In this document: positions 1 through 64,000 of the stretch, piece after piece
How positions within the stretch are numbered: the first letter of the stretch is position 1
Layout: every line of letters starts with the position of its first letter
NCBI GenBank assembly: GCA_039028935.1
Contig: JBCCHD010000021.1
Span: 1 to 64,000 of the forward strand
From: Pseudomonadota bacterium
GTDB taxonomy: Bacteria; Pseudomonadota; Gammaproteobacteria; Steroidobacterales; SZUA-146
Length of the DNA stretch: 64,000 nucleotides
Reading direction: 5' to 3'
The notes under the pieces: generated by a model
Told to the model about the DNA's origin: nothing
The model's database searches: none
Seen by the model: only the letters and a program-made list of their open reading frames with translations
Translations under genes and position numbers: made by a program

Positions 1-2
1 CT

Positions 3-1061
3 CAAACTGGGCCTGAATATCTTTCCGGCAAAATTGTTGCCGATTATTTAGATGAATTGGATGAGGATGTAATCGCAACCGAAAGGCAAAGATTAAATTG
101 GGAGAAGGAAGCCTGCATCGTGCTTGAGGCCTGGGGTCAAACTAGGATTAAGCAGTTATTGGGAATCTGGAAGTCTAGACGTGTTGAGCATAAGGAGGAC
201 ATGCTTGAAAACAAGATCGAAAACTTTGCTTCAAGGATCGAGGCATTAGGGAGATTTGAAGGGAAAATTGTAAAGCGGGCAATTAAACAACTCGCGAGAA
301 TTGAGAAAATAAATAATGATCAATTTTTGAGCTTGGGAAGCGCAATACTCACTGCATGGGAAGGCGGGCGCCTAAAGGAACTGATAAGCGCATTATCTGA
401 CTCGGCCGATTTGGATGAGAATAAATTGCTAGAGATTTTAATAGAAGCAAATACGATTCAAGCATTGCATACAGCTGAAGCCGTAAAAGCTAAAATGGAG
501 ACAATTCGAGGTCTTGAAGAGCGAATAAAGAATAAAGAATTAGAAAATGCGACACGGGACTACATTGCAAAAAATCCGTGGTTGGTGTCACCTCATTGGG
601 AAACATTTGCAGTTGAAAAAGGCACAAAGCAAGTAATGCAAAAAGCCGCAGCCGAAGCATGGACTGGACCACTTAAACCTGATCCAGATTGGGAAAAACG
701 GATTGACCTAATGTTTTCAAGTGGGGATCAGCTTCTGCTCCTAGAATTCATGAGGCCTGGCCTGACGGTTGATCACGACCATTTATCAAGATTCGAAGCG
801 TATGCTGATTGCATAAGGGCAGCAATCGAATCGAACACCGCCGGGAAGTTTAAAAAATTAACGGGATATTTGGTCGCCGACAAAATCGAAAAATCGAAAC
901 CTCAATGTCGCAAGAAAGTTGAGAAACTGCAATTAGATGATTTACGGGTAATGGATTGGGATACATTGCTCTCCCAAGCATATGCACAATGGAAGGAGTT
1001 TTTCGGGCATCTACTTGAGCGTGCTCCTGAAGATGAAAGGCTCCAAGAACTCGCAAGTTAG
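3..1061 (+). CDS. C-terminal part of a GHKL/Hsp90-like ATPase with a PD-(D/E)XK-like C-terminal domain (5' truncated by window edge)
   Basis: The frame is open from base 3, so this is the tail of a longer gene and the first ATG at 57 is probably internal. The first visible residues (TGPEYLSGKIVADYLDELDED followed by IATERQRLNWE, split here) resemble the end of the transducer region of GHKL-type ATPases. A helical, charged stretch follows, and then a C-terminal domain with KNPWLV, RIDLMFSSGDQLLLLEFMRPG and a DHDHLSRFEAY stretch. The RID...D...LEF pattern resembles PD-(D/E)XK nuclease folds such as those in Shedu/DUF4263-type proteins. The usual ExK is not evident (EFM instead), so catalysis is doubtful. 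Base composition is clearly more AT-rich than the following genes, which suggests horizontal acquisition. A defence or DNA-processing role is inference; the N-terminal ATPase lies outside the window. Confidence 0.6.
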   Translation, partial: QTGPEYLSGKIVADYLDELDEDVIATERQRLNWEKEACIVLEAWGQTRIKQLLGIWKSRRVEHKEDMLENKIENFASRIEALGRFEGKIVKRAIKQLARIEKINNDQFLSLGSAILTAWEGGRLKELISALSDSADLDENKLLEILIEANTIQALHTAEAVKAKMETIRGLEERIKNKELENATRDYIAKNPWLVSPHWETFAVEKGTKQVMQKAAAEAWTGPLKPDPDWEKRIDLMFSSGDQLLLLEFMRPGLTVDHDHLSRFEAYADCIRAAIESNTAGKFKKLTGYLVADKIEKSKPQCRKKVEKLQLDDLRVMDWDTLLSQAYAQWKEFFGHLLERAPEDERLQELAS

Positions 1062-1591
1062 ATCACTTCAACAGACTAACTCCAAATCTCTATTTTCCCT
1101 ATTGACCAATGCTCTTGTAAATAATTTAGTTTGAGTGCAATAAGACTGTCTCAGAGACACGGGGCTAGTTAATCTATAATGGACAGGATATCTTCAATTT
1201 CGATCTTGAGAACACTCCGCAAACAATGTGAAATCAATAACTTAGATGCCCGGACAATTTAAGGTATCCAAGTCCGGACAATTTACGGTCCCGGCCCCAA
1301 TTGATATCAACCATCCCAACGGCAACGACGCGAGCGTGGCGCGTTTGCACCGAACAGGTGTAGCGCTATCAATGACCAAGGCGCAGTGGCCGTGAATGTC
1401 GCCAACGCCGACGCGCGATTGACGATAAGCGTGACGCACTGGAACCGTTGCCATTTCCAAACAGGTGGCTGAGTGAACGAATCGCCGTACCGCGTTTCCG
1501 TGACAACCACACCGTCACCCAATCCATGCTCGCACGTCGTGAACAGCGAAGTCCTAATCAACAGAGGTCCTAATCAACAAAGGGGAATTGA
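1062..1591. other. 530-bp gene-free boundary region
   Basis: No convincing gene on either strand. The first ~180 bp continue the AT-rich composition of the upstream gene, and base composition then shifts to that of the rest of the window near 1240-1290, where the IS-end-like repeat lies. A small inverted repeat (GTCTC/GAGAC) sits near 1147-1158. The 13-mer GTCCTAATCAACA occurs twice, at 1551 and 1567, just before the next gene. This reads as a junction between acquired and core DNA, possibly containing decayed mobile-element remains. Confidence 0.4.
1248..1289. repeat. two direct copies of an 18-bp motif, possible IS-terminus remnant
   Basis: GCCCGGACAATTTAAGGT at 1248-1265 and GTCCGGACAATTTACGGT at 1272-1289 match at 16 of 18 positions with a 24-bp period. 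Multiple short terminal repeats of this kind are known at the ends of IS21-family elements, but no transposase reading frame is preserved nearby. The element identity is inference. Confidence 0.35.
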
Positions 1592-2284
1592 ATGACGCAG
1601 TCGACCGTCTTGATCACCGGCGCCAATCGCGGCATCGGCCTGCAGTTTGTTAACGCTTTTGCTCAAGAGCAGTGGTCCGTCATCGCGTGTTGTCGCGACC
1701 CTCAGAGCGCGTCCGAACTATCCGCGCTGAGTGCGCAGCACGAGGCGGTCGAGGTGCATGCCTTGGACGTGACGGATTACTCACAGATGGCCGCGCTTGC
1801 GCGTCAGCTTGATGACACGCCGATCGATATTCTGCTGAGCAATGCCGGTATATACGGACAACGCGTGTCGCTCGACGATGTTAATCTCGACGCGTGGCGT
1901 CAGGTGCTGGAGGTGAATACGCTCGCGCCGTTCGCACTGGCGCAACAGTTTGCTCCCCACGTGGCCGCCAGCAACAAGAAACTCATCGCTCTGATCAGCA
2001 GCAAAGTCGGTAGCATTGCGGACAACAGCAGCGGCGGCGGCTACGCGTATCGAAGCTCCAAAACCGCGCTCAATATGGTTGGCAAAAGTCTGTCGATTGA
2101 TCTGGCCGATCGCGGCATCAGCGTGGTGCTCATGCACCCGGGATGGGTACAGACCGATATGGGTGGTCCGAATGCGCTGATTACGGTCGAACAAAGCGTG
2201 ACGCAAATGATGGACACATTAAAAACAGCGGAAACGCGAAATGGCGAGTATATCGATGTCGATGGGCGCCCTATCCCCTGGTAG
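1592..2284 (+). CDS. SDR-family NAD(P)-dependent oxidoreductase (C-factor-like)
   Basis: Classical short-chain dehydrogenase of 230 residues, the usual size for the family. The Rossmann cofactor motif TGxxxGIG spans residues 9-16. NAG is at 84-86, a catalytic serine near 137, and the YxxxK pair at Tyr153/Lys157. The C-terminal part (HPGWVQTDMGG) is typical of the C-factor/CsgA-like branch, whose members reduce varied carbonyl substrates; the substrate here cannot be read from sequence. A purine-rich ribosome binding site (AAAGGGGAAT) lies just upstream of the ATG. The gene stands alone on the plus strand between the AT-rich left border and the photolyase gene, 200 bp downstream. Confidence 0.85.
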   Translation: MTQSTVLITGANRGIGLQFVNAFAQEQWSVIACCRDPQSASELSALSAQHEAVEVHALDVTDYSQMAALARQLDDTPIDILLSNAGIYGQRVSLDDVNLDAWRQVLEVNTLAPFALAQQFAPHVAASNKKLIALISSKVGSIADNSSGGGYAYRSSKTALNMVGKSLSIDLADRGISVVLMHPGWVQTDMGGPNALITVEQSVTQMMDTLKTAETRNGEYIDVDGRPIPW

Positions 2285-2486
2285 GGGCCTCTCGCGTACG
2301 CAAACGGGGCGGCGATATGCGCTCGAAATCGACGCGTAGACGGACCGGGTAAGCGGCCCGTTACAACCAAATAAGTCTGCGAGTTTATAGGGGAAACAAA
2401 CAGAAGCGATTGTCTTCACATCGCAATCGCGTGCGCCAACCTAACCTCGTCGATTGGCCCACTGATACCTACGACATGCCTTCACC

Positions 2487-4013
2487 ATGAGCGCCGTTCA
2501 AATTGTGTGGTTTAAGCGAGATCTGCGCTCAGCCGATCATGCGGCATTGACGGCGGCGGCCGCGCGCGGCCCGGTGTTGCCGCTGTTTGTCGTTGAGCCC
2601 GACTACTGGCAGCTGCCCGATGTCTCGGCACGCCACTATGCGTTTTTAGGTGAATGCCTGACGTCTTTGCGGAATGATCTGGCGCGGCGAGGACAACCAC
2701 TCATCGTGCGAGTGGGTCCCGTCGAGGTGGTATTGGAGCGGGCGCGCCGACGATTTGGCGCAATCGTACTCTGGTCTCACGAGGAAACCGGCAACGCATG
2801 GACCTACGAGCGCGACAAACGCGTGGCGCACTGGTCCACCTCACACGGTGTTGTTTGGCATGAATGCCGACAAAACGGCGTCGTACGGAGGCTGGGATCA
2901 CGCGATGGCTGGGCGTCCCGTTGGGACGCGTTCATTCAACAACCGATACATGATCCCCCGCATTCTCTGCCACCGGTCTCCGGCATCGAACCGGGAGACC
3001 TGCCCAGCCCATCGGACTTAGAGCTGGCGCCCGACATCTGCCCGGAGCGTCAACGCGGCGGTCGCGAGCACGGCCTTGACTGCCTCCATTCCTTTTTGCA
3101 TGAGCGTGGGCAGTGGTATCGCCAGGCGATGTCCAGTCCGCTTGGCGGTGCTCAGCAATGCTCGCGAATCAGTCCGCACCTTGCCTGGGGCACGCTATCG
3201 ATTCGCGAGGTGTACCACGCGGTGCAAGCTCGACGAGAAGCTCTGAAGTCTATGAACACGAAGGGCTGGCGTCCATCACTCAAGTCGTACACATCGCGGC
3301 TACACTGGCGCGATCACTTCGTTCAAAAACTTGAAGATCAACCCAATATCGAGCGGCGTCATATACATCGAGCCTACGATGCAATGCGCACAGCGGAACC
3401 GCCCGCCACCACGCTTCATGCATGGCGCCACGGCGAAACAGGGCTACCCTTTGTCGACGCCTGCATGCGATCGCTGCAGGCCACCGGTTGGATAAATTTT
3501 CGCATGCGCGCCATGCTCATGGCGGTCGCAAGCTACCACCTGTGGCTCGACTGGCGTAAACCCGGAGAGCACCTCGCACGAGTCTTCACCGACTACGAAC
3601 CCGGTATTCACTGGCCGCAAGTACAAATGCAGTCGGGCACTACCGGTATCAATACCATTCGCATTTACAATCCGATCAAACAGGGCAACGACCAGGATCC
3701 AACCGGTGAATTCGTGCGGACATGGATTCCAGCTCTGGCGAGAGTGCCAGATGCGTTCATCCATGAACCGTGGCGCTGGTCCGAGGCATCATCCCTACTC
3801 GAAAAGACTTACCCGCTCCCCATTGTTGATCATATGGAAGCGGCCAGAGCCGCGCGGCAAAAACTCTGGGCCGTGCGAGACTCCGATCGCTTCAAAGATC
3901 AAGCACACTCGATTGTGCGAAAACACGCGAGCCGAAAGAGCGGACGCGGACGCGCGCGAAACGTCCGGCCAAAGGCGGTGTCACTGCCGCAGCTCAAGCT
4001 CGACTTGGATTGA
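2487..4013 (+). CDS. cryptochrome/DNA photolyase family flavoprotein
   Basis: The N-terminal photolyase alpha/beta domain begins IVWFKRDLRSADHAAL and covers about residues 1-150; it would hold an antenna chromophore. The helical FAD-binding domain covers about 200-480. It shows family landmarks: RLHWRDHF, GLPFVDACMRSLQATGWINFR, DYEPGIHWPQVQMQSG and RIYNPIKQGNDQDP. Such proteins use blue light to repair pyrimidine dimers or act as light sensors. At 508 residues it has normal length. The sequence resembles a bacterial cryptochrome-like subgroup more than E. coli PhrB, so repair versus signalling is not decided. The C-terminus is basic (many Arg/Lys), compatible with DNA binding. It is apparently monocistronic, and no terminator is obvious in the 213 bp before the next gene. 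Confidence 0.85.
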   Translation: MSAVQIVWFKRDLRSADHAALTAAAARGPVLPLFVVEPDYWQLPDVSARHYAFLGECLTSLRNDLARRGQPLIVRVGPVEVVLERARRRFGAIVLWSHEETGNAWTYERDKRVAHWSTSHGVVWHECRQNGVVRRLGSRDGWASRWDAFIQQPIHDPPHSLPPVSGIEPGDLPSPSDLELAPDICPERQRGGREHGLDCLHSFLHERGQWYRQAMSSPLGGAQQCSRISPHLAWGTLSIREVYHAVQARREALKSMNTKGWRPSLKSYTSRLHWRDHFVQKLEDQPNIERRHIHRAYDAMRTAEPPATTLHAWRHGETGLPFVDACMRSLQATGWINFRMRAMLMAVASYHLWLDWRKPGEHLARVFTDYEPGIHWPQVQMQSGTTGINTIRIYNPIKQGNDQDPTGEFVRTWIPALARVPDAFIHEPWRWSEASSLLEKTYPLPIVDHMEAARAARQKLWAVRDSDRFKDQAHSIVRKHASRKSGRGRARNVRPKAVSLPQLKLDLD

Positions 4014-4226
4014 ACAACCGAACACAAAGTCCTTCGCGGCCGGCCTGGCATGGCGCACGAGGGACCACACCCGCTCAGATACGGCAGGTTGAGCGCGCTG
4101 ACACGACATCAACGACTGAGGATCGCCACACGGATTCGGCCGGTGAGGTACACTCTCGGCGTTCGCGTTTCTGGGACCAACGCGCGTCTTTTACACATGG
4201 TTTTTAGTTGGGAGCGTTAACTGAGC

Positions 4227-5246
4227 ATGGTGTACCGATTTACGGACGATTACAGTGAAGGTGCGCACCCCCTTATTCTCGAGGCGCTCACGGCGAGCAA
4301 TGCCGCGCAACAGTCCGCGTACGGCGACGACGCGCATAGTCACAACGCGCGCCGCGCGCTGCAAAAACATCTTGATGGTGACGCGGCCATTCACTTTGTG
4401 GCCAGCGGCACGCTGGCCAATGCCATCTGCATCGCGAGCTGCTTGCGGCCTCACGAAGCGGTGATTGCCGCGCAGTCGGCGCACATCGCTCAACACGAAA
4501 CCGGCGCGATCGAAGCCACTGGGCACAAGATCATCAGCGTGCCGACCGACGATGGCAAACTCACCGTCGCCGCGGTGCGCACGGCGGTAGAACGCAATAC
4601 CTTCGCTCCGCATATGGCCAAACCCCGCCTCGTCTATCTCTCGAACGCGACGGAGCTCGGCACGGTTTATACCGGTGACGAATTAAGCGCGCTCAGTCAG
4701 TATTGTCGGCAGCACAATCTGCTGTTGATGCTCGATGGCGCGCGACTGGGCGTTGCGCTGGCCAGCACCACCCTCAGTCTTAAAGCGGTTGCCGCCAACG
4801 TTGATCTCTTTTGGATTGGCGGCACGAAATGCGGCGCGTTGCTGGGGGAGGCCATCGTGATCCCCAACTCGACGCTCGCCACCGACTTTGCCTTTCACAT
4901 CAAACAACGCGGCGGGCTCCTATCAAAAGGGCGCGTATTGGGCGTGCAGTTTGAAACGCTATTCGAACAATCGTTGTACATTGAGCTTGCAACAACCGCC
5001 AACGCCCACGCGCATCGACTGTCGGAAGGGCTCATTGAAAAGGGTTATCGGTTGTTGATCGGCACGCAAAGTAATCAAGTCTTTCCGATTCTGCCCAATG
5101 ACCTGGTGTCGACCCTTCGCCAGCACTTCGCCTTCCACACGTGGCAGGCCGGCGAGTCCGAAACCGCCATCCGGCTGGTCACCTCATGGGCCACCGACAC
5201 CGACAAAATCATCGCGTTTCTCGCGAGCGTGCCGACTAAACGTTGA
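4227..5246 (+). CDS. low-specificity L-threonine aldolase / beta-eliminating lyase family PLP enzyme
   Basis: Fold-type I PLP enzyme of 339 residues. It has the family's opening segment (YRFTDDYSEGAHPLILEAL), a substrate/cofactor aspartate in LMLDGARLG (Asp170) and the PLP-binding lysine in GGTKCG (Lys201). Such enzymes cleave L-threonine or L-allo-threonine to glycine and acetaldehyde; some relatives have other beta-hydroxy amino acid substrates. A GGGAG ribosome binding site lies a little far upstream of the ATG. The 3' end overlaps the convergent minus-strand gene by 11 bp. Confidence 0.8.
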   Translation: MVYRFTDDYSEGAHPLILEALTASNAAQQSAYGDDAHSHNARRALQKHLDGDAAIHFVASGTLANAICIASCLRPHEAVIAAQSAHIAQHETGAIEATGHKIISVPTDDGKLTVAAVRTAVERNTFAPHMAKPRLVYLSNATELGTVYTGDELSALSQYCRQHNLLLMLDGARLGVALASTTLSLKAVAANVDLFWIGGTKCGALLGEAIVIPNSTLATDFAFHIKQRGGLLSKGRVLGVQFETLFEQSLYIELATTANAHAHRLSEGLIEKGYRLLIGTQSNQVFPILPNDLVSTLRQHFAFHTWQAGESETAIRLVTSWATDTDKIIAFLASVPTKR

Positions 5247-5685
5247 CCCGATCTGGCAGCGCAAAGTGGGTGCGCGCAAAGTCACTGTTGAGTCGTTCCT
5301 GAGAGTACCAAGTCCGCAACGCGTTGCCGGCCTCAAGATCGGGGTTAGCCGCCAAAAACGCCTCAAATACACACTCGTCGCTCGTCTCACTATGACCTAA
5401 ACACAGGAAGCGTTGTACACGCTCCGCCACAAGACTCAGAAAAGCGATCGTGATGGTCACGTTCCGTTTTTCCGGCACGCCGGCTCGGTTGACCAACACA
5501 TCGATCCCGGCAAGATAGCAACGCAACGCCTCGATAAACGATTGGGTACGTACAACATCAAACGCCACGCGAAGATGCGCGCGATGATCGAACGTGACCG
5601 GATCCAGCTCGCCGTTCATGAAACGTTGAGTCATGGCACTCAGCGCGCCGTCTGCAGGGTCCGGTGGTGTCACAGCGTGCGTCAC
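5236..5685 (-). CDS. conserved hypothetical protein
   Basis: 149 residues, soluble, no signal peptide or membrane segment. The segment TFDHRAHLRVAF followed by a helical body and the ending ARTHFALPDRV matches a pattern I recall from an uncharacterised bacterial family (FDHxAHLRxAW at the start, FVLPD at the end). The conserved Asp/His residues could bind a metal, but no function is known to me. The start is a GTG that overlaps the stop of the upstream small gene by 4 bp (GTGA), which indicates translational coupling. A later ATG (codon 18) is an alternative. It converges on the threonine aldolase gene. Confidence 0.6.
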   Translation of the reverse strand: MTHAVTPPDPADGALSAMTQRFMNGELDPVTFDHRAHLRVAFDVVRTQSFIEALRCYLAGIDVLVNRAGVPEKRNVTITIAFLSLVAERVQRFLCLGHSETSDECVFEAFLAANPDLEAGNALRTWYSQERLNSDFARTHFALPDRVNV

Positions 5686-5927
5686 GATTCGCTTAGCGTA
5701 TGGCTGTCGTCGGCGGTCAGATCCAGATCATAGACCGCTTTGAGCTGTTCGATTTTTTCAAGCGTCGCCTCCGAGAACGGTGGCTTTCCCTCAAAACAAT
5801 GCAGCGTCATGCCCTCGAGCAAGTCGCCCAGCGACAGATCAAGCTGCTCGGCCAGCCCCTTCAGCACTTTAAGCATGCGTTTTTCAATGCGCACACCGGT
5901 TTGTACGCGCTCAATTTTTTTACTCAT
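5682..5927 (-). CDS. small hypothetical protein, possible ribbon-helix-helix type
   Basis: 81 residues, beginning MSKKIERVQTGVRIEKRMLKVLKGLAEQLDLSLGDLLE (split by the family reading: a short strand, then two helices). This arrangement resembles ribbon-helix-helix DNA-binding or antitoxin-like proteins. The remainder (FSEATLEKIEQLKAVYDLDL) is helical and acidic. It is cotranslated with the downstream 149-residue protein through a GTGA overlap. A regulatory role is inference; no toxin partner can be recognised. Confidence 0.55.
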   Translation of the reverse strand: MSKKIERVQTGVRIEKRMLKVLKGLAEQLDLSLGDLLEGMTLHCFEGKPPFSEATLEKIEQLKAVYDLDLTADDSHTLSES

Positions 5928-5965
5928 TGAGCTACCATACTACCTTGGTAACAAAATAACAATAC

Positions 5966-6730
5966 TCAACAACCCTCGATTAGATCTCGGGTTGCGGCAA
6001 AGGGCGCCGGCCAGTCTAGATCAACGAGCTGCGCGGCGCTCGGCAAGCAATCAGGGTCAACAAACGACGCGAAGGTTGGATCAATGTTGCTAAACAACAG
6101 ATCAAACGCCAAGCGGTCGCCTCCATACAGTCCGCGATGAATCATCGCCGCCGAAAACAACAGACCGTCACCGGGTTCGAGCGCCACATCGACAGCGTCA
6201 TCGAGGTCGTCGTGCACCGCACAGCCGTTGCGCCCCATGCGCACGTCAAACTCGTGATCGGTGTCCCATCGGCGGTGGGTCCCCGGCACTAAAGAGATGC
6301 CGCGCTCCGGTTTAAATGCGATGCGCAGATGCAGCGGATCGTGCTCCTTGAGCGCCCGCTTTTGGGCGTCGATGCTCGTCTCGTTGTATTGACTGTCACG
6401 GTGCCAATAGTTGTCGAGCGAGGCATTGGCTGGATCAAAGAAAAGCTGCGTGTTGATAAACATCGCGCCTTGAGGCAATACATCTAGCACGACATCGCGA
6501 ACCGCTTGGCTACCCACAAAGCGAAACAGCGTCATGCGTGCCTCGTCATCGAGGTAGCGCGTCGCCGTTAAGTTGGCGCTGTTGATGGCACGCGACGCAT
6601 AGAAATCGGCGTTGTCTTCAAGCCAGGCGGCGTGAAAGCGCGTGAGTACCGCGTGCACGGGGGCGAGTTCAGAAGGCGCGAATAACGCCTTATGCAACCG
6701 ATAGCCATGCTGTTCGTAGACTGTGCTCAT
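5966..6730 (-). CDS. phytanoyl-CoA dioxygenase (PhyH) family protein
   Basis: Double-stranded beta-helix Fe(II)/2-oxoglutarate-type oxygenase of 254 residues. The facial triad is visible as HxD in NYWHRDSQ (His110, Asp112) and a distal histidine in MIHRGLYGGDRLAFD (His198); Arg206 in the same segment is suited to bind 2-oxoglutarate. Members hydroxylate lipids, amino acids or small metabolites; the substrate cannot be predicted. I chose the ATG at 6730. An in-frame GTG 24 bp upstream (6754) has no ribosome binding site. The gene is followed by the small-gene pair on the same strand. The hut locus begins 247 bp upstream on the same strand, so readthrough from hutU is possible. Confidence 0.75.
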   Translation of the reverse strand: MSTVYEQHGYRLHKALFAPSELAPVHAVLTRFHAAWLEDNADFYASRAINSANLTATRYLDDEARMTLFRFVGSQAVRDVVLDVLPQGAMFINTQLFFDPANASLDNYWHRDSQYNETSIDAQKRALKEHDPLHLRIAFKPERGISLVPGTHRRWDTDHEFDVRMGRNGCAVHDDLDDAVDVALEPGDGLLFSAAMIHRGLYGGDRLAFDLLFSNIDPTFASFVDPDCLPSAAQLVDLDWPAPFAATRDLIEGC

Positions 6731-6977
6731 ACCTGCATGGAAACTATCGCACACCCGATGCGACGCCGCATAGTCAGCGTGCGATCCAACAAAGCGACCG
6801 ATCAGTGTCGATCATTCCGAATTGACAGGCTGATGCGCCGACGCCTGTAGACGCCCTATCGATTCGCACTCACCGCACTCAACCTTCGCGCTGACGTTGA
6901 CGTTCACTGCGCACGGGCGGTCCTATCCGCCGCACCCATCTGACCGTCGGCGGACGATGCGTTGGGTGCAGCCGCAA

Positions 6978-8651
6978 TCAGTCGAGCGAGGGCAAATTCA
7001 GCTTATGCTCACGTGCACAGTCGCGCGCGATGTCATAGCCGGCGTCGGCATGACGCATCACGCCAGATGCGGGATCATTCCACAGCACTCGTTTAATACG
7101 CGATGCAGCCGCGTCGGTGCCGTCACAACAGATCACCAACCCGGCGTGTTGGGAGTAGCCCATGCCGACCCCTCCACCATGATGCAAGGACACCCACGTG
7201 GCGCCACCAGCGGTGCTCAACATGAGATTGAGCATCGTCCAATCGGACACCGCATCGGAGCCATCCAACATCGCCTCGGTCTCGCGGTTTGGGCTAGTGA
7301 CCGAACCGGAATCGAGATGATCACGACCAATTACAACCGGCGCGCTGAGCTCACCGGACTTCACCATGTCGTTAAAGGCCAGACCCAAACGATCGCGATC
7401 GCCGAGCCCTACCCAACAAATGCGCGCTGGCAATCCCTGGAAATCGATGCGCTCCCTGGCCATGTCGAGCCAGTTGTGAAGGTGTTTGTCGTTTGGCATG
7501 AGCTCCTTCACTTTGGCATCGGTCTTATAAATATCTTCCGGATCGCCCGACAGGGCAACCCAGCGAAACGGGCCGATACCACGGCAAAACAGTGGCCGAA
7601 TGTACGCCGGCACAAAACCTGGGAAATCAAACGCGTTATCAACGCCCTCGTTTTTTGCCTCCTGCCGAATATTATTGCCGTAATCCACGGTCGGAATACC
7701 CTGCTGGTGATACGCCAGCATGGCTTTGACATGCTCGGCCATCGATGCTCGCGCAGCAGCGGCCACCTTGTCTGGATGATCGCGTCGTTCACGGTGCCAT
7801 TGCTCGACAGACCAGCCCACCGGTAAATAACCATTGACCGGATCGTGCGCCGAGGTTTGGTCGGTCACCAGGTCAGGTCGAATACCCTGTTTGACCATAT
7901 GCGGCAAGACTTCCGCCGCATTACCCAGCACGCCGACCGAAATCGCTTTGCCTTCCGCGTGTGCCTGTTCAATACGTTTCAACGCCTCATCGACCGTTGC
8001 AGCCTGGGTATCCAGATAGCGATTGCCTAAACGAAAATCGATTCGGGTTTGATCGCATTCAATCGCTAAACACGAGAAGCCGGCCATGGTGGCGGCGAGC
8101 GGTTGGGCACCCCCCATACCGCCCAGGCCTGCAGTGAGAATCCACTTACCGTGCGCATCGCCATTAAAATGCTGACGGGCGGCCTCGACGAACGTTTCAT
8201 ACGTGCCTTGCACGATGCCCTGCGAGCCGATGTAGATCCAACTGCCCGCCGTCATCTGGCCATACATCATTAAGTCGTTTTTATCGAGCGCATTGAAATG
8301 TTCCCATGTCGCCCAGGCGGGTACGAGATTGGAATTGGCGATCAGCACGCGGGGGGCGTCCACGTGGGTTTTGAAAACGCCCACCGGCTTGCCCGACTGC
8401 ACGCACAGACTCTCGTCGTCCTCCAGCGTTTTAAGGGTCGACAAGATTTGGTCAAACGCCTCCCAGTTGCGCGCCGCTTTGCCGATACCCCCATACACAA
8501 CAAGCTCCTCTGGGCGCTCGGCGACCTCCGCGTCCAGATTGTTTTGCAACATGCGAAACGGTGCTTCGGTGAGCCAGCTTTTGCAATTGAGTGCGTTGCC
8601 GCGCGGAGCACGGATGGTGCGACCGGTATCGACGCGAGTTTTTGAGGACAT
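6978..8651 (-). CDS. hutU: urocanate hydratase
   Basis: Second enzyme of histidine degradation: it converts urocanate to 4-imidazolone-5-propionate with tightly bound NAD+ acting as electrophile. The 557-residue product has the length typical of HutU. Family segments include [15 protein letters not shown], the glycine-rich NAD region [27 protein letters not shown] and a C-terminal [13 protein letters not shown]. An open frame extends 31 codons further 5', but the ATG at 8651 starts the conserved [16 protein letters not shown] sequence and has an AAGG ribosome binding site. It is divergent from hutF, and the 297-bp intergenic region carries the HutC-type operator. Confidence 0.97.
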
Positions 8652-8876
8652 GATGACTACCTTGTTTAACGAACAGAGTGCGCCGGACCATTCGTCGACG
8701 CTCGCTTGTGCGGCGCGTGGCACGCTAAACGTGGCGCACAACATCGGCCGCCCCTCGACAGGTTGGGCCCCACTAGGGCAAGTCGACGCGCTGCCCGTCG
8801 GTGGGGTTGAGCGCGCGTCAACGCCAAATTAACCGTGTTCGACGTGATCTCGCTGAGTCCGCAGGCTAGCATCGCA

Positions 8877-8894
8877 AACTTGTATAGACAAGTT
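8877..8894. promoter_or_regulatory. HutC-type operator between hutU and hutF
   Basis: AACTTGTATAGACAAGTT is an 18-bp palindrome with perfect 7-bp arms around ATAG. It matches the known HutC recognition pattern (CTTGTATGTACAAG-like). It lies 55 bp upstream of hutF and 226 bp upstream of hutU. HutC is expected to repress both sides and to be released by urocanate. Confidence 0.8.
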
Positions 8895-8948
8895 AAAACA
8901 CCTGTGATTTACTCGGGAAAACGTCGCCCCTCGGGATACACTGATATT

Positions 8949-10316
8949 ATGTCAATCCACGCGTTCGAATTCGCCCTGCTGCCGGACGGCCTGGCGCGCA
9001 ACGTGGCCATCGAAATCGACGATGGCAGGATTACGCGCGTCACCCCAAATAGCGCACAAACCGGGGCCGCAGGATTGGCGCTGCCGGGCATGGCCAATCT
9101 CCACTCGCATGCACACCAACGCGCGATGGCGGGGCTCGCTGAACACGCCTCAGGCCAATCTGGTGTCACCGACAGTTTCTGGACGTGGCGAAAAATCATG
9201 TATGGTTTTCTCGATCACTTCGAACCCGAACACCTTTACGCCGTCGCGCGCCAGCTTTACATCGAGATGCTTAAAGTGGGCTATACGCGCGTCGCCGAAT
9301 TTCAGTATCTGCACCATCAACCCGACGGCACGCCCTATGACGAACGGGCCACGATGACTTTGCACACCATCGACGCGGCGCGGGATGCCGGTATCGGCAT
9401 CACGAGTCTGCCCGTGCACTATCAGTTTGGTGGTTTCAACCGACAACCCGTGAGCGAACAGCAGCGTCGCTTTTTTAATTTACCCGACGACTACGTACAG
9501 TTGGTGAGCCAAGTGGACGCTCAAAGCACGGGCAACGCCAACTGCGGCATCGCCCTCCATTCGCTACGCGCCGTTGATACTCAGACGTTCGAGCGTATCG
9601 CGGGGCAGCTCGATGTACTCGACGAGCGGCCGATTCACATTCATATCGCCGAACAGCAAAAAGAAGTCGACGATTGCCTGGCTTGGAGTGGCGCACGCCC
9701 GGTTGAATTCCTATTCGATCGTTTTCCAGTAACGTCCAACTGGTGTTTGATTCACGCCACGCACCTGGACGATCGAGAAACCACGCGTTTAGCCAAAAGC
9801 GGCGCGGTAGCGGGACTGTGTCCGACCACCGAAGCAAATCTAGGCGATGGATTGTTTAACGCCGTCGACTATCTCCATCAAGAAGGCGCATTTGGTATTG
9901 GTTCTGACAGCCATATCTCGGTATCCCCCGTCGAAGAGCTTCGGTGGTTGGAATATGGCCAGCGGTTGCGGCATCAAGGTCGCAACCTTTTGTGCGCCGA
10001 GGCAAGTCGTCACACCGGGCTACGCCTGTATCAAGCCGCCGCATCGGATGGCGCTCGCGCCTGCGGCCACCGGGCCGGCGTGCTGGCACCGGGTATGCAA
10101 GCCGATATGGTGGTGCTCGATACACAGCATCCGCTGCTGGTCGAGCGCGATCCAGAAGCAATGCTCGACAGCTATGTGTTTTCCGGCAATACCAACACGA
10201 TTACAGACGTCTACGTCGATGGTCAGAAAGTCATTGACCAAGGCCATCATCGCGATGAGCAGGACGCTGCTCACCGATTTCGCACCACGCTGACTTCACT
10301 GCGATCCTCACTATGA
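8949..10316 (+). CDS. hutF: formimidoylglutamate deiminase
   Basis: Amidohydrolase-superfamily enzyme of 455 residues. It hydrolyses N-formimidoyl-L-glutamate to N-formyl-L-glutamate and ammonia, the fourth step of the two-step-deamination variant of histidine degradation. The metal-binding HSHAHQRAM motif is at residues 53-60 (His52/His54/His56 region), with GMANLHSH preceding it. Further metal ligands occur in HIHIAEQ and HATHLDD, and [20 protein letters not shown] is diagnostic for HutF. The longer open frame starting at 8835 was rejected: it would run through the operator, and homologues start close to 8949. Its stop overlaps the hutH start by 4 bp (ATGA), so the two are translationally coupled. 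Confidence 0.95.
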
Positions 10317-11836
10317 ATACGCTCATCTTACAGCCCGGCAAACTGACGCTTGTCGACTTGCGTCGCGCCTATTTCAGTCGCCACACGGTTCAACTTGCTG
10401 ACGACGCCTGGAACGCGATCGATCGGGCGCAACGCGTCGTGCATCAAAAAGTGGAAGGCGGCGATATCGTCTATGGCGTCAACACCGGCTTTGGTCGCCT
10501 GGCGCAACAACACATCGACAAAGATCAACTCACGGAGCTGCAGCATAATCTGTTGTTGTCGCATGCGACCGGCGTCGGTGAGTTTCTCGATGCGGCCACC
10601 GTACGCCTTATATTATTGCTCAAACTCAACGGCCTGGCTCGAGGCGTGTCGGGTGTGCGCCGTAAGGTGATTGAGCTGTTACTCAATCTGCACAACCAAA
10701 ATTTGCTGCCCGCCATTCCGGAAAAAGGATCTGTCGGCGCGTCCGGTGACCTGGCGCCACTCGCCCACATGAGCCTGCCGATTATCGGCCAGGGCAAAGT
10801 GTTTGAAAACGGATCGCTGGTCGACAGTCAGGCAGCTCTAGCCAGCGCCGGCTTGTCCCCCATCGAGCTCGCCGCCAAAGAGGGCTTGGCCCTGTTAAAC
10901 GGTACGCAAGTGTCCACGGCGCTCGCTCTCAAGGGCTTATTTGAAGCCGAACAAAACATCAACGCGGCGTTTGTCGCCGGCAGTTTAACGGTCGAAGCGG
11001 CGCTGGGTAGCCGCACACCATTTGATCCGCGCATTCAGGCCGTGCGCGGCCAGCCCGGTCAGATTGAGGCTGCCCGCATCTATCGCCAGTTGCTCGCCGA
11101 GAGCCAAATCGGATTGAGTCATGAAGGGTGCGCAAAGGTGCAGGACCCCTACTCCCTACGGTGTCAGCCCCAGGTCATGGGTGCCTGCCTGGAGCAGTTG
11201 AGCCATGCAGCCACGACCATCGAAATCGAAGCCAATGCGGTGTCCGATAACCCGTTGATCTTCACCGATGAGGGCGACATTTTGTCTGGTGGCAATTTCC
11301 ATGCGCAACCCATCGCGTTTGCCGCTGACAATATCGCGCTTGCCATTGCCGAAATTGGCGCAATGTCTGAGCGCCGTATGGCGCTACTACTCGATGCCAA
11401 CATGAGCAGCTTGCCAGCATTTCTTGTGAAAGATGCGGGCGTTAACAGTGGGTTTATGATTGCACAGGTCACTTCCGCAGCCTTGGCGAGTGAGAACAAG
11501 AGTCTTGCCCATCCGGCGAGCGTCGATAGCCTACCCACATCGGCCAATCAAGAAGACCATGTGAGTATGGCCACCTTCGCGGCACGGCGACTCACGGATA
11601 TGAACCTCAATACACGTTATGTTGTGGCCGTTGAAATTCTTGCGAGCTGCCAAGGCATTGAGCTTCGGCGACCTCTGCGTTCCAACGACACATTGGAAAC
11701 GTATTGGCAAAAAGTCCGCGAAGTCGCGGCGTATTGGGATCACGATCGCTACTTTCAGCCGGATCTAGAGGCGATTGCTGATCTTATATCAAACAACACC
11801 TTTGGCGATTGGGCGAACGGCTATATTCAAAGATGA
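10313..11836 (+). CDS. hutH: histidine ammonia-lyase
   Basis: First enzyme of the pathway: non-oxidative deamination of L-histidine to urocanate. It is 507 residues, the normal length. The Ala143-Ser144-Gly145 triplet inside [15 protein letters not shown] cyclises to the MIO electrophile. Other landmarks are [39 protein letters not shown] and the C-terminal [11 protein letters not shown]. It overlaps hutF by 4 bp and is followed, after 80 bp, by the deformylase gene and hutI. Confidence 0.97.
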
Positions 11837-11916
11837 TGAAATGATCACGTCATGAGTCGGGTCTTTTTGCCATACTGAGATTTGTATTTGCATCAACCCT
11901 TTTTTGAGCATTGATT

Positions 11917-12492
11917 ATGGCAATCCGCGAGATATTGCAGATCGGTCACCCTATTCTCGCCGCGCGCGCGCAGGAAGTGGATCCGGCGTCTATCCAATCG
12001 CCCAAAGTGCAGGGATGGATTACGGACATGATCGATACGATGCGCGATGCCAACGGTGCCGGTATTGCGGCGAACCAGATCGGCATTCCGTATCGCTTAT
12101 TTGTCATTGAGATCGGTGATAACCCCCGATACCCGTATAAACCGCGGGTACCGCTGACGGTTGTGATCAATCCAGACATCCGTATTTTGAGTGATGAGAT
12201 ATTTGTGTCGAACGAAGGCTGCTTATCGGTGCCAAATATACGCGGCAATGTCGAGCGCTACGCAGAAATTCGTGTGAACTATTACAACCGTGACGGCGAT
12301 GCGATCAGCGAGACGATTCGCGGCTATTCAGCCTGCACCTGGCAACACGAAAATGACCATCTCGACGGCGTTTTGTTTCCACATCGTGTAACCGACCCCA
12401 CGTCGTTCAGCTCTTGGCAGGTCTTTAAGGAATTTCAAGAAGAAGACTACGCGCGCAAAGTGCGCGCCCTCGTTGAGCGCTGGGGAAGTTAG
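11917..12492 (+). CDS. peptide deformylase family protein inside the hut operon
   Basis: 191-residue metallohydrolase with all three deformylase signatures: GAGIAANQ (47-54), EGCLS (100-104, metal ligand Cys102) and HENDH (144-148). Catalytic competence is therefore expected. Canonical deformylases remove the formyl group from nascent N-formylmethionine and normally sit beside fmt. This copy lies 80 bp after hutH and only 3 bp before hutI. The pathway yields N-formylglutamate through HutF, yet hutG (formylglutamate deformylase) is absent from the locus. A role in deformylating N-formylglutamate or a related product is therefore possible, but this is inference. The start is the ATG at 11917; an upstream in-frame TTG at 11911 was rejected. 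Confidence 0.88.
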   Translation: MAIREILQIGHPILAARAQEVDPASIQSPKVQGWITDMIDTMRDANGAGIAANQIGIPYRLFVIEIGDNPRYPYKPRVPLTVVINPDIRILSDEIFVSNEGCLSVPNIRGNVERYAEIRVNYYNRDGDAISETIRGYSACTWQHENDHLDGVLFPHRVTDPTSFSSWQVFKEFQEEDYARKVRALVERWGS

Positions 12493-12495
12493 GCC

Positions 12496-13743
12496 ATGAA
12501 ATCCCCGGCAAAACCGCACACGCCAAGGGCAAACATGCTGCTCTACAACGCGAAAATTGCCACCATGGTGCAATCGCCCTCCGCCTATGGGCTCATACGA
12601 GATGGCGCCATTGCCTTTCAGAATGAGCGCATCGCTTGGATCGGTCACAACGACGCCGTGCCGGACTCAATTGACTGCGATCTGCGTATCGACTGTCGCG
12701 GCAAACTCATCACCCCCGGACTGGTCGATTGCCATACGCATCTTGTATACGGCGACAATCGCGCGCGTGAGTTTGAACAACGCCTAAACGGCGCAAGCTA
12801 CGCCGACATCGCAAAGGCCGGAGGTGGCATCATCTCCACCGTGAATGCCACGCGAGAAGCGAGCGATGAGCATCTGTTTGACCTGGCCGCAGCACGCCTC
12901 AAACAATTCATGCGCCAGGGCGTGACCACCATCGAAATTAAGTCCGGTTACGGACTCGATACCGGAACGGAACTCAAGATGCTGCGCGTCGCGCGAAAAC
13001 TTGGAGATACGTTTCCAGTCGACGTTGTGACCACGTTTCTAGGCGCGCACGCCATTCCGCCGGAGTATCAGGATCGTTCCGACGACTACATTACGCTTGT
13101 CTGCAACGACATGCTGCCTGCCGTAGCCCGGCACAACCTCGCCGATTGCGTTGACGCCTTTTGCGAGAACATCGCGTTCTCGCGCGAACAAGTCGAACGT
13201 GTGTTTAAGGCAGCCCGAGCGCACAACCTGCCCGTGAAACTCCATGCCGAACAGCTTAGCAATCAACGCGGTGCCGCGATGGCCGCACGTCATAACGCGC
13301 TCTCAGTCGACCATCTGGAGTACTTGTCAGTCGAAGACGTCGCCGTGCTCGCTGCGAACAACACCGTGGCCGTACTGTCGCCCGGCGCGTTCTATTTTCT
13401 TAACGAAACGCAGCTGCCTCCGCTCGACGCCTTTCGGGCAAACGGCGTACCGATTGCGCTGGCAAGCGATCATAATCCCGGTAGCTCACCGATGCTGTCG
13501 TTCTCGCTGGTGCTCAATATGGGGTGCGTGTTATTCGGCTTAACACCAGAAGAAGCACTGACCGGCGTCACACGCCATGCCGCCCAAGCGTTAGGACTCG
13601 CCGACGAGGTCGGCACGCTTGCCGTGGGCAAACGTGCCAATATCGCGCTATGGGACACCGACCACCCAGCCGATCTCAGCTACGCCATCGGTGGCGACCT
13701 GTGTCTGGGGGCGTATTACAACGGTCGGTTCAATTCCTGGTAG
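12496..13743 (+). CDS. hutI: imidazolonepropionase
   Basis: Amidohydrolase that opens the ring of 4-imidazolone-5-propionate to N-formimidoyl-L-glutamate. The metal motif is DCHTHLVYGDNRAREFE (His80, His82), followed by GGGIISTVNATR, TIEIKSGYGLD, FLGAHAIPPEY, VKLHAEQLSN and ASDHNPGSSP, all family hallmarks. As annotated it has 415 residues. The ATG at 12535 (codon 14) has a better AAGGGC ribosome binding site and gives the usual ~402 residues, so it may be the true start. The gene begins 3 bp after the deformylase stop and converges with hutC. Confidence 0.95.
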   Translation: MKSPAKPHTPRANMLLYNAKIATMVQSPSAYGLIRDGAIAFQNERIAWIGHNDAVPDSIDCDLRIDCRGKLITPGLVDCHTHLVYGDNRAREFEQRLNGASYADIAKAGGGIISTVNATREASDEHLFDLAAARLKQFMRQGVTTIEIKSGYGLDTGTELKMLRVARKLGDTFPVDVVTTFLGAHAIPPEYQDRSDDYITLVCNDMLPAVARHNLADCVDAFCENIAFSREQVERVFKAARAHNLPVKLHAEQLSNQRGAAMAARHNALSVDHLEYLSVEDVAVLAANNTVAVLSPGAFYFLNETQLPPLDAFRANGVPIALASDHNPGSSPMLSFSLVLNMGCVLFGLTPEEALTGVTRHAAQALGLADEVGTLAVGKRANIALWDTDHPADLSYAIGGDLCLGAYYNGRFNSW

Positions 13744-13825
13744 CGCGGCCTGTTTAATGCGTTGAACGCGTCAGCGTCCTGTCGACATCCTAACAATCAC
13801 CACCTCGTCGACGCCTGCGGCCCGA

Positions 13826-14557
13826 TCAAGACTGATTAAACGAATCGGACAGCGCGTACTGATCACCTCGATGATAAAGATCAACATACGATACCGGCGT
13901 GTCGCGAGACCAGGTTTTGCGCTCGAGCAGTAGACAAGGAATGGCCGAGCTCATCGCCAACGCTTCCTGAATTTCCGACGTGGGCATGAGCGCTCGTACT
14001 TTGTGCTCAACGCGCTGCAGCGGCACGTTCGCCAATAAGAACTCGCTGGGTGTGGTGCGCGCAAGATCGATGACCGAATAGGTCGGCACACTGGCCGGGC
14101 TCACAAAACGCTTTTCAAACTGCAAAGGCACGTCGTTCTCCATGTGCACGATCTCCGTTCGAAAGGCGGGCTCATCCACGTCGAGCCCCATCCAGGATGA
14201 CACTTCACGCGGCGGGACCTCCAATTCGTTTTTGATGACCTCAAAACTGTAGGTACGGCCGCGCTCCTTGACCTCTTCGGCAATACTTTTGACCCGCAAG
14301 AGATGACCTGTCGTCTGCGTTTGAGCCACAAACGTTCCCACACCATGGATACGATTGAGTAGGCCTTCGGTAGTGAGTTCGCTCAGCGCGCGATTGGCGG
14401 TCATTCGCGACACGCCGAACAGCCGCACCAGCTCGTTCTCAGACGGCACCCGCGCATCGGGCGCTAGCTCACCGGTAAATATCTTGTCCGCAATGAAATT
14501 CTTTACTTGCTGGTAGAGCGGCTTACTTTGTGGGTCTTTGGCCAATAGACTGCTCAC
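13826..14557 (-). CDS. hutC: histidine utilisation repressor, GntR family (HutC)
   Basis: An N-terminal winged helix-turn-helix covers about residues 13-80 (PLYQQVKNFI...VPSENELVRLFGVSRMTANRALSEL). An effector-binding UTRA domain follows (LRVKSIAEEVKERGRTYSFEVIK...FLLANVPLQRVEHKVRA). HutC represses hut genes and is released by urocanate; the palindrome at 8877-8894 fits its target. I chose the GTG at 14557, giving 243 residues as in homologues. The open frame extends 23 codons upstream, but that extra sequence is not HutC-like. The ribosome binding site is weak at either choice. It is transcribed convergently to hutI, so its own promoter lies in 14558-15013. Confidence 0.9.
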   Translation of the reverse strand: MSSLLAKDPQSKPLYQQVKNFIADKIFTGELAPDARVPSENELVRLFGVSRMTANRALSELTTEGLLNRIHGVGTFVAQTQTTGHLLRVKSIAEEVKERGRTYSFEVIKNELEVPPREVSSWMGLDVDEPAFRTEIVHMENDVPLQFEKRFVSPASVPTYSVIDLARTTPSEFLLANVPLQRVEHKVRALMPTSEIQEALAMSSAIPCLLLERKTWSRDTPVSYVDLYHRGDQYALSDSFNQS

Positions 14558-15013
14558 GATGAAAAGCGGCGCAACGACGCCTGCCCATCGAGTGTAACAA
14601 CCCGGTGCGCCGGTCGCACGTGCCACGACGCGCGTACCATCGAATCTCCGCCGCGTATGAGCGTAACGTCTTGAATCGAATTCTTGCTTTGTGCTCAGTT
14701 TGCTGATCAGGAACGGGCGTTAGCCCCGCGCGTTGCGCCATTCATTGTGGTCAACGCCAACAACCGACGACGCGCACCAGGAACGCAAACGAGTACCTTA
14801 AGACCGGTTCAATCACAAAACGGGCCGCGCTACCCACCCCCGCCTCGTCGGTGGCGATCAAGTGATACTTCTGTAACAATTTGGGGATAGGCTTTGGGTG
14901 TCATAATCCACGAGTTACTGATTCAGAACACGCAAATTGGGAAGTGACCAAGTCATGACGAACCGGCACATCGGGTCGCCTCATGACGGACACGAATAAT
15001 CAGGGAGCCCACC
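14558..15013. other. 456-bp divergent intergenic region between hutC and a secreted-protein gene
   Basis: No gene is supported here on either strand. The region must carry promoters for hutC (leftwards) and the spondin-like gene (rightwards). I find no second copy of the ACTTGT-N4-ACAAGT operator, so autoregulation of hutC is not evident. A ribosome binding site (AGGGAGCCC) precedes the ATG at 15014. Confidence 0.4.
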
Positions 15014-15994
15014 ATGTTTAACCAAACTGTTTTTCGCCCCGCACTCGCACTGGTTGCGTGTGTGATGGGTGTCGCCGCCTTCGCATCAGAGGCCACCTAC
15101 CGCTTGACGGTAGTCAACAATTGGACCGTCAACGATTTTCCGGCCAATTTTCCTGCCAATGACCATTTCGCCATGCTCGGTGGCGGCACACACGATCCCA
15201 ACCTCTCATTTTGGTCGCTCGGTGCCAATGCGTCGTCTCAAATAGAGACGATGGCCGAAGCGGGTAATGCCGTCCCGCTTCGCAATCAAATCACAAGCGC
15301 AGGCGGCTCACCCCTTCTTTGGAATTACTGGTTCTGCCGAGCCGACCATACCAACCCGGCCTGTGGCTCGACGGTCGTTGAATTTACAATCGACAGCGAC
15401 GCCTCGGCCATCACCATCACATCAATGATGGCGCCGAGTCCTGATTGGTTTATCGGTGTTAGTGCGCTGAACTTGTTTCCGAATGGTGCCTGGCTAAGCT
15501 CGCTGCAGATTCCACTGTTTATGTACGACGCTGGAACGGAAGAAGGTTTGATTCCAAGTGGCAGTAACCCACCGACCTCACCCATCGAGCCGATTTCACA
15601 TCTTACGTACAACACGGGTAACGGCGCGTATGAACGCACTGTTGATGTCGACATCATCGGCTCGTTTACGTTTGAACTTCTGAGTGTCGAAGACGATCTA
15701 GACGCCGACGCTGACGGTGTCGGTGATTCACTCGACAACTGTCAACTTGTCGCCAACGCGGATCAGACCGACACGGATGCAGATGGCTTTGGCAACGCGT
15801 GTGATCCGGATGTGAACAACGACTGCGTGGTGAACTTCATCGATTTATCCGCATTTTCGACCGAGTTTCTCGGCACCAATGCGCTGTTTGATTTTAATGG
15901 CGACGGCGCGGTTAACTTTATCGACGTGACCGTCCTACGTGATGCGTTCCTATCCGCGCCTGGCCCGAGCGCCGCAGGAGCCTGCATACCGTGA
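15014..15994 (+). CDS. secreted spondin-domain-like protein with TSP3/dockerin-like C-terminus
   Basis: 326 residues with a signal peptide of about 25 residues ending in AAFAS. Residues ~27-225 resemble a spondin_N domain (YRLTVVNNWT, HFAMLGGGTHDPNLSFWSLG, ASSQIETMAEAGN). From ~residue 229 a thrombospondin type 3 repeat (DADADGVGDSLDNC, DTDADGFGNACDPD) leads into two dockerin-like calcium loops (NNDCVVNFIDL and FNGDGAVNFIDV). It ends with APGPSAAG. The same C-terminal module occurs in the proteins at 19291-22425 and 45320-48289. A role as a calcium-dependent extracellular or cell-surface protein is likely; its ligand is unknown. A rho-independent terminator follows. Confidence 0.75.
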   Translation: MFNQTVFRPALALVACVMGVAAFASEATYRLTVVNNWTVNDFPANFPANDHFAMLGGGTHDPNLSFWSLGANASSQIETMAEAGNAVPLRNQITSAGGSPLLWNYWFCRADHTNPACGSTVVEFTIDSDASAITITSMMAPSPDWFIGVSALNLFPNGAWLSSLQIPLFMYDAGTEEGLIPSGSNPPTSPIEPISHLTYNTGNGAYERTVDVDIIGSFTFELLSVEDDLDADADGVGDSLDNCQLVANADQTDTDADGFGNACDPDVNNDCVVNFIDLSAFSTEFLGTNALFDFNGDGAVNFIDVTVLRDAFLSAPGPSAAGACIP

Positions 15995-16131
15995 CACAAT
16001 CGACCGCTTTTCTGATCCATTGCATTCGTGCGGCGCTGGCTGCCTCGGCGACTCGGTCTGAATTTGACTTGCCTACCGTCTACTGGGAACAACGTTAGCC
16101 GTAGTTCAATATTCAGCCCCGATCAGAAACC

Positions 16132-16164
16132 AAAAGCGCGCGGTGTTTCGCCGCGCGCTTTTTT
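16132..16164 (+). terminator. rho-independent terminator
   Basis: An 8-bp GC stem (GCGCGCGG / CCGCGCGC, 16136-16158) is followed by a T-run at 16159-16164. It ends the spondin-like gene transcript. Confidence 0.85.
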
Positions 16165-16235
16165 ATGCGCCACTCACCATAGCGAGACACCCGACGGCCT
16201 GATAAGCTCATCAAGTTGTTGTCGGATTCGAACCC

Positions 16236-17585
16236 ATGCGCCTGAGTCATTTCGCCCAAAATCTGATTGCCGGACTCAAGATTCTGACCGGGCGATCCGT
16301 CGCGCGACAACACGTTCACGTGTCGCTGCGGTTTGTATTATCGGGCCTATTGCTAGGCATCGGCCTAATGGCTGCACTCGATTATGCGCTTCAATCGCAT
16401 GTGCGCTTTTGGGATGTGAACGGTAGCGCGATATTGGGCTGCTATCTCGCGATCGCCCTTTTGATCGCCATCATTTGCACCCATATCGAGAATGACTACC
16501 CGCAACTACCTGTTTTGCTTACCTTGCTTGCTGCCTGTTTTCCTTGGCTTGCGGTGGCGTTGTCGCTGTTTCCGTATTCGCTCGCCTCAGCGCACCCTTG
16601 GGTGCTCGTACTGCTGCTCGGCTACTGCGTCTGGGTGATCGTGCGGTGTCTTCGAATCGCGTTTTACTATCCATCGCTACGCTCGTCGTTTGTCGCCATT
16701 ACGTTCATGGTCGCCGTGGCTGTTTTTGGATGGGGTCGATTTTTCTATCCAAACCTATTTGATTCCTATAACCCTGCTGATTATGAGGAATTGCCTCACC
16801 TCGACGCCGAGCACCTCTTTTATCAACAGCGGGACTTAGTCGATGATCAACTCATGTTTGTCTCGCCTTCTGCGCCCGGCTCAACCGATCATTTTTTTAT
16901 CGGCTTTGGGGGCAGCGACCTTCAAACGGTGTTTGAAACCGAAACTCTGTATGCCAAGAAGCGCTTTGAGGAGCTCTATGCCACCAAAGATCGCTCTTTG
17001 ATTTTATTTAACAACACCGAGAAACTCGATTCACAGCCCATCGCGAACAGTTACAACCTTAAACAGGCCATCAACGGTGTCGGTGACAAGATGAGTGGAG
17101 ACGACGTGCTCATCTTGCTGTTAACTTCGCACGGTGACGACGACGCGACGCTTTCTGTCGACCTCGAGTCACTCGACCTTCGGCTGATCGAGGCGTCCGA
17201 ACTACGCGCGGCGCTGGATATGGCGAACATAAAATGGCGCGTCATTATTATCTCCGCTTGCTTTTCAGGTTCGTTTATCGACGAGCTGGAGAGCGACCAC
17301 ACCCTGATTATCACGGCTGCGTCCGCAGACCGCAGCTCGTTCGGCTGTTCGTCCGATCGAGAACTCACGGTGTTTGGCGAAGCGTTCCTAAAATATTCGC
17401 TCGACGCCGAACACAACTGGGTGACGGCGTTTGATAAAGCGCGAACGTTGATCGCTGAGTGGGAAACCGAGGCGGACGTACCACAGTCCCAGCCACAGAT
17501 CCGGCTTGGCCCGGCGATACAACGAAAATTGGGATTACCCTCACCGCCGACGACCGTTGTTCAATCCGAGCAACACACAGACTGA
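16236..17585 (+). CDS. membrane-anchored C13 (legumain-like) family peptidase
   Basis: 449 residues. The N-terminal ~185 residues contain about five hydrophobic membrane segments (around 31-50, 64-84, 89-116, 120-138 and 147-168). The C-terminal ~260 residues form a caspase-fold domain of the C13 type. The catalytic His299 lies in LLLTSHGDDD and Cys342 in IIISACFSGSF, followed by the family's IITAASADRSSFGC segment. C13 peptidases include asparaginyl endopeptidases and the GPI-transamidase catalytic subunit; bacterial membrane versions are little characterised. Cleavage or transpeptidation of envelope proteins is inference. It is monocistronic, between the terminator at 16164 and a convergent gene. 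Confidence 0.8.
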   Translation: MRLSHFAQNLIAGLKILTGRSVARQHVHVSLRFVLSGLLLGIGLMAALDYALQSHVRFWDVNGSAILGCYLAIALLIAIICTHIENDYPQLPVLLTLLAACFPWLAVALSLFPYSLASAHPWVLVLLLGYCVWVIVRCLRIAFYYPSLRSSFVAITFMVAVAVFGWGRFFYPNLFDSYNPADYEELPHLDAEHLFYQQRDLVDDQLMFVSPSAPGSTDHFFIGFGGSDLQTVFETETLYAKKRFEELYATKDRSLILFNNTEKLDSQPIANSYNLKQAINGVGDKMSGDDVLILLLTSHGDDDATLSVDLESLDLRLIEASELRAALDMANIKWRVIIISACFSGSFIDELESDHTLIITAASADRSSFGCSSDRELTVFGEAFLKYSLDAEHNWVTAFDKARTLIAEWETEADVPQSQPQIRLGPAIQRKLGLPSPPTTVVQSEQHTD

Positions 17586-17629
17586 ATGCGTGCAGACGCG
17601 TGTCGCGTCGGAAAGCGACGATCAGCCCA

Positions 17630-18985
17630 CTAACGAATCAGCTGGCAAAGCGTGTCGTATTGAGCCGCTAGCTCTTGTTCATACTGCGCCTGCATGGCAT
17701 TGATCTTGGGGGCGCGCTGTTCACGCTCTTGAATAATTCGATCAATGTTAGCCATCAGCTCATCCGCCTGCAGCTCCTCGATTTGAAACGCGTAGTCCCC
17801 GAGTCCAAATTCCTCGAGCAAATCGGCGGCTTTGCGGTAATAGCTGGTGCTCATGACAAGTTTCTTCGAATGCAACCCGATCACCGTACCGTGAAATCGT
17901 GTGGCCACGATAATGTCAGTACTGCCCATGGTTTCCTGCAGCGCGGCCACCGTCGTACTCGGCCGGGAAAGCTGGTCTTCGTCAAACTGAGTATGCCCGT
18001 TTTCTCGGAGACGCTCGAACACATCTTTCATGACATTACTGTCTTTGGTTTGGGTGGCAAAAAAGAAAAAGGGGAATCCACGCTCATGTAAGCGCACGGC
18101 GGTCTGCGCCAGCGCATCGACAAAATTGTTGTAGAGTCGAGCGTCAGACACATACCAGTAGTTACTTGAGTAGACCGGCATCGGATTAATACCCACAACC
18201 GGATGCTGCCAATCGGTTGCCCGTGGATTTACACGCTCAGGCAAACTAAAGGCCAGATCGGGCGCCACGTGAATATCAACATCGCAGCCGGCTTGCTGCA
18301 ACAACGTTTTCGACGGCTTATCCCGCACCGACACATAGGCGGCTTGTTTCACTGCCTTACGAAAATGCTTCATGCTCAAAGGGGAATAAATGGGGCCCGC
18401 GCCTAGGCTGGCGAAGGCAATGGGCGTGTTGCTCTTGCGCGCGATGCGCGCCCAGCGCCTCAGCGTGAAAGGAAACGCCCAGGGTCCACCAAAGTTATCC
18501 AAAAACTGGTTCGACCCTGTAAAAATCATAAGGTCGACATCCTTCATGCGCTCGATATTGCGCTTTTCGAAACGTCGCTCGTTGCGCACGATGGCCGGTA
18601 GATTCGTGACCAAATCGAACAATCGTCGCAAACGCTGCTTGAGGGTGGGACGCCACGCCACCTGCGTGTAGGTCCATCCATCGCGCTCATGTAGCGGCGC
18701 CTTAGCGTTAGCGCTGTTGTCGTCGACAGACTGCCAATTGAGATACAAAATGTTGGAGATCGAGGCATCGTCCTCTGGACGCAGAGGAAAGCTGTCGTAG
18801 CCATGTCGCTGTCGGCTATCTTCGGGCACGATGGTAAAGAGCTTGAAGGTTACGCCGGGCAGACGCGCCTTGAGATTAGCAATGACCGACTCGGTGATTG
18901 CTTCGTCGCCCAAATTCTCATTGCCGGTATGCCCAAATAACGCCACCACTGGGGCGTTGGCTGCCGTGTTTTGTGTTGTTGACAT
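17630..18985 (-). CDS. polysaccharide pyruvyl transferase family protein
   Basis: 451 residues. The N-terminus has the family pattern (VALFGHTGNENLGDEAI) and the body has GSNQFLDNFGG, LGAGPIYSP, SVRDKPSKTLL and DIIVATRFHGTVIG, as in the PS_pyruv_trans domain (WcaK/CsaB-like). Such enzymes transfer pyruvate from phosphoenolpyruvate to sugars of exopolysaccharides or cell-wall glycans. The ATG at 18985 was chosen: AGGGA lies 5 bp upstream, and the 12 preceding in-frame codons are not conserved-looking. No other glycan gene lies nearby, so the target polysaccharide must be made elsewhere. Confidence 0.8.
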   Translation of the reverse strand: MSTTQNTAANAPVVALFGHTGNENLGDEAITESVIANLKARLPGVTFKLFTIVPEDSRQRHGYDSFPLRPEDDASISNILYLNWQSVDDNSANAKAPLHERDGWTYTQVAWRPTLKQRLRRLFDLVTNLPAIVRNERRFEKRNIERMKDVDLMIFTGSNQFLDNFGGPWAFPFTLRRWARIARKSNTPIAFASLGAGPIYSPLSMKHFRKAVKQAAYVSVRDKPSKTLLQQAGCDVDIHVAPDLAFSLPERVNPRATDWQHPVVGINPMPVYSSNYWYVSDARLYNNFVDALAQTAVRLHERGFPFFFFATQTKDSNVMKDVFERLRENGHTQFDEDQLSRPSTTVAALQETMGSTDIIVATRFHGTVIGLHSKKLVMSTSYYRKAADLLEEFGLGDYAFQIEELQADELMANIDRIIQEREQRAPKINAMQAQYEQELAAQYDTLCQLIR

Positions 18986-19290
18986 GCTGTCCCTGTGTTG
19001 GTGAGTTGGCGACGCCAGCATGCCACATTCGGCTGCCAGATCGGCGCATCGGCGTCACATTCCGGGCGCAATAATACCTGTAAAATCGCGCCGCTTCACG
19101 CGGCCGCACTATAAATACAGCGTCACACCAATGCCAGCATCAAACGTGCGCCATCCAGCGCAAACAGATCGGGTACCATGGCGCCTAAACCAGAGCGTCA
19201 TACCGATGTCACAGGGGACGGTTACGCTCAATTTTTCTTCAGCGACCCGCTTCGACGGGTCGCATGGACTCTTTTTTGGGGGAGAACCAA

Positions 19291-22200
19291 ATGCTATTTG
19301 CCGATTGCGCGCCGATTGTTCGACGAGTTGTTCTACTTGTTATGCCATTTTTCCTTTCGGCCGCGGCCGCTCAGATTACGATCGGCGAGCCGATCAAAAT
19401 TAATGAAATCGATTACGACCAGCCTGGCTCAGATGGTGCTGAGTTTATCGAGCTCTACAATTCGGGCCCGGCTGTCGTCAACCTGAGCACCTATACACTC
19501 GAACTCGTCAACGGCAGCAACGACTCGATCTACCAAACCATCGCCCTTGGCAATGTCGATCTTGGCGCCGGCGCGTTCTTCGTCATTTGCGCCGACGCAT
19601 CGGAGGTCGCCAACTGCATGCTGGAAGGTTTCAGCTCGGTGCAAAACGGGTCACCGGATGCGGTGGGTTTGCTCAACAGCGGCGTCGTGGTGGACGCCGT
19701 GAGTTATGAAGGCGATGTCGCCGCACCTTATGTAGAAGGATCCGGCGTCGGTCTGGAAGATGTGAGCAGTGGTGGCACAGGCGGGCCGAACGAATTCAAG
19801 AGTATTGCTCGCTTTCCCGATGGCGATGATACTGATGTTAACAACGTCGATTTCTCGCAAGTCTGCATGAGCCCCGGTAGCGCTAATTTGACGACGACCA
19901 GCAACTGTCTACCGCCAAGTGTCGAAGCCATTGTCATCAATGAAATTGACTATCAAGAAACCGGCGTTAGCGATAATGAGTTTATCGAGCTCTACAACGC
20001 CGGTAATACAATGATCGATCTGTCGACCTACTCCCTTGACCTTATCGATGGCGGTTCGGTTGCGGCCTATCAGTCGATTCCGCTGTCGGGCACCTTGGAT
20101 GCCGGCAGTTACTACGTGGTGTGCGGCACGGCATCCGTTTCGCCGTGCAATATAAACACCGCGCTGGGCAATGACTTCATTGAGAACGGATCACCGGATG
20201 CGGTGGCGCTATTTGACGGTACCGATCTAATCGACACGGTGAGCTACGCGGGCAGCGTAGCGGCACCTTATACTGAAGGCAGCGGCATCGGCCTCATTGA
20301 TGATCCGGCAACCAGTACGGCAGGCCTGTCACGCTTCCCGGATGGCGCCGACACCAATAGCAATAACAGTGATTTTTCGATTCGCTGCGCGACCCCTGGC
20401 ACCGCGAACACATCCGTCGCCAGCGCGTGCGCCGGCGGAGCCGGTATTGAGATCTACGCGATTCAGGGCAATGGCTTGGCCAGTCCACTCGCCGGTCAGG
20501 TGGTCACCACGAACGACAATATCGTCACCGGCGTTGGTCCGGATGGTTTCTTCATTCAAACACCTGCACTGCGCAGCGACGGCGACCCCGACACATCGGA
20601 TGGCCTTTGGATTTATACCGAAACCGCGCCCACTGTGCAGGTGGGCGATCAAGTCGATGTCACCGGCACCGTGGAAGAGTTTTTCGATTTTACCGAGATT
20701 ACCGATGCGCCTCTGGTGAGCATCGACTCAAGCGGCAATGCGCTGCCCACGCCGATCGTTCTCGATGCGGTGCTACCGTCGCCCGCGCAACCGCAGTCTC
20801 CGATCGAGCTCGAGCGTTTTGAGGGTATGCGCGTGAGCACGGTGGCCGTGACAACCGGTCCGTCTGATCGTTTTGGCGACACCCCGGTAACGGCCCAATC
20901 GATGCGTGCGTTCCGTGAGCCAGGCATCGCCTTTCCAGGATTGCCTGGCCTACCCGTTTGGGATGGGAACCCGGAGGTGTTCGAAGTGAATGCCGATGCG
21001 CTGGGCCTTCCCGACACGCCGTTCTTCGGGGGCCAGGCGATTACCGCCGAGGGTCCTCTCGCCTTTTCGTTCGGCGACTACCAAATCTGGCCTACGTCGC
21101 TCAGCGCCGGCACGCCGCCGACATTACCATTACCCGTACGGGCGGCTGAGGCGGGCGAGTTCACCATCGCCACGCAGAATTTTCAGCGCCTCTTCGACAA
21201 CATCGACGATCCGTTGGTTGACGACACCGTTGTCCCACTCGCGGAATATCAAGCGCGCCTTGAAAAAGTGGCCTATCAGATCAGGGTGAATCTCCGCGCT
21301 CCAGATATTGTGGCGCTGCAGGAAATCGAAAGCCTGACGGTCATGCAGGACATCGCGGCGCGCATTACGGCCGATGATCCCTCCCTCACCTACGATGCGC
21401 ACCTTATCGAAGGCAACGATGTGGGTGGCATCGACGTCGGCTATCTCACCAACTCAGCCACCGTATCCGTGTCGTCGGTCACGCAAATCAACCCCGGCCT
21501 TTTGCTGAGTGTCGACGGCAGCCTGCTTAATGATCGACCGCCACTGCAAATGGACGCGCAGTATATTGGCGGCAGCGAGCCCTTTGATCTGACCATTATC
21601 AACGTGCACCAGCGCTCGCTCGGCGGCATCGATGGGGACGACGCTACACGTGTCAAAACCAAACGATTTGAGCAAGCCGAAACACTTGCGCAGTATATTC
21701 AGGGACTGCAAACCGCCAGTCCAGATATTCACTTGGTCGTGACCGGTGACTTCAATGCGTTCGAGTTTACTGACGGATTCGTGGATGTCATGGGCCAGAT
21801 CAGTGGCAACTTGGACCCGCTCGGGGACGAAATTGGCACTACCGACATTGTCAATCCAGATTTGACCAACCACGTTCTGTCCTTACCCGCTGAAGAGCGC
21901 TATTCCTTTATCTTTGCGGGCAACGCGCAGGTTCTCGATCACACACTCACATCAACAGCGCTCAATCCGTTTGTGAGTGGCTTTGAGTTTGCCCGAGCGA
22001 ATGCCGATGCGCCAGCCAGCCTGCTTCTGCTGACGGGCCCGGGCAGCCCACCTGTCGCAGACAATACAGCCTTGCGCTCGACGGACCACGATGGTGGCGT
22101 GCTCTACTTGACCCCTGTCGTTGATACCGATGGCGACGGCATTACCGATAACCTCGACAACTGCACGCTGGCACCAAACGCCACACAGTTGGATACAAAT

Positions 22201-22425
22201 GGCGACGGTTTTGGCAACGCCTGCGATCCCGACCTGGATAACAACGGGATCGTCAACTTTCTCGATCTCGTGCAGCTTCAGCAAGCCTTTTTGTCGGTGC
22301 CAGGCGACGCAAACTGGAACGAAGACGCAGACCTTGACGGCAATGGTGCTGTCAATTTCTTCGACTTTATCATCATGACGAATCTGTTCTTTGGTCCACC
22401 TGGCCCGAGCGGTGTGGCGCCGTAA
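19291..22425 (+). CDS. large secreted nuclease: two lamin-tail domains, OB-like domain, endonuclease/exonuclease/phosphatase domain, TSP3/dockerin-like tail
   Basis: 1044 residues. The signal peptide ends near SAAAA. Two lamin-tail domains follow (KINEIDYDQPGSDGAEFIELYNSG and VINEIDYQETGVSDNEFIELYNAG, each followed by NGSPDAV). A ~200-residue OB-fold-like region comes next (GVGPDGFFIQTP, VGDQVDVTGTVEEF). The EEP catalytic domain has IATQNFQRL, VALQEIES, INVHQRS, VTGDFNAFE, LDHTLTS and STDHDGG, with the expected Asn, Glu, His and Asp catalytic residues. The C-terminal ~100 residues are TSP3 plus two dockerin-like loops ending PPGPSG. The architecture resembles extracellular nucleases of the ExeM/NucH type, which degrade environmental or biofilm DNA. 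The ATG at 19291 follows a GGGGAG site; an upstream ATG at 19264 would spoil the signal peptide. Confidence 0.85.
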   Translation: MLFADCAPIVRRVVLLVMPFFLSAAAAQITIGEPIKINEIDYDQPGSDGAEFIELYNSGPAVVNLSTYTLELVNGSNDSIYQTIALGNVDLGAGAFFVICADASEVANCMLEGFSSVQNGSPDAVGLLNSGVVVDAVSYEGDVAAPYVEGSGVGLEDVSSGGTGGPNEFKSIARFPDGDDTDVNNVDFSQVCMSPGSANLTTTSNCLPPSVEAIVINEIDYQETGVSDNEFIELYNAGNTMIDLSTYSLDLIDGGSVAAYQSIPLSGTLDAGSYYVVCGTASVSPCNINTALGNDFIENGSPDAVALFDGTDLIDTVSYAGSVAAPYTEGSGIGLIDDPATSTAGLSRFPDGADTNSNNSDFSIRCATPGTANTSVASACAGGAGIEIYAIQGNGLASPLAGQVVTTNDNIVTGVGPDGFFIQTPALRSDGDPDTSDGLWIYTETAPTVQVGDQVDVTGTVEEFFDFTEITDAPLVSIDSSGNALPTPIVLDAVLPSPAQPQSPIELERFEGMRVSTVAVTTGPSDRFGDTPVTAQSMRAFREPGIAFPGLPGLPVWDGNPEVFEVNADALGLPDTPFFGGQAITAEGPLAFSFGDYQIWPTSLSAGTPPTLPLPVRAAEAGEFTIATQNFQRLFDNIDDPLVDDTVVPLAEYQARLEKVAYQIRVNLRAPDIVALQEIESLTVMQDIAARITADDPSLTYDAHLIEGNDVGGIDVGYLTNSATVSVSSVTQINPGLLLSVDGSLLNDRPPLQMDAQYIGGSEPFDLTIINVHQRSLGGIDGDDATRVKTKRFEQAETLAQYIQGLQTASPDIHLVVTGDFNAFEFTDGFVDVMGQISGNLDPLGDEIGTTDIVNPDLTNHVLSLPAEERYSFIFAGNAQVLDHTLTSTALNPFVSGFEFARANADAPASLLLLTGPGSPPVADNTALRSTDHDGGVLYLTPVVDTDGDGITDNLDNCTLAPNATQLDTNGDGFGNACDPDLDNNGIVNFLDLVQLQQAFLSVPGDANWNEDADLDGNGAVNFFDFIIMTNLFFGPPGPSGVAP

Positions 22426-22463
22426 CCGCACTTATCGTTACGCCGAAAAACCGGTTGATCTTC

Positions 22464-22491
22464 AAACGGCCCGCCATGCGGGCCGTTTTTT
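22464..22491 (+). terminator. rho-independent terminator
   Basis: AACGGCCCG / CGGGCCGTT stem (22465-22487) with a CCATG loop and a T-run up to about 22491. It ends the secreted nuclease transcript. Confidence 0.9.
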
Positions 22492-22579
22492 CATGGGTTC
22501 ACCGGTGGGACAGATTTGATCACTTTTAATCACACTCGCCCTGAATTAAGCGCTAGACTTTCACTAATAGCCAACCTTC

Positions 22580-25500
22580 ATGGATGTGATGATGAGCGTA
22601 ATAAACCGGCTTTTGGGCCAACTGCATTGGATACCCCCCACCTGGTTCCAGCGTCTCGGCAAGATCAAGCTGATCGGTCTGTTATTACTGTTCACACTCG
22701 TACTCATCGGAGGGTACAGTGCGTACACCGCATATCAAGCGCGTCCAATTCCACCGCATGTGGTCGGTACTGCGAGCCCGCCCTCACTGTCGCCGATCGT
22801 CAACGAGCGTCCTAGACCCCAACCGCTCTACATTGACTTCACGGTTAAAACCGATCCACGCACGCCCGAACAAGGTACTGTGGCAATTGCTCGTGCCGAC
22901 CTTGTGAACAACACGGTTGCCGACGGCATCACGCTCACCCCAGCACTGCGCGGCACGTGGGAGTGGCTGAGCGACACACGCCTTCGGTTCAGCCCCGATG
23001 AAGACTGGCCGGCGGGACAAACCTATTCTGTCGCGTGGAAACCGACTATTTTCGCACCCGGCTTACGATTTGAGCGCAGCATCACCACGTTTGACACCGC
23101 CGCGTTTGCAGCCAGCATCGACAAGCTCGAGTTTTATCAGGATCCGATTGATTCAAGCGAGCGAAAAGTGGTCGCGACGGTGTCCTTCACACACCCGGTG
23201 ACGCTTGACGCATTCAATAAGCACGTCGCCTTGGCAATGCGCGATGATGGCGCGACCATCAACGATACGCCGCGAAATCTGTCGATCAATAGTACGCTTG
23301 ACGCATCGGGCCGAATCGCCTACCTACACTCGGCGACACTCGAGGTACCCGCTCAAGAATCGTTCGCCACCCTCACCGTCAACCGTACGCTGACCTCGGT
23401 AAATTCTGACCAAGCGCTTGAAGAGGATCAGCTCAATACCGTGCGCATTCCCGATGTGAGCAGTTACTTTCGGGTTGAAAGCAGTCGATTTCTGCTCGCC
23501 CGCGATGAAGACGACGCCCCCCAGCAAACCGTTACACTGTCCTTTACCGACCGCGTTGCCACCGCCGCACTGGCCAATAAACTCACGCTCTACGCACTGC
23601 CCAGCGTCATCACGGTCAATGGTCGAACCACGAGTAAGCGCTGGGATTCACCGCGAGAAGTCACACCGGATATCCTGAGCCAATCGAGCGTGATCGATTT
23701 TGTGCTTAATCCTCATGACACCGACAGCGCCTCGCTTCATAGCCTCAAGCTCGATGTGCCAACCAATCGCCACTACTACGTGCGCGTTGAGCAGGGGCTT
23801 CGCTCAGATGGAAAGTTTGTGCTGTCCACACCCTACGATGCGGTGCTCTATGTCCCCGATTACCCAAAAGAGGTGCGCGTGGCACAACAAGGCGCCGTGT
23901 TACCGCTCACCGGCAGCCACAAAGTGCACTTTGTTTCACGTGGCGTTACTGCACTAAAAGTGGAAATAGGTCGTCTGCTTGATCACACGGTTAATCACTT
24001 GGCCAGCCAAATGGATGGCGACATCGCCAATCCGCAGTTTAACCACTATCGCTTTAATCAGGACAATCTCACCACCACCGAAACGCGCTATATTTCTTTA
24101 CCTTCGGCACACCCTAAACAACCCAGCTATGCGCATATCGACCTGAGTGACCGCCTAGATCAGGGCGGCTTTTATTACGTTCGTGTCAGCGGCTGGGACG
24201 AAGCGCGCGACAGTGAGGTGGGGGGTGCAGATCACCGTCTCGTGCTCATCACCGATCTGGGTTTTGTGGCCAAAACCGGCGCGCTCGGCGAACACCATTT
24301 GTTTGTGCATTCGCTCGCCTCAGGAAACCCGGTTAGTGGAGCGACCATTTCATTGCTCGGTAAAAACGGCTTGCCGTTGTTTACTGCTCGCACCGATGCG
24401 CAAGGCCACGCGGAAATGCCCTCAGCGCGAGAGTATACGCGCGCAAAAACGCCGACGGTGTATCTTGTCCGTCGCGGCACGGATGCCGTCTTTATGCCCT
24501 ATGGCCGATACACACGTCAGCTCGATTTTTCGCGCTTTGACGCGGGTGGCGAGTACAGCGCAGCCAATGACGACACGCTGCGCGCGCAGCTTTTCACGGA
24601 GCGTGATCTTTTTCGGCCAGGCGATGTGGTCCATCTTGGCGGCATCGTGAAGCGCGGCGACTGGCAAGCGCTGGCGCGGGTGCCCCTAACGCTGGACGTG
24701 CGCGATCCCCGTGGACAGACTGTGGTCAGCAAACCCCTCAAGCTCCCTTCGGATGGCTTTATCGAATACGATTTTCAAACTGACTTGGCTTCGGTGACTG
24801 GCGACTACTCGGTATCCCTTTATACGGTTCGAAACCGTCATCAGCGCACGTATATTGGCGGCCACTCCTTTAGAGTCCAAGAATTTCAACCCGATCGACT
24901 TAAGATTCGCAGCACTATTTCGGGTCAAAAACCCAAAGGCTGGATCAAACCCGAGCGCCTGTCCGTCAATGTTCAACTGGACAACCTGTTTGGCACACCG
25001 GCCGCCGACCGGCGTGTCACCGGCTTAGCGCTACTGAAGCCAGCGCGCATGCAATTTGCGGATTTCGCAGACTATCGCTTTGACGATCCGTTGCGGCGTG
25101 AAGGCGGACCGACGCAAACTATCGAGACCACATTGTCTGCGACCACGACCGACAGCGAGGGCGCCGCGCAACTTGATCTCGATCTCTCGCAATACGATGG
25201 CGGCATTTACGAACTGAGCGTATTCACTGAGGGGTTCGAGGCCGGTGGCGGACGCAGCGTGAAAGCCCGAGCGCGTATGATGGTGTCTCCGCTCGACGCA
25301 CTAGTGGGGTATAAAGCCAGCGGGAACCTTACTTTCATTCAAAAAGAGGCGGAACGACTTGTCGAGTTTGTCGCCCTTGATGACAATGGCGCACCGCTTG
25401 AACTGCCGTCTCTCACTGCGCGAATTTATGAAACACGTTTTGTGTCGACACTCGTCAAACAGCGAGACGGCACGTTTGCCTATCAATCCATTGCGCAGGA

Positions 25501-28252
25501 TTCGCTCGTGTCCGAGCAACCGTTTAGCGTCTCGATTCAAGGCAGTCATGCGTCGCTGCCGACCCAAACCGCAGGCCGTTTCGCCTTTGAACTGCGTGAT
25601 GCCACCGGCACCGTGTACAGTCGCATTCCATTTGTAGTCGCCGGTGCTCGCAATGTGGCTGGCAATCTGGAACAAAGCGCCGAGCTCGACCTGTCACTCG
25701 ATAAAGGCAGCTATGCACCGGGCGACGATATTGCTGTTCACATCACAGCACCCTATCTCGGCGCTGGGCTGATTACGATCGAGCGCGATTCCGTGTTGGC
25801 CTTCAAGTGGTTTAATGCCAGCACAACCAATACTGTGCAGTCCATCCGAGTGCCGAACAATATCGAGGGCAATGCCTACGTCAACGTCACCTTCATGCGC
25901 AGTCTTGATTCAGAAGAAATTTATCTTAATCCCCTGAGTTATGCGCTCGCTCCGTTTTCCATCAACCGCGATGCCCGCACAGTGAACATTACGCTTGATG
26001 CGCCAGACAAAGTGATTCCAGGCGAAACACTCACCATCGACTACGCCACCAATCAAGCCGCGCGGATTGCCCTTTTCGCTGTCGATCAGGGCATCCTCCA
26101 AGTCGCCAATTATCAGCGTCCTAAGCCGTTGGATTTCTTTTTACAAAAACGCGCTCTGCGTGTCGCCACCTATCAGCTCGCCGATCTCGTACTTCCAGAA
26201 TTTCTGTCCGCGTCGGTTTCTGCGGCACCAGGGGGTGGTGAAGCGGCCGGCCTGGCGGGTCGTAATCTCAATCCATTTCAACGAAAAACCGATGCGCCCG
26301 TCGTTTATTGGTCGGGAATTATTGAGGCGAGTCCGCAGTCGCGGTCTGTGTCGTATGACGTGCCGGATTATTTTAACGGCCAACTGTCGATCATGGCCGT
26401 GGCGGTTGCAGACAACGCGGTGGGTGATGCCGCAACAATCACAACGGTTCGCGGCCCGTTTGTTATCTCACCTAACGCACCGGTGACTGTCGCCCCTGGC
26501 GACGAATTTGAGGTGAGTGTGGGTCTGGCCAATAACGTGGAAAACTCGGGCACTGGATCATCGATTTCACTCAGCGCCTCGCCAACACCGCAGCTGAAGC
26601 TGGTTGGCGATGTATCGCATACGCTCGCCATCGACGAAGGGCGAGAAAGCAGCAGCACGTTTCGCTTTCGCGCTACCGAACAAATCGGGCCGGCCGCCAT
26701 TCAGTTTGTCGCCACTGACGGCAATACTGCCGCACGACTCACGACCACGCTCAGTGTGCGCCCTGCCGCCCCCTATGCGACGACGGTGATGTCACAGGCT
26801 CTCACCTCGAGTCCAACGGTTGTCGAGTTTGAACGACGCCTTCGAACCGAGTTGGGAAGCAACCGCGTGGCGGCATCATTCAGTCCTCTAGTACTGACCC
26901 AAGGACTGCAAGATTATCTCGATGGTTTCCCGCACGCCTGTGCCGAACAAATGGTGAGCAAAGTATTCCCTCTGATTGGACTTTACGGCGCCCACGCCGA
27001 GGTAGACGACCGCGACATACGCCAGAAATTCGCGGCACTTATTGATAAGCTCCGACGCCGCCAGTTAGCCGAAGGGGGCTTTCGATTCTGGCAAAACTCG
27101 CCGGAGGCCGCCGCGTTCCCATCGGTCTACATTACGCACTTTTTAACGGAGGCCGCCGAGGCCGATTTACCAGTGCCTCAGGCCATGACACGTGCCGCGC
27201 TCAACGCGCTACGTGAAATCGCTGCGTCGCCTGCTCGCTCCGAGAATGAGACGCGCCTCCGTGCGTACGCCATTTATGTGCTGACGCGAAATGGCGTGGT
27301 GACTACGAACTACCTTACCGATTTGCAAGCCTCCTTGGAACGTCAGGACGATGCTTGGAAAAAAGACATTACGGCCTCATATATGGCTGCGAGTTATGCG
27401 TTACTCAAACTCGACGACCTTGCCGGTGAGTTGATCGCTGGCTATGCCTGGCTTGACGGCAACGAGATGTTCAGTGATTTTGATTCTCGATTGGGTCGTA
27501 ATGCTCAGCATCTTTACTTATTAGCGCGACATTTCCCGCCACGCCTGCGATCGATCGACGCAAGCTCACTTTCCGCGCTAACCACACCGATCATGCAGAA
27601 TCGCTTTAACACTCTATCGTCGGCATACACCATATTGGCGCTGCAGGCATACGGCGCGATCAACGACGCCACCCGGTCGTCTGTAAAGCTCTCCGATGCG
27701 GATGGGAAGCTGTTCGACGAGGCGGCGGTAGCGTTAGCCACGCTGCCAGGATCAACCCAATCCATTACGGTTACCGCACAACATCACGACAACCAGACCC
27801 CCCTCTTCACGACCGTCACCCAAACGGGTTTCTCACCGCCACCCGATCTTGCGAAGGCGGAGGGTCTTGAACTCGTGCGGCGCTTTGTCGATGCAAACGG
27901 CAATGATGCCTTCTCTGCCACACTGGGTGATGAGCTTGTCGTGGAATTACGCATTCGTTCTACTGGCCAACCCCGCTCCAACGTCGCCGTGGTGGATCTG
28001 CTGCCCGGTGGGTTCGAAGTGATCAGCGACTCGACACAACGCACGGCGCGTGGCATTGATTATCAAGAAGTGCGTGACGATCGCGTTGTCACCTATGGCA
28101 CTTTTGACAATCAACTTACGACCCTACGCTATCGGGTCAAAGTGACCGCTGCCGGTGACTTCACGATTCCGGCCGTGTACGCGCGCGCGATGTATGACCC
28201 GACAATACACGCGCACACCGCCGTTGGCCGCTTCAGCGTGACGCGACCCTGA
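22580..28252 (+). CDS. bacterial alpha-2-macroglobulin family protein
   Basis: 1890 residues, with a single membrane anchor at about 29-49 (LIGLLLLFTLVLIGGYSAYT) and the rest periplasmic. MG-type beta domains fill the N-terminal two thirds. The thioester motif CAEQ is intact (Cys1454), followed by the helical thioester domain and a C-terminal receptor-like domain. Bacterial A2Ms trap proteases that enter the periplasm and are partnered with PBP1C, whose gene follows with a 1-bp overlap (TGATG). Unlike E. coli YfhM I see no lipobox; anchoring is by a transmembrane helix. The first ATG is used; codons 4 and 5 are also Met. Confidence 0.9.
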   Translation: MDVMMSVINRLLGQLHWIPPTWFQRLGKIKLIGLLLLFTLVLIGGYSAYTAYQARPIPPHVVGTASPPSLSPIVNERPRPQPLYIDFTVKTDPRTPEQGTVAIARADLVNNTVADGITLTPALRGTWEWLSDTRLRFSPDEDWPAGQTYSVAWKPTIFAPGLRFERSITTFDTAAFAASIDKLEFYQDPIDSSERKVVATVSFTHPVTLDAFNKHVALAMRDDGATINDTPRNLSINSTLDASGRIAYLHSATLEVPAQESFATLTVNRTLTSVNSDQALEEDQLNTVRIPDVSSYFRVESSRFLLARDEDDAPQQTVTLSFTDRVATAALANKLTLYALPSVITVNGRTTSKRWDSPREVTPDILSQSSVIDFVLNPHDTDSASLHSLKLDVPTNRHYYVRVEQGLRSDGKFVLSTPYDAVLYVPDYPKEVRVAQQGAVLPLTGSHKVHFVSRGVTALKVEIGRLLDHTVNHLASQMDGDIANPQFNHYRFNQDNLTTTETRYISLPSAHPKQPSYAHIDLSDRLDQGGFYYVRVSGWDEARDSEVGGADHRLVLITDLGFVAKTGALGEHHLFVHSLASGNPVSGATISLLGKNGLPLFTARTDAQGHAEMPSAREYTRAKTPTVYLVRRGTDAVFMPYGRYTRQLDFSRFDAGGEYSAANDDTLRAQLFTERDLFRPGDVVHLGGIVKRGDWQALARVPLTLDVRDPRGQTVVSKPLKLPSDGFIEYDFQTDLASVTGDYSVSLYTVRNRHQRTYIGGHSFRVQEFQPDRLKIRSTISGQKPKGWIKPERLSVNVQLDNLFGTPAADRRVTGLALLKPARMQFADFADYRFDDPLRREGGPTQTIETTLSATTTDSEGAAQLDLDLSQYDGGIYELSVFTEGFEAGGGRSVKARARMMVSPLDALVGYKASGNLTFIQKEAERLVEFVALDDNGAPLELPSLTARIYETRFVSTLVKQRDGTFAYQSIAQDSLVSEQPFSVSIQGSHASLPTQTAGRFAFELRDATGTVYSRIPFVVAGARNVAGNLEQSAELDLSLDKGSYAPGDDIAVHITAPYLGAGLITIERDSVLAFKWFNASTTNTVQSIRVPNNIEGNAYVNVTFMRSLDSEEIYLNPLSYALAPFSINRDARTVNITLDAPDKVIPGETLTIDYATNQAARIALFAVDQGILQVANYQRPKPLDFFLQKRALRVATYQLADLVLPEFLSASVSAAPGGGEAAGLAGRNLNPFQRKTDAPVVYWSGIIEASPQSRSVSYDVPDYFNGQLSIMAVAVADNAVGDAATITTVRGPFVISPNAPVTVAPGDEFEVSVGLANNVENSGTGSSISLSASPTPQLKLVGDVSHTLAIDEGRESSSTFRFRATEQIGPAAIQFVATDGNTAARLTTTLSVRPAAPYATTVMSQALTSSPTVVEFERRLRTELGSNRVAASFSPLVLTQGLQDYLDGFPHACAEQMVSKVFPLIGLYGAHAEVDDRDIRQKFAALIDKLRRRQLAEGGFRFWQNSPEAAAFPSVYITHFLTEAAEADLPVPQAMTRAALNALREIAASPARSENETRLRAYAIYVLTRNGVVTTNYLTDLQASLERQDDAWKKDITASYMAASYALLKLDDLAGELIAGYAWLDGNEMFSDFDSRLGRNAQHLYLLARHFPPRLRSIDASSLSALTTPIMQNRFNTLSSAYTILALQAYGAINDATRSSVKLSDADGKLFDEAAVALATLPGSTQSITVTAQHHDNQTPLFTTVTQTGFSPPPDLAKAEGLELVRRFVDANGNDAFSATLGDELVVELRIRSTGQPRSNVAVVDLLPGGFEVISDSTQRTARGIDYQEVRDDRVVTYGTFDNQLTTLRYRVKVTAAGDFTIPAVYARAMYDPTIHAHTAVGRFSVTRP

Positions 28253-30594
28253 TGCGTACTAAACCCCAACTTGGCCGGCGATTGCGCAGTCTGTTATTAC
28301 TCATCGTTATGATCAGCGTGGCGTACTATGCCCTACCTAAACCCGCACTATACGGCGCCAAGACCTTCTCACATGCTGTTTATGACAGGCACCACGAACT
28401 GCTGCGCCTAACACTGGCGGACGATCAGCGTTATCGCTTGTATACGCCCATCGAGTCGATATCACCCGATTTTATTCGGGCGACGCTCCTCTACGAGGAT
28501 CGCCATTTTCACTACCACCCTGGCATCAATCCGGCCGCTGCGCTACGCGCCGCCTGGACGACCTACGTAAAACGGTCGCGACGCGTGGGTGGCTCAACCA
28601 TCACCATGCAGCTAGCTCGCCTGCGCTTCGACCTGAACACGCGCACGGTCCCCGGCAAAATAGTGCAGATGGCCAGAGCGCTGCAACTCGAACGACACTA
28701 CACTAAAACGGACTTGTTAGAGGCGTATCTCAACCTGGCGCCATACGGCGGAAATATCGAGGGAGCCGGTACAGCGGCACTCATTTACTTCGATAAATCC
28801 GCCGCCTCGCTGACGCTTCCCGAAGCACTTGCGCTGGCCGTCATACCGCAAAACCCTGCTCAACGAGCGCCTACTCGCTCGACGAAACTGCCGGCGCTGC
28901 AGGAGGCGCGCGAACGCCTCCTAACCACATGGATCGATCATCATCCTGTGTCCGCAAGTGAAGCGGCACTAATTCGGTTACCCCCTGAGGTGAGACACCC
29001 CAATGCGTTGCCGTTTCACGCCCCGCACTTCGTGCAACGTCTGATTGACACACGACCCGATGCTCGACACACGGTGAGCACACTCGATCTGACTGTGCAA
29101 CATCGTTTGGAACGGATACTCGCGCACTATCTTGAACAGCGACGCCACGATGGTATTCGAAATGCCAGCGCACTGCTTGTCAATACACGGACATTGGAGG
29201 TCGCCGCTTCCATTGGTTCTGCGGACTTTTTTGATGTCGCCATCAGTGGCCAAGTCAACGGTGTGGAAGCCAAGCGATCGCCTGGCTCAACGCTGAAACC
29301 ATTTGTCTATGGGCTTGCGCTGGACCAAGGGATCATTCACCCCATGTCACTCATGAGTGATGCACCTCGTCGCTTTGGGGTATACACGCCAGAGAATTTT
29401 GATCGCGGCTTTATGGGGCCCGTGCTTGCTCGAGATGCACTGATATACAGTCGTAATGTACCGGCGATTTCACTTCTCAATGAAGTCGGTCTCAATACTT
29501 TTCACTCATTCCTACTCAATGCCGATGTCCGCGACCTAAAACAGGCCGATCACTATGGCCTCGCCATGGTGCTTGGCGGAAACGAATTGACAATGACCGA
29601 ACTGGTTCAGCTGTATGCCATGCTGGCCAACGAAGGTCGCTGGCAGCCGCTCGTGGCCACGCGCAACGCGCACCATAAGCCTCGTCATTTCACTCAACTT
29701 TTAAGCCCGGAGGCGAGTTTTCTCGTTCTGGACATGTTGAAACGTAATCCGCGGCCGGACGACCTCGCGTTGCCTGCCGAATCCAACCGTGCCGTTGCAT
29801 GGAAGACCGGTACCTCTTATGCCTTTCGGGATGCCTGGACGGTCGGTGTAACCGGAGACTGGACTCTGGCCGTGTGGGTGGGCAACTTTGACGGCAGTGC
29901 CACACCCTCCTTGATCGGTCGAAAAGCCGCGGCACCGCTGTTCTTTGCGTTGATTGACGCGCTTCAGATCGCGCCTTCCCCCGATGGCCATGAGGCGATT
30001 CCATCTGATCTTAATCTTCGCCAAGTGAAAATGTGCGCCAGTACGGGCGACCTGCCCAATCGCTATTGCCCCCAAACCGAAGATGGCTGGTTTATCCCGG
30101 GCGTGTCCCCAATTCGAGTGTCGAACGTGCATCGGCCGGTGCATATCGATCAGCGGACCGGGCAGCGCGCCTGCTATCCCACTGCGTCGACCGTAACGAA
30201 AATCTATGAATTCTGGCCTTCAGATTTGTCGACGGTGTTTCGCCAGGCGGGTATCGCCAAACGACAACCGCCAACCTACGAGCACGCCTGCGAGAATCCA
30301 CTCAACGCCGGTGGCACACGACCCACAATCACTTCACCATTGGCTTCGCTCGACTACTCAATCAAACCTCAGTCCACCTCGTCAGATCGACTCGTTTTGA
30401 CCGCCACTGCCGACGCGGATGCCTCGACGCTATTTTGGTTTATCGACGACCGATTTATCGCTGAGGTAAATCGCGATGACGCATTTGTGTGGTCCCCGGA
30501 TGCCTCAGTTTCCACCGGCTTGCACGACGTTTTGGTCGTTGATGATCTCGGTCGAAGCGACAGCCATGCATTTCGACTCAGCGTCAGGCATTGA
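28252..30594 (+). CDS. pbpC: penicillin-binding protein 1C
   Basis: 780 residues. An N-terminal membrane anchor lies at ~12-28. The GT51 transglycosylase domain has catalytic Glu82 in LLYEDRHFHYHPG and GGSTITMQLARL. The transpeptidase domain has Ser346-x-x-Lys349 (SPGSTLKPF), YSRN and Lys518-Thr-Gly (WKTGTSYAFRDAW). A C-terminal BiPBP_C-type domain completes it. It polymerises and may crosslink peptidoglycan. The pairing with alpha-2-macroglobulin is the conserved arrangement in proteobacteria, thought to couple wall repair to defence against incoming proteases. Translation is coupled to the upstream gene. Confidence 0.95.
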   Translation: MRTKPQLGRRLRSLLLLIVMISVAYYALPKPALYGAKTFSHAVYDRHHELLRLTLADDQRYRLYTPIESISPDFIRATLLYEDRHFHYHPGINPAAALRAAWTTYVKRSRRVGGSTITMQLARLRFDLNTRTVPGKIVQMARALQLERHYTKTDLLEAYLNLAPYGGNIEGAGTAALIYFDKSAASLTLPEALALAVIPQNPAQRAPTRSTKLPALQEARERLLTTWIDHHPVSASEAALIRLPPEVRHPNALPFHAPHFVQRLIDTRPDARHTVSTLDLTVQHRLERILAHYLEQRRHDGIRNASALLVNTRTLEVAASIGSADFFDVAISGQVNGVEAKRSPGSTLKPFVYGLALDQGIIHPMSLMSDAPRRFGVYTPENFDRGFMGPVLARDALIYSRNVPAISLLNEVGLNTFHSFLLNADVRDLKQADHYGLAMVLGGNELTMTELVQLYAMLANEGRWQPLVATRNAHHKPRHFTQLLSPEASFLVLDMLKRNPRPDDLALPAESNRAVAWKTGTSYAFRDAWTVGVTGDWTLAVWVGNFDGSATPSLIGRKAAAPLFFALIDALQIAPSPDGHEAIPSDLNLRQVKMCASTGDLPNRYCPQTEDGWFIPGVSPIRVSNVHRPVHIDQRTGQRACYPTASTVTKIYEFWPSDLSTVFRQAGIAKRQPPTYEHACENPLNAGGTRPTITSPLASLDYSIKPQSTSSDRLVLTATADADASTLFWFIDDRFIAEVNRDDAFVWSPDASVSTGLHDVLVVDDLGRSDSHAFRLSVRH

Positions 30595-30697
30595 TCCGAT
30601 CAAGCAACGGCTCACGCACGCCATACACCGGTAACAATTGGCATCAACTCTAAGCCTGAGCACACGCTAAAAACCAGTGCGATGGCGTTTCGCGCGA

Positions 30698-31798
30698 TCA
30701 GTGTTCACGACGTGACGAACGCGGGTTCATCATCGGAAAGTGCACGACCCGATTGGTCACGACCTGCCCTTCGAGCATGCCGCCAACTGTGACAAAGCCC
30801 GCCTTGGTTTCAGGCAAGCCGCGATGGTCCATCGACGGAACGCCTTGACGCCCTAAGCTGCGCCATCGAGACTGCTGAGTGTCGTACAACCAAATTTCTT
30901 CACGGGGCGAAGAAGGCGAGCCGTTATAACCGATGCCATTGTAGTTATACGGATTGTCGCTACCGCCGACAAATACGACGCCAGCTAATGCGACACTGCC
31001 CGCCGCGGCCATTCGATAGCGTGGCGGTCCGGGCATCGGCGCAATAACGTGCCAATCGATGCGGCGCGTGTCGTTCTCACGTACGGTTCCAGCAAAACAC
31101 TCGGTGTTCATCACAAATTCGCGTGCGCGCTCGGCGTGCGTTCGAATTTTGACCCCACCGCAGATCACCATCGTATCGCCCACCATACCGCCGGAGTGGC
31201 CGAACACGGGCGCACCCGGATAGGCGGTGGCTTGCACCCACGAGTCGGTGTCAATGTCATAGCGCTGCACAAGATTGACGTTAGCCGTATCGTGCCAGCC
31301 GGACACGAGGAATATGTAACGGTCGCGCCAAACGAATGCCATGGCATCATCGACGGGCACGGGCATATCAGCAAGGCGTTTAAAAGTTCGCAAAACCGGA
31401 TCGAATCGATGCACGACGGGTAAGGAAACCTCTGTGTGGTCCTCCGCTACGGTATAGCCGCCAAAGACATACGCGTAGGGTCCCGATCCCACCGCGATCG
31501 ATGCCAGTCGACCGTGGTTCCCCGGCACATCGTCGATGGACTCCCACGCGTTTGCACCCGGGGGGAGCAAGAACGCCCGCGCAGTCGTATCACGCCACTC
31601 TTTACCTTCAAGCAAGCCATTAAAACTCACGAGAAAGTCCCCCCGCTCGGTGGTTATAGTGGCAACGGCATTATTCGCGACGGGCGCCGGTAATGCCGGG
31701 AACATCGTGACGGCGTGAGGTGGGCTTTGGCAGCCTGTTGTCAGCATAAGTAGGCCGCTGAGTGTCACGATGGACCAGAGTCCCCTGCTTACGATCAT
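30698..31798 (-). CDS. Kelch-repeat beta-propeller lipoprotein
   Basis: 366 residues. A lipoprotein signal peptide has the lipobox LTTGC with Cys23. The mature part shows repeated Kelch/galactose-oxidase-like blades (YAYVFGGYT, RYIFLVSGWHD, DTMVICGGVK, AGVVFVGGSD, GFVTVGGML), each followed by a tryptophan-containing strand. No catalytic motif is visible, so a binding or scaffold role at the envelope is likely. It lies 65 bp downstream of the beta-lactamase-fold gene on the same strand and may share its transcript. Confidence 0.75.
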   Translation of the reverse strand: MIVSRGLWSIVTLSGLLMLTTGCQSPPHAVTMFPALPAPVANNAVATITTERGDFLVSFNGLLEGKEWRDTTARAFLLPPGANAWESIDDVPGNHGRLASIAVGSGPYAYVFGGYTVAEDHTEVSLPVVHRFDPVLRTFKRLADMPVPVDDAMAFVWRDRYIFLVSGWHDTANVNLVQRYDIDTDSWVQATAYPGAPVFGHSGGMVGDTMVICGGVKIRTHAERAREFVMNTECFAGTVRENDTRRIDWHVIAPMPGPPRYRMAAAGSVALAGVVFVGGSDNPYNYNGIGYNGSPSSPREEIWLYDTQQSRWRSLGRQGVPSMDHRGLPETKAGFVTVGGMLEGQVVTNRVVHFPMMNPRSSRREH

Positions 31799-31863
31799 GT
31801 GATGTCCTTTTTGCCGTTATTGCTGCTGTCGCGAACAGTGCGTGAACGGGCCGCAATGCACCG

Positions 31864-33402
31864 TTAGCGGGTTCGTCGTAGCCGTTTAAAGTTGCCAATA
31901 TCGCCTTGAAAATATAGGTCGGATCCGTCCTCGATAAACGCATAGGTCGCATCTGGCTGCCATGGTCGTCGAAAGTGGCGCTCGTTCACTGGCAGCAGTG
32001 CAAGACGACGTCCATTATATTGCGTCTCAAGTCGACCGTTGCGCATTGCAATCGTGAGCACGGGCTCCTGCGTATTGACCTGACCAAAACGTCGTGTCAC
32101 GGCCGCAAATTCGCCGGTTAATGACGACAAGTGCCCAGACTCCAGCGTCGGGGTTGGCCGAGTCTCATTGGGGGCGTCCGCATACGTCTCGAGTAAAAAT
32201 TGTTCGATCGATTCGCGCATCGCATTCAGCGGTTTTTTATTAAACGCCGTTATCACCACAAAATAGCCCACGCCGGCTTCATTGGAATACCCGTAGTGGC
32301 TCAGATAACCATCCGCATCGCCCCCGTGCCCATGGAAACGATGACCATCGCGAAACCAGTGATAACTCCCGAGTCCGTAGCCGTACTCAAGGCCCGTGCG
32401 CGATGCCAGTGTCGTCGATGGATTCTCAAAGCGCGTTCGCTCCGAGGTTGAGCGGAAAAGGCCGTTGTTCGAAATCGGTTGCAGCAAGGCGTTGACGAAC
32501 AGACCCATATCGCGTGATGTGGCGTTTAAACCACCGAACGAGCGGTAAATCATATGCCAGTATGGGATAGGGGTTTTGCCATCCGTATCGTAACCTGCGG
32601 CCAAGACCGGTGATTGCGGCGTGACAAAGAAACCGGCGTTTCGCATCTCAAGTGGGTCGAGAAGCACATCGTGCACCAACTGCTCAAACGGTTGTCCAAA
32701 TCGGGCTTCAAGTACATAACCGGCCATGCCATACCCGGCGTTACTGTAAGACGAATGACGCGACGCAGGCCAGGAAAGTTGTCGCGTGCTTGGGTCGATG
32801 TCGATCGCTTGGGCGAACGTCACGTGTTCCCCTTGAAAGGCAAACTCCTCGCGACTGAGGTCAGAAAGTCCCGCCGTATGCTCCAGAAGTTCCGCCAATC
32901 GCACCGACTGAGCCTGTGCAGACGGTCGCAGCAAGGCCGGCAGTGTCCTAGCGATTGGCTCATCAAACAAATGGCGCTCAGAGCGGCTTAGTGCAATCGC
33001 GGTCAAACCAACGAACGACTTGGTAATGGAGCCAACTCGAAACAATGTGTTTTCGGTAACCGCTTCAGGCGAGCCCCAGCGAATATTGCCAAGGCCTCCG
33101 GCGTAAACAATCTTATCGCGTGTTACCAGGGCAATGCCGGCAGAGGCCACGCCCGACGCGGTGCGAATAGCGTCGAGCTCATTCAGCAACGCCTCCAGCG
33201 CAGGATTGGCTTCTTCGCCTCTTATCTTATGCGAATCGGCGCATGCATTGCCTAACAGACTTAAGCAGACAATGACCAATGCACCCATGCAAACAGACCG
33301 GCGCCAATGCCACAGCCGCCACTGTGCGATAGCGTCGCGATGGTTGGTGCCGACGCCAGCGTCCTGAAAACCGAGACGGATAGAGAGAAGAGAACTTGCC
33401 AT
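31864..33402 (-). CDS. serine hydrolase, beta-lactamase/PBP4*-like (class C fold)
   Basis: 512 residues from the ATG at 33402, which has an AGAAGG site just upstream. It has an N-terminal membrane/signal segment (MGALVIVCLSLLGNA). The catalytic domain carries SxxK in GSITK (Ser125, Lys128), the YxN motif in SYSNAGYG and HGHGGDADG as the third motif. Members are esterases, D-aminopeptidases or carboxypeptidases rather than true antibiotic-resistance enzymes. A C-terminal beta domain of ~100 residues follows (LTGEFAAVTRRFGQ...). The start is uncertain: an ATG at 33288 would place the signal peptide at the very N-terminus, but it lacks a ribosome binding site. Only 21 bp separate this start from the divergent gene. 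Confidence 0.8.
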   Translation of the reverse strand: MASSLLSIRLGFQDAGVGTNHRDAIAQWRLWHWRRSVCMGALVIVCLSLLGNACADSHKIRGEEANPALEALLNELDAIRTASGVASAGIALVTRDKIVYAGGLGNIRWGSPEAVTENTLFRVGSITKSFVGLTAIALSRSERHLFDEPIARTLPALLRPSAQAQSVRLAELLEHTAGLSDLSREEFAFQGEHVTFAQAIDIDPSTRQLSWPASRHSSYSNAGYGMAGYVLEARFGQPFEQLVHDVLLDPLEMRNAGFFVTPQSPVLAAGYDTDGKTPIPYWHMIYRSFGGLNATSRDMGLFVNALLQPISNNGLFRSTSERTRFENPSTTLASRTGLEYGYGLGSYHWFRDGHRFHGHGGDADGYLSHYGYSNEAGVGYFVVITAFNKKPLNAMRESIEQFLLETYADAPNETRPTPTLESGHLSSLTGEFAAVTRRFGQVNTQEPVLTIAMRNGRLETQYNGRRLALLPVNERHFRRPWQPDATYAFIEDGSDLYFQGDIGNFKRLRRTR

Positions 33403-33423
33403 AAGCCTTCTGCTGTTTATACC

Positions 33424-34404
33424 ATGCTTGAAACACTCAGTCATAAAGGCCGCGTTATCCCACACGTTCCTCACATCGGCTTTGCCGAAATCGATGCGCA
33501 ACTCTCGTGGAAAGGCGTGGCGGACGCACTATTGGACGGCCATCGCGGTCATCGCGCGGTGCACGACGATCTTTGGCTTGAACACGAATCGAAGGGCTTT
33601 TTCAATCGTTGCGCACTCATTCCAGGTCTAGGGCTAGCCACCAAGTCGGTCACCGTTTTTCCACAGAACCGCGATGCATCGCCGCCCCGCCCCGCCATTC
33701 AGGGCGCCGTGTGCTTATTTGATGATCAAAGCGGTGAGCTGTTAGCGATACTGGACGGCGAACTGGTGACAAAATGGAAAACCACTGGCGACTCAATCCT
33801 GGGCGCGCGATTGCTGGCGCGACCAGATTCAAAACACCTGCTGATTGTTGGCGCGGGCACGGTGGGCGGCCACGCAATTGATGCCTACTGCGAACTGTTT
33901 CCGACCCTTGAAACGATCAACATCTGGAATCGCAGTGCCGACGGGGCCGATGCACTTGTCCATAGCAACCAGCATCGTTGTCCGCGTGTTGCTCGCGTGC
34001 TGGATCTTGCTGAAGCTGTGGGCAAGGCGGACATCGTCGCGTGCGCAACAATGAGCCCCGATCCGATCATAAGCGGAGCCTGGGCGAATCCTGGTTGTCA
34101 TTTCGATCTTGTCGGCGCTTTTTTGCCCCACATGCGAGAAGCCGACAATGATTTGCTTTTAGCCAGTAAGATCTATGTCGATTCACGCAAATCGACGTTC
34201 CACGACATTGGCGAATTGGCCATTCCACTCTCTGAAGGTGTGATCACTAAACAAGATGTTCTAGGCGATTATTATGATCTGTGTCACACCTCGATTCCGC
34301 GTCACGCCGATGACATTACGCTGTTAAAAAATGGTGGTGGCGGACATCTTGATTTAATGTGCGCGCACTATATCTATACAGCCTATCTGCAATCACATTC
34401 CTAA
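33424..34404 (+). CDS. ornithine cyclodeaminase / mu-crystallin family protein
   Basis: 326 residues. Family features are LATKSVTVFPQN, GAVCLFDDQSGELLAILDG, TKWKTTGDSILGARLLAR and the NAD(P)-binding LLIVGAGTVGGHAIDAY, followed by DIVACATMSPDPIISG. Members include ornithine cyclodeaminase, delta1-pyrroline-2-carboxylate and ketimine reductases; which one this is cannot be decided from motifs. The start is the ATG at 33424, where homology begins; the open frame continues 39 codons upstream across the divergent promoter region. The stop codon directly abuts a consensus CRP site. Confidence 0.85.
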   Translation: MLETLSHKGRVIPHVPHIGFAEIDAQLSWKGVADALLDGHRGHRAVHDDLWLEHESKGFFNRCALIPGLGLATKSVTVFPQNRDASPPRPAIQGAVCLFDDQSGELLAILDGELVTKWKTTGDSILGARLLARPDSKHLLIVGAGTVGGHAIDAYCELFPTLETINIWNRSADGADALVHSNQHRCPRVARVLDLAEAVGKADIVACATMSPDPIISGAWANPGCHFDLVGAFLPHMREADNDLLLASKIYVDSRKSTFHDIGELAIPLSEGVITKQDVLGDYYDLCHTSIPRHADDITLLKNGGGGHLDLMCAHYIYTAYLQSHS

Positions 34405-34420
34405 TGTGATGTGCATCACA
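34405..34420. promoter_or_regulatory. consensus CRP/Vfr binding site upstream of pilY1
   Basis: TGTGATGTGCATCACA matches TGTGA-N6-TCACA exactly, and the flanks (AA before, TTT after) also fit the extended CRP consensus. It lies 238 bp upstream of the pilY1 start, immediately after the stop of the preceding gene. Confidence 0.7.
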
Positions 34421-34657
34421 CTTTTCAAAATCCATTAAGCGTAACGCCACCGCGGGCTGACTAAAGCCTTATGTAAGCTCCGCGCAGATACCGCATTTTA
34501 CACCGCAGTTATGCACCGTTTATCGGTTGTGTTGATTACTCTGTCGCAAGTTTCGTGCATTAATTTCGTTGACTCTTAAGATGGCTCCATATCGTTGAGT
34601 AGAGCTATTTATCTGCTCACATTCATTTGAGAAGACACTGAAGACGGAAACAATGCC

Positions 34658-37600
34658 ATGAGTAATTTGATCAAACGTTACCTGTCAAATGCGGGCGTCA
34701 CCACGGCGGCAGCCGTTTGGGTTCTATTTGCCGGTATGCCGGTCTGGGCCGACGACACCGAAATTTACTTCGGCCAGCCCCAGAGCGATCCAGACAACAA
34801 CCCCAATGTGTTGTTGATCATCGACTCGTCAGGCTCTATGCAGTCCACCGTATGGGACGATCCCGCGCTTCGAGATCGATTACAGGTCGTTCAAGACGTG
34901 TCCGCGGACCTCATTAACGAACTTGAAGATGTCAACATCGGCATGATGAAATATGACATCGCCTTTACGAATCGCCCAGGCTGGGACACTGACTTCGACC
35001 TCGTCGGCCAAGGCGGCATGGTTGTACATCCGATCACCGATATCGCGACCGGTCGCGCAGACCTGATTAACCGCATCAACGATATTCATCACTTCGGCAG
35101 CACGCCCCTGGCGGAAACCTACTACGAAGCCGGGCAGTATTTTCTGGGTCGGGAAGTGGACTTTGGTGTCGGTTCTTGGCACGCGTTTCTAGATGGCGGC
35201 AATACCTGGCTGGGACCCCTCGGCTCGCATCCGGACAGCTTTAACGGCTCTAACTACAATTCGCCATTTAAAGGCGCTTGTCAGCGCAATTTTATCGTCT
35301 ATCTGAGCGATGGCGCACCAACTTGGGACGCCTACGCCGAGGACCGTATCGAAGCGGTAATGAGCGATCCTCAATATGATGACCACACGGACACCGAATG
35401 TCTGAACTCAGCGAACGGCTCGAGCGTCGGTCGCTGCATCGACGAGTTCGCCGAATTTCTATACCTCAACGATTTCGACGATACGATTCCAGGTAGGCAG
35501 AATGTCATTAGTCACTTCATTGGCTTTAACGTTGACCTGCCTATCTTTGCTGACGCCGCCACACGCGGTGGCGGTAACTACTACCAGGCAAACAATGCCG
35601 AGCAACTGCGCGAAGATTTGACCAACATCCTAAAAGAAGTGGTCGACACCAATGACGGGTTTACGGCGCCAGCGGTGACCGTCAATGCCTTTGATCGCAC
35701 CAGCCACCTCGATCAGCTCTTCTTTACGGTATTTAAACCAACGGGCGATGCACGATGGAACGGGAACCTGAAGAAGTACAAGTTCCGACCGAAAGCGAAT
35801 GAAGACGGATTGGTAATCATTGACGTCAATGGCGACCCTGCCGTAGACCCAACAACCGGCTTTTTCTTCGACGGTCGCGAACCCAATGGTGATCCGAACC
35901 CAGCACTGCCTAAGGCCCAGAGCTACTGGTCGGTTGATGAAGGTGGCACACCAATCAAAGATGGCGCTTCGGTTGCGCTTGGCGGTGCAGCCAGTGTGCT
36001 GCCAGCTGATCCGACGCTTCGAAAGATTTACACCAATACCGGCGAATCGCTCGAACCGCTCGCCGCATCAAGCTCGTTCGAATCGCTCACCGACACGTTG
36101 CACTCATCAATGAGCGCGTCTGGGACACCAAATCTCACGGCCGCCGAGTGGCGCGCTTGGGCTCTGGGCTATGATGCCAACGATGAAGACGGAGACGGCA
36201 GCACAACCGACGCGCGCAAACAACTGGGTGCGCCACTACACTCCAAACCAACGGTCGTGGTGTACGGTGGTTCAAACGACAATCCGGAGGCCGTGATTTA
36301 CATGGGCACCAACGATGGCTTTTTGCACGCTATCGACGGCACGACTGGCGAGGAGCTATGGGCATTTATGCCTCAAGAACTTCAGGGCATCGTAGGCGAA
36401 CTCGCTGAGAACCAGAAAGTGAACGGCGATATTCCCTACGGCGTGGATGGCCACATCGTGGTCGAGAAGAAAGACGATGGTGATGGCACAATCGATGTCA
36501 GTGGCGGCGATGATAAAGTCTACATTTACTTCGGTATGCGTCGCGGCAGCAGCACCTATTACAAATTGGACGTAACAGATCGCAATGCATTACCCACCAT
36601 TAAGTGGAAATTCACGACCGAGGGCCAAAGTTGGTCGCGCCCGCTGGTGGCAAACGTTAACTTTGGTACCGATGATTCGCCTGACCCCCGCCGCGTCGTT
36701 TTGCTGACGGGTGGTTATGATCCTGCTCAAGAATCGGACGGGGGCTTTGTGAACCCGACTAATGCTAAGGGTAACGCAATTCACATGATCGATGCCGCCA
36801 CGGGCGACGAACTGTGGCGCGCCAGCAGCGAGAACGCCAACCTGCCTGGACACGGTACCGCACCGCGATTCCTTGAGCTGACCGAAATGACCAGCTCAAT
36901 CCCTTCTTCGGTGCGCGTGTTGGATATGAACCTCGATGGACTGGTAGATCGCATGTACGTGAATGACATCAACGGTCGTCTGTTCCGTTTCGACGTCCAT
37001 ACCGATGGCAATAGCCAGCGCGTGACGGCCGGTGTTATTGCTGAGCTGGGCGGCACCGTTGAAGGCGGCGCGGCGAACAATCGACGCTACTACTATGCGC
37101 CGGATGTGGCATTAAGCTCCGTCAATGGCCAGCAGTTCATGACGATCACCATGGCGTCCGGCTTCCGCGCTCATCCGCTCAACAAGTCCATCAACGACCG
37201 ACTCAGTGGTGTGCGAGACTACAACGTGTTCAACAAACTCGGCACAGATGTTGCCACCGCAGACGCCGACTACGAATACAACGTCACGTTTGCCAACATG
37301 TCTGAGATAGTGGGCGACAATCAGAACCAATCGATTCCGGAAGGCGCACTGGGCTGGTATCGCGAACTGGGCACCAATGGACAAAAAGCATTGGCGCGCT
37401 CAAGAATCTTCCAAAACAAAGCGTACTTTACAACGTATACGCCGGGACAAGCGGACTCATCAAATCCGTGCGCGCCGGCTGTGGGTAGCGGTAAGCTGTA
37501 CACGATTGATCTGCGTTCCGGTCAGACCATTGTCGATGGACTGGAAAAGCCTGGCATACCGCCCGAAGTGAGCTTCATTTTTGGAGAAGCCGCGGAAGGC

Positions 37601-37810
37601 GACATCGATGACTGCTTTGGTCCAGATTGCGTGGTCACACCCGGTGGCCCGGGTAGCGATCCCATCGACCCACCGGATGGAAGTGATGATCAGGACAGCA
37701 CCAAGCCAGGCGAACGGGATGTGCAGTGTCTCGCTGGACCGGAGTCGTGTCTAGCCGATGCCGTTGAGATTCCGCGGCGAACGTTCTGGCGACAAACGAC
37801 TGAAGACTGA
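34658..37810 (+). CDS. pilY1: PilY1-family type IV pilus-associated protein
   Basis: 1050 residues with a signal peptide ending near VWA-DD (residue 31). The N-terminal von Willebrand A domain has an intact MIDAS start D56-S-S-G-S60. The C-terminal part is a PilY1 beta-propeller (GGSNDNPEAVIYMGTNDGFLHAIDG, ELWAFMPQEL, VLLTGGYDP) with a calcium loop DMNLDGLVD beginning at Asp756. PilY1 caps or primes type IV pili and functions in adhesion, twitching and surface sensing. It is normally encoded with minor pilins (fimU-pilVWX-pilE); none is adjacent here, so this copy is solitary. A terminator follows. Confidence 0.88.
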   Translation: MSNLIKRYLSNAGVTTAAAVWVLFAGMPVWADDTEIYFGQPQSDPDNNPNVLLIIDSSGSMQSTVWDDPALRDRLQVVQDVSADLINELEDVNIGMMKYDIAFTNRPGWDTDFDLVGQGGMVVHPITDIATGRADLINRINDIHHFGSTPLAETYYEAGQYFLGREVDFGVGSWHAFLDGGNTWLGPLGSHPDSFNGSNYNSPFKGACQRNFIVYLSDGAPTWDAYAEDRIEAVMSDPQYDDHTDTECLNSANGSSVGRCIDEFAEFLYLNDFDDTIPGRQNVISHFIGFNVDLPIFADAATRGGGNYYQANNAEQLREDLTNILKEVVDTNDGFTAPAVTVNAFDRTSHLDQLFFTVFKPTGDARWNGNLKKYKFRPKANEDGLVIIDVNGDPAVDPTTGFFFDGREPNGDPNPALPKAQSYWSVDEGGTPIKDGASVALGGAASVLPADPTLRKIYTNTGESLEPLAASSSFESLTDTLHSSMSASGTPNLTAAEWRAWALGYDANDEDGDGSTTDARKQLGAPLHSKPTVVVYGGSNDNPEAVIYMGTNDGFLHAIDGTTGEELWAFMPQELQGIVGELAENQKVNGDIPYGVDGHIVVEKKDDGDGTIDVSGGDDKVYIYFGMRRGSSTYYKLDVTDRNALPTIKWKFTTEGQSWSRPLVANVNFGTDDSPDPRRVVLLTGGYDPAQESDGGFVNPTNAKGNAIHMIDAATGDELWRASSENANLPGHGTAPRFLELTEMTSSIPSSVRVLDMNLDGLVDRMYVNDINGRLFRFDVHTDGNSQRVTAGVIAELGGTVEGGAANNRRYYYAPDVALSSVNGQQFMTITMASGFRAHPLNKSINDRLSGVRDYNVFNKLGTDVATADADYEYNVTFANMSEIVGDNQNQSIPEGALGWYRELGTNGQKALARSRIFQNKAYFTTYTPGQADSSNPCAPAVGSGKLYTIDLRSGQTIVDGLEKPGIPPEVSFIFGEAAEGDIDDCFGPDCVVTPGGPGSDPIDPPDGSDDQDSTKPGERDVQCLAGPESCLADAVEIPRRTFWRQTTED

Positions 37811-37831
37811 CCGTCTTCCTTACCTCTGAAC

Positions 37832-37859
37832 AAAGGGCCCCTTGTGGGCCCTTTTTTTA
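37832..37859 (+). terminator. rho-independent terminator
   Basis: AAAGGGCCC / GGGCCCTTT stem with a CTTGT loop and a T7 run at 37852-37858. It ends the pilY1 transcript. Confidence 0.92.
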
Positions 37860-38099
37860 TTGCAAGGCCCGCTCGACCGCTGGCGTGGTTTGAGCGCACC
37901 CGAATCGCGGCGACTTGGACCGCGGGTCGGCACACTAGGCCCTGCTGTCCATGTTCACGCCGCCGAAACGTGGATACACACCCGGCCACTGCACTGCGCG
38001 CCAAGAACGAGAAACACCGGTGTGTCGGCGTTTACCAGTGCAGTCAGCACAAACATCGCGGTATACTTTTGCGCGTTCGGACTGGACAACCTGACCACC

Positions 38100-38807
38100 A
38101 TGCCTGACCGCCCAATTGATCGATTCAATACCCATTTGCCGCTACTGGTCTTTTTGCTGCCGGTCGTATCGATCAATGCCGCCTATCTGACCGCCAGTGT
38201 GCTTGACCACATCCCCCTTTGCGTGCCGTATTTTTCCGGCTGTACGTCGATCAGTTCAGCCGGTCGCGTCATGCCGCAAAAAGGTATTTTCTTACTGGGC
38301 ATGATTCCAGCCGCCATTCTGACGATGCAGCTTTGGCTCACGTCTGAAGGCTGGCTGACCGGCAATCAGCAGCTAGTGCCATCACGCGGGCTCGCGTTTA
38401 CCGGTGCCTTGGCATCATTTTGCCTGCTTGTTTACGTCACGACACTTGGCATACCGGGTGATGTCTATCGCCTGTTTCGAAAGTTCGGTGTGTTGCTGTA
38501 TTTCGGCTGTACATTTATTGCCCAATTACTTCTCATTCGCCAACTCAAGGCACACAACAGCGCATACGAAAACCACGACAAACTCGCCAAACGGTTGACG
38601 CTGTTTTGCGTGGGCATACTGCTGTGTGGAATCGTCATCGTGCCAATAAGCCTGGTAGAGGATCCGATCAAACAAAAGCAAATGGAAAACATTGTGGAGT
38701 GGAACTACGCGTTACTGCTACACGTGTATTATTTACTGCTCATTCCTGCCTGGCGCCGAATGGCGATGCGGCACGACGAAACGACGGAGCCAACCCATGG
38801 AACTTGA
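38100..38807 (+). CDS. multi-pass membrane protein, possibly FRAG1/DRAM-like
   Basis: 235 residues with about five to six hydrophobic segments. The short lumen-side stretch CVPYFSGCTSISSAGR, after the first membrane segment, is reminiscent of the FRAG1/DRAM/Sfk1 family; this assignment is tentative. The start ATG at 38100 is chosen because the longer frame upstream reads through the pilY1 terminator. It overlaps the downstream beta-CASP nuclease gene by 11 bp, so the two are cotranslated. Confidence 0.6.
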   Translation: MPDRPIDRFNTHLPLLVFLLPVVSINAAYLTASVLDHIPLCVPYFSGCTSISSAGRVMPQKGIFLLGMIPAAILTMQLWLTSEGWLTGNQQLVPSRGLAFTGALASFCLLVYVTTLGIPGDVYRLFRKFGVLLYFGCTFIAQLLLIRQLKAHNSAYENHDKLAKRLTLFCVGILLCGIVIVPISLVEDPIKQKQMENIVEWNYALLLHVYYLLLIPAWRRMAMRHDETTEPTHGT

Positions 38808-40221
38808 ATTTTTTGGTGCTGCCGGCGAAGTAACCGGTTCTTGCCATATTTTGACGGTCAATAAACACCGCGTGCTTCTTGATTGCGGCATGATTCAAGG
38901 TGGCAAAAAAGCCGAGGCAAGAAATCGACAATCGTTTCCATTTGATGCGGCCAATATTGATGCGGTTATACTAAGCCACGCGCATATCGATCATTCGGGC
39001 CGCCTCCCGCTTTTGGTAAAGCGAGGCTTCGAGGGGCCTATTTGGGCACAGCGTGCGTCGCAAGACCTTTGTCATATTCTGCTCGAGGACTCCGCTCGTC
39101 TGGGCGAACAAGATGTAGAACGCAAAAATCGCAAGCGACTGCGTCAAGGCAAAAAGCCGCTCAAACCCCTTTACTCATCGGCAGACGCACAGGCCGCACT
39201 TCGACAGTTTCGTAGTCTTCGCTACCGCGAAACCACCGAGATTCTTCCTGGCATTACGATCACATTCAAAGACGCCGGGCATATCTTGGGGTCGTGTGTT
39301 GTGGAGATCAAGGCAACCGAGAACGGTGAAACGCGTACGATCGTGTTTAGCGGTGATCTTGGGCAGTACGACACGCCGATACTGCGCGACCCTGAGCCAA
39401 TCGAATACGCGGATGTCGTGCTCATGGAAAGTACGTACGGTGGTCGACTGCATCGCGACCGCGAAAAGACGATTGTCGAGCTTGGTCAGATCATTCAGCA
39501 GGCCAAAGCAACACAGGGCAATATTATTATCCCCGCTTTCGCGGTGGGTCGCAGTCAAGAGCTACTGTATCTGTTCGGACGCCACTACGACGAGTGGCAC
39601 ATGAAAGATTGGCAAATTTATCTTGATAGTCCGATGGCAATTGAAGCCAGTGAGGTCTATTGGGATCACCCGCATTTGTATGACGAAGAAGCTACTCGCC
39701 TGCGCAAAGGTACGCACGATATGCCACCGCTTAAAAATCTCACGTTGAGTAAAAGCGCCGACGACTCACGCCGCATCAACCAAAAGAAGGGGGGTGCTAT
39801 CATTCTAGCCGGTAGCGGCATGTGCAGCGGGGGTCGCATTTTGCATCACCTGAAACACAACGTGTGGCGCAAGCGCCATCATGTTGTGTTTGTCGGCTAC
39901 CAAGCCAAAGGCTCGCTGGGACGTCGACTCGTAGAAAAGCGACCGTATGTGCGGATCCATGGCGACAACATAAAAGTCGCGGCACATGTCCACACGGTTG
40001 GCGGCCTATCGGCACACGGCGACGAGGCCGATTTGGCGCGCTGGTATGCGCATTTTAAGAATACGCCGCCGGTCTATCTGGTACATGGTGAAAAACGTTC
40101 GGCGCGTAAACTCAAGAAAAAATTCGCCAATGAGTTCGGCGCGCGCGTAACGCTCTCCGATCCTGGCATGACCCTCGATTTGATCAACGACTCCTTGGAG
40201 TCACTAGGTGAACCGCTATAG
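38797..40221 (+). CDS. MBL-fold beta-CASP family RNA-processing nuclease
   Basis: 474 residues. The metallo-beta-lactamase core shows HAHIDH (His61, His63, Asp65, His66), KDAGHILGS and FSGDLGQ. The beta-CASP insert and C-terminal motifs are present (PAFAVGRSQELLYL, GSGMCSGGRILHHL, VGYQAKGSLGRRL, VGGLSAHGD). This is the bacterial CPSF73/YSH1-like branch, predicted to cut or trim RNA using two zinc ions. A GGAG site precedes the ATG, inside the upstream gene. Targets are unknown. Confidence 0.88.
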   Translation: MELEFFGAAGEVTGSCHILTVNKHRVLLDCGMIQGGKKAEARNRQSFPFDAANIDAVILSHAHIDHSGRLPLLVKRGFEGPIWAQRASQDLCHILLEDSARLGEQDVERKNRKRLRQGKKPLKPLYSSADAQAALRQFRSLRYRETTEILPGITITFKDAGHILGSCVVEIKATENGETRTIVFSGDLGQYDTPILRDPEPIEYADVVLMESTYGGRLHRDREKTIVELGQIIQQAKATQGNIIIPAFAVGRSQELLYLFGRHYDEWHMKDWQIYLDSPMAIEASEVYWDHPHLYDEEATRLRKGTHDMPPLKNLTLSKSADDSRRINQKKGGAIILAGSGMCSGGRILHHLKHNVWRKRHHVVFVGYQAKGSLGRRLVEKRPYVRIHGDNIKVAAHVHTVGGLSAHGDEADLARWYAHFKNTPPVYLVHGEKRSARKLKKKFANEFGARVTLSDPGMTLDLINDSLESLGEPL

Positions 40222-40270
40222 CCTTACCGGTCCGCAATGCTGGCCGGTCGAGTCGAGTACAGCGCCAGTT

Positions 40271-40531
40271 CTATTTGAGCAGCTCGTGGTCGCTCGGCAG
40301 TTCGCGCATAATCCAGCGCGCCAGCACCCGCTTATAGTTGGGCAAACCGACCTGATCATTGGCGAGCGGAATGACCTTTTTGTCATGCACGAGCAAGCGG
40401 TAGCAGTACTCAATCTTCAACGCCTGCGAGTCGGTTGGCTCGAACTCCGCCACTTTGCGTCGCTCGGCATCCGCCATGATTACGCGAAGCGCTTCTTTGA
40501 CCAGCGCAGTTTCGTTCTTTATCTTCTTCAT
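40271..40531 (-). CDS. small conserved hypothetical protein cotranslated with an aminotransferase
   Basis: 86 residues, soluble, helical, no recognised domain (MKKIKNETALVKEALRVIMA at the start, RWIMRELPSDHELL at the end). Its ATG overlaps the stop of the class III aminotransferase by 4 bp (ATGA), which argues that it is real and functionally linked. Function unknown. Confidence 0.6.
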   Translation of the reverse strand: MKKIKNETALVKEALRVIMADAERRKVAEFEPTDSQALKIEYCYRLLVHDKKVIPLANDQVGLPNYKRVLARWIMRELPSDHELLK

Positions 40532-41766
40532 GCCGACTCCTTTGCAAAAAAAACGTCCTGTAGCGCCGCATCAAGTCGCACCAACATCGCTGCAATATCC
40601 GCGTGTGTGATGACCAACGGAGGAAGAAAACGCAGTACGCCGTCTCCGGCTTGCAGTACGAGTAAGCGCTGATCCCGGCAAGCCGCAAGTAAATCACCAA
40701 TACGATGCCGATACGCCTTTCGCAAGGGCGCACCCACCATGAGTCCTCGGCCCCGAACCTCATCGAACAGCGCGTAGCGTTCGTTGAGCAACATCAAGCC
40801 CTCCACCAGTGCCTCGCCGAGCGCTTCAATACGGGTATGCAACGCTGGGTCACGCGCTAGCGTCAGAACCGCGTTGGCTGCCGCACAACACACTGGGTTG
40901 CCGCCAAATGTTGACCCGTGACTTCCGGGCTGAAACACATCGCTAAGCCGCTCGCCGATGAGCAAGGCACCGATTGGCAAGCCGCCGCCGAGTGCTTTGG
41001 CCGATGTCATTACGTCAGGAACCAGGCTGGGATACCACTCGTGCGCCCAAAGCTTGCCGGTACGCGCAATGCCGGTTTGCACTTCGTCCACCATCACCAA
41101 CAGACCGCGATCCGACAGACGCTGAATTTCTGCGACAAACTCTGGGCTTGCCACATGAATACCACCCTCGCCTTGAATGGGTTCGAACAACACGGCACAC
41201 ACACTGTCGTCCACAGCGTCTCGCAGTGCCGCCACATTATTAAAGTCACAGTAGCGAAAACCGTCCGGTAAGGGCTCGAATCCCGCATGATATTTAGGCT
41301 GCGCGGTCGCCGTCACCGTGGTTAATGTGCGCCCATGGAAACCGCCTTGAAAGGTAATGATCGTGCGACGCGAGGGCGCACGGTCGGAACTGACCGCTTT
41401 GCGAACCAGCTTGATCGCCGCCTCATTGGCTTCTGCACCCGAGTTGGCGAAGAACACTCGGTGGGCGAAACAAGAGTCGATGAGCGCATCGGCCAAATCG
41501 ATGACCGGTTGCGTGTAGAACAGATTGCTCGTGTGCCAAACGCCCTCAAGTTGCCGTTCCACCGCCTGACGAACAGCGGTGTGTCCATGACCGAATGAGG
41601 TAACGCTGATGCCGGAACCAAAATCGAGGTAGCGCGTACCGTCGGCGTCAATCAGCCGACTGCCATCGGCACCGACAAACGTCAGTGGGGCCGGCCCGTA
41701 ATTATTCGCTAATAGACGGGATGCCCTTTCGGTATACTGATCGGGATTGGCAGAATCGACGGCCAT
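40528..41766 (-). CDS. class III aminotransferase, acetylornithine/succinylornithine aminotransferase-like
   Basis: 412 residues. ArgD/AstC-like features are GTRYLDFGSGISVTSFGHGH, FFANSGAEANEAAIKLVRK, TFQGGFHGRTL, VMVDEVQTGIARTGKL, the PLP lysine in TSAKALGGGLPIGA and GSHGSTFGGNPV. It most likely transfers the delta-amino group of N-acetylornithine or a similar diamine. No arginine biosynthesis or catabolism genes are adjacent, so substrate specificity is open. The start ATG at 41766 is chosen because the longer frame overlaps msrA on the other strand and lacks family sequence. Confidence 0.88.
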   Translation of the reverse strand: MAVDSANPDQYTERASRLLANNYGPAPLTFVGADGSRLIDADGTRYLDFGSGISVTSFGHGHTAVRQAVERQLEGVWHTSNLFYTQPVIDLADALIDSCFAHRVFFANSGAEANEAAIKLVRKAVSSDRAPSRRTIITFQGGFHGRTLTTVTATAQPKYHAGFEPLPDGFRYCDFNNVAALRDAVDDSVCAVLFEPIQGEGGIHVASPEFVAEIQRLSDRGLLVMVDEVQTGIARTGKLWAHEWYPSLVPDVMTSAKALGGGLPIGALLIGERLSDVFQPGSHGSTFGGNPVCCAAANAVLTLARDPALHTRIEALGEALVEGLMLLNERYALFDEVRGRGLMVGAPLRKAYRHRIGDLLAACRDQRLLVLQAGDGVLRFLPPLVITHADIAAMLVRLDAALQDVFFAKESA

Positions 41767-41939
41767 GGCATGAGTGTAATCGCCGGCGTGGCAATTGTCC
41801 CCTTTTTGTCGGCTGGTGCAGACCGGCCATGGGCATCGATTAGGGGGAGCGAATCCCAATTTTCGTGGTCGAACATGAACAGGCTTGAAGAGGCGCCGCA
41901 CGACCCCACTTAGTTGATAGTCCAAAGGAATCGAGAGCC

Positions 41940-42578
41940 ATGTCCACATCCATTATGGTAAGCAAAGACGCCGCCCTACCCGGCCGAGACACGCCATTGG
42001 CCGTCACCAATCGGCATTTTGTCAACGACCAGCCGCTCATGCCGCCCTTCGACGAGAAGATGGAAACCGCCGTTTTCGGTCTCGGCTGCTTCTGGGGTGC
42101 CGAACGTCTTTTCTGGGCACTCGACGGCGTGGTCACCACCGCCGTGGGGTATGCCGGCGGTTACACACCCAACCCAACCTATGAAGAGGTGTGCAGCGGG
42201 CGCACCGGCCACGCCGAAGTGGTTTTAGTGGTGTTCGACCCGGCCCGAATTCGTTACCTGGATTTGCTTAAGGTGTTTCTCGAATCGCACGACCCAACCC
42301 AAGGCATGCGGCAAGGCAACGATCTTGGAACCCAGTATCGATCTGTTATACAGTACGCCAGCTCAGATCAGAAGGAACAGGCACAGAGCGCGATTGCCGC
42401 CTACCAGCGCGAGCTAAACCAGGCCCAACTCAGCCACATCACGACTTCGGTTGAGGCGCTGACCCCTTTTTACTATGCCGAGGATTATCACCAGCAGTAT
42501 TTGGCAAAAAACCCGAATGGCTATTGCGGCATCGGCGGCACTGGCGTGTCCTGCCCAATCCCTCAGGCAAATGCTTGA
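41940..42578 (+). CDS. msrA: peptide methionine sulfoxide reductase A
   Basis: 212 residues, as in E. coli MsrA. The active-site GCFWG has its catalytic Cys at residue 50; [24 protein letters not shown] and the C-terminal [16 protein letters not shown] with recycling cysteines are present. It reduces methionine-S-sulfoxide in proteins and free methionine using thioredoxin. Transcribed divergently from the aminotransferase. Confidence 0.97.
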
Positions 42579-42698
42579 GCATCGGGTGGACTTGCGCTGA
42601 CCCAGCACGAACAACGAGTGTCGCCTCAAAACATAGACGCCTCGGCGTAGAAGCACAAATAGGCGCCGGCGACTCGGTTTCCGCACCCAGGGAGTTTC

Positions 42699-43424
42699 AT
42701 GAACGACGCAACACAAATCGATGAGATCAAGCTGTCGGCGGGGCAGCGTTTTTGGCAGGAATGGCGCGGTTTTTTTCTGTTTTTGGCGATCATGATTTTC
42801 TTCCGCATGGCCATTGCCGACTGGAATCACGTGCCGTCGGGCTCCATGCGCCCGAACCTCATCGAAGGCGATCGAATATGGGTCAACAAACTCGCTTATG
42901 ACGTTAAGGTGCCGTACACGTCGATCGTATTAAAAAAACGATCGGACCCACAGCGCGGCGATATCGTGGTGTTTTTCTCGCCGGATAAGAATCGAACGCG
43001 TATGGTAAAACGTCTGATCGGTCTACCCGGCGATCGCGTCGAACTGCGCGACAACGTACTCACCATCAACGATGAACAGGTGGATTACACGGGCATCTCG
43101 CTTGAAGAAACCGAATCCACGTTGCTCGATCTGTCGCTTGGATTCCGTCATTTGGAAGAGGGGCTGCCCGGCAAACCCCACGCCATGATGGTGCACTCAA
43201 GACGAAATGTGAACCGGGAGTTGCGTTCGTTTTCCGCCACCGTGCCTGAAGGTCACTATCTTATGTTGGGTGATAACCGCGATCAGAGCAGCGACTCACG
43301 GGTGTGGGGCGTCGTGCCTCGCAACAACATTATCGGCCGATCCTCAACGGTTGTGCTGTCATTGCGCGATGCGAAAGGGTTTTTTATGCCGCGCGGTGAT
43401 CGCTTTTTCGTCAGTCTCCAATAA
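42699..43424 (+). CDS. lepB: signal peptidase I
   Basis: 241 residues. One transmembrane segment (about 22-40) is followed by catalytic Ser49 in VPSGSMRPN and Lys104 in MVKRLIGLPGDRVE. The C-terminal box GHYLMLGDNRDQSSDSRVWG is present. It removes signal peptides from exported preproteins at the outer face of the inner membrane. It is shorter than E. coli LepB because it has a single membrane anchor. Not associated here with lepA or rnc. A terminator follows closely. Confidence 0.95.
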   Translation: MNDATQIDEIKLSAGQRFWQEWRGFFLFLAIMIFFRMAIADWNHVPSGSMRPNLIEGDRIWVNKLAYDVKVPYTSIVLKKRSDPQRGDIVVFFSPDKNRTRMVKRLIGLPGDRVELRDNVLTINDEQVDYTGISLEETESTLLDLSLGFRHLEEGLPGKPHAMMVHSRRNVNRELRSFSATVPEGHYLMLGDNRDQSSDSRVWGVVPRNNIIGRSSTVVLSLRDAKGFFMPRGDRFFVSLQ

Positions 43425-43441
43425 TAAATCGTGACCCACAA

Positions 43442-43470
43442 AAAAAGGCCAAACTCGATTTGGCCTTTTT
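43442..43470 (+). terminator. rho-independent terminator, possibly bidirectional
   Basis: AAAAAGGCCAAA / TTTGGCCTTTTT stem with a short CTCGA loop. The A-run before and T-run after would allow function in both directions. It ends lepB. Confidence 0.88.
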
Positions 43471-43750
43471 CCCGCACATATTGTGGTTGTTGTGTGTGCC
43501 GTTTTCGCTCTCTTTCGCCGTCTTCGCGTCCTTCTAACCCCATCGACCGTGTCAGGCTCATTGGTATCGTTCGAGTGAGAGCGTCTTACTTACGTAACTC
43601 TATCTCTCCTTGATAAAAGCAAGGACCGTGCCGGATCGAAAAAATAGTTTATTTTTCGATCAGTTAACGCAGTTTTTAGCACCGCATTTGGCCTGCACAA
43701 TGCCGTCGTGTAAAGCGACTCGACAAGTGACGCTGGCAAAATCATGACGA
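43471..43750. other. gene-free region between convergent genes, with an AT-rich inverted repeat
   Basis: No gene is supported. The first ~130 bp are pyrimidine-rich on the plus strand. An inverted repeat, GATCGAAAAAAT / ATTTTTCGATC, lies at about 43633-43661 and might end the minus-strand gene or bind a protein. It is not GC-rich, so a terminator call is weak. Confidence 0.35.
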
Positions 43751-43993
43751 TCAGCGACTCTTAATGCGCTGATTTTGCATGGTGTCGCTAATGCGGCGGC
43801 GCAGCAAGGTCAGCCACCGACGAGCAAACGCAAACTCAATACTCAAAATGGCCAGTCCTGCCGGTATCACCACAAACGCGGGCCCCGGAGTAACCAGCAT
43901 GATCACACCGATTAGGCACACAGTCGCGCCGATCACGCCGATGGCGATGCGTCGCGCCGTGCGCACGCTGGTGGAAAGCAGTCTGTTTAACAT
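43751..43993 (-). CDS. PGPGW-type small transmembrane protein
   Basis: 80 residues from the ATG at 43993 (a longer frame starts at 44053). Two close hydrophobic segments flank VTPGPAFVVIPAGLAIL, which matches the PGPGW transmembrane family signature, followed by SIEFAFARRW. Function of the family is unknown. The basic C-terminus is probably cytoplasmic. Confidence 0.65.
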   Translation of the reverse strand: MLNRLLSTSVRTARRIAIGVIGATVCLIGVIMLVTPGPAFVVIPAGLAILSIEFAFARRWLTLLRRRISDTMQNQRIKSR

Positions 43994-44225
43994 GGGTTTA
44001 CGTTTATCGATGAATTGACCGTATCGAGGGTACACGATACCAAAATTACACATTCGATCGCCTATTAATATCTTCTGAAACTATTCGGCGTGACGCAAAT
44101 TCAGGGCATTATGGGCTCAGCTGAAATAATCTCAGCGACCACTGGGTCTACTGGAGCACACGCACGTTGACTGTTGCCGATGATGCACAGCAGCGCCATT
44201 AATCGACATGTGAAAGGAAATATCG

Positions 44226-44852
44226 ATGAACGAAGTTAAATCCAAATCTCCCATTGCTGCCGCGGTTGGTGCGGCGCTGGCTGTTTCATTTGCCGCGTCA
44301 ACACCGGCACAGGCAGACGTGAGCCCCTTCAGCATGTCAGCGCTCTCCAGCGGCTACATGACTGCCGCGCCAGGTGAAGGTAAATGTGGCGAAGGCAAAT
44401 GCGGCGGCGAAAAGTCTGAAGGCGAAGGCAAGTGCGGCGAAGGCAAATGCGGCGGCGACAAAGCCGAAGGCGAAGGCAAGTGTGGCGAAGGCAAATGCGG
44501 CGGCGACAAAGCTGAAGGCGAAGGCAAGTGCGGCGAAGGCAAATGTGGCGGCGACAAAGCTGAAGGCGAAGGCAAGTGTGGCGAAGGCAAGTGCGGCGGC
44601 GACAAAGCTGAAGGCGAAGGCAAGTGTGGCGAAGGCAAATGCGGCGGCGACAAAGCTGAAGGCGAAGGCAAGTGCGGCGAAGGCAAATGCGGCGGCGACA
44701 AAGCTGAAGGCGAAGGCAAATGCGGCGAAGGCAAATGCGGTGGCGACAAAGCGACCGAAACCGCTAAGAGCGCCGACAGTGCTGGTGGTGGCGCACTCTC
44801 TCCACTCTTTCTGGGCCTAGTACCCCTGGCTCTGCGTCGACGCAAGCGCTAA
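44226..44852 (+). CDS. HvfA/bufferin-like cysteine-rich RiPP metallophore precursor with 16 EGKCG motifs and a GlyGly-CTERM-like tail
   Basis: 208 residues in three parts. Residues 1-30 form a signal peptide (ends TPAQA). Residues 31-49 (DVSPFSMSALSSGYMTAAP) match the conserved lead-in of HvfA-family proteins. Residues 50-177 are eight 16-residue units, GEGKCGEGKCGGDKAE, carrying 16 Cys, all in EGKCG. In characterised HvfA and bufferin systems, Cys in EGKCG is converted to oxazolone/thioamide or thiooxazole groups by a DUF692 (MbnB-like) enzyme and a partner, and the products bind copper or similar metals. The tail has GGGALSP, a hydrophobic stretch and RRRKR, resembling a GlyGly-CTERM sorting signal. 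No DUF692, DUF2063 or DoxX gene is adjacent, so it is an orphan. An AAAGGAAA site precedes the ATG; a terminator follows. Confidence 0.85.
   Translation: MNEVKSKSPIAAAVGAALAVSFAASTPAQADVSPFSMSALSSGYMTAAPGEGKCGEGKCGGEKSEGEGKCGEGKCGGDKAEGEGKCGEGKCGGDKAEGEGKCGEGKCGGDKAEGEGKCGEGKCGGDKAEGEGKCGEGKCGGDKAEGEGKCGEGKCGGDKAEGEGKCGEGKCGGDKATETAKSADSAGGGALSPLFLGLVPLALRRRKR
44373..44756 (+). repeat. eight tandem copies of a 48-bp coding repeat
   Basis: The units are in frame and nearly identical at the DNA level, differing mainly at third positions (TGT/TGC, AAA/AAG, GCC/GCT). Only the first (Glu-Lys-Ser-Glu ending) and last (Ala-Thr ending) units differ in protein sequence. Such homogeneity suggests recent expansion by slippage or unequal recombination. 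Confidence 0.97.
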
Positions 44853-44878
44853 TCCAGGCGGCGAGTAACCGTTCGACT

Positions 44879-44909
44879 AACCGCAGCCTACGGGCTGCGG
44901 TTTTTTTTT
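44879..44909 (+). terminator. rho-independent terminator
   Basis: AACCGCAGCC / GGCTGCGGTT stem with a TACG tetraloop and a T9 run. It ends the metallophore-precursor gene 27 bp after its stop. Confidence 0.95.
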
Positions 44910-45261
44910 GCCGGTTTTGGACCCATTGACGAAACGCTTCACCAACAAAACGCCAAACCATCTTTTTACTATACACCGCACTGGGTGCCTTCGATGGATC
45001 AACACGGTGAGTAATACGCGCGTGACGTGGTGATTCAAACGTGGTCAACTCGCGATCCAACCTGCCCTCGACGCGCCCCGTTCGAAGACTCAGACATCAA
45101 CGCGTGTGCCATGAACGGAATTCCCCAAGCCTAAGGACAGCAAAGGCCAAGGCAGTTGAAGGCATTCCCACCCCATCGACATCACTGGCACGGACACGCA
45201 CTCAATCTAGAAGCGCGATCAGACCGTCGGCATATTGGACCAAGGCGCCAGTCGGACCCAT
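44910..45261. other. 352-bp gene-free region
   Basis: It lies between two facing terminators. No intact gene is supported on either strand. The minus strand retains short coding-looking segments in two frames with intervening stops and without a credible start, which could be decayed coding DNA. Notably, no DUF692-type maturation gene is present, although that is where one would be expected. Confidence 0.4.
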
Positions 45262-45291
45262 AAAAAAAGCCCCGCATAATGCGGGGCTTTT
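45262..45291 (-). terminator. rho-independent terminator for the minus-strand secreted-protein gene
   Basis: Read on the minus strand: AAAGCCCCGC / GCGGGGCTTT stem with an ATTAT loop and a T7 run. It lies about 30 bp after the stop of the gene at 45320-48289. Confidence 0.92.
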
Positions 45292-45319
45292 CTCTACCTT
45301 AGCAGGTATCGGTAGCGAC

Positions 45320-48289
45320 TTATTCCGTCGCGCCCGGTCCCGGTGGCTGCAGGAAGAACTGCGAGAACAGCACGTAGTCGGCGAAGTTACACACGCCGTC
45401 TCCGTTGAAGTCCTCATCCACATCACCACATGAGGTGTTGAATGTGGGCGTCCAAGCATTAACGTCCAGGAAGTTTACGACACCGTTGTTGTCCAGATCA
45501 GGGTCGCAAATGTTGCCGAAGCCGTCGCCGTTGGTATCACGCTGATCTGGGTTAGAGACCAGTGAACAGTTATCGACGTCGTCTGAAACGCCGTCACCGT
45601 CCGTGTCCACCGCCACATCTTCGATGGCTGGGATCAAGCACCATGTGTCCATGGTTCCTGTATCAATTCCAGCGTTATCACTGACATTCAACGTCCAAGA
45701 ACCCGACAGGTCTTCACCGTCAAAGGCAGACAGCGGGTTATTGGGGCTCAACACGCCGGCCAGAGCCGGATCGGTCAGACACGTGGTCTCAACCGGCGTG
45801 CCGCTCTCATCGTCAATGGTCGCGTCAACGTTGTTGTTGCCACAACCAAAGCCAGATGCGGGTACACCGGGTCGGTCCACCATGATCACGCTCGTGCCGG
45901 TGTCATCGTGTGTCAGCGTGAAGATCAGGTCACCCACGTAAGTGTGGGTTGCCATCAGGCTGACGTTGAGGTCGGTCAAAGCACCGCCCGAAGGAACGGT
46001 CAGCGAGCTGTCCACGCCAGCGGCGCTGTTATCCGGAATCGCCACGTTGGGTGACGTACAGATCAGCGTACCGGTTTCGAACGAGTTGGCGGCACTGTAC
46101 GCGCCGTCGCCACAGATGTTGATGGCACGAACACGCCAATAGTAAGTGGTGCTCGTCTCCAGCGTCGCGGCCAGCGTATAGCTCGTGGTGTCCGTTACGC
46201 CCAGGTCAACCAAATTGGTGAAACCCGGATCGGTCGCGATCTGAACCTGATAGCTGGCGGCCTGTGAGGCATCGTTCCAGGTCAGCGTCGGCATCAATGC
46301 CTGGCTGCCCTCACCATTGGCCGGAGAGACCAACGTCGCGCTACCCGGTACTGCGTCAGCCGCAGCAATACTGACGCCGACGACTCGATCATCGACGCCC
46401 GTTGCCGAACCGATGAGGTCAACATTGTAGTCGCCGCCCGTCACTGTGCCACCAACCGAAATCGTGGCACTTGAGCTGCCACCTGGCGAAACCGGGTTGG
46501 TGCCGAACGTGACACCAAAACCAGCCGGTGCAGAGGACGACAACGTGACATCGTCTGAGAAGCCTGAAATGGAACCCACATTGAGGTTCACACCAACCGT
46601 ATCGGGTACGCAGACCTCAAACGTTGAGCTGTCGGCAGTAAGCTGGAAGTTAGGTCCAGCACCGACGTTTAGCACATCCGCCACAAACGTATCGATCTGG
46701 CTAGCGGTACCACCATCGGTGGGTCGGTTGTCAGACCAGATTGGAATGACCTTGTCACCGACGACCGACACACCGTTGTAGTCGCCCCATTCCTGACCGG
46801 TTGTGACGTTAATCGAGGTTTCGCCCGAGACACGAGTTGGCGTATCCCAGGTCAGACCACCGTCGGTCGAAATGTTGTAGTAGAGGTCGACACCGGTGCG
46901 GTTGACCGAATTGCGAGTGTCGTAGAACACCACGTGCACATTGCCCTGCTCGTCAACGGTCATCCACTGGTTGAAACGATCAACGTCGTTTGCATCAGCG
47001 GTGGCGTGCGGAATGGTGAAGTTCCAGGTCGCGCCGCCGTCACGTGAGTAGTACAACTTAACCTGCGTGTGGTTCAGAGCAGCCGTAGGACTCTCAGGAC
47101 CTGTGGTGTCGGTGAACGCCACATAGACGCTGCCGTCCAGCGGACCGCCAGACGTATCCGCGTCTGCTGTCGCATAAATCCATGCACGACGCGATTCCAT
47201 CGCGGGAATCGGAAAGTCGAAGTTGCCGTTGGTCGCGGTGATGGTTTGAGGTGCCGCAAAGGTATCACCGCCATCGGTTGATTTGAGCAACTGAATCGTG
47301 GAGGTGCCGGTCGAACCCCAAACGTAGTATACGTCACCATTTGATGTGGTGGTGATATCACTACCGATACCGGTCGGTGCACCATTGAACGAGGTGATAT
47401 CAAAGGTCAGACCCAAGTCTTCCGTACGGGCAAACTGCATGACGTTACCATTATGGTACGTCACGTACACATTGTCCTGGTAGGGTGACGAGGGCGACTT
47501 ATCAACATGAATCCACTCTTTGTCACTACCGCTTGCAGTAAGGTCAACACGGTTGGTCCAAGTCACACCAAAGTCATCTGTGCGCCAGAACGAAACACCG
47601 ATTGGGCCGCTCAGCGCAGCGGTGTAACCGATGTTACCGTCAGAGGACCAATCCACTGTCGGGTCACAGCACGTGTTCGGCAGTACGCCTTGCACGGTCC
47701 AGGTGTCGCCGCCATCGTGCGAGTAGTACATCTCCTGTCCGCCGCCATTGTTGGCACCGGCAATCGCGTACTGAGGCTGAGCACGGTTGATTTCAATGGT
47801 CGGCTCGTTAGCAGCGCGAATCTGACTGATACGCAGTTCGCCATTAACCGGTACAACGCGGTTCTGGTTAAAGTCCGGGCCATGCAACTTGCCGTCGCGC
47901 ATGATGCCGCCATACTTTTTGCGGAACATCGGCCAAGCGGCACGCGGGTATTGAGCAGAGCCTTTAGTCTGCAGATGCGGCCAGGCTTTACGTAGTTCAA
48001 CACGGAAAAACGCCGGAATCAGCGCCGACACTTCGTGCTCGTTCGGAGACAAGTACTTGAGATCATCGGACGTCAGTTCGTAGTTGCGGTCGTCCCAAAC
48101 GCCGTATTTGCCAAGACCTGCATAGTTAACTGTCTGGTCAACACCGCGGTTCTGCTCGATGCGAGCAGGCGCCATGCCATAGAGTTCGGCAGCAACGGCC
48201 GACACCATGGGTGCTAAACCAAGCAGGACTACAAACAGACCCTTGACCCACGTCTGAGCAGACGGTTTAAAAGTCGCAGAGTTATGCAT
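45320..48289 (-). CDS. large secreted BNR/sialidase-like propeller protein with P-domain and TSP3/dockerin-like tail
   Basis: 989 residues from the ATG at 48289, which follows a strong AGGGGGAA site; the signal peptide ends near SAVAA. The first half has BNR/Asp-box-like propeller repeats (YYSHDGGDTWTV, FWRTDDFGVTWTN, LKSTDGGDTF, YYSRDGGATWNF, STDGGLTWDT). Ig/FnIII-like regions follow (SPANGEGSQALMPTLTWND...YYWRVRAINICG). A proprotein-convertase P-domain comes next (VPSGGALTDLNVSLMATHTYVGDL...FDGEDLSGSWTLNVSDNAG). The last ~100 residues are TSP3 plus dockerin-like loops ending PPGPG. Asp-box propellers occur in sialidases and in non-enzymatic proteins. No sialidase Arg triad is evident to me, so glycan hydrolysis is not claimed. 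It is an extracellular or surface protein. Confidence 0.8.
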   Translation of the reverse strand: MHNSATFKPSAQTWVKGLFVVLLGLAPMVSAVAAELYGMAPARIEQNRGVDQTVNYAGLGKYGVWDDRNYELTSDDLKYLSPNEHEVSALIPAFFRVELRKAWPHLQTKGSAQYPRAAWPMFRKKYGGIMRDGKLHGPDFNQNRVVPVNGELRISQIRAANEPTIEINRAQPQYAIAGANNGGGQEMYYSHDGGDTWTVQGVLPNTCCDPTVDWSSDGNIGYTAALSGPIGVSFWRTDDFGVTWTNRVDLTASGSDKEWIHVDKSPSSPYQDNVYVTYHNGNVMQFARTEDLGLTFDITSFNGAPTGIGSDITTTSNGDVYYVWGSTGTSTIQLLKSTDGGDTFAAPQTITATNGNFDFPIPAMESRRAWIYATADADTSGGPLDGSVYVAFTDTTGPESPTAALNHTQVKLYYSRDGGATWNFTIPHATADANDVDRFNQWMTVDEQGNVHVVFYDTRNSVNRTGVDLYYNISTDGGLTWDTPTRVSGETSINVTTGQEWGDYNGVSVVGDKVIPIWSDNRPTDGGTASQIDTFVADVLNVGAGPNFQLTADSSTFEVCVPDTVGVNLNVGSISGFSDDVTLSSSAPAGFGVTFGTNPVSPGGSSSATISVGGTVTGGDYNVDLIGSATGVDDRVVGVSIAAADAVPGSATLVSPANGEGSQALMPTLTWNDASQAASYQVQIATDPGFTNLVDLGVTDTTSYTLAATLETSTTYYWRVRAINICGDGAYSAANSFETGTLICTSPNVAIPDNSAAGVDSSLTVPSGGALTDLNVSLMATHTYVGDLIFTLTHDDTGTSVIMVDRPGVPASGFGCGNNNVDATIDDESGTPVETTCLTDPALAGVLSPNNPLSAFDGEDLSGSWTLNVSDNAGIDTGTMDTWCLIPAIEDVAVDTDGDGVSDDVDNCSLVSNPDQRDTNGDGFGNICDPDLDNNGVVNFLDVNAWTPTFNTSCGDVDEDFNGDGVCNFADYVLFSQFFLQPPGPGATE

Positions 48290-48684
48290 GTTTCCCCCTG
48301 ATAAAAGAGTTAGCAATGTGATGTAGAGTGATGTAACGGCGGGGCCAAAAATTCTTCTTGTAAACAGCTTCCCGTCGATCGCCCGAGTATGCCCCTAGAC
48401 GTGCCTAAAAAGAAAGCGACGTTGACATAATCTTCACTCACTTTGCTCAGCGATAGAAAGTACGTATCTATATGATTAGATTATTATTTTCTGTCTTTAA
48501 GAACATTATGCCAAGATTGCTGTAACGCAACAGAGAAGGGGTCCAACGGGTGACTTGTCTAGACAAATTTTTCATATATGAAATCGACGCGTTCACGCCA
48601 ATCTTCTGCCCACCACCACGACTCGCTCGCATGCGGCCGCGGAGTATCGAGTCGCCGTTTCATTTTTGTTTGTTTTTAAACGAC
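48290..48684. other. 395-bp intergenic region upstream of the BNR-protein gene
   Basis: No gene is supported. AT-rich parts around 48440-48500 and two adjacent palindromes (48553-48583) make this a probable control region for the minus-strand gene at 48289. The 3' end of the TonB-dependent receptor gene lies on its other side. Confidence 0.4.
48553..48583. promoter_or_regulatory. two adjacent palindromes, one resembling the HutC operator
   Basis: ACTTGTCTAGACAAAT (48553-48568) contains the perfect palindrome TTGTCTAGACAA and matches the hut operator core at 14 of 16 positions. Two bp downstream is TTTCATATATGAAA (48570-48583), a second perfect palindrome. They lie about 265-295 bp upstream of the BNR-protein start. 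The cognate regulators are unknown. Confidence 0.45.
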
Positions 48685-50775
48685 TTAGAAGCTTCCTTCG
48701 ACCGAAACGCGCACGCTTCGACCCGGCGCATCAACACCTGACCCATGACGGCGATAGTCTCGATCCAAAATATTTTCAAACCGCGTAATAACCTGCCAGT
48801 TTTTGTTCATCGAATAGCCAAATCCGACGTTCAAACTGCCCCACGCGGGGGTTCCTTCCGGATTTATGCGCGGATCGCGAACGTCTCGGGAGTTCAACCG
48901 ATTCTGTTCTGCCGCAAACATCAGTTCCGCCGTCGTCCACCAGTTGTCTTGAGTGAAACGCCAAGCAGCCCGACCGTTGAGAGGAGGTATTCGGTCTGAT
49001 GGCTCCACTTCCCCATCCTCCGTTTCGGTTTCACCGCGTGTATGGGCGACGGTGAGACTCAAATCATGGGCATCCATCGCGTAGCGAACCGCGACTTCGC
49101 CGCCGACCAGTTGTACCGTACTCGCGTTTTGACTTTGCACGATATCGCGCCCGTTGGCGTCAACGGTGCCCGTGAACACTGAGACTATTTTGTCCTGGTA
49201 ATCACTGCCCCACAGAACCGCCTCAACGTCCCAACCACCCGTTTTAATTCGTATACCCAACTCCCCCGTCAATACCGTTTCCGGTCCAAGCGACGGATTG
49301 GCGATGTTAAACCGATTCCCCGGCCGTGCGCCGAGCGTGCCCAGATCAAAAATATTGGGCGCGCGAAAACCACGTGCGAGGTTAGCGATTCCCGTCAGCG
49401 AATCGGTCCATTCATAACGAAAACCGAAACTCCCGGAAACGTCGGTATTCGAAACGGTTGCTGCCGGTCCGATATCGGTGGCGGTTAATTCGACGTTGGC
49501 GTTGCTAAGCCGCAAGCCGGCGTCCAGCAAGACCCGATCACTCATCAAAATACTGTCATGCACATAGGCGTCAATATTGCGCATGGTCGAACCATCTGGG
49601 AAACGGGCTCGAATGACTTCCTCGTCGCCGGTCGAGACCGTCGTTTGTACGCGAGTACTCGACACTTCGTCGTAGTAGAAATCGAGCCCATAGCTAAACT
49701 GATGACGCCCCATCGGCTGTGCCACGCCTTGAAGTGTGAGGCCATACAAATCGCTGCGATTGTCTTCCACACGCAGCCTGTCCGAGCCCAAATCGCGGGT
49801 GCGGCGGCCATCGGTCATCTGCTGGAAACCAATGTGTGCCTCAAACTGGTCTAACCATGGCGCATGGCCTTCGGAACGATGCACACCGTGTACAAACAAC
49901 CGGGCGTTCGGGGAAAACAGGAAAACCTCCGATGCCGCTTCGGTCTGCCCGAAACCAGGCACCAGCTCGTCATAGCGAGGCGTGTTGTCCTGTTCAAGAT
50001 ATTGCACAGACAGATCCCACTCGCGCTCGGCTCGGTCGGTCATTCGCACGAACGCCGAGGCCGCACGCGTATCAAACGCGGTTGGCACCTGCTCGCGCCG
50101 TTCGGCTGCCCGCACATCGTCAAAGGCTTGATAGGTTATCGCGGCCCCGGCTGACAGCCCGTCGTAACCGCCGGTGACACCCGCATTGAAGGAGCGTCCC
50201 AGGTTGGCACTGTCGTAGGTGAGTCGCGTGCGGTAGTCAAACGACCACTCGTCCCCACCGTATTCCGGCCGCGACGAAAAAAGCTGCACAACACCGCCCA
50301 TTGCGTCCGACCCGTAAAGCGATGATAGCGGCCCTCTAACGACTTCCGAGCGCCCGATGATAAAGGGATCAACCAGCGCGAGATATTGATTCGGTGCGTT
50401 ACGGAACAGCGCATTATTGAGCCGCATACCGTCAACCAAATGCAAAATCTCCGAACCCTTCAGTCCACGAACAATCGCCGTGCCCTGACCGGGCGTGGTT
50501 TGCTGGACAAATACACCCGGCGCGCCCTGCAGTGCGTCGGTAATCAAGGCCGGCTGCAATTCTTCCAAGCGAGCATCGTCAACCACGCTCACGGCGTTGA
50601 CAACATCGCCCGTAACGCTCACGCCACGCGTGGCCGTCACTTGAATTTCCTCGAGCTTCTGGGCGTGACTCATCGGCCAAGCGATGAATACGCTCACCGC
50701 CACTGCAACACGCCACAGTGACCCACGTGGCGCGGCAAATCGGAAAGAAAACGTCTGGAGGATAGCGTGAGGCAT
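48685..50775 (-). CDS. TonB-dependent outer-membrane receptor
   Basis: 696 residues from the ATG at 50775; the signal peptide ends near MSHAQ. The TonB box region is EEIQVTATRG. The plug domain includes ALQGAPGVFVQQTTPGQGTAIVRGLKGSEILHLVDGMRL (spread over ~55 residues) and VVRGPLSSLYGSDAMGGVV. The 22-strand barrel ends in an aromatic Phe (VSVEGSF). The barrel segment DNTPRYDEL is reminiscent of heme/hemoglobin-type receptors, but the substrate remains open. I see no Fur-like box or cobalamin riboswitch upstream. The longer frame to 50889 was rejected because the signal peptide starts at MPHAIL. Confidence 0.88.
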   Translation of the reverse strand: MPHAILQTFSFRFAAPRGSLWRVAVAVSVFIAWPMSHAQKLEEIQVTATRGVSVTGDVVNAVSVVDDARLEELQPALITDALQGAPGVFVQQTTPGQGTAIVRGLKGSEILHLVDGMRLNNALFRNAPNQYLALVDPFIIGRSEVVRGPLSSLYGSDAMGGVVQLFSSRPEYGGDEWSFDYRTRLTYDSANLGRSFNAGVTGGYDGLSAGAAITYQAFDDVRAAERREQVPTAFDTRAASAFVRMTDRAEREWDLSVQYLEQDNTPRYDELVPGFGQTEAASEVFLFSPNARLFVHGVHRSEGHAPWLDQFEAHIGFQQMTDGRRTRDLGSDRLRVEDNRSDLYGLTLQGVAQPMGRHQFSYGLDFYYDEVSSTRVQTTVSTGDEEVIRARFPDGSTMRNIDAYVHDSILMSDRVLLDAGLRLSNANVELTATDIGPAATVSNTDVSGSFGFRYEWTDSLTGIANLARGFRAPNIFDLGTLGARPGNRFNIANPSLGPETVLTGELGIRIKTGGWDVEAVLWGSDYQDKIVSVFTGTVDANGRDIVQSQNASTVQLVGGEVAVRYAMDAHDLSLTVAHTRGETETEDGEVEPSDRIPPLNGRAAWRFTQDNWWTTAELMFAAEQNRLNSRDVRDPRINPEGTPAWGSLNVGFGYSMNKNWQVITRFENILDRDYRRHGSGVDAPGRSVRVSVEGSF

Positions 50776-51003
50776 GCTGGTTCGAGTCGACGGATTAGAA
50801 AAAGTGCCTAGGCAGGCGAAAAAGAACGAGCATGGTAGCCGAATCGGACCGCGGTGCAAGTGCCAAGATGACAACCGAGCCGGCGACACTCACATTGGCT
50901 GCCTAGCCGGGTGATCATGAGCGATTTTCACTCATATTGAGCCACGATCGCGCACTTTCCTGAACCACCGACAGACCAAAAACCGGATCCGATCGTCGAA
51001 CGC

Positions 51004-51201
51004 TTAGTGGATGCGCGACCAGTGATAAACAGTAACGGTTTGTGACTTTAAGTTGAGATTGTCAGCGATAATTTCAGCGACGTCGTCAAAGTCGAGCAGC
51101 TCGCCAAATTTTTCATCCACCTCTACCACGCGACCCTGTTCGTCAGCGAGATTGGTGGGGTTCGGTGCCACTGTAAAGGAAGCGTAGTATCGTGCTGTCA
51201 T
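51004..51201 (-). CDS. small hypothetical protein
   Basis: 65 residues, acidic, with an alternating strand/helix pattern (MTARYYASFTVAPNPTNLAD, then VVEVDEKFGELLDFDDVAEIIADNLNL, read in two parts) and the ending TVTVYHWSRIH. Not recognised. No strong ribosome binding site, but composition and codon use are protein-like, and the gene sits alone between the receptor and the candidate small RNA. Confidence 0.5.
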   Translation of the reverse strand: MTARYYASFTVAPNPTNLADEQGRVVEVDEKFGELLDFDDVAEIIADNLNLKSQTVTVYHWSRIH

Positions 51202-51390
51202 GTGTTCAGAGTACGTGTTTGTTCATGAACCGTCCGTGAATAGCCGCACAATTCAGCACACTGCTCGGAGGTAAAACCACGGAGGACGATCGTGTAATCA
51301 ACATAACGTGCGTCGACAATCTTTACACTCACGCCCTACAGTTGACGGAATGAAAGGCCGAAACGCGTTAAATAGCAGTGATTTAGGTAT
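51202..51390. promoter_or_regulatory. upstream region of the candidate sigma-54 small RNA
   Basis: No gene. This is where enhancer-binding sites for a sigma-54 activator would be expected. The perfect palindrome GTTCATGAAC lies at 51221-51230, about 195 bp before the predicted start, a plausible distance for an enhancer, but its role is unknown. Confidence 0.3.
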
Positions 51391-51406
51391 TGGCCCGGAA
51401 ATTGCA
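51391..51406 (+). promoter_or_regulatory. sigma-54 (RpoN) promoter
   Basis: TGGCCCGGAAATTGCA fits TGGCACG-N4-TTGCA with a single mismatch and exact -24 GG / -12 GC spacing. The predicted start of transcription is near 51417. No protein-coding gene lies directly downstream on this strand. Confidence 0.7.
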
Positions 51407-51416
51407 AGTTGTCCAT

Positions 51417-51518
51417 CGAAAACAATAGTCCGCGGTATTGTCGTATTGGAACGGTGAATACCGAATAAGCGAAAAAAAGCAACAAATCAAACCCCACGCC
51501 TGGTGGGGTTTTTTTTTT
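51417..51518 (+). ncRNA. candidate sigma-54-dependent small RNA (~100 nt)
   Basis: It is bounded by a sigma-54 promoter and a rho-independent terminator with no open frame between them. The transcript would hold a first hairpin (CGGTATT 51433-51439 / AATACCG 51457-51463). An unpaired A-rich stretch follows (GCGAAAAAAAGCAACAAATC), suitable for the distal face of Hfq, and then the terminator hairpin. RpoN-controlled small RNAs are known, for example CrcZ, GlmY and Qrr, but the sequence does not match any I can recall. Confidence 0.6.
51490..51518 (+). terminator. rho-independent terminator of the candidate small RNA
   Basis: AACCCCAC / GTGGGGTT stem (51490-51510) with a short GCCTG loop and a T10 run. 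Its orientation requires a plus-strand transcript, although the flanking genes are both on the minus strand. Confidence 0.92.
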
Positions 51519-51601
51519 GCGTTTAACGGCTGAGCCTGCGCCGATCTAATCCAAGGATGATGGAGGACGAAGCCGAAGAGCGGCTATTCGGTGTATCGCG
51601 G

Positions 51602-53872
51602 CTAACTGCTCACCTGGAGATGTACGACCGTGCTTTCGCCCGTATCGCCCTCCTGATGCCGATGTTGATGAGCAAGACCCTCTGTGAATGTCGCCAGCTG
51701 TTCCATTAGCGGAGCCGGTTTCCCAAGATGAAAGCCCTGAGCGTAGTTCACGCCAATTTCTTCGAGTTTCTCAACGATGGCTTCGTTTTCGACAAACTCA
51801 GCGATCGTGTGCAGTCCCATCTCTTTGCCAATTTGGTGAATAGCACTCACCATCGATGCCGACACGCGATCGCTCTCAATTTCCTTCACAAACGCACCGT
51901 CGATCTTAAGATAGTCGACCGGCAACGTCTTGAGGTAGGCAAACGAACTCAACCCTGTACCAAAATCATCCAGCGAGAAACGGAAGCCTTGGTACTTTAG
52001 TTGCTCCATAAAGGTTGTGACCTTACGAATATTCGTCACCGCCGCAGTCTCGGTAATCTCAAAGCAAATACATTTGGGGTCAATCCCGGTTCGAGCGACC
52101 TCCTCTTCGATAAACTTCACAAAGTTGCCATCGCTGATAGTCTGACCGGACAGATTGATCGCCCAGGTGCTTTCGTTAAGCAGTCGCGAAGGCAAATTGG
52201 ACATCAGCGTTTTCAGTGTGTTGCGTACCACCCAACGATCAATAGCTGGCATGAGGTTATAGCGCTCAGCGGCGCCGACAAACTCAGCCGGACTCAATAA
52301 CCCTTCTTCCTCATCGGCTAGCCGGATGAGAATCTCGGTGTGCTTTTTGCCCTTGTCTTGACCAATCGCGTGAATCGGCTGACCGAACAACTGGAACTGA
52401 TCTTCGCGCAGCGCTGTGTGCAAGCGCGCCAGCCAGTGAATCTGCGCCTGACGCTTAATGAGCATCGTGTTGTCATCCTGATACACCTGCAGTCGGTCCC
52501 GACCAAGATCTTTGGCGGCTGAACACGCCAGTTCGGCAAAGCTCAACACGCTAATAATGTTCTTTGTATCCACTTCCATCGGTGCCAGACCAATACTCAC
52601 GGTGACCGGATACCGCTTGTTGTCCCAGCTGAATTCGATGGCCGCCACTTCGCGGCGAATCGTTTCGGCAATCTCCATGCTCTCATCCATATCGCGATCG
52701 GCCAACAACGCGCCAAACTCGCCGCCGCCTAGCCGGGCCACCACGTCGTCGTCGCCGAGATGGTCGCGGACTACGCTCGCCACACGTTTGATGAGTTCGT
52801 CACCCGCCTGGTGGCCACTGGAATCATTCACGGCGTGTAGTCGATCAACATTGATATTGAGTACGCAGTGCTCGCGTTGCTTGTAGCGAACGACATAGAG
52901 CGCCGTTTCGAGATGGTATTCGAACCCGTTGCGCGTCATCATGCCGGTCAGTGTGTCGTAATTAACCTGGATAATTCGGGACGCTTTGTGCGCCATCAGC
53001 CCAATGAGTTTGTTGTCGCTGCCTGTGAAGTCTTCGGATTCAAGCGGATTGGCCAGCAAAATAATGCCGATGGTTTCATTGTTCTCGTCGAAGATCGGCG
53101 CCACCAACATTTTGCAATCAAGGCCGCCAAAAACATGGCGAAATTCAACGCCGCCGTTATGGATCATTGGGGTTTTGCGATAGGAGACCTGGTCGTATAC
53201 CTCCGTTTTAGCTACAGCAAGAACCTGTTCGTAATCCAGCTCACTGCTTCGATAAACGTGGGAGATCACGACCTTGCGTTCGGCCATTACTACCATACCC
53301 AATGAAGCTTCGGAGTATTCGGTCGTTCGTCTGACCAAATTGCGCATGGCATCCTGCCCTTCATCAAAGTACTTCACGTTGTCTTGCGTATTGTAGATGA
53401 GGTTGAGTTCTTCATAGCGCTGAAGCAGCTCGTCACCCATTGTGTCGAGCTCGTTTTGCTTCGCAACATCAACCGATAACACATTCGTGATGCGATGAAT
53501 CGAAGTCGACAGTGAGTTGTAATCCAGATCCTGGTTACTGTTTTCAACCAATACGAACAAACCGGCCATCGGCGTCTTGGCAGCGTCGCATATACTCGTG
53601 ATGTAGGCCGATGTGTCGTCCGAGACAGTGCAGCGGCGAATGCCACGACCCGTTTGTGTCCAGTCCGGAATAGCGTGATTGAGCGCTGTCAGCGCCGGTG
53701 CATACGCGTTTTGAGAATTTTGTGCCAGAGCCCAAACGCGGTTGCCCTCCAGGTCGCACACCACGACAGCCAGCGCGCCTTTTAGTCCTGCACGCACCAG
53801 CCACCCATATTTTGAGTAGTCGATGGCGCGGAGCGCCTGACCAAACTGACGCTGCTTCTTGGTTAACGTCAT
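51602..53872 (-). CDS. GAF-GGDEF-EAL cyclic-di-GMP protein with degenerate GGDEF motif
   Basis: 756 residues. A GAF-like sensor region lies at about 130-300, GGDEF at about 310-470 and EAL at about 480-740. The GGDEF active site reads GGGEF (residues 382-386), an Asp-to-Gly change that should abolish cyclase activity. The EAL domain reads EIL in place of EAL but keeps its glutamate, FEITE, DDFGTG, LKIDG, IAEFVE and QGFHLGKP. Phosphodiesterase activity is therefore plausible, with the GGDEF domain perhaps regulatory through GTP binding. The start overlaps the stop of the upstream receiver gene by 1 bp (TGATG), so the two form one signalling unit. Confidence 0.88.
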   Translation of the reverse strand: MTLTKKQRQFGQALRAIDYSKYGWLVRAGLKGALAVVVCDLEGNRVWALAQNSQNAYAPALTALNHAIPDWTQTGRGIRRCTVSDDTSAYITSICDAAKTPMAGLFVLVENSNQDLDYNSLSTSIHRITNVLSVDVAKQNELDTMGDELLQRYEELNLIYNTQDNVKYFDEGQDAMRNLVRRTTEYSEASLGMVVMAERKVVISHVYRSSELDYEQVLAVAKTEVYDQVSYRKTPMIHNGGVEFRHVFGGLDCKMLVAPIFDENNETIGIILLANPLESEDFTGSDNKLIGLMAHKASRIIQVNYDTLTGMMTRNGFEYHLETALYVVRYKQREHCVLNINVDRLHAVNDSSGHQAGDELIKRVASVVRDHLGDDDVVARLGGGEFGALLADRDMDESMEIAETIRREVAAIEFSWDNKRYPVTVSIGLAPMEVDTKNIISVLSFAELACSAAKDLGRDRLQVYQDDNTMLIKRQAQIHWLARLHTALREDQFQLFGQPIHAIGQDKGKKHTEILIRLADEEEGLLSPAEFVGAAERYNLMPAIDRWVVRNTLKTLMSNLPSRLLNESTWAINLSGQTISDGNFVKFIEEEVARTGIDPKCICFEITETAAVTNIRKVTTFMEQLKYQGFRFSLDDFGTGLSSFAYLKTLPVDYLKIDGAFVKEIESDRVSASMVSAIHQIGKEMGLHTIAEFVENEAIVEKLEEIGVNYAQGFHLGKPAPLMEQLATFTEGLAHQHRHQEGDTGESTVVHLQVSS

Positions 53873-54261
53873 CAGGCCGCCTGTTCCTGATTTTTTTCAA
53901 TGTACTCAATAATTGCGCGTAGACTGATCGGTTTATCGACCATACGAAAATTGGCAAACCAATGACTCCAGCGTGTGTACATATCCTGCGCGGAATCGGT
54001 CATAACGAGCACCGGAAATACCCGATCAGAATGCTCAGTCTGAAGTCGTCGACAAAACTCTTCGCCGCTCATCGGATACAAATCCGTGCTGACGAGGACA
54101 TAGTCAGGCGCCTGCTCTTTTATTTGCTCGAGCGCGCGTTCGGGTAAAGCAAAATGGTGTACTTCAAAACCAGCGCGCTTCAGGCCACGGCAAATGATCC
54201 GGGCAAGAAAACTCTCCTGCTCGATCACAAAAAGTATGGGGGCGCTGTTGGTCGTTGTCAT
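53872..54261 (-). CDS. single-domain response regulator (receiver)
   Basis: 129 residues from the ATG at 54261. The receiver fold keeps the phospho-acceptor Asp60 (VLVSTDLYPMSG), Thr88 and Lys110 (VDKPIS). The acidic pair after the first strand is Glu14-Gln15, rather than Asp-Asp. There is no output domain, so it probably acts on the cotranslated GGDEF-EAL protein. No histidine kinase is adjacent. An upstream in-frame TTG (54276) is a weaker start. Confidence 0.8.
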   Translation of the reverse strand: MTTTNSAPILFVIEQESFLARIICRGLKRAGFEVHHFALPERALEQIKEQAPDYVLVSTDLYPMSGEEFCRRLQTEHSDRVFPVLVMTDSAQDMYTRWSHWFANFRMVDKPISLRAIIEYIEKNQEQAA

Positions 54262-54498
54262 TCGTATGCGAACCAAATCAATCTAGGCAGTAAAAAGTAC
54301 CAGCGCATGGGCTTTTTCGGCGTGATCGGGTTCTCAAACGGCCGACAAGGGTTTGGAATCATTCGGCCGATTTATGTCAAATAATATCGGCACCGCCGTG
54401 GTCAGACCGGCCGACCTGCACCGCGCATTCGACACACAGGAATGATGGCCCGGCGTGCTTAACACCGCCACTCAAGCCGAGCGAATCAACCAGATAGA

Positions 54499-56091
54499 TT
54501 ACATAAGGCCGCGGGTGAAATAGTCGGCCAGATAGTCATCGAATGACAGGGTGTCTGCCGCTCGCACTTCTTCGGCCTTGGCGAGGGATTCGCGTGCCAA
54601 TTCCGCTAAATTCTCAGCCGTTTCGGGGTGGGTGAACTCGGCCTCTTCAAATTCCTTAGCGACCATCTGAGCCCGCGCCAAACCAAATTCGTTATACGTC
54701 AACGAACCCTTACTGAGTGCCTCGAGCACGCGGGCTGACGGAGCCATTCTGACGTCCTCGATTACCGCTTGCTGATGGCGAACGGCTTTTGCATAGCGAT
54801 TATCGGCAGACCCTTCGTCAAGAATTCGAGCCAACGTGACGAGCTGATCACATACTTGGCTGGCCCAGTCTGACAGTGCGATGTTGCGGCCGTCACGACA
54901 CAATTCGAGCCCTGGTTTGCGACCGTAAGCGGCCACCGCGTTGTCATTGTTGGCGATATCGACCTGCTCCGAGGCACTGATCGCCGGACTACTCGTAAAC
55001 ACACAGTGCAACAATAGGCACTCGACAAAATCGAGCTCGATCTGATTAACTCCCACCGCACTGAATGGATCGAGATCCAACGCCCGAATCTCCACATACT
55101 CCACACCACGCCGGCGCAAGGCAGCGGTGGGTTCTTCACCACTTTTGGCCACGCGCTTAGGCCTCACAACGCTGTAATATTCGTTGGCAATCTGCAGGAT
55201 GTTGGTCGAAAGCTGAATGCGCTTATCACCATCAAACAATCCTCGTTGCTCGTAATCGGGATAGGGTGTGGAAATGGCGCGGGTCAATCCGGCCACGTAT
55301 TCATCAAGACTGTTCACGGAGATATTCAGACTAGCCTGGGCATGGTTGTTGTACCCGATATCGCTCATGCGCAGCGACGTCGCGTACTCTCCGGCCGCCG
55401 TGTTGCCTGGAAAGTCCGCCAGCCCGGTTTCCGCACCTTGAAAAAATGACTTGCAGACTGCTGGTGAGCTGCCAAACAAGTACAATATCAACCACGATAA
55501 GCGTCGGAAATTCCGAATCAACGCAAAGTAGCCCGCCGACTGAAAATTCTGTGATGTCTGGCTCGAGCAAATATCGCTGCCCACTAGCGGACAGAGCGCA
55601 TCCCAAACGGGTTTAGGCAGCGAGTAGTTAAAATGCACACCGGAAATGGTTTGCATAATTCGTCCATAGCGGTGCCCTAACCCACGACGATAAATGGTCT
55701 TCATGCGGCCCACGTTCGAGTCCCCGTAGCGCGCCAGCGGCACATCGCTGTGACGCGAAAACCCGCAAGGCATGCTGCACGGCCAAAGCGTTTCACCCGG
55801 TATATGACGGTAGGTGTAGCGATGCAGATCGTACAGAAAGCGAATTGCCTCCTCGTTAGTGGGCACGGCCGGCGTCACAAACTCAAGCAGGCTCTCGGCA
55901 TAGTCGGTCGTTATAAAGGGGTGCGTCAGCGCCGCGCCCAACGCCGTCGGGTGCGGCGTTTGAGAGAGCGCGCCCGAGAGCGCATCAACGCGTAGCGATT
56001 CCTTCTCGACACCACGCTTGCCCTGCTGAATGATCGTGGGGCCATGCCGGTCAATCAGTCGAAAAAGCAGGTCATTAGGAATCTGATACAT
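54499..56091 (-). CDS. gshA: glutamate-cysteine ligase, gamma-proteobacterial type
   Basis: 530 residues, the normal size for this class. Landmarks are RGVEKESLRVD, ITTDYAESLLEFVTP, YGRIMQTISGVHFNYS, DIGYNNHAQASLNISVNSL and VEYVEIRALDLDPFSAVGV. It makes gamma-glutamylcysteine from glutamate, cysteine and ATP, the first step of glutathione synthesis. It is monocistronic here; gshB is not in the window. The divergent gene on the right is a degenerate GGDEF protein. Confidence 0.96.
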   Translation of the reverse strand: MYQIPNDLLFRLIDRHGPTIIQQGKRGVEKESLRVDALSGALSQTPHPTALGAALTHPFITTDYAESLLEFVTPAVPTNEEAIRFLYDLHRYTYRHIPGETLWPCSMPCGFSRHSDVPLARYGDSNVGRMKTIYRRGLGHRYGRIMQTISGVHFNYSLPKPVWDALCPLVGSDICSSQTSQNFQSAGYFALIRNFRRLSWLILYLFGSSPAVCKSFFQGAETGLADFPGNTAAGEYATSLRMSDIGYNNHAQASLNISVNSLDEYVAGLTRAISTPYPDYEQRGLFDGDKRIQLSTNILQIANEYYSVVRPKRVAKSGEEPTAALRRRGVEYVEIRALDLDPFSAVGVNQIELDFVECLLLHCVFTSSPAISASEQVDIANNDNAVAAYGRKPGLELCRDGRNIALSDWASQVCDQLVTLARILDEGSADNRYAKAVRHQQAVIEDVRMAPSARVLEALSKGSLTYNEFGLARAQMVAKEFEEAEFTHPETAENLAELARESLAKAEEVRAADTLSFDDYLADYFTRGLM

Positions 56092-56221
56092 CGATATACC
56101 TTGTGATCAGAACGAGCTCGGCGATGGGCTTTCTGCCGCTTGCCACGGCTCAGAAATGTACGTCAATTGCGCAAAAACCTTGAACCAGGTCTCTGTTTAT
56201 AGAGGGTTTTCAGATTATGGT

Positions 56222-57139
56222 ATGAGTCTACTCGATTTTCGCTTCGGACGTACAACTGTGATCGCTTCCTTCCTCCGACCTGCCGTGCTCGTTTTGGCCG
56301 TTGCCGTGTCACCGGCGGCATCAGCCGCTGATCCCACGTTGCTCACCTACGCCGCCCCCGGCTTTATTTTGGCTGCTGTTGCGCTCGTGGGTTGGTTGGT
56401 CGCCAATGGCCGTCTTAGGACCAGCCAGGATCAGCACAACGACATGTCTACCCGTCTGGCCGCGAGCGAAAAAACCGTGGCGCAACTCCAGGCCATTCGC
56501 GCTGAGCTAACCGAAAACCTCAATATGGCCAAGGCCGAGTCGGTGGCGAACGACCAGCGCCGACGGGAGGTGTCGAATATGCTGGCTGCGCTACGCGCTC
56601 AGGTGGAGAAGGTGGCGCGTGTTGACGGGCTGACAGGCGTCGCCAACCGTCAACAGTTTGATATCAGCCTGACCGACGAGATTAAGCGCTGCGTCCGCGA
56701 GCACAAAGACATCAGCTTATTGCTCGTGGAAGTGGATAGTTTTGTGGACTTTCGCGATATCAGCGGCGAAGAGAAATCGGAATTCGCGTTGCAGCGAATC
56801 GCGTCATCAATCTCCGAATCCTTTCGGCGAGCCGGTGACCTGGTGGCTCGCATTGGTGAATTTAAGTTTGCGGTGCTTTTGCCAGGCGCTAACAACGACA
56901 CGGCCGCACGATTTGCCGAAAAAATGCGCAAGTCGATTTACGCTGAAGCCATTCCGTTTCCGCAGTCAGAAATCGCCGATCGTATTACGGTCAGTGTCGG
57001 GCTTGCCTCGTTGCCTCCGGTACGACTGCACAAACCGCAGATAGCCATCGGTATCGCTGAAAACGCGTTACGCGAAGCGCAGAACAACGGTCACAACCAA
57101 GTCGCGAGTGGCGATGAATCGGTCATGCACGCCGTATAA
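56222..57139 (+). CDS. membrane-bound GGDEF-domain protein with degenerate active site
   Basis: 305 residues from the ATG at 56222; a longer frame starts at 56156. It has a hydrophobic N-terminus (signal-like, ~20-37), a second hydrophobic segment (YAAPGFILAAVALVGWLVANG), then a coiled coil (~65-125). The GGDEF domain begins RVDGLTGVANRQQFD. The active site reads GEFKF (residues 212-216) where GGDEF is expected, so cyclase activity is unlikely. It may act as a c-di-GMP or GTP sensor or be vestigial. The divergent neighbour is gshA. Confidence 0.78.
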   Translation: MSLLDFRFGRTTVIASFLRPAVLVLAVAVSPAASAADPTLLTYAAPGFILAAVALVGWLVANGRLRTSQDQHNDMSTRLAASEKTVAQLQAIRAELTENLNMAKAESVANDQRRREVSNMLAALRAQVEKVARVDGLTGVANRQQFDISLTDEIKRCVREHKDISLLLVEVDSFVDFRDISGEEKSEFALQRIASSISESFRRAGDLVARIGEFKFAVLLPGANNDTAARFAEKMRKSIYAEAIPFPQSEIADRITVSVGLASLPPVRLHKPQIAIGIAENALREAQNNGHNQVASGDESVMHAV

Positions 57140-57248
57140 CGGTGTGCTGCACGGTAACTAACCACGCGATCGATCAGTCTCAGTCGACTCGCAATCCACA
57201 TTCTACGCCCCCGGCCGCACACCACATTGGGTCGTCGCAGGCTACGCC

Positions 57249-57785
57249 CTACTCTGCCAATAACCCGCGGATGGCCTTTTCGATCGCCACGGCTCGCTTA
57301 TCACCTTGGTGAGTTTCGCCAATCCAATAACCGCGTGCTTTGCCCTGTTTGTCGATCAGATAAAACGACGGCCAATACTTATTCCCTAGGGCCTTCCAAT
57401 ACGAAAAATCGTTATCGATCATGATGGGGTGTTTAAGCTTAAACTCCTCAACTTTGATTTCGATGTTTGCGCGCTCTTTCTCATACTCGAATTCTGGACT
57501 GTGCACGCCGATAACGATAAACGGATCAGACGCAAAGGTTTCCTCAAGTGTATTGAGCCATGGAAAGGAGCGATAACAATTCCAGCAAGCAAACGTCCAA
57601 ACATCGACAAGCACTACCTTACCCTTGAGGTCACTAACCGAGAGCGGCTCGGAATTGATCCAGTCCGCGGGTTCGGTATGCGTAAATTCCGGCAACAACG
57701 GAAACGAGGGAGTGCGTTCAGCGTAACAGCCCACTGTCAAGCAGAGCGTTAGCGCGACCAGCAAACGTTTTGATCGATGCAGCAT
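57249..57785 (-). CDS. thioredoxin-like (TlpA/redoxin) lipoprotein
   Basis: 178 residues from the ATG at 57785, which has a GGAGA site. The lipobox LTVGC has Cys20. The thioredoxin fold has a CWNC active site (Cys67-Cys70) in VLVDVWTFACWNCYRSFPWL and a cis-Pro context YWPSFYLIDKQG. It resembles TlpA/DipZ C-terminal-type reductants that act on periplasmic disulfides or resist peroxides. The longer frame to 57896 was rejected because the lipoprotein signal starts at MLHRSK. Confidence 0.82.
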   Translation of the reverse strand: MLHRSKRLLVALTLCLTVGCYAERTPSFPLLPEFTHTEPADWINSEPLSVSDLKGKVVLVDVWTFACWNCYRSFPWLNTLEETFASDPFIVIGVHSPEFEYEKERANIEIKVEEFKLKHPIMIDNDFSYWKALGNKYWPSFYLIDKQGKARGYWIGETHQGDKRAVAIEKAIRGLLAE

Positions 57786-57977
57786 CGTGGTGTTCTCCAA
57801 AGTGGCGATAAGGGAATCGCCAAGCCAAGCATCGGCTTTGAGGCGAGCGCAGGCTCGGTCGATGTGAGACCCAATAATCACAAACCCTACGCACAAACTA
57901 TCACGGGACTATCACGAAGAATCAACGACTCCAACACGATAGGACGCCACCTTGCCGGAAAAGGCGCCACCTGAGCG

Positions 57978-58014
57978 AAAACGCCGCTGCTGTGTGACGC
58001 ACACGGCAGCGGCG
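57978..58014 (-). terminator. probable rho-independent terminator (minus strand)
   Basis: A long GC hairpin, CGCCGCTGC / GCAGCGGCG (57982-58014) with inner GTGTG/CACAC pairing, is followed on the minus strand by a short T4 run. It lies 44 bp after the stop of the gene at 58058. Confidence 0.55.
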
Positions 58015-58057
58015 GAATTGACGATCGCCGCGCCATTCCAGAGCGGCAGTCCGTTAC

Positions 58058-58861
58058 TTAGGGGCGATATCGACGAGAAAAGGAACGGTAAGCGGGCGGC
58101 GCAGGCGCATAGCCACGACGTGCGTAGCGACGATCATCGTCCCACAGTCGGTTACGTTTGCCGTAGCAGCGCGTAATACCTTTCTCGCACAGCGTTTGTC
58201 GCCACTCGTACTTAAATAAATAGGTAGCCGTTGCGCGACGCTCAGGCTCAAAATCAACTTTTCGAGAGCGCGAGTAGCGCTCATCCCCGTAACCGGTGCC
58301 GGGAGCCGACTCATACGTGCCGTGACGTTTGGACTCTGAACGACCGGATCGTTTGCGCGACTCATGGTAGACATCGTCGTCATAGCGATACCGCTCTCTG
58401 AAGACCGCCACGGCGATAACGCCCATCGCTGAATAGTCGCCAAACGCGGCTGAGTACGAATCGATGTCGTCAGTGAAATAAAATTCGTTGATGTGGTTGC
58501 GAGAAGAACGCCAGCCTCGGTAGATTGCGGACTGATAGGGTCCCAATACATACTTTCGTTCTTTGCTATCCAAGTCGGCACGCCGGCCAGAGATTATATT
58601 GCGACCGTCGACTGCGATAACAAACGCGAGTCGTTCGTTGCTGTGATTCGTCACGCGAATTCCATACTGCTGGCCAGGTTCTGCCTGCACATACGCTTTG
58701 TCGCGTTTACGAGAATAGGGATTCGCGTCAAACGTGGGCAACACACGCCCTCGATAGTCAACGATCTCCACACTGATATCATCTTGCCGAATTCGATCAG
58801 CGGAAGCATCAAACAGCACCATCGCTATGACGCCAAGAGTGAGAATTTTGAATGTGTTCAT
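58058..58861 (-). CDS. secreted hypothetical protein
   Basis: 267 residues, preceded by a strong GGAGGAAG site at the ATG at 58861. A signal peptide (MNTFKILTLGVIAMVLFDASA) is followed by a beta-rich domain (ISVEIVDYRGRVLPTF, YGIRVTNHSNERLAFVIAVDGRNIISG, YVLGPYQSAIYRGWRSS). The C-terminal third is very rich in Arg, Tyr and Ser (RYDDDVYHESRKRSGRSESK), low-complexity and basic. Function unknown. A longer frame upstream (to 59176) was rejected. Confidence 0.7.
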   Translation of the reverse strand: MNTFKILTLGVIAMVLFDASADRIRQDDISVEIVDYRGRVLPTFDANPYSRKRDKAYVQAEPGQQYGIRVTNHSNERLAFVIAVDGRNIISGRRADLDSKERKYVLGPYQSAIYRGWRSSRNHINEFYFTDDIDSYSAAFGDYSAMGVIAVAVFRERYRYDDDVYHESRKRSGRSESKRHGTYESAPGTGYGDERYSRSRKVDFEPERRATATYLFKYEWRQTLCEKGITRCYGKRNRLWDDDRRYARRGYAPAPPAYRSFSRRYRP

Positions 58862-59100
58862 CGCGCTTCCTCCACGCATTGTGTCGTACGCTGCCATCAT
58901 GCGCCGCCCTATATGAACCCGTCCTGAACAAAAACAGTAGAAATCTGAATCGTTTATGAACACACCTGGTCGTCTTTCCGTATGGCGAGCAGTTCGGCGC
59001 CACCACGACGAAGAGAAAAGGTCTGATTGACACCACAGAAGAACCGGCGCTTGCCGCCAACTGACAAAAAGTCCGGGTGAATGCGCCGCGAAGAGAATCG

Positions 59101-59673
59101 CTACTGAGTGCCGCCGCGCCGCTTGGCGTTGCGCCACTCCCATGGCGGCCGCCGCTCGGCCGCGGGTTGCCGCCATAGGCCACGATTATGGCGCCGAGCG
59201 TCTTGCTCCGCGTCAAGCAGCGCGGGATCGTTGGTGTATCGGGTGTACACCCAAGCGTAACCCAAACGCACAAGCTGAACATTGATACTCTCGGTGTGAT
59301 ATTCACTGCGCGCCACCGCCACCAGTCGATCGTAACGGTCTTTATCCCGAATGCTGAACGTCAGCGTCGAGCGCTTGACAAGGCGCTCCAACGCCCGGCG
59401 TGCGTCGACGGCGTGAGGCTGATCTTTTTCTGGCGCGTCGATACCGAATAGGCGGATATCAATGTCCCGACCATCCAGACGAATCACAAGACTGTCGCCG
59501 TCTTTCACGTGCAAAACAGTGGCGACAAGTGTGTCCCCGCTTTGTGGTGACGCACTGACCGTTTCGGGGACGGGACTGCAGGCGGAGATCACCATGCCGC
59601 TCAGCCACATCGTGATCAGTAAGAACAAGGCCCGACGATGGGTTGCCGAGGCTATGCGCTTGGTCAACAACAC
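59101..59673 (-). CDS. thermonuclease (SNase-like) family lipoprotein
   Basis: 190 residues from a GTG at 59673, which gives a clean lipoprotein signal (hydrophobic LFLLITMWLSGMVIS then lipobox ISAC, Cys32). The SNase domain shows VLHVKDGDSLVIRLDG, IDIRLFGIDAPEKDQP, SIRDKDRYDRLVA and NVQLVRLGYAWVYTRY, including the Arg and Asp residues expected for calcium-dependent nuclease activity. It is probably anchored in the outer membrane and degrades nucleic acids outside the cytoplasm. A longer frame overlaps the aminotransferase and is not SNase-like. Confidence 0.85.
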   Translation of the reverse strand: MLLTKRIASATHRRALFLLITMWLSGMVISACSPVPETVSASPQSGDTLVATVLHVKDGDSLVIRLDGRDIDIRLFGIDAPEKDQPHAVDARRALERLVKRSTLTFSIRDKDRYDRLVAVARSEYHTESINVQLVRLGYAWVYTRYTNDPALLDAEQDARRHNRGLWRQPAAERRPPWEWRNAKRRGGTQ

Positions 59674-59773
59674 GGTCCAGCGGACGACTCGCGCGTCAAC
59701 GCGGCGGCGCGCCAGCGATTGACCATGCCCGTAACCAGTTTGACGGTGCAACAAGAACAAAACCAATGAGCCC

Positions 59774-60979
59774 TCAACCTTGAAGCTTGGCCACCGCCTC
59801 TTCGATACGATCCATCGCTTTATTAATCGACGCTTCCGATGTCGCCGTGGACAATCTAAAAAAGGGTGAGAGCTCATAAGCACTGCCAGGGACCGCCGCG
59901 ACACCCACGTGATGGAGAAAGTAGTCGACCAGATCCGCGTCGGTGTTGATCAATGTTCCTTCCGGCGTTGTGCGGCCCACTAACGCTGCACAGCCGATGA
60001 AAGCGTAAAATGCCCCTTGCGGTGGGTCGAGCGTGAGTCCGTCAATGCGCCGGACACGTTCGACGATGACATTGCGGCGACGTTCGTACGCGGCGTTGTA
60101 GCGTGCTACTTCTTCCTGCGGTCCGTTGAGTGCGGCGACGGCGGCGGCCTGAGATACCGAACAGGTTCCGGATGTAATTTGGGACTGCACCTTGGTCATG
60201 GCGCGGATCAGCGGCTCAGCACCACCGGCATAGCCAATGCGCCAACCGGTCATCGCATAGGCCTTAGACACACCGTTGACCGTCAGCACACGGTCAGCCA
60301 GTGATGGACAGGCCGACGCGAAGGAATGAAACGAACGGCCGTCGAATAGTATGTGCTCGTATATCTCGTCCGACATGATCAAGACATGGGGGTGTTCAGC
60401 CAACACCTCTCCGAGCGCGACAAGCTGCTCGCGAGAATACACGGCGCCCGCCGGATTGGACGGCGAATTGAGTAACAGCCACCGTGTGTTTGGGGAGATC
60501 GCTTGTCGAAGCGCTTCGGGAGTGAGCCGAAAACCATCGGCCGCGGCACACGGAAGCGCGCGCGCTCGACCGCCCAGTACCGTAACGATACCCTCGTAAA
60601 CACCAAAATAGGGCGCACACAGCAACACGTCTTGCTGCGGCTCTAACGTGGCCATAAAGGCGTTGAATATGACTTGTTTTGCGCCGGTCGATACGATGAT
60701 CTGTTCCGGCTCAAACGTCAAACCGTTGTCGCGCGCAAACTTTTGGCACACCGCATTTCTCAGTTCGATGGTGCCGGCAGTGGGTGTATACCGCGTCTCG
60801 CCGCGCAGCGCCGCTGCGTGCGCCGCCTCAATAATATGTGACGGTGTATCAAAATCCGGTTGCCCAAGGCCCAAGTCGACAATGTCGTGACCGGCTGCTT
60901 TGAGCGCCCGAGCATTCTGGCTGACGACCGCCGCTGCCGAAGTGCTGACGAGACTGAGCCGATTGGCGGCGTAGTTCAT
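59774..60979 (-). CDS. PLP-dependent aminotransferase, aspartate aminotransferase-like (class I, subgroup Ib)
   Basis: 401 residues. Features are IVDLGLGQPDFDTPSHI, TRYTPTAGTIELR, VSTGAKQVIFNAFMA, LLLNSPSNPAGAVYSREQL, MSDEIYEHILFDG and the PLP lysine in VNGVSKAYAMTGWRIGYAGG. It likely interconverts aspartate and oxaloacetate, with possible activity on other amino or keto acids. The start ATG at 60979 matches the family N-terminus (MNYAANRLSLV); the extra 24 codons upstream were rejected. It is divergent from the NSS transporter. Confidence 0.9.
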   Translation of the reverse strand: MNYAANRLSLVSTSAAAVVSQNARALKAAGHDIVDLGLGQPDFDTPSHIIEAAHAAALRGETRYTPTAGTIELRNAVCQKFARDNGLTFEPEQIIVSTGAKQVIFNAFMATLEPQQDVLLCAPYFGVYEGIVTVLGGRARALPCAAADGFRLTPEALRQAISPNTRWLLLNSPSNPAGAVYSREQLVALGEVLAEHPHVLIMSDEIYEHILFDGRSFHSFASACPSLADRVLTVNGVSKAYAMTGWRIGYAGGAEPLIRAMTKVQSQITSGTCSVSQAAAVAALNGPQEEVARYNAAYERRRNVIVERVRRIDGLTLDPPQGAFYAFIGCAALVGRTTPEGTLINTDADLVDYFLHHVGVAAVPGSAYELSPFFRLSTATSEASINKAMDRIEEAVAKLQG

Positions 60980-61249
60980 AGTATGGTCAATCCAAATAGG
61001 CGTGAGAGTAGGATTACAATTTGACGAATCATCCGATGCACCCCGAAACAACGCAGTGGGTCAACCGACAGTGAGCAAATCGCGAAGCAGAGTGTAGCAG
61101 CGGCTAATCGAGGATTGCACGGTGTTCAATCTTTCGCCGCTTTGCATCATTTCCAATTTAGTCAATTTCCACCGCATTTTCTTGGTACTATCGGCGCCAA
61201 CTACGCGTGAGCGATCAACTATTAACTACGATTTTGGGGATTCGTTACT

Positions 61250-62602
61250 ATGCCTGCTTCTTTCGATAGCACCACACCACAATGGTCATCCCGCTGGGCG
61301 TTTATTCTTGCCGCAATCGGCAGCTCGGTTGGACTGGGCAACCTTTGGCGCTTTTCTGCGGAGGCCGGTACCAACGGGGGTGGCGCCTTTATCATTATCT
61401 ATCTGCTATGCGTAGTGTTTATCGGCATCCCCGCCATGATGAGTGAGTTTATGGTGGGCCGCGCGGGACAAGCCGGCAGTTCACTCAACAGCGCTCGCGA
61501 CTTAGCGACTCGCAGCAATGTCTCACGTTGGTGGGCGTCTGGTGTTTGGGTCGGCCTGCTCAGCGGCTTTTTGATCGTCAGTTTTTATTGCGTCGTGGCT
61601 GCCTGGGTCATGGCCTATATCCCCAAATTCGTCACCGGTGCGTTTGACGGCCAAACGCCGCTCGAGATCGCTGCCCAATTTGATCAGATGGTGGTGAGTC
61701 CTGCGCAGGTGGCCGGCTGGTTCGTTTTATTCTGTGCCATGGTCATTTGGCTCGTCTCTCGCGGGGTTAATCGCGGTCTCGAGTTGACCTCGAAAATCCT
61801 CATGCCTGCCTTTTTCTTCCTGCTCATTGGTCTGAGTTTGTTCAGCTTGTATTCGGGCACCGAATCCGGTGGCACGGCCAAAGCACTGAGTTTCATGTTC
61901 ACGCCTGACTTTGGCAAAGTGGATGGCGAAATCGCCGTTCGCGCGCTGGGGCAGGCATTCTTCTCAATCGGACTCGGCATGGCCATCATGGTCACGTATG
62001 GGAGCTATCTGCCGCGCTCAGTGAGCATTCCCCGCTCGGCCTGCATCGTGGCGCTGAGTGATACGGTGGTGGCGCTGGCCGCGGGTCTTGCAATCTTTCC
62101 TATCGTATTTCAATACGGACTGGATTTTCAGGCCGGTGCGGGCCTGTTCTTCAAAACGCTGCCGACCGCACTGGTCTCGACACCAGGTGGAAATTTCATC
62201 GGTGCCGCCTTTTTCTGCATGGCCTTCTTTGCCGCACTCACTACGGCCGTCTCATTGCTAGAGCCCACCACCGGTCACATCAGCGAACAGTTCAACATTC
62301 CTAAGTCAAAAGCAGCGTTGATTTGCGGCGCCGGAATGATCCTGCTGGGCGTGGGCAGCGTGATGAGCCTTGAGTTTCTGGATTTCATCGATACGGGCTT
62401 AACGGCACCCATCATGCTGCCGCTGTCGGCGCTGATCATCGTAGTGTTCGTGGGCTGGCGCTTGGACAATGCGATCCTTAATGATCAACTGGATGAGCGC
62501 GATCGCGCTTTGGGTGGCTTCTTGCTGGTATTGGTTAAGTATCTCGCTCCGATTAGTATCGCCACGATCATGATCTACGGCATCATCGATAAATATTTCT
62601 AA
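61250..62602 (+). CDS. neurotransmitter:sodium symporter (NSS/SNF) family transporter
   Basis: 450 residues with about 11-12 transmembrane helices. The NSS signature in helix 1 is AAIGSSVGLGNLWRFSAEAGTNGGGAF, spanning residues ~21-47. ALGQAFFSIGLGMAIMVTYGSY in helix 6 and the GAAFFCMAFFAALTTAVSLLEP segment follow. It is a LeuT-like sodium-coupled importer of amino acids or similar amines; the substrate is unknown. The adjacent divergent aminotransferase hints at an amino acid. A terminator lies ~120 bp downstream. Confidence 0.93.
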   Translation: MPASFDSTTPQWSSRWAFILAAIGSSVGLGNLWRFSAEAGTNGGGAFIIIYLLCVVFIGIPAMMSEFMVGRAGQAGSSLNSARDLATRSNVSRWWASGVWVGLLSGFLIVSFYCVVAAWVMAYIPKFVTGAFDGQTPLEIAAQFDQMVVSPAQVAGWFVLFCAMVIWLVSRGVNRGLELTSKILMPAFFFLLIGLSLFSLYSGTESGGTAKALSFMFTPDFGKVDGEIAVRALGQAFFSIGLGMAIMVTYGSYLPRSVSIPRSACIVALSDTVVALAAGLAIFPIVFQYGLDFQAGAGLFFKTLPTALVSTPGGNFIGAAFFCMAFFAALTTAVSLLEPTTGHISEQFNIPKSKAALICGAGMILLGVGSVMSLEFLDFIDTGLTAPIMLPLSALIIVVFVGWRLDNAILNDQLDERDRALGGFLLVLVKYLAPISIATIMIYGIIDKYF

Positions 62603-62719
62603 ACCGAGCGATCGGGAGCTCAACAACAAGCTGCGATCCCCTTATCTAGACGGACTCCGTATTGGTGCCAGTACGACCGAGTAAGAGAATGTCTGCGCAC
62701 ACGTGATGAGCCAAAATAA

Positions 62720-62758
62720 AACGCCGCAGCCCGTTTGGGTTGCGGCGTTCACTTTTTT
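62720..62758 (+). terminator. rho-independent terminator
   Basis: AACGCCGCA / TGCGGCGTT stem extended by CCC/GGG around a GTTT loop (62720-62749), then a T6 run at 62753-62758. It ends the transporter transcript. Confidence 0.88.
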
Positions 62759-62798
62759 GATCGCCCTACGCTGTGCCATCCGATGGCGGCGCTACGGA

Positions 62799-63062
62799 CT
62801 ATAGACGATCAAATTCCTCCTTCAAATCGTAGTTTCGATCGGTAATGATCTTCTCGAGCACCGCCACACGCGCCTCGAGCTTCTCCAATCGTTCCAGCGA
62901 CACACTGTTTTTGGTGCCCAGACCAAGACCAAGCGGATCATCCTCATCCCCGAGGCCGAGCATATCGGCACCGCTTTTACCCGAGCGGTCCATATACTTT
63001 GTGATGATGGAGGCGACTGCGCCAATCAGCACAATCAAGACAACCATTTCAAATACGTGCAT
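62799..63062 (-). CDS. PspB-like small membrane protein with coiled coil
   Basis: 87 residues. An N-terminal membrane helix (MHVFEMVVLIVLIGAVASIITKYM) is followed by a glycine-rich linker and a C-terminal coiled coil (LERLEKLEARVAVLEKIITD) ending DLKEEFDRL. Size and layout are those of PspB. The ending resembles the C-terminus of the neighbouring PspC (LDREFDEL). It is the last gene of the psp cluster, 60 bp after pspC. Probably an accessory member of the phage-shock membrane complex. Confidence 0.65.
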   Translation of the reverse strand: MHVFEMVVLIVLIGAVASIITKYMDRSGKSGADMLGLGDEDDPLGLGLGTKNSVSLERLEKLEARVAVLEKIITDRNYDLKEEFDRL

Positions 63063-63122
63063 TACAACTCCTTAAAAAGTGCCCAGTGTCTGGATACGTC
63101 AAATCGGTAACGTTGGCGCTCG

Positions 63123-63518
63123 CTAGCTATCGCGTAGCTCGTCAAACTCGCGATCCAGATCAAATCGCGACGACGTCACATAGCGTTCCATTTTCTGAAG
63201 TCGCTTATCAATGTTCTTAAAGCGATAACTGATTTTGGAAAAAGTTTCCTCCGGCGATTTTCTCAAAGAGCGCACAAATCGCTCTTCGACCGGATCTTCA
63301 TACGCATTGTGAGGCATGGGTTGTAACATCAAAGCAGCCGCGGCGTAGGCAATCAAGCCCAATGGCATCGTCATCAGAATGGCGATCAGCCCTAATACCC
63401 GCGTGGCTCCGACCGAAAAGTTCATGTAGTCGGCGATGCCCGAAAACACACCCGCGATGCGGCGGTTACGCGTATTTCGATACAGTCGTCGTGGACGGAA
63501 CTCATCATGGTCGTACAT
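63123..63518 (-). CDS. pspC: phage shock protein C-like membrane protein (with C-terminal helix)
   Basis: 131 residues. The PspC domain at about 9-68 has RLYRNTRNRRIAGVFSGIADYMN and a membrane segment VLGLIAILMTMPLGLIAYAAAALMLQP. The C-terminal cytoplasmic helix RLQKMERYVTSSRFDLDREFDEL corresponds to the RIERYVTS-type ending of E. coli PspC. PspC senses inner-membrane or secretin stress with PspB and releases PspF/PspA control. The gene starts 5 bp after the preceding PspC-domain gene. Confidence 0.88.
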   Translation of the reverse strand: MYDHDEFRPRRLYRNTRNRRIAGVFSGIADYMNFSVGATRVLGLIAILMTMPLGLIAYAAAALMLQPMPHNAYEDPVEERFVRSLRKSPEETFSKISYRFKNIDKRLQKMERYVTSSRFDLDREFDELRDS

Positions 63519-63523
63519 GCAAA

Positions 63524-63805
63524 TTATCCTCTGTCTGATGGGTAACGTGAATAGCCGTAATTACGGCCGTAGTCACGGCGGCTTGCCGCGCTCCAGAAAC
63601 GTCGCTCGCGACGACTATCTAAGTGCAGCGGACGATCTCGAAGCAAAAAGCCTGCGACGAAGTAAGCCAGCAGTGTTGCCCCCGTGAAAATCAACAACGA
63701 GACAAACGCGACAATACGGACACCGGTGCGGCTTAGGTCAAGGCGATGTGCCAAACCTGCACATACTCCCATGACGACTCCGTTTTCACTATCTCGATAC
63801 AGCAT
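63524..63805 (-). CDS. PspC-domain membrane protein (second copy)
   Basis: 93 residues from the ATG at 63805, which has a strong GGAGGG site. The short PspC domain has MLYRDSENGVVMGVCAGLAHRL and a membrane helix AFVSLLIFTGATLLAYFVAGFLL. A basic, Arg/Tyr-rich tail (RRDYGRNYGYSRY) replaces the coiled-coil helix. It lies between pspB and the longer pspC with spacings of 17 and 5 bp, clearly one operon. Confidence 0.82.
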   Translation of the reverse strand: MLYRDSENGVVMGVCAGLAHRLDLSRTGVRIVAFVSLLIFTGATLLAYFVAGFLLRDRPLHLDSRRERRFWSAASRRDYGRNYGYSRYPSDRG

Positions 63806-63822
63806 TTCGGCCCTCCAGGCGA

Positions 63823-64000
63823 TTAAGTGTGTTTCCGCCAATCGGCGGTGGTTTTGTCCAGTATGGTTTCAAGCGTGTTGATACGACTTTCCATTTTTTG
63901 CGCGTTTTCCCAAAGGTCTTCGAGCATACGTTCGTCTTCCGTTGACAAACTCTTCGTTTGCTTCCACTTCGTGATGTAGTGGAACACGATCAGAATCGGG
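63823..64000 (-). CDS. pspB: phage shock protein B (N-terminus beyond window edge)
   Basis: The last 59 codons are in the window: ILIVFHYITKWKQTKSL, then LSTEDERMLEDLWENAQKM and ESRINTLETILDKTTADWR. The end of the membrane helix, the coiled coil and the final ILDxxxxxWR are those of PspB. The start lies to the right of base 64000. It heads the pspB-pspC-pspC-pspB-like order seen here; pspA is expected further right. Confidence 0.88.
   Translation of the reverse strand, partial: PILIVFHYITKWKQTKSLSTEDERMLEDLWENAQKMESRINTLETILDKTTADWRKHT

Follow-up and report, generated by a model that had tools for sequence, protein, structure and literature searches.

Among environmental Gram-negative bacteria, the PEP-CTERM/exosortase system is widely distributed, and it has been tied to floc formation. 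To our knowledge, little has been established about the signal that PrsK receives or about how far control by PrsR extends. Among small RNAs, GlmY and Qrr are transcribed with sigma-54, are switched by two-component systems and are similar in size to, or somewhat larger than, the RNA described here. In the regulon described by Haft et al. (2006), PrsK, PrsR and PrsT co-occur with a motif 1/motif 2 element, in which motif 1 ends in TTTACA, the spacer is 62.8 +/- 10.6 and motif 2 is of the sigma-54 type (PMC1569441). The PEP-CTERM gene pepA of Aquincola is RpoN-dependent (PMC9850573), and a Desulfovibrio study reports that DAP-chip enriched the predicted PEP-CTERM targets of the regulator DVUA0057 (PMC3333781).

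The locus analysed here resembles the PrsK/PrsR-sigma54 regulon (PMC1569441, PMC9850573) in a site ending in TTTACA, the spacer, the sigma-54 promoter and the presence of PrsK, PrsR and exosortase A, whereas the published targets are protein genes and the output in the window (the whole stretch of 64,000 nucleotides that was analysed) is a predicted non-coding RNA. With CrcZ/CrcY of Pseudomonas, which depend on CbrB and sigma-54, it shares a sigma-54 promoter, a remote activator, an intergenic position, an A-rich stretch and a strong terminator; it differs in its length of about 100 nt, compared with 398 model positions, in its activator site, in having a single A-rich stretch and in not lying next to cbrB. 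In contrast to GlmY and Qrr, its regulator is probably of a different type. Desulfovibrio vulgaris DVU0679/Dv_sRNA2 is likewise a two-component regulator with an sRNA target, but the regulator is another one, and the available part of that report does not link DVUA0057 to an sRNA (PMC3333781). The sequence-only reading had seen a likeness to CrcZ, GlmY or Qrr in architecture and not in sequence, in agreement with the Rfam search, in which no family reached its gathering score in the window and only chance matches appeared in 51200-51700 at an E value of 10. Membership in CrcZ/CrcY (RF01675) was rejected, since there was neither a covariance-model match nor CbrB subsites (consensus TGTTAC/GTAACA, PMC6296734) in 51291-51390, and for GlmY and Qrr no Rfam match at a useful score was obtained.

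Promoter, transcript and terminator

The unit described by the sequence-only reading, namely a near-consensus promoter and a strong terminator in the same orientation, without a reading frame between them and with both flanking genes on the opposite strand, was confirmed. The predicted sigma-54 -24/-12 promoter TTGGCCCGGAAATTGCA is located at 51390-51406 (+) and has one mismatch to TGGCACG-N4-TTGCW. Taken by itself the promoter word says little, because TGGCNCG-N4-TTGCW matches the genome (4.1 Mb) 10 times and the reversed control 8 times; the call rises above chance because the promoter is conserved in the relatives. At 13 nt past the C of the -12 element, conservation restarts with a G in all three species of the genus, and this is the position at which a sigma-54 start would be expected. 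Based on this restart and on the absence of a shared ORF, a small RNA of about 100 nt is predicted to extend from G51418 to the U tract (51418-51518, +).

The 5′-end GAAAACAAYAGUCCG (51418-51432, +) has one variable position in the three species and is a candidate base-pairing region; structure prediction leaves these first 15 nt unpaired in the copies from the window genome (G000) and G002, and pairs them partly in that from G001. A bulged hairpin with the apical loop AUUGGA (51445-51450) follows at 51433-51463 (+) in the minimum free energy folds, and each of the three species can form its nine modelled pairs, which barely vary, with one G-U change. The 5′ hairpin of the earlier reading is present, but the highly conserved and mostly single-stranded first 15 nt lie ahead of it. 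The A-rich stretch noted before, a candidate Hfq site that carries AANAANAA repeats in two relatives, was located at 51464-51488 (+). It leads into an intrinsic terminator at 51489-51518 (+), which consists of a 9-bp stem (51489-51511) and a T run to 51518 and shows one compensatory change, helix covariation being judged from three sequences only. The three copies fold moderately better than shuffled sequences (z-scores of -2.3, -2.6 and -1.9).

The earlier proposal was to stand or fall with whether close relatives keep the promoter and the terminator. The region between and including them is retained, with the same neighbouring genes, in both other genomes of the genus, which are metagenome-assembled, and this supports a sigma-54-dependent sRNA as the best reading. 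Among 59 relatives the block was present in these two genus members only, with 81% and 73% identity (BLAST), and the matches extend no further than the block itself (query 20-145 and 20-146 of 170). The fraction of columns invariant in three species is 15% before the activator site described below, 71% in that site, 19% in the spacer to the promoter, 88% in the promoter, 18% between the -12 element and the predicted +1, 85% in the 5′ part of the RNA and the hairpin, 58% in the A-rich linker, 70% in the terminator and 19% downstream. Such a pattern of blocks is the expected trace of a transcribed RNA gene and is difficult to account for in another way.

The gene order TonB receptor, 65-aa ORF, RNA, GGDEF-EAL gene, receiver protein and glutamate-cysteine ligase is kept in the three species. 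Both flanking genes, the GGDEF-EAL gene (51602-53872) and the 65-aa ORF (51004-51201), are on the minus strand. The intergenic region previously regarded as apparently empty contains no shared ORF within the RNA, but the 65-aa ORF upstream went unmentioned in the sequence-only reading. This unannotated ORF is 91% and 74% identical in the sister species, and a Pfam search with it was without match. On the other side, 51602-57139 forms a conserved block of a GGDEF-EAL gene, a receiver-domain protein, glutamate-cysteine ligase and a second GGDEF protein.

Beyond the genus, no homologues of the RNA were found with a covariance model in 396 genomes of the order and 369 of the class under strict filters that may miss distant ones. 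A DNA-pattern scan of GTDB contigs returned 15 matches, two of which were real and belonged to genus genomes (isolates SZUA-146 and SS_bin_79); the other 13 were discarded for want of a covariance-model match. No second copy was detected in the three genus genomes, where weaker covariance-model matches were terminators or chance matches.

The upstream activator site and the PEP-CTERM regulon

The conserved word at 51312-51327 resembled one ahead of a PEP-CTERM gene (L053) that had come up as a weak model match, and this led to the link with the PEP-CTERM regulon. The predicted PrsR activator site GTCGACAATCTTTACA at 51312-51327 (+) had been overlooked in the sequence-only reading; judged by its letters it is of the PrsR/PEP-CTERM type, as it ends in TTTACA and agrees with the 'motif 1' for PrsR that has been published for PEP-CTERM genes. 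The TGG of the -24 element lies 63 bp downstream of it, and the spacer between site and promoter is 63, 63 and 62 in the three species, equal to the published mean of 62.8 and to the main mode of 143 sites collected across the order. With a matrix built on 80 sites that precede PEP-CTERM genes in other genomes, the site scored 24.9, compared with a median of 22.5 for those sites; approximately 0.04% of the test positions in the window score as high, a share that the site itself would produce when read from neighbouring positions.

The pattern GTC-N7-TTTACA-N45-75-TGG-N8-TTGC was run on the three genus genomes and on a reversed control. Nine matches were obtained in the genomes and none in the control, namely the three RNA loci, five PEP-CTERM genes (above the TIGR02595 cut-off) and one PagP-like gene. 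The pattern had been drawn from the RNA loci and one PEP-CTERM site, so that the other five sites are independent. The PagP-like gene (lipid A palmitoyltransferase; L072:1501-2143, + strand, in G002) is a non-PEP-CTERM gene behind the same site. PrsK, PrsR, a PrsT-like protein, an EpsB-type sugar transferase and exosortase A (XrtA) are encoded at one locus of the window genome, in which TIGR02916, TIGR02915 and TIGR03109 (PrsK, PrsR, exosortase) are above cut-off. PrsR is also present in G001 and was not found in the G002 draft, which is 84% complete.

When the pattern was tightened slightly, 98 of the 396 genomes of the order still contained it, with one match in the reversed control. PrsR was present in 79 of the 98 motif-bearing genomes compared with 118 of the 298 others, counts that are uncorrected for relatedness. 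PEP-CTERM-like genes, assigned by our own sequence rule and not by a curated model, follow 85 of the 143 distinct sites (L071-L209). Spacers cluster at 50-54, 60-67 and 73-74, about 11 bp apart, the upper edge of the distribution being cut off by the pattern limits. Since these classes are approximately one helical turn apart, they point to helical phasing, with PrsR on one face of the DNA.

Proposed function and alternatives

The locus is likely to be a gene for a regulatory RNA of about 100 nt in the PrsK/PrsR-sigma54 regulon, co-expressed with exosortase substrates and probably bound by Hfq. We infer transcription from PrsR-sigma54, dependence on PrsR, Hfq binding and the following mode of action. 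The kinase PrsK would activate PrsR, which would then bind 51312-51327 and remodel sigma54-RNA polymerase at 51390-51406, through a control element that these genomes also have ahead of PEP-CTERM genes, which encode exosortase substrates. The RNA would run from about G51418 to the terminator, Hfq would probably bind it via the A-rich linker and the U tail, and the conserved single-stranded 5′-end and/or the hairpin loop would regulate mRNAs while the exopolysaccharide/PEP-CTERM programme is on. The sigma-54 sRNA plan (CrcZ, GlmY, Qrr) and the PrsR regulon for proteins were known already, and the new element is the RNA output. This output looks like an unrecognised RNA arm of the PEP-CTERM regulon; no report of an sRNA in this regulon was found in the open-access literature, most subscription papers being outside the scope of the search. 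If true, the switch would act post-transcriptionally too, for example, as a guess, on competing motility or c-di-GMP programmes. The RNA locus would offer a short testable reporter for PrsR activity.

An Hfq gene was found in G000 and G002, and a search of the G001 draft did not find one. In the A-rich linker, AANAANAA repeats exceed shuffles in two relatives (p = 0.008 and 0.014) and not in the window copy. Base pairing may involve the 5′-end GAAAACAAYAGUCCG and the loop AUUGGA, which among the accessible parts are conserved best. A search for targets of the 5′-end, limited to 115 ORF starts from the window, the EPS locus and the PEP-CTERM loci, was negative and uninformative (mean of -9.3 kcal/mol compared with -10.0 kcal/mol for shuffled seeds).

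The main mechanistic rival keeps the same control and regards the RNA as a sponge for Hfq (or Hfq-Crc) like CrcZ, without base pairing. The AAN repeats in the linker of two relatives would suit a sponge, as would the long AAN-rich RNAs that other families have behind a similar site; yet each RNA has one short A-rich stretch, and conservation is strongest in the 5′-end and hairpin and not in the linker. We regard a sponge as rather unlikely. Less probable still is an sRNA under another NtrC-type activator (CbrB-, NtrC- or GlrR-like) with a likeness to the PrsR site by chance. In its favour, the sigma-54 activator domain is matched at least 13 times in the genome, about ten times strongly, and 19 motif-bearing genomes, some of which are incomplete drafts, lack PrsR above cut-off. 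Against this, the PEP-CTERM genes of the same genomes have the same site and spacing, and the CbrB subsites are absent upstream.

A regulatory RNA under PrsR control is also preferred over a cis-acting element that would serve the converging GGDEF-EAL mRNA (stop at 51602) as an antisense RNA or as its terminator. All three species have the same GGDEF-EAL neighbour, pointing towards the RNA gene, but the sequence between the two is unconserved, and a terminator needs no sigma-54 promoter with a remote activator site, so that we regard a cis-acting role as very improbable. Weakest of all, and rejected, is a promoter that drives a short peptide: protein genes follow most sites of a similar type and ENNSPRY can be read in one frame of the conserved 5′ part in all three species, but the possible start codons for it coincide with the predicted +1 or precede it, an insertion in G002 shifts the frame while the bases are still conserved, and no ORF with a start and frame common to the three species was found between the predicted +1 and the terminator.

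Other non-coding RNAs behind similar sites

As judged by reading the sequences, non-coding DNA follows approximately 26 of the 143 sites, in most cases with a terminator at its end; three of these are the loci of the RNA described above. The other RNAs were found via the pattern and read quickly, and their assignments are provisional. Behind a similar activator site and sigma-54 promoter, family II (L116, L117), family III (L191, L196, L200), family IV (L106, L107, L108) and the single RNAs L090, L101 and L110 were distinguished. Additionally, one genus contains two structured families: family V in seven genomes (L160, L161, L164, L168, L170, L172, L174), with 14 pairs that have changes on both sides, and family VI in five genomes (L159, L163, L165, L166, L171), which is highly conserved, about 230 nt long and without a U tract.

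Families II to IV and the single RNAs are unrelated in sequence to the window RNA. The AANAANAA repeats exceed shuffles in families II and IV, in L090, L101 and L110 and in both tested copies of family III, and none were found in family V. Because similar sites across the order precede other, unrelated non-coding RNAs, the regulon may have acquired an RNA arm recurrently. We are equally inclined to accept and to doubt the wider proposal that PrsK/PrsR-sigma54 generally has such an arm, made up in many lineages of the order of lineage-specific, mostly (AAN)n-rich RNAs of the Hfq type behind the activator site and promoter that exosortase substrates have, with the window RNA as the form of one genus. 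None of the other RNAs reached an Rfam gathering score, and L191 matched the CrcZ model weakly (27.5 bits compared with 95). Downstream in the locus of L090, at 2687-2858 (+), a cobalamin riboswitch unrelated to the RNA was identified with 61.9 bits.
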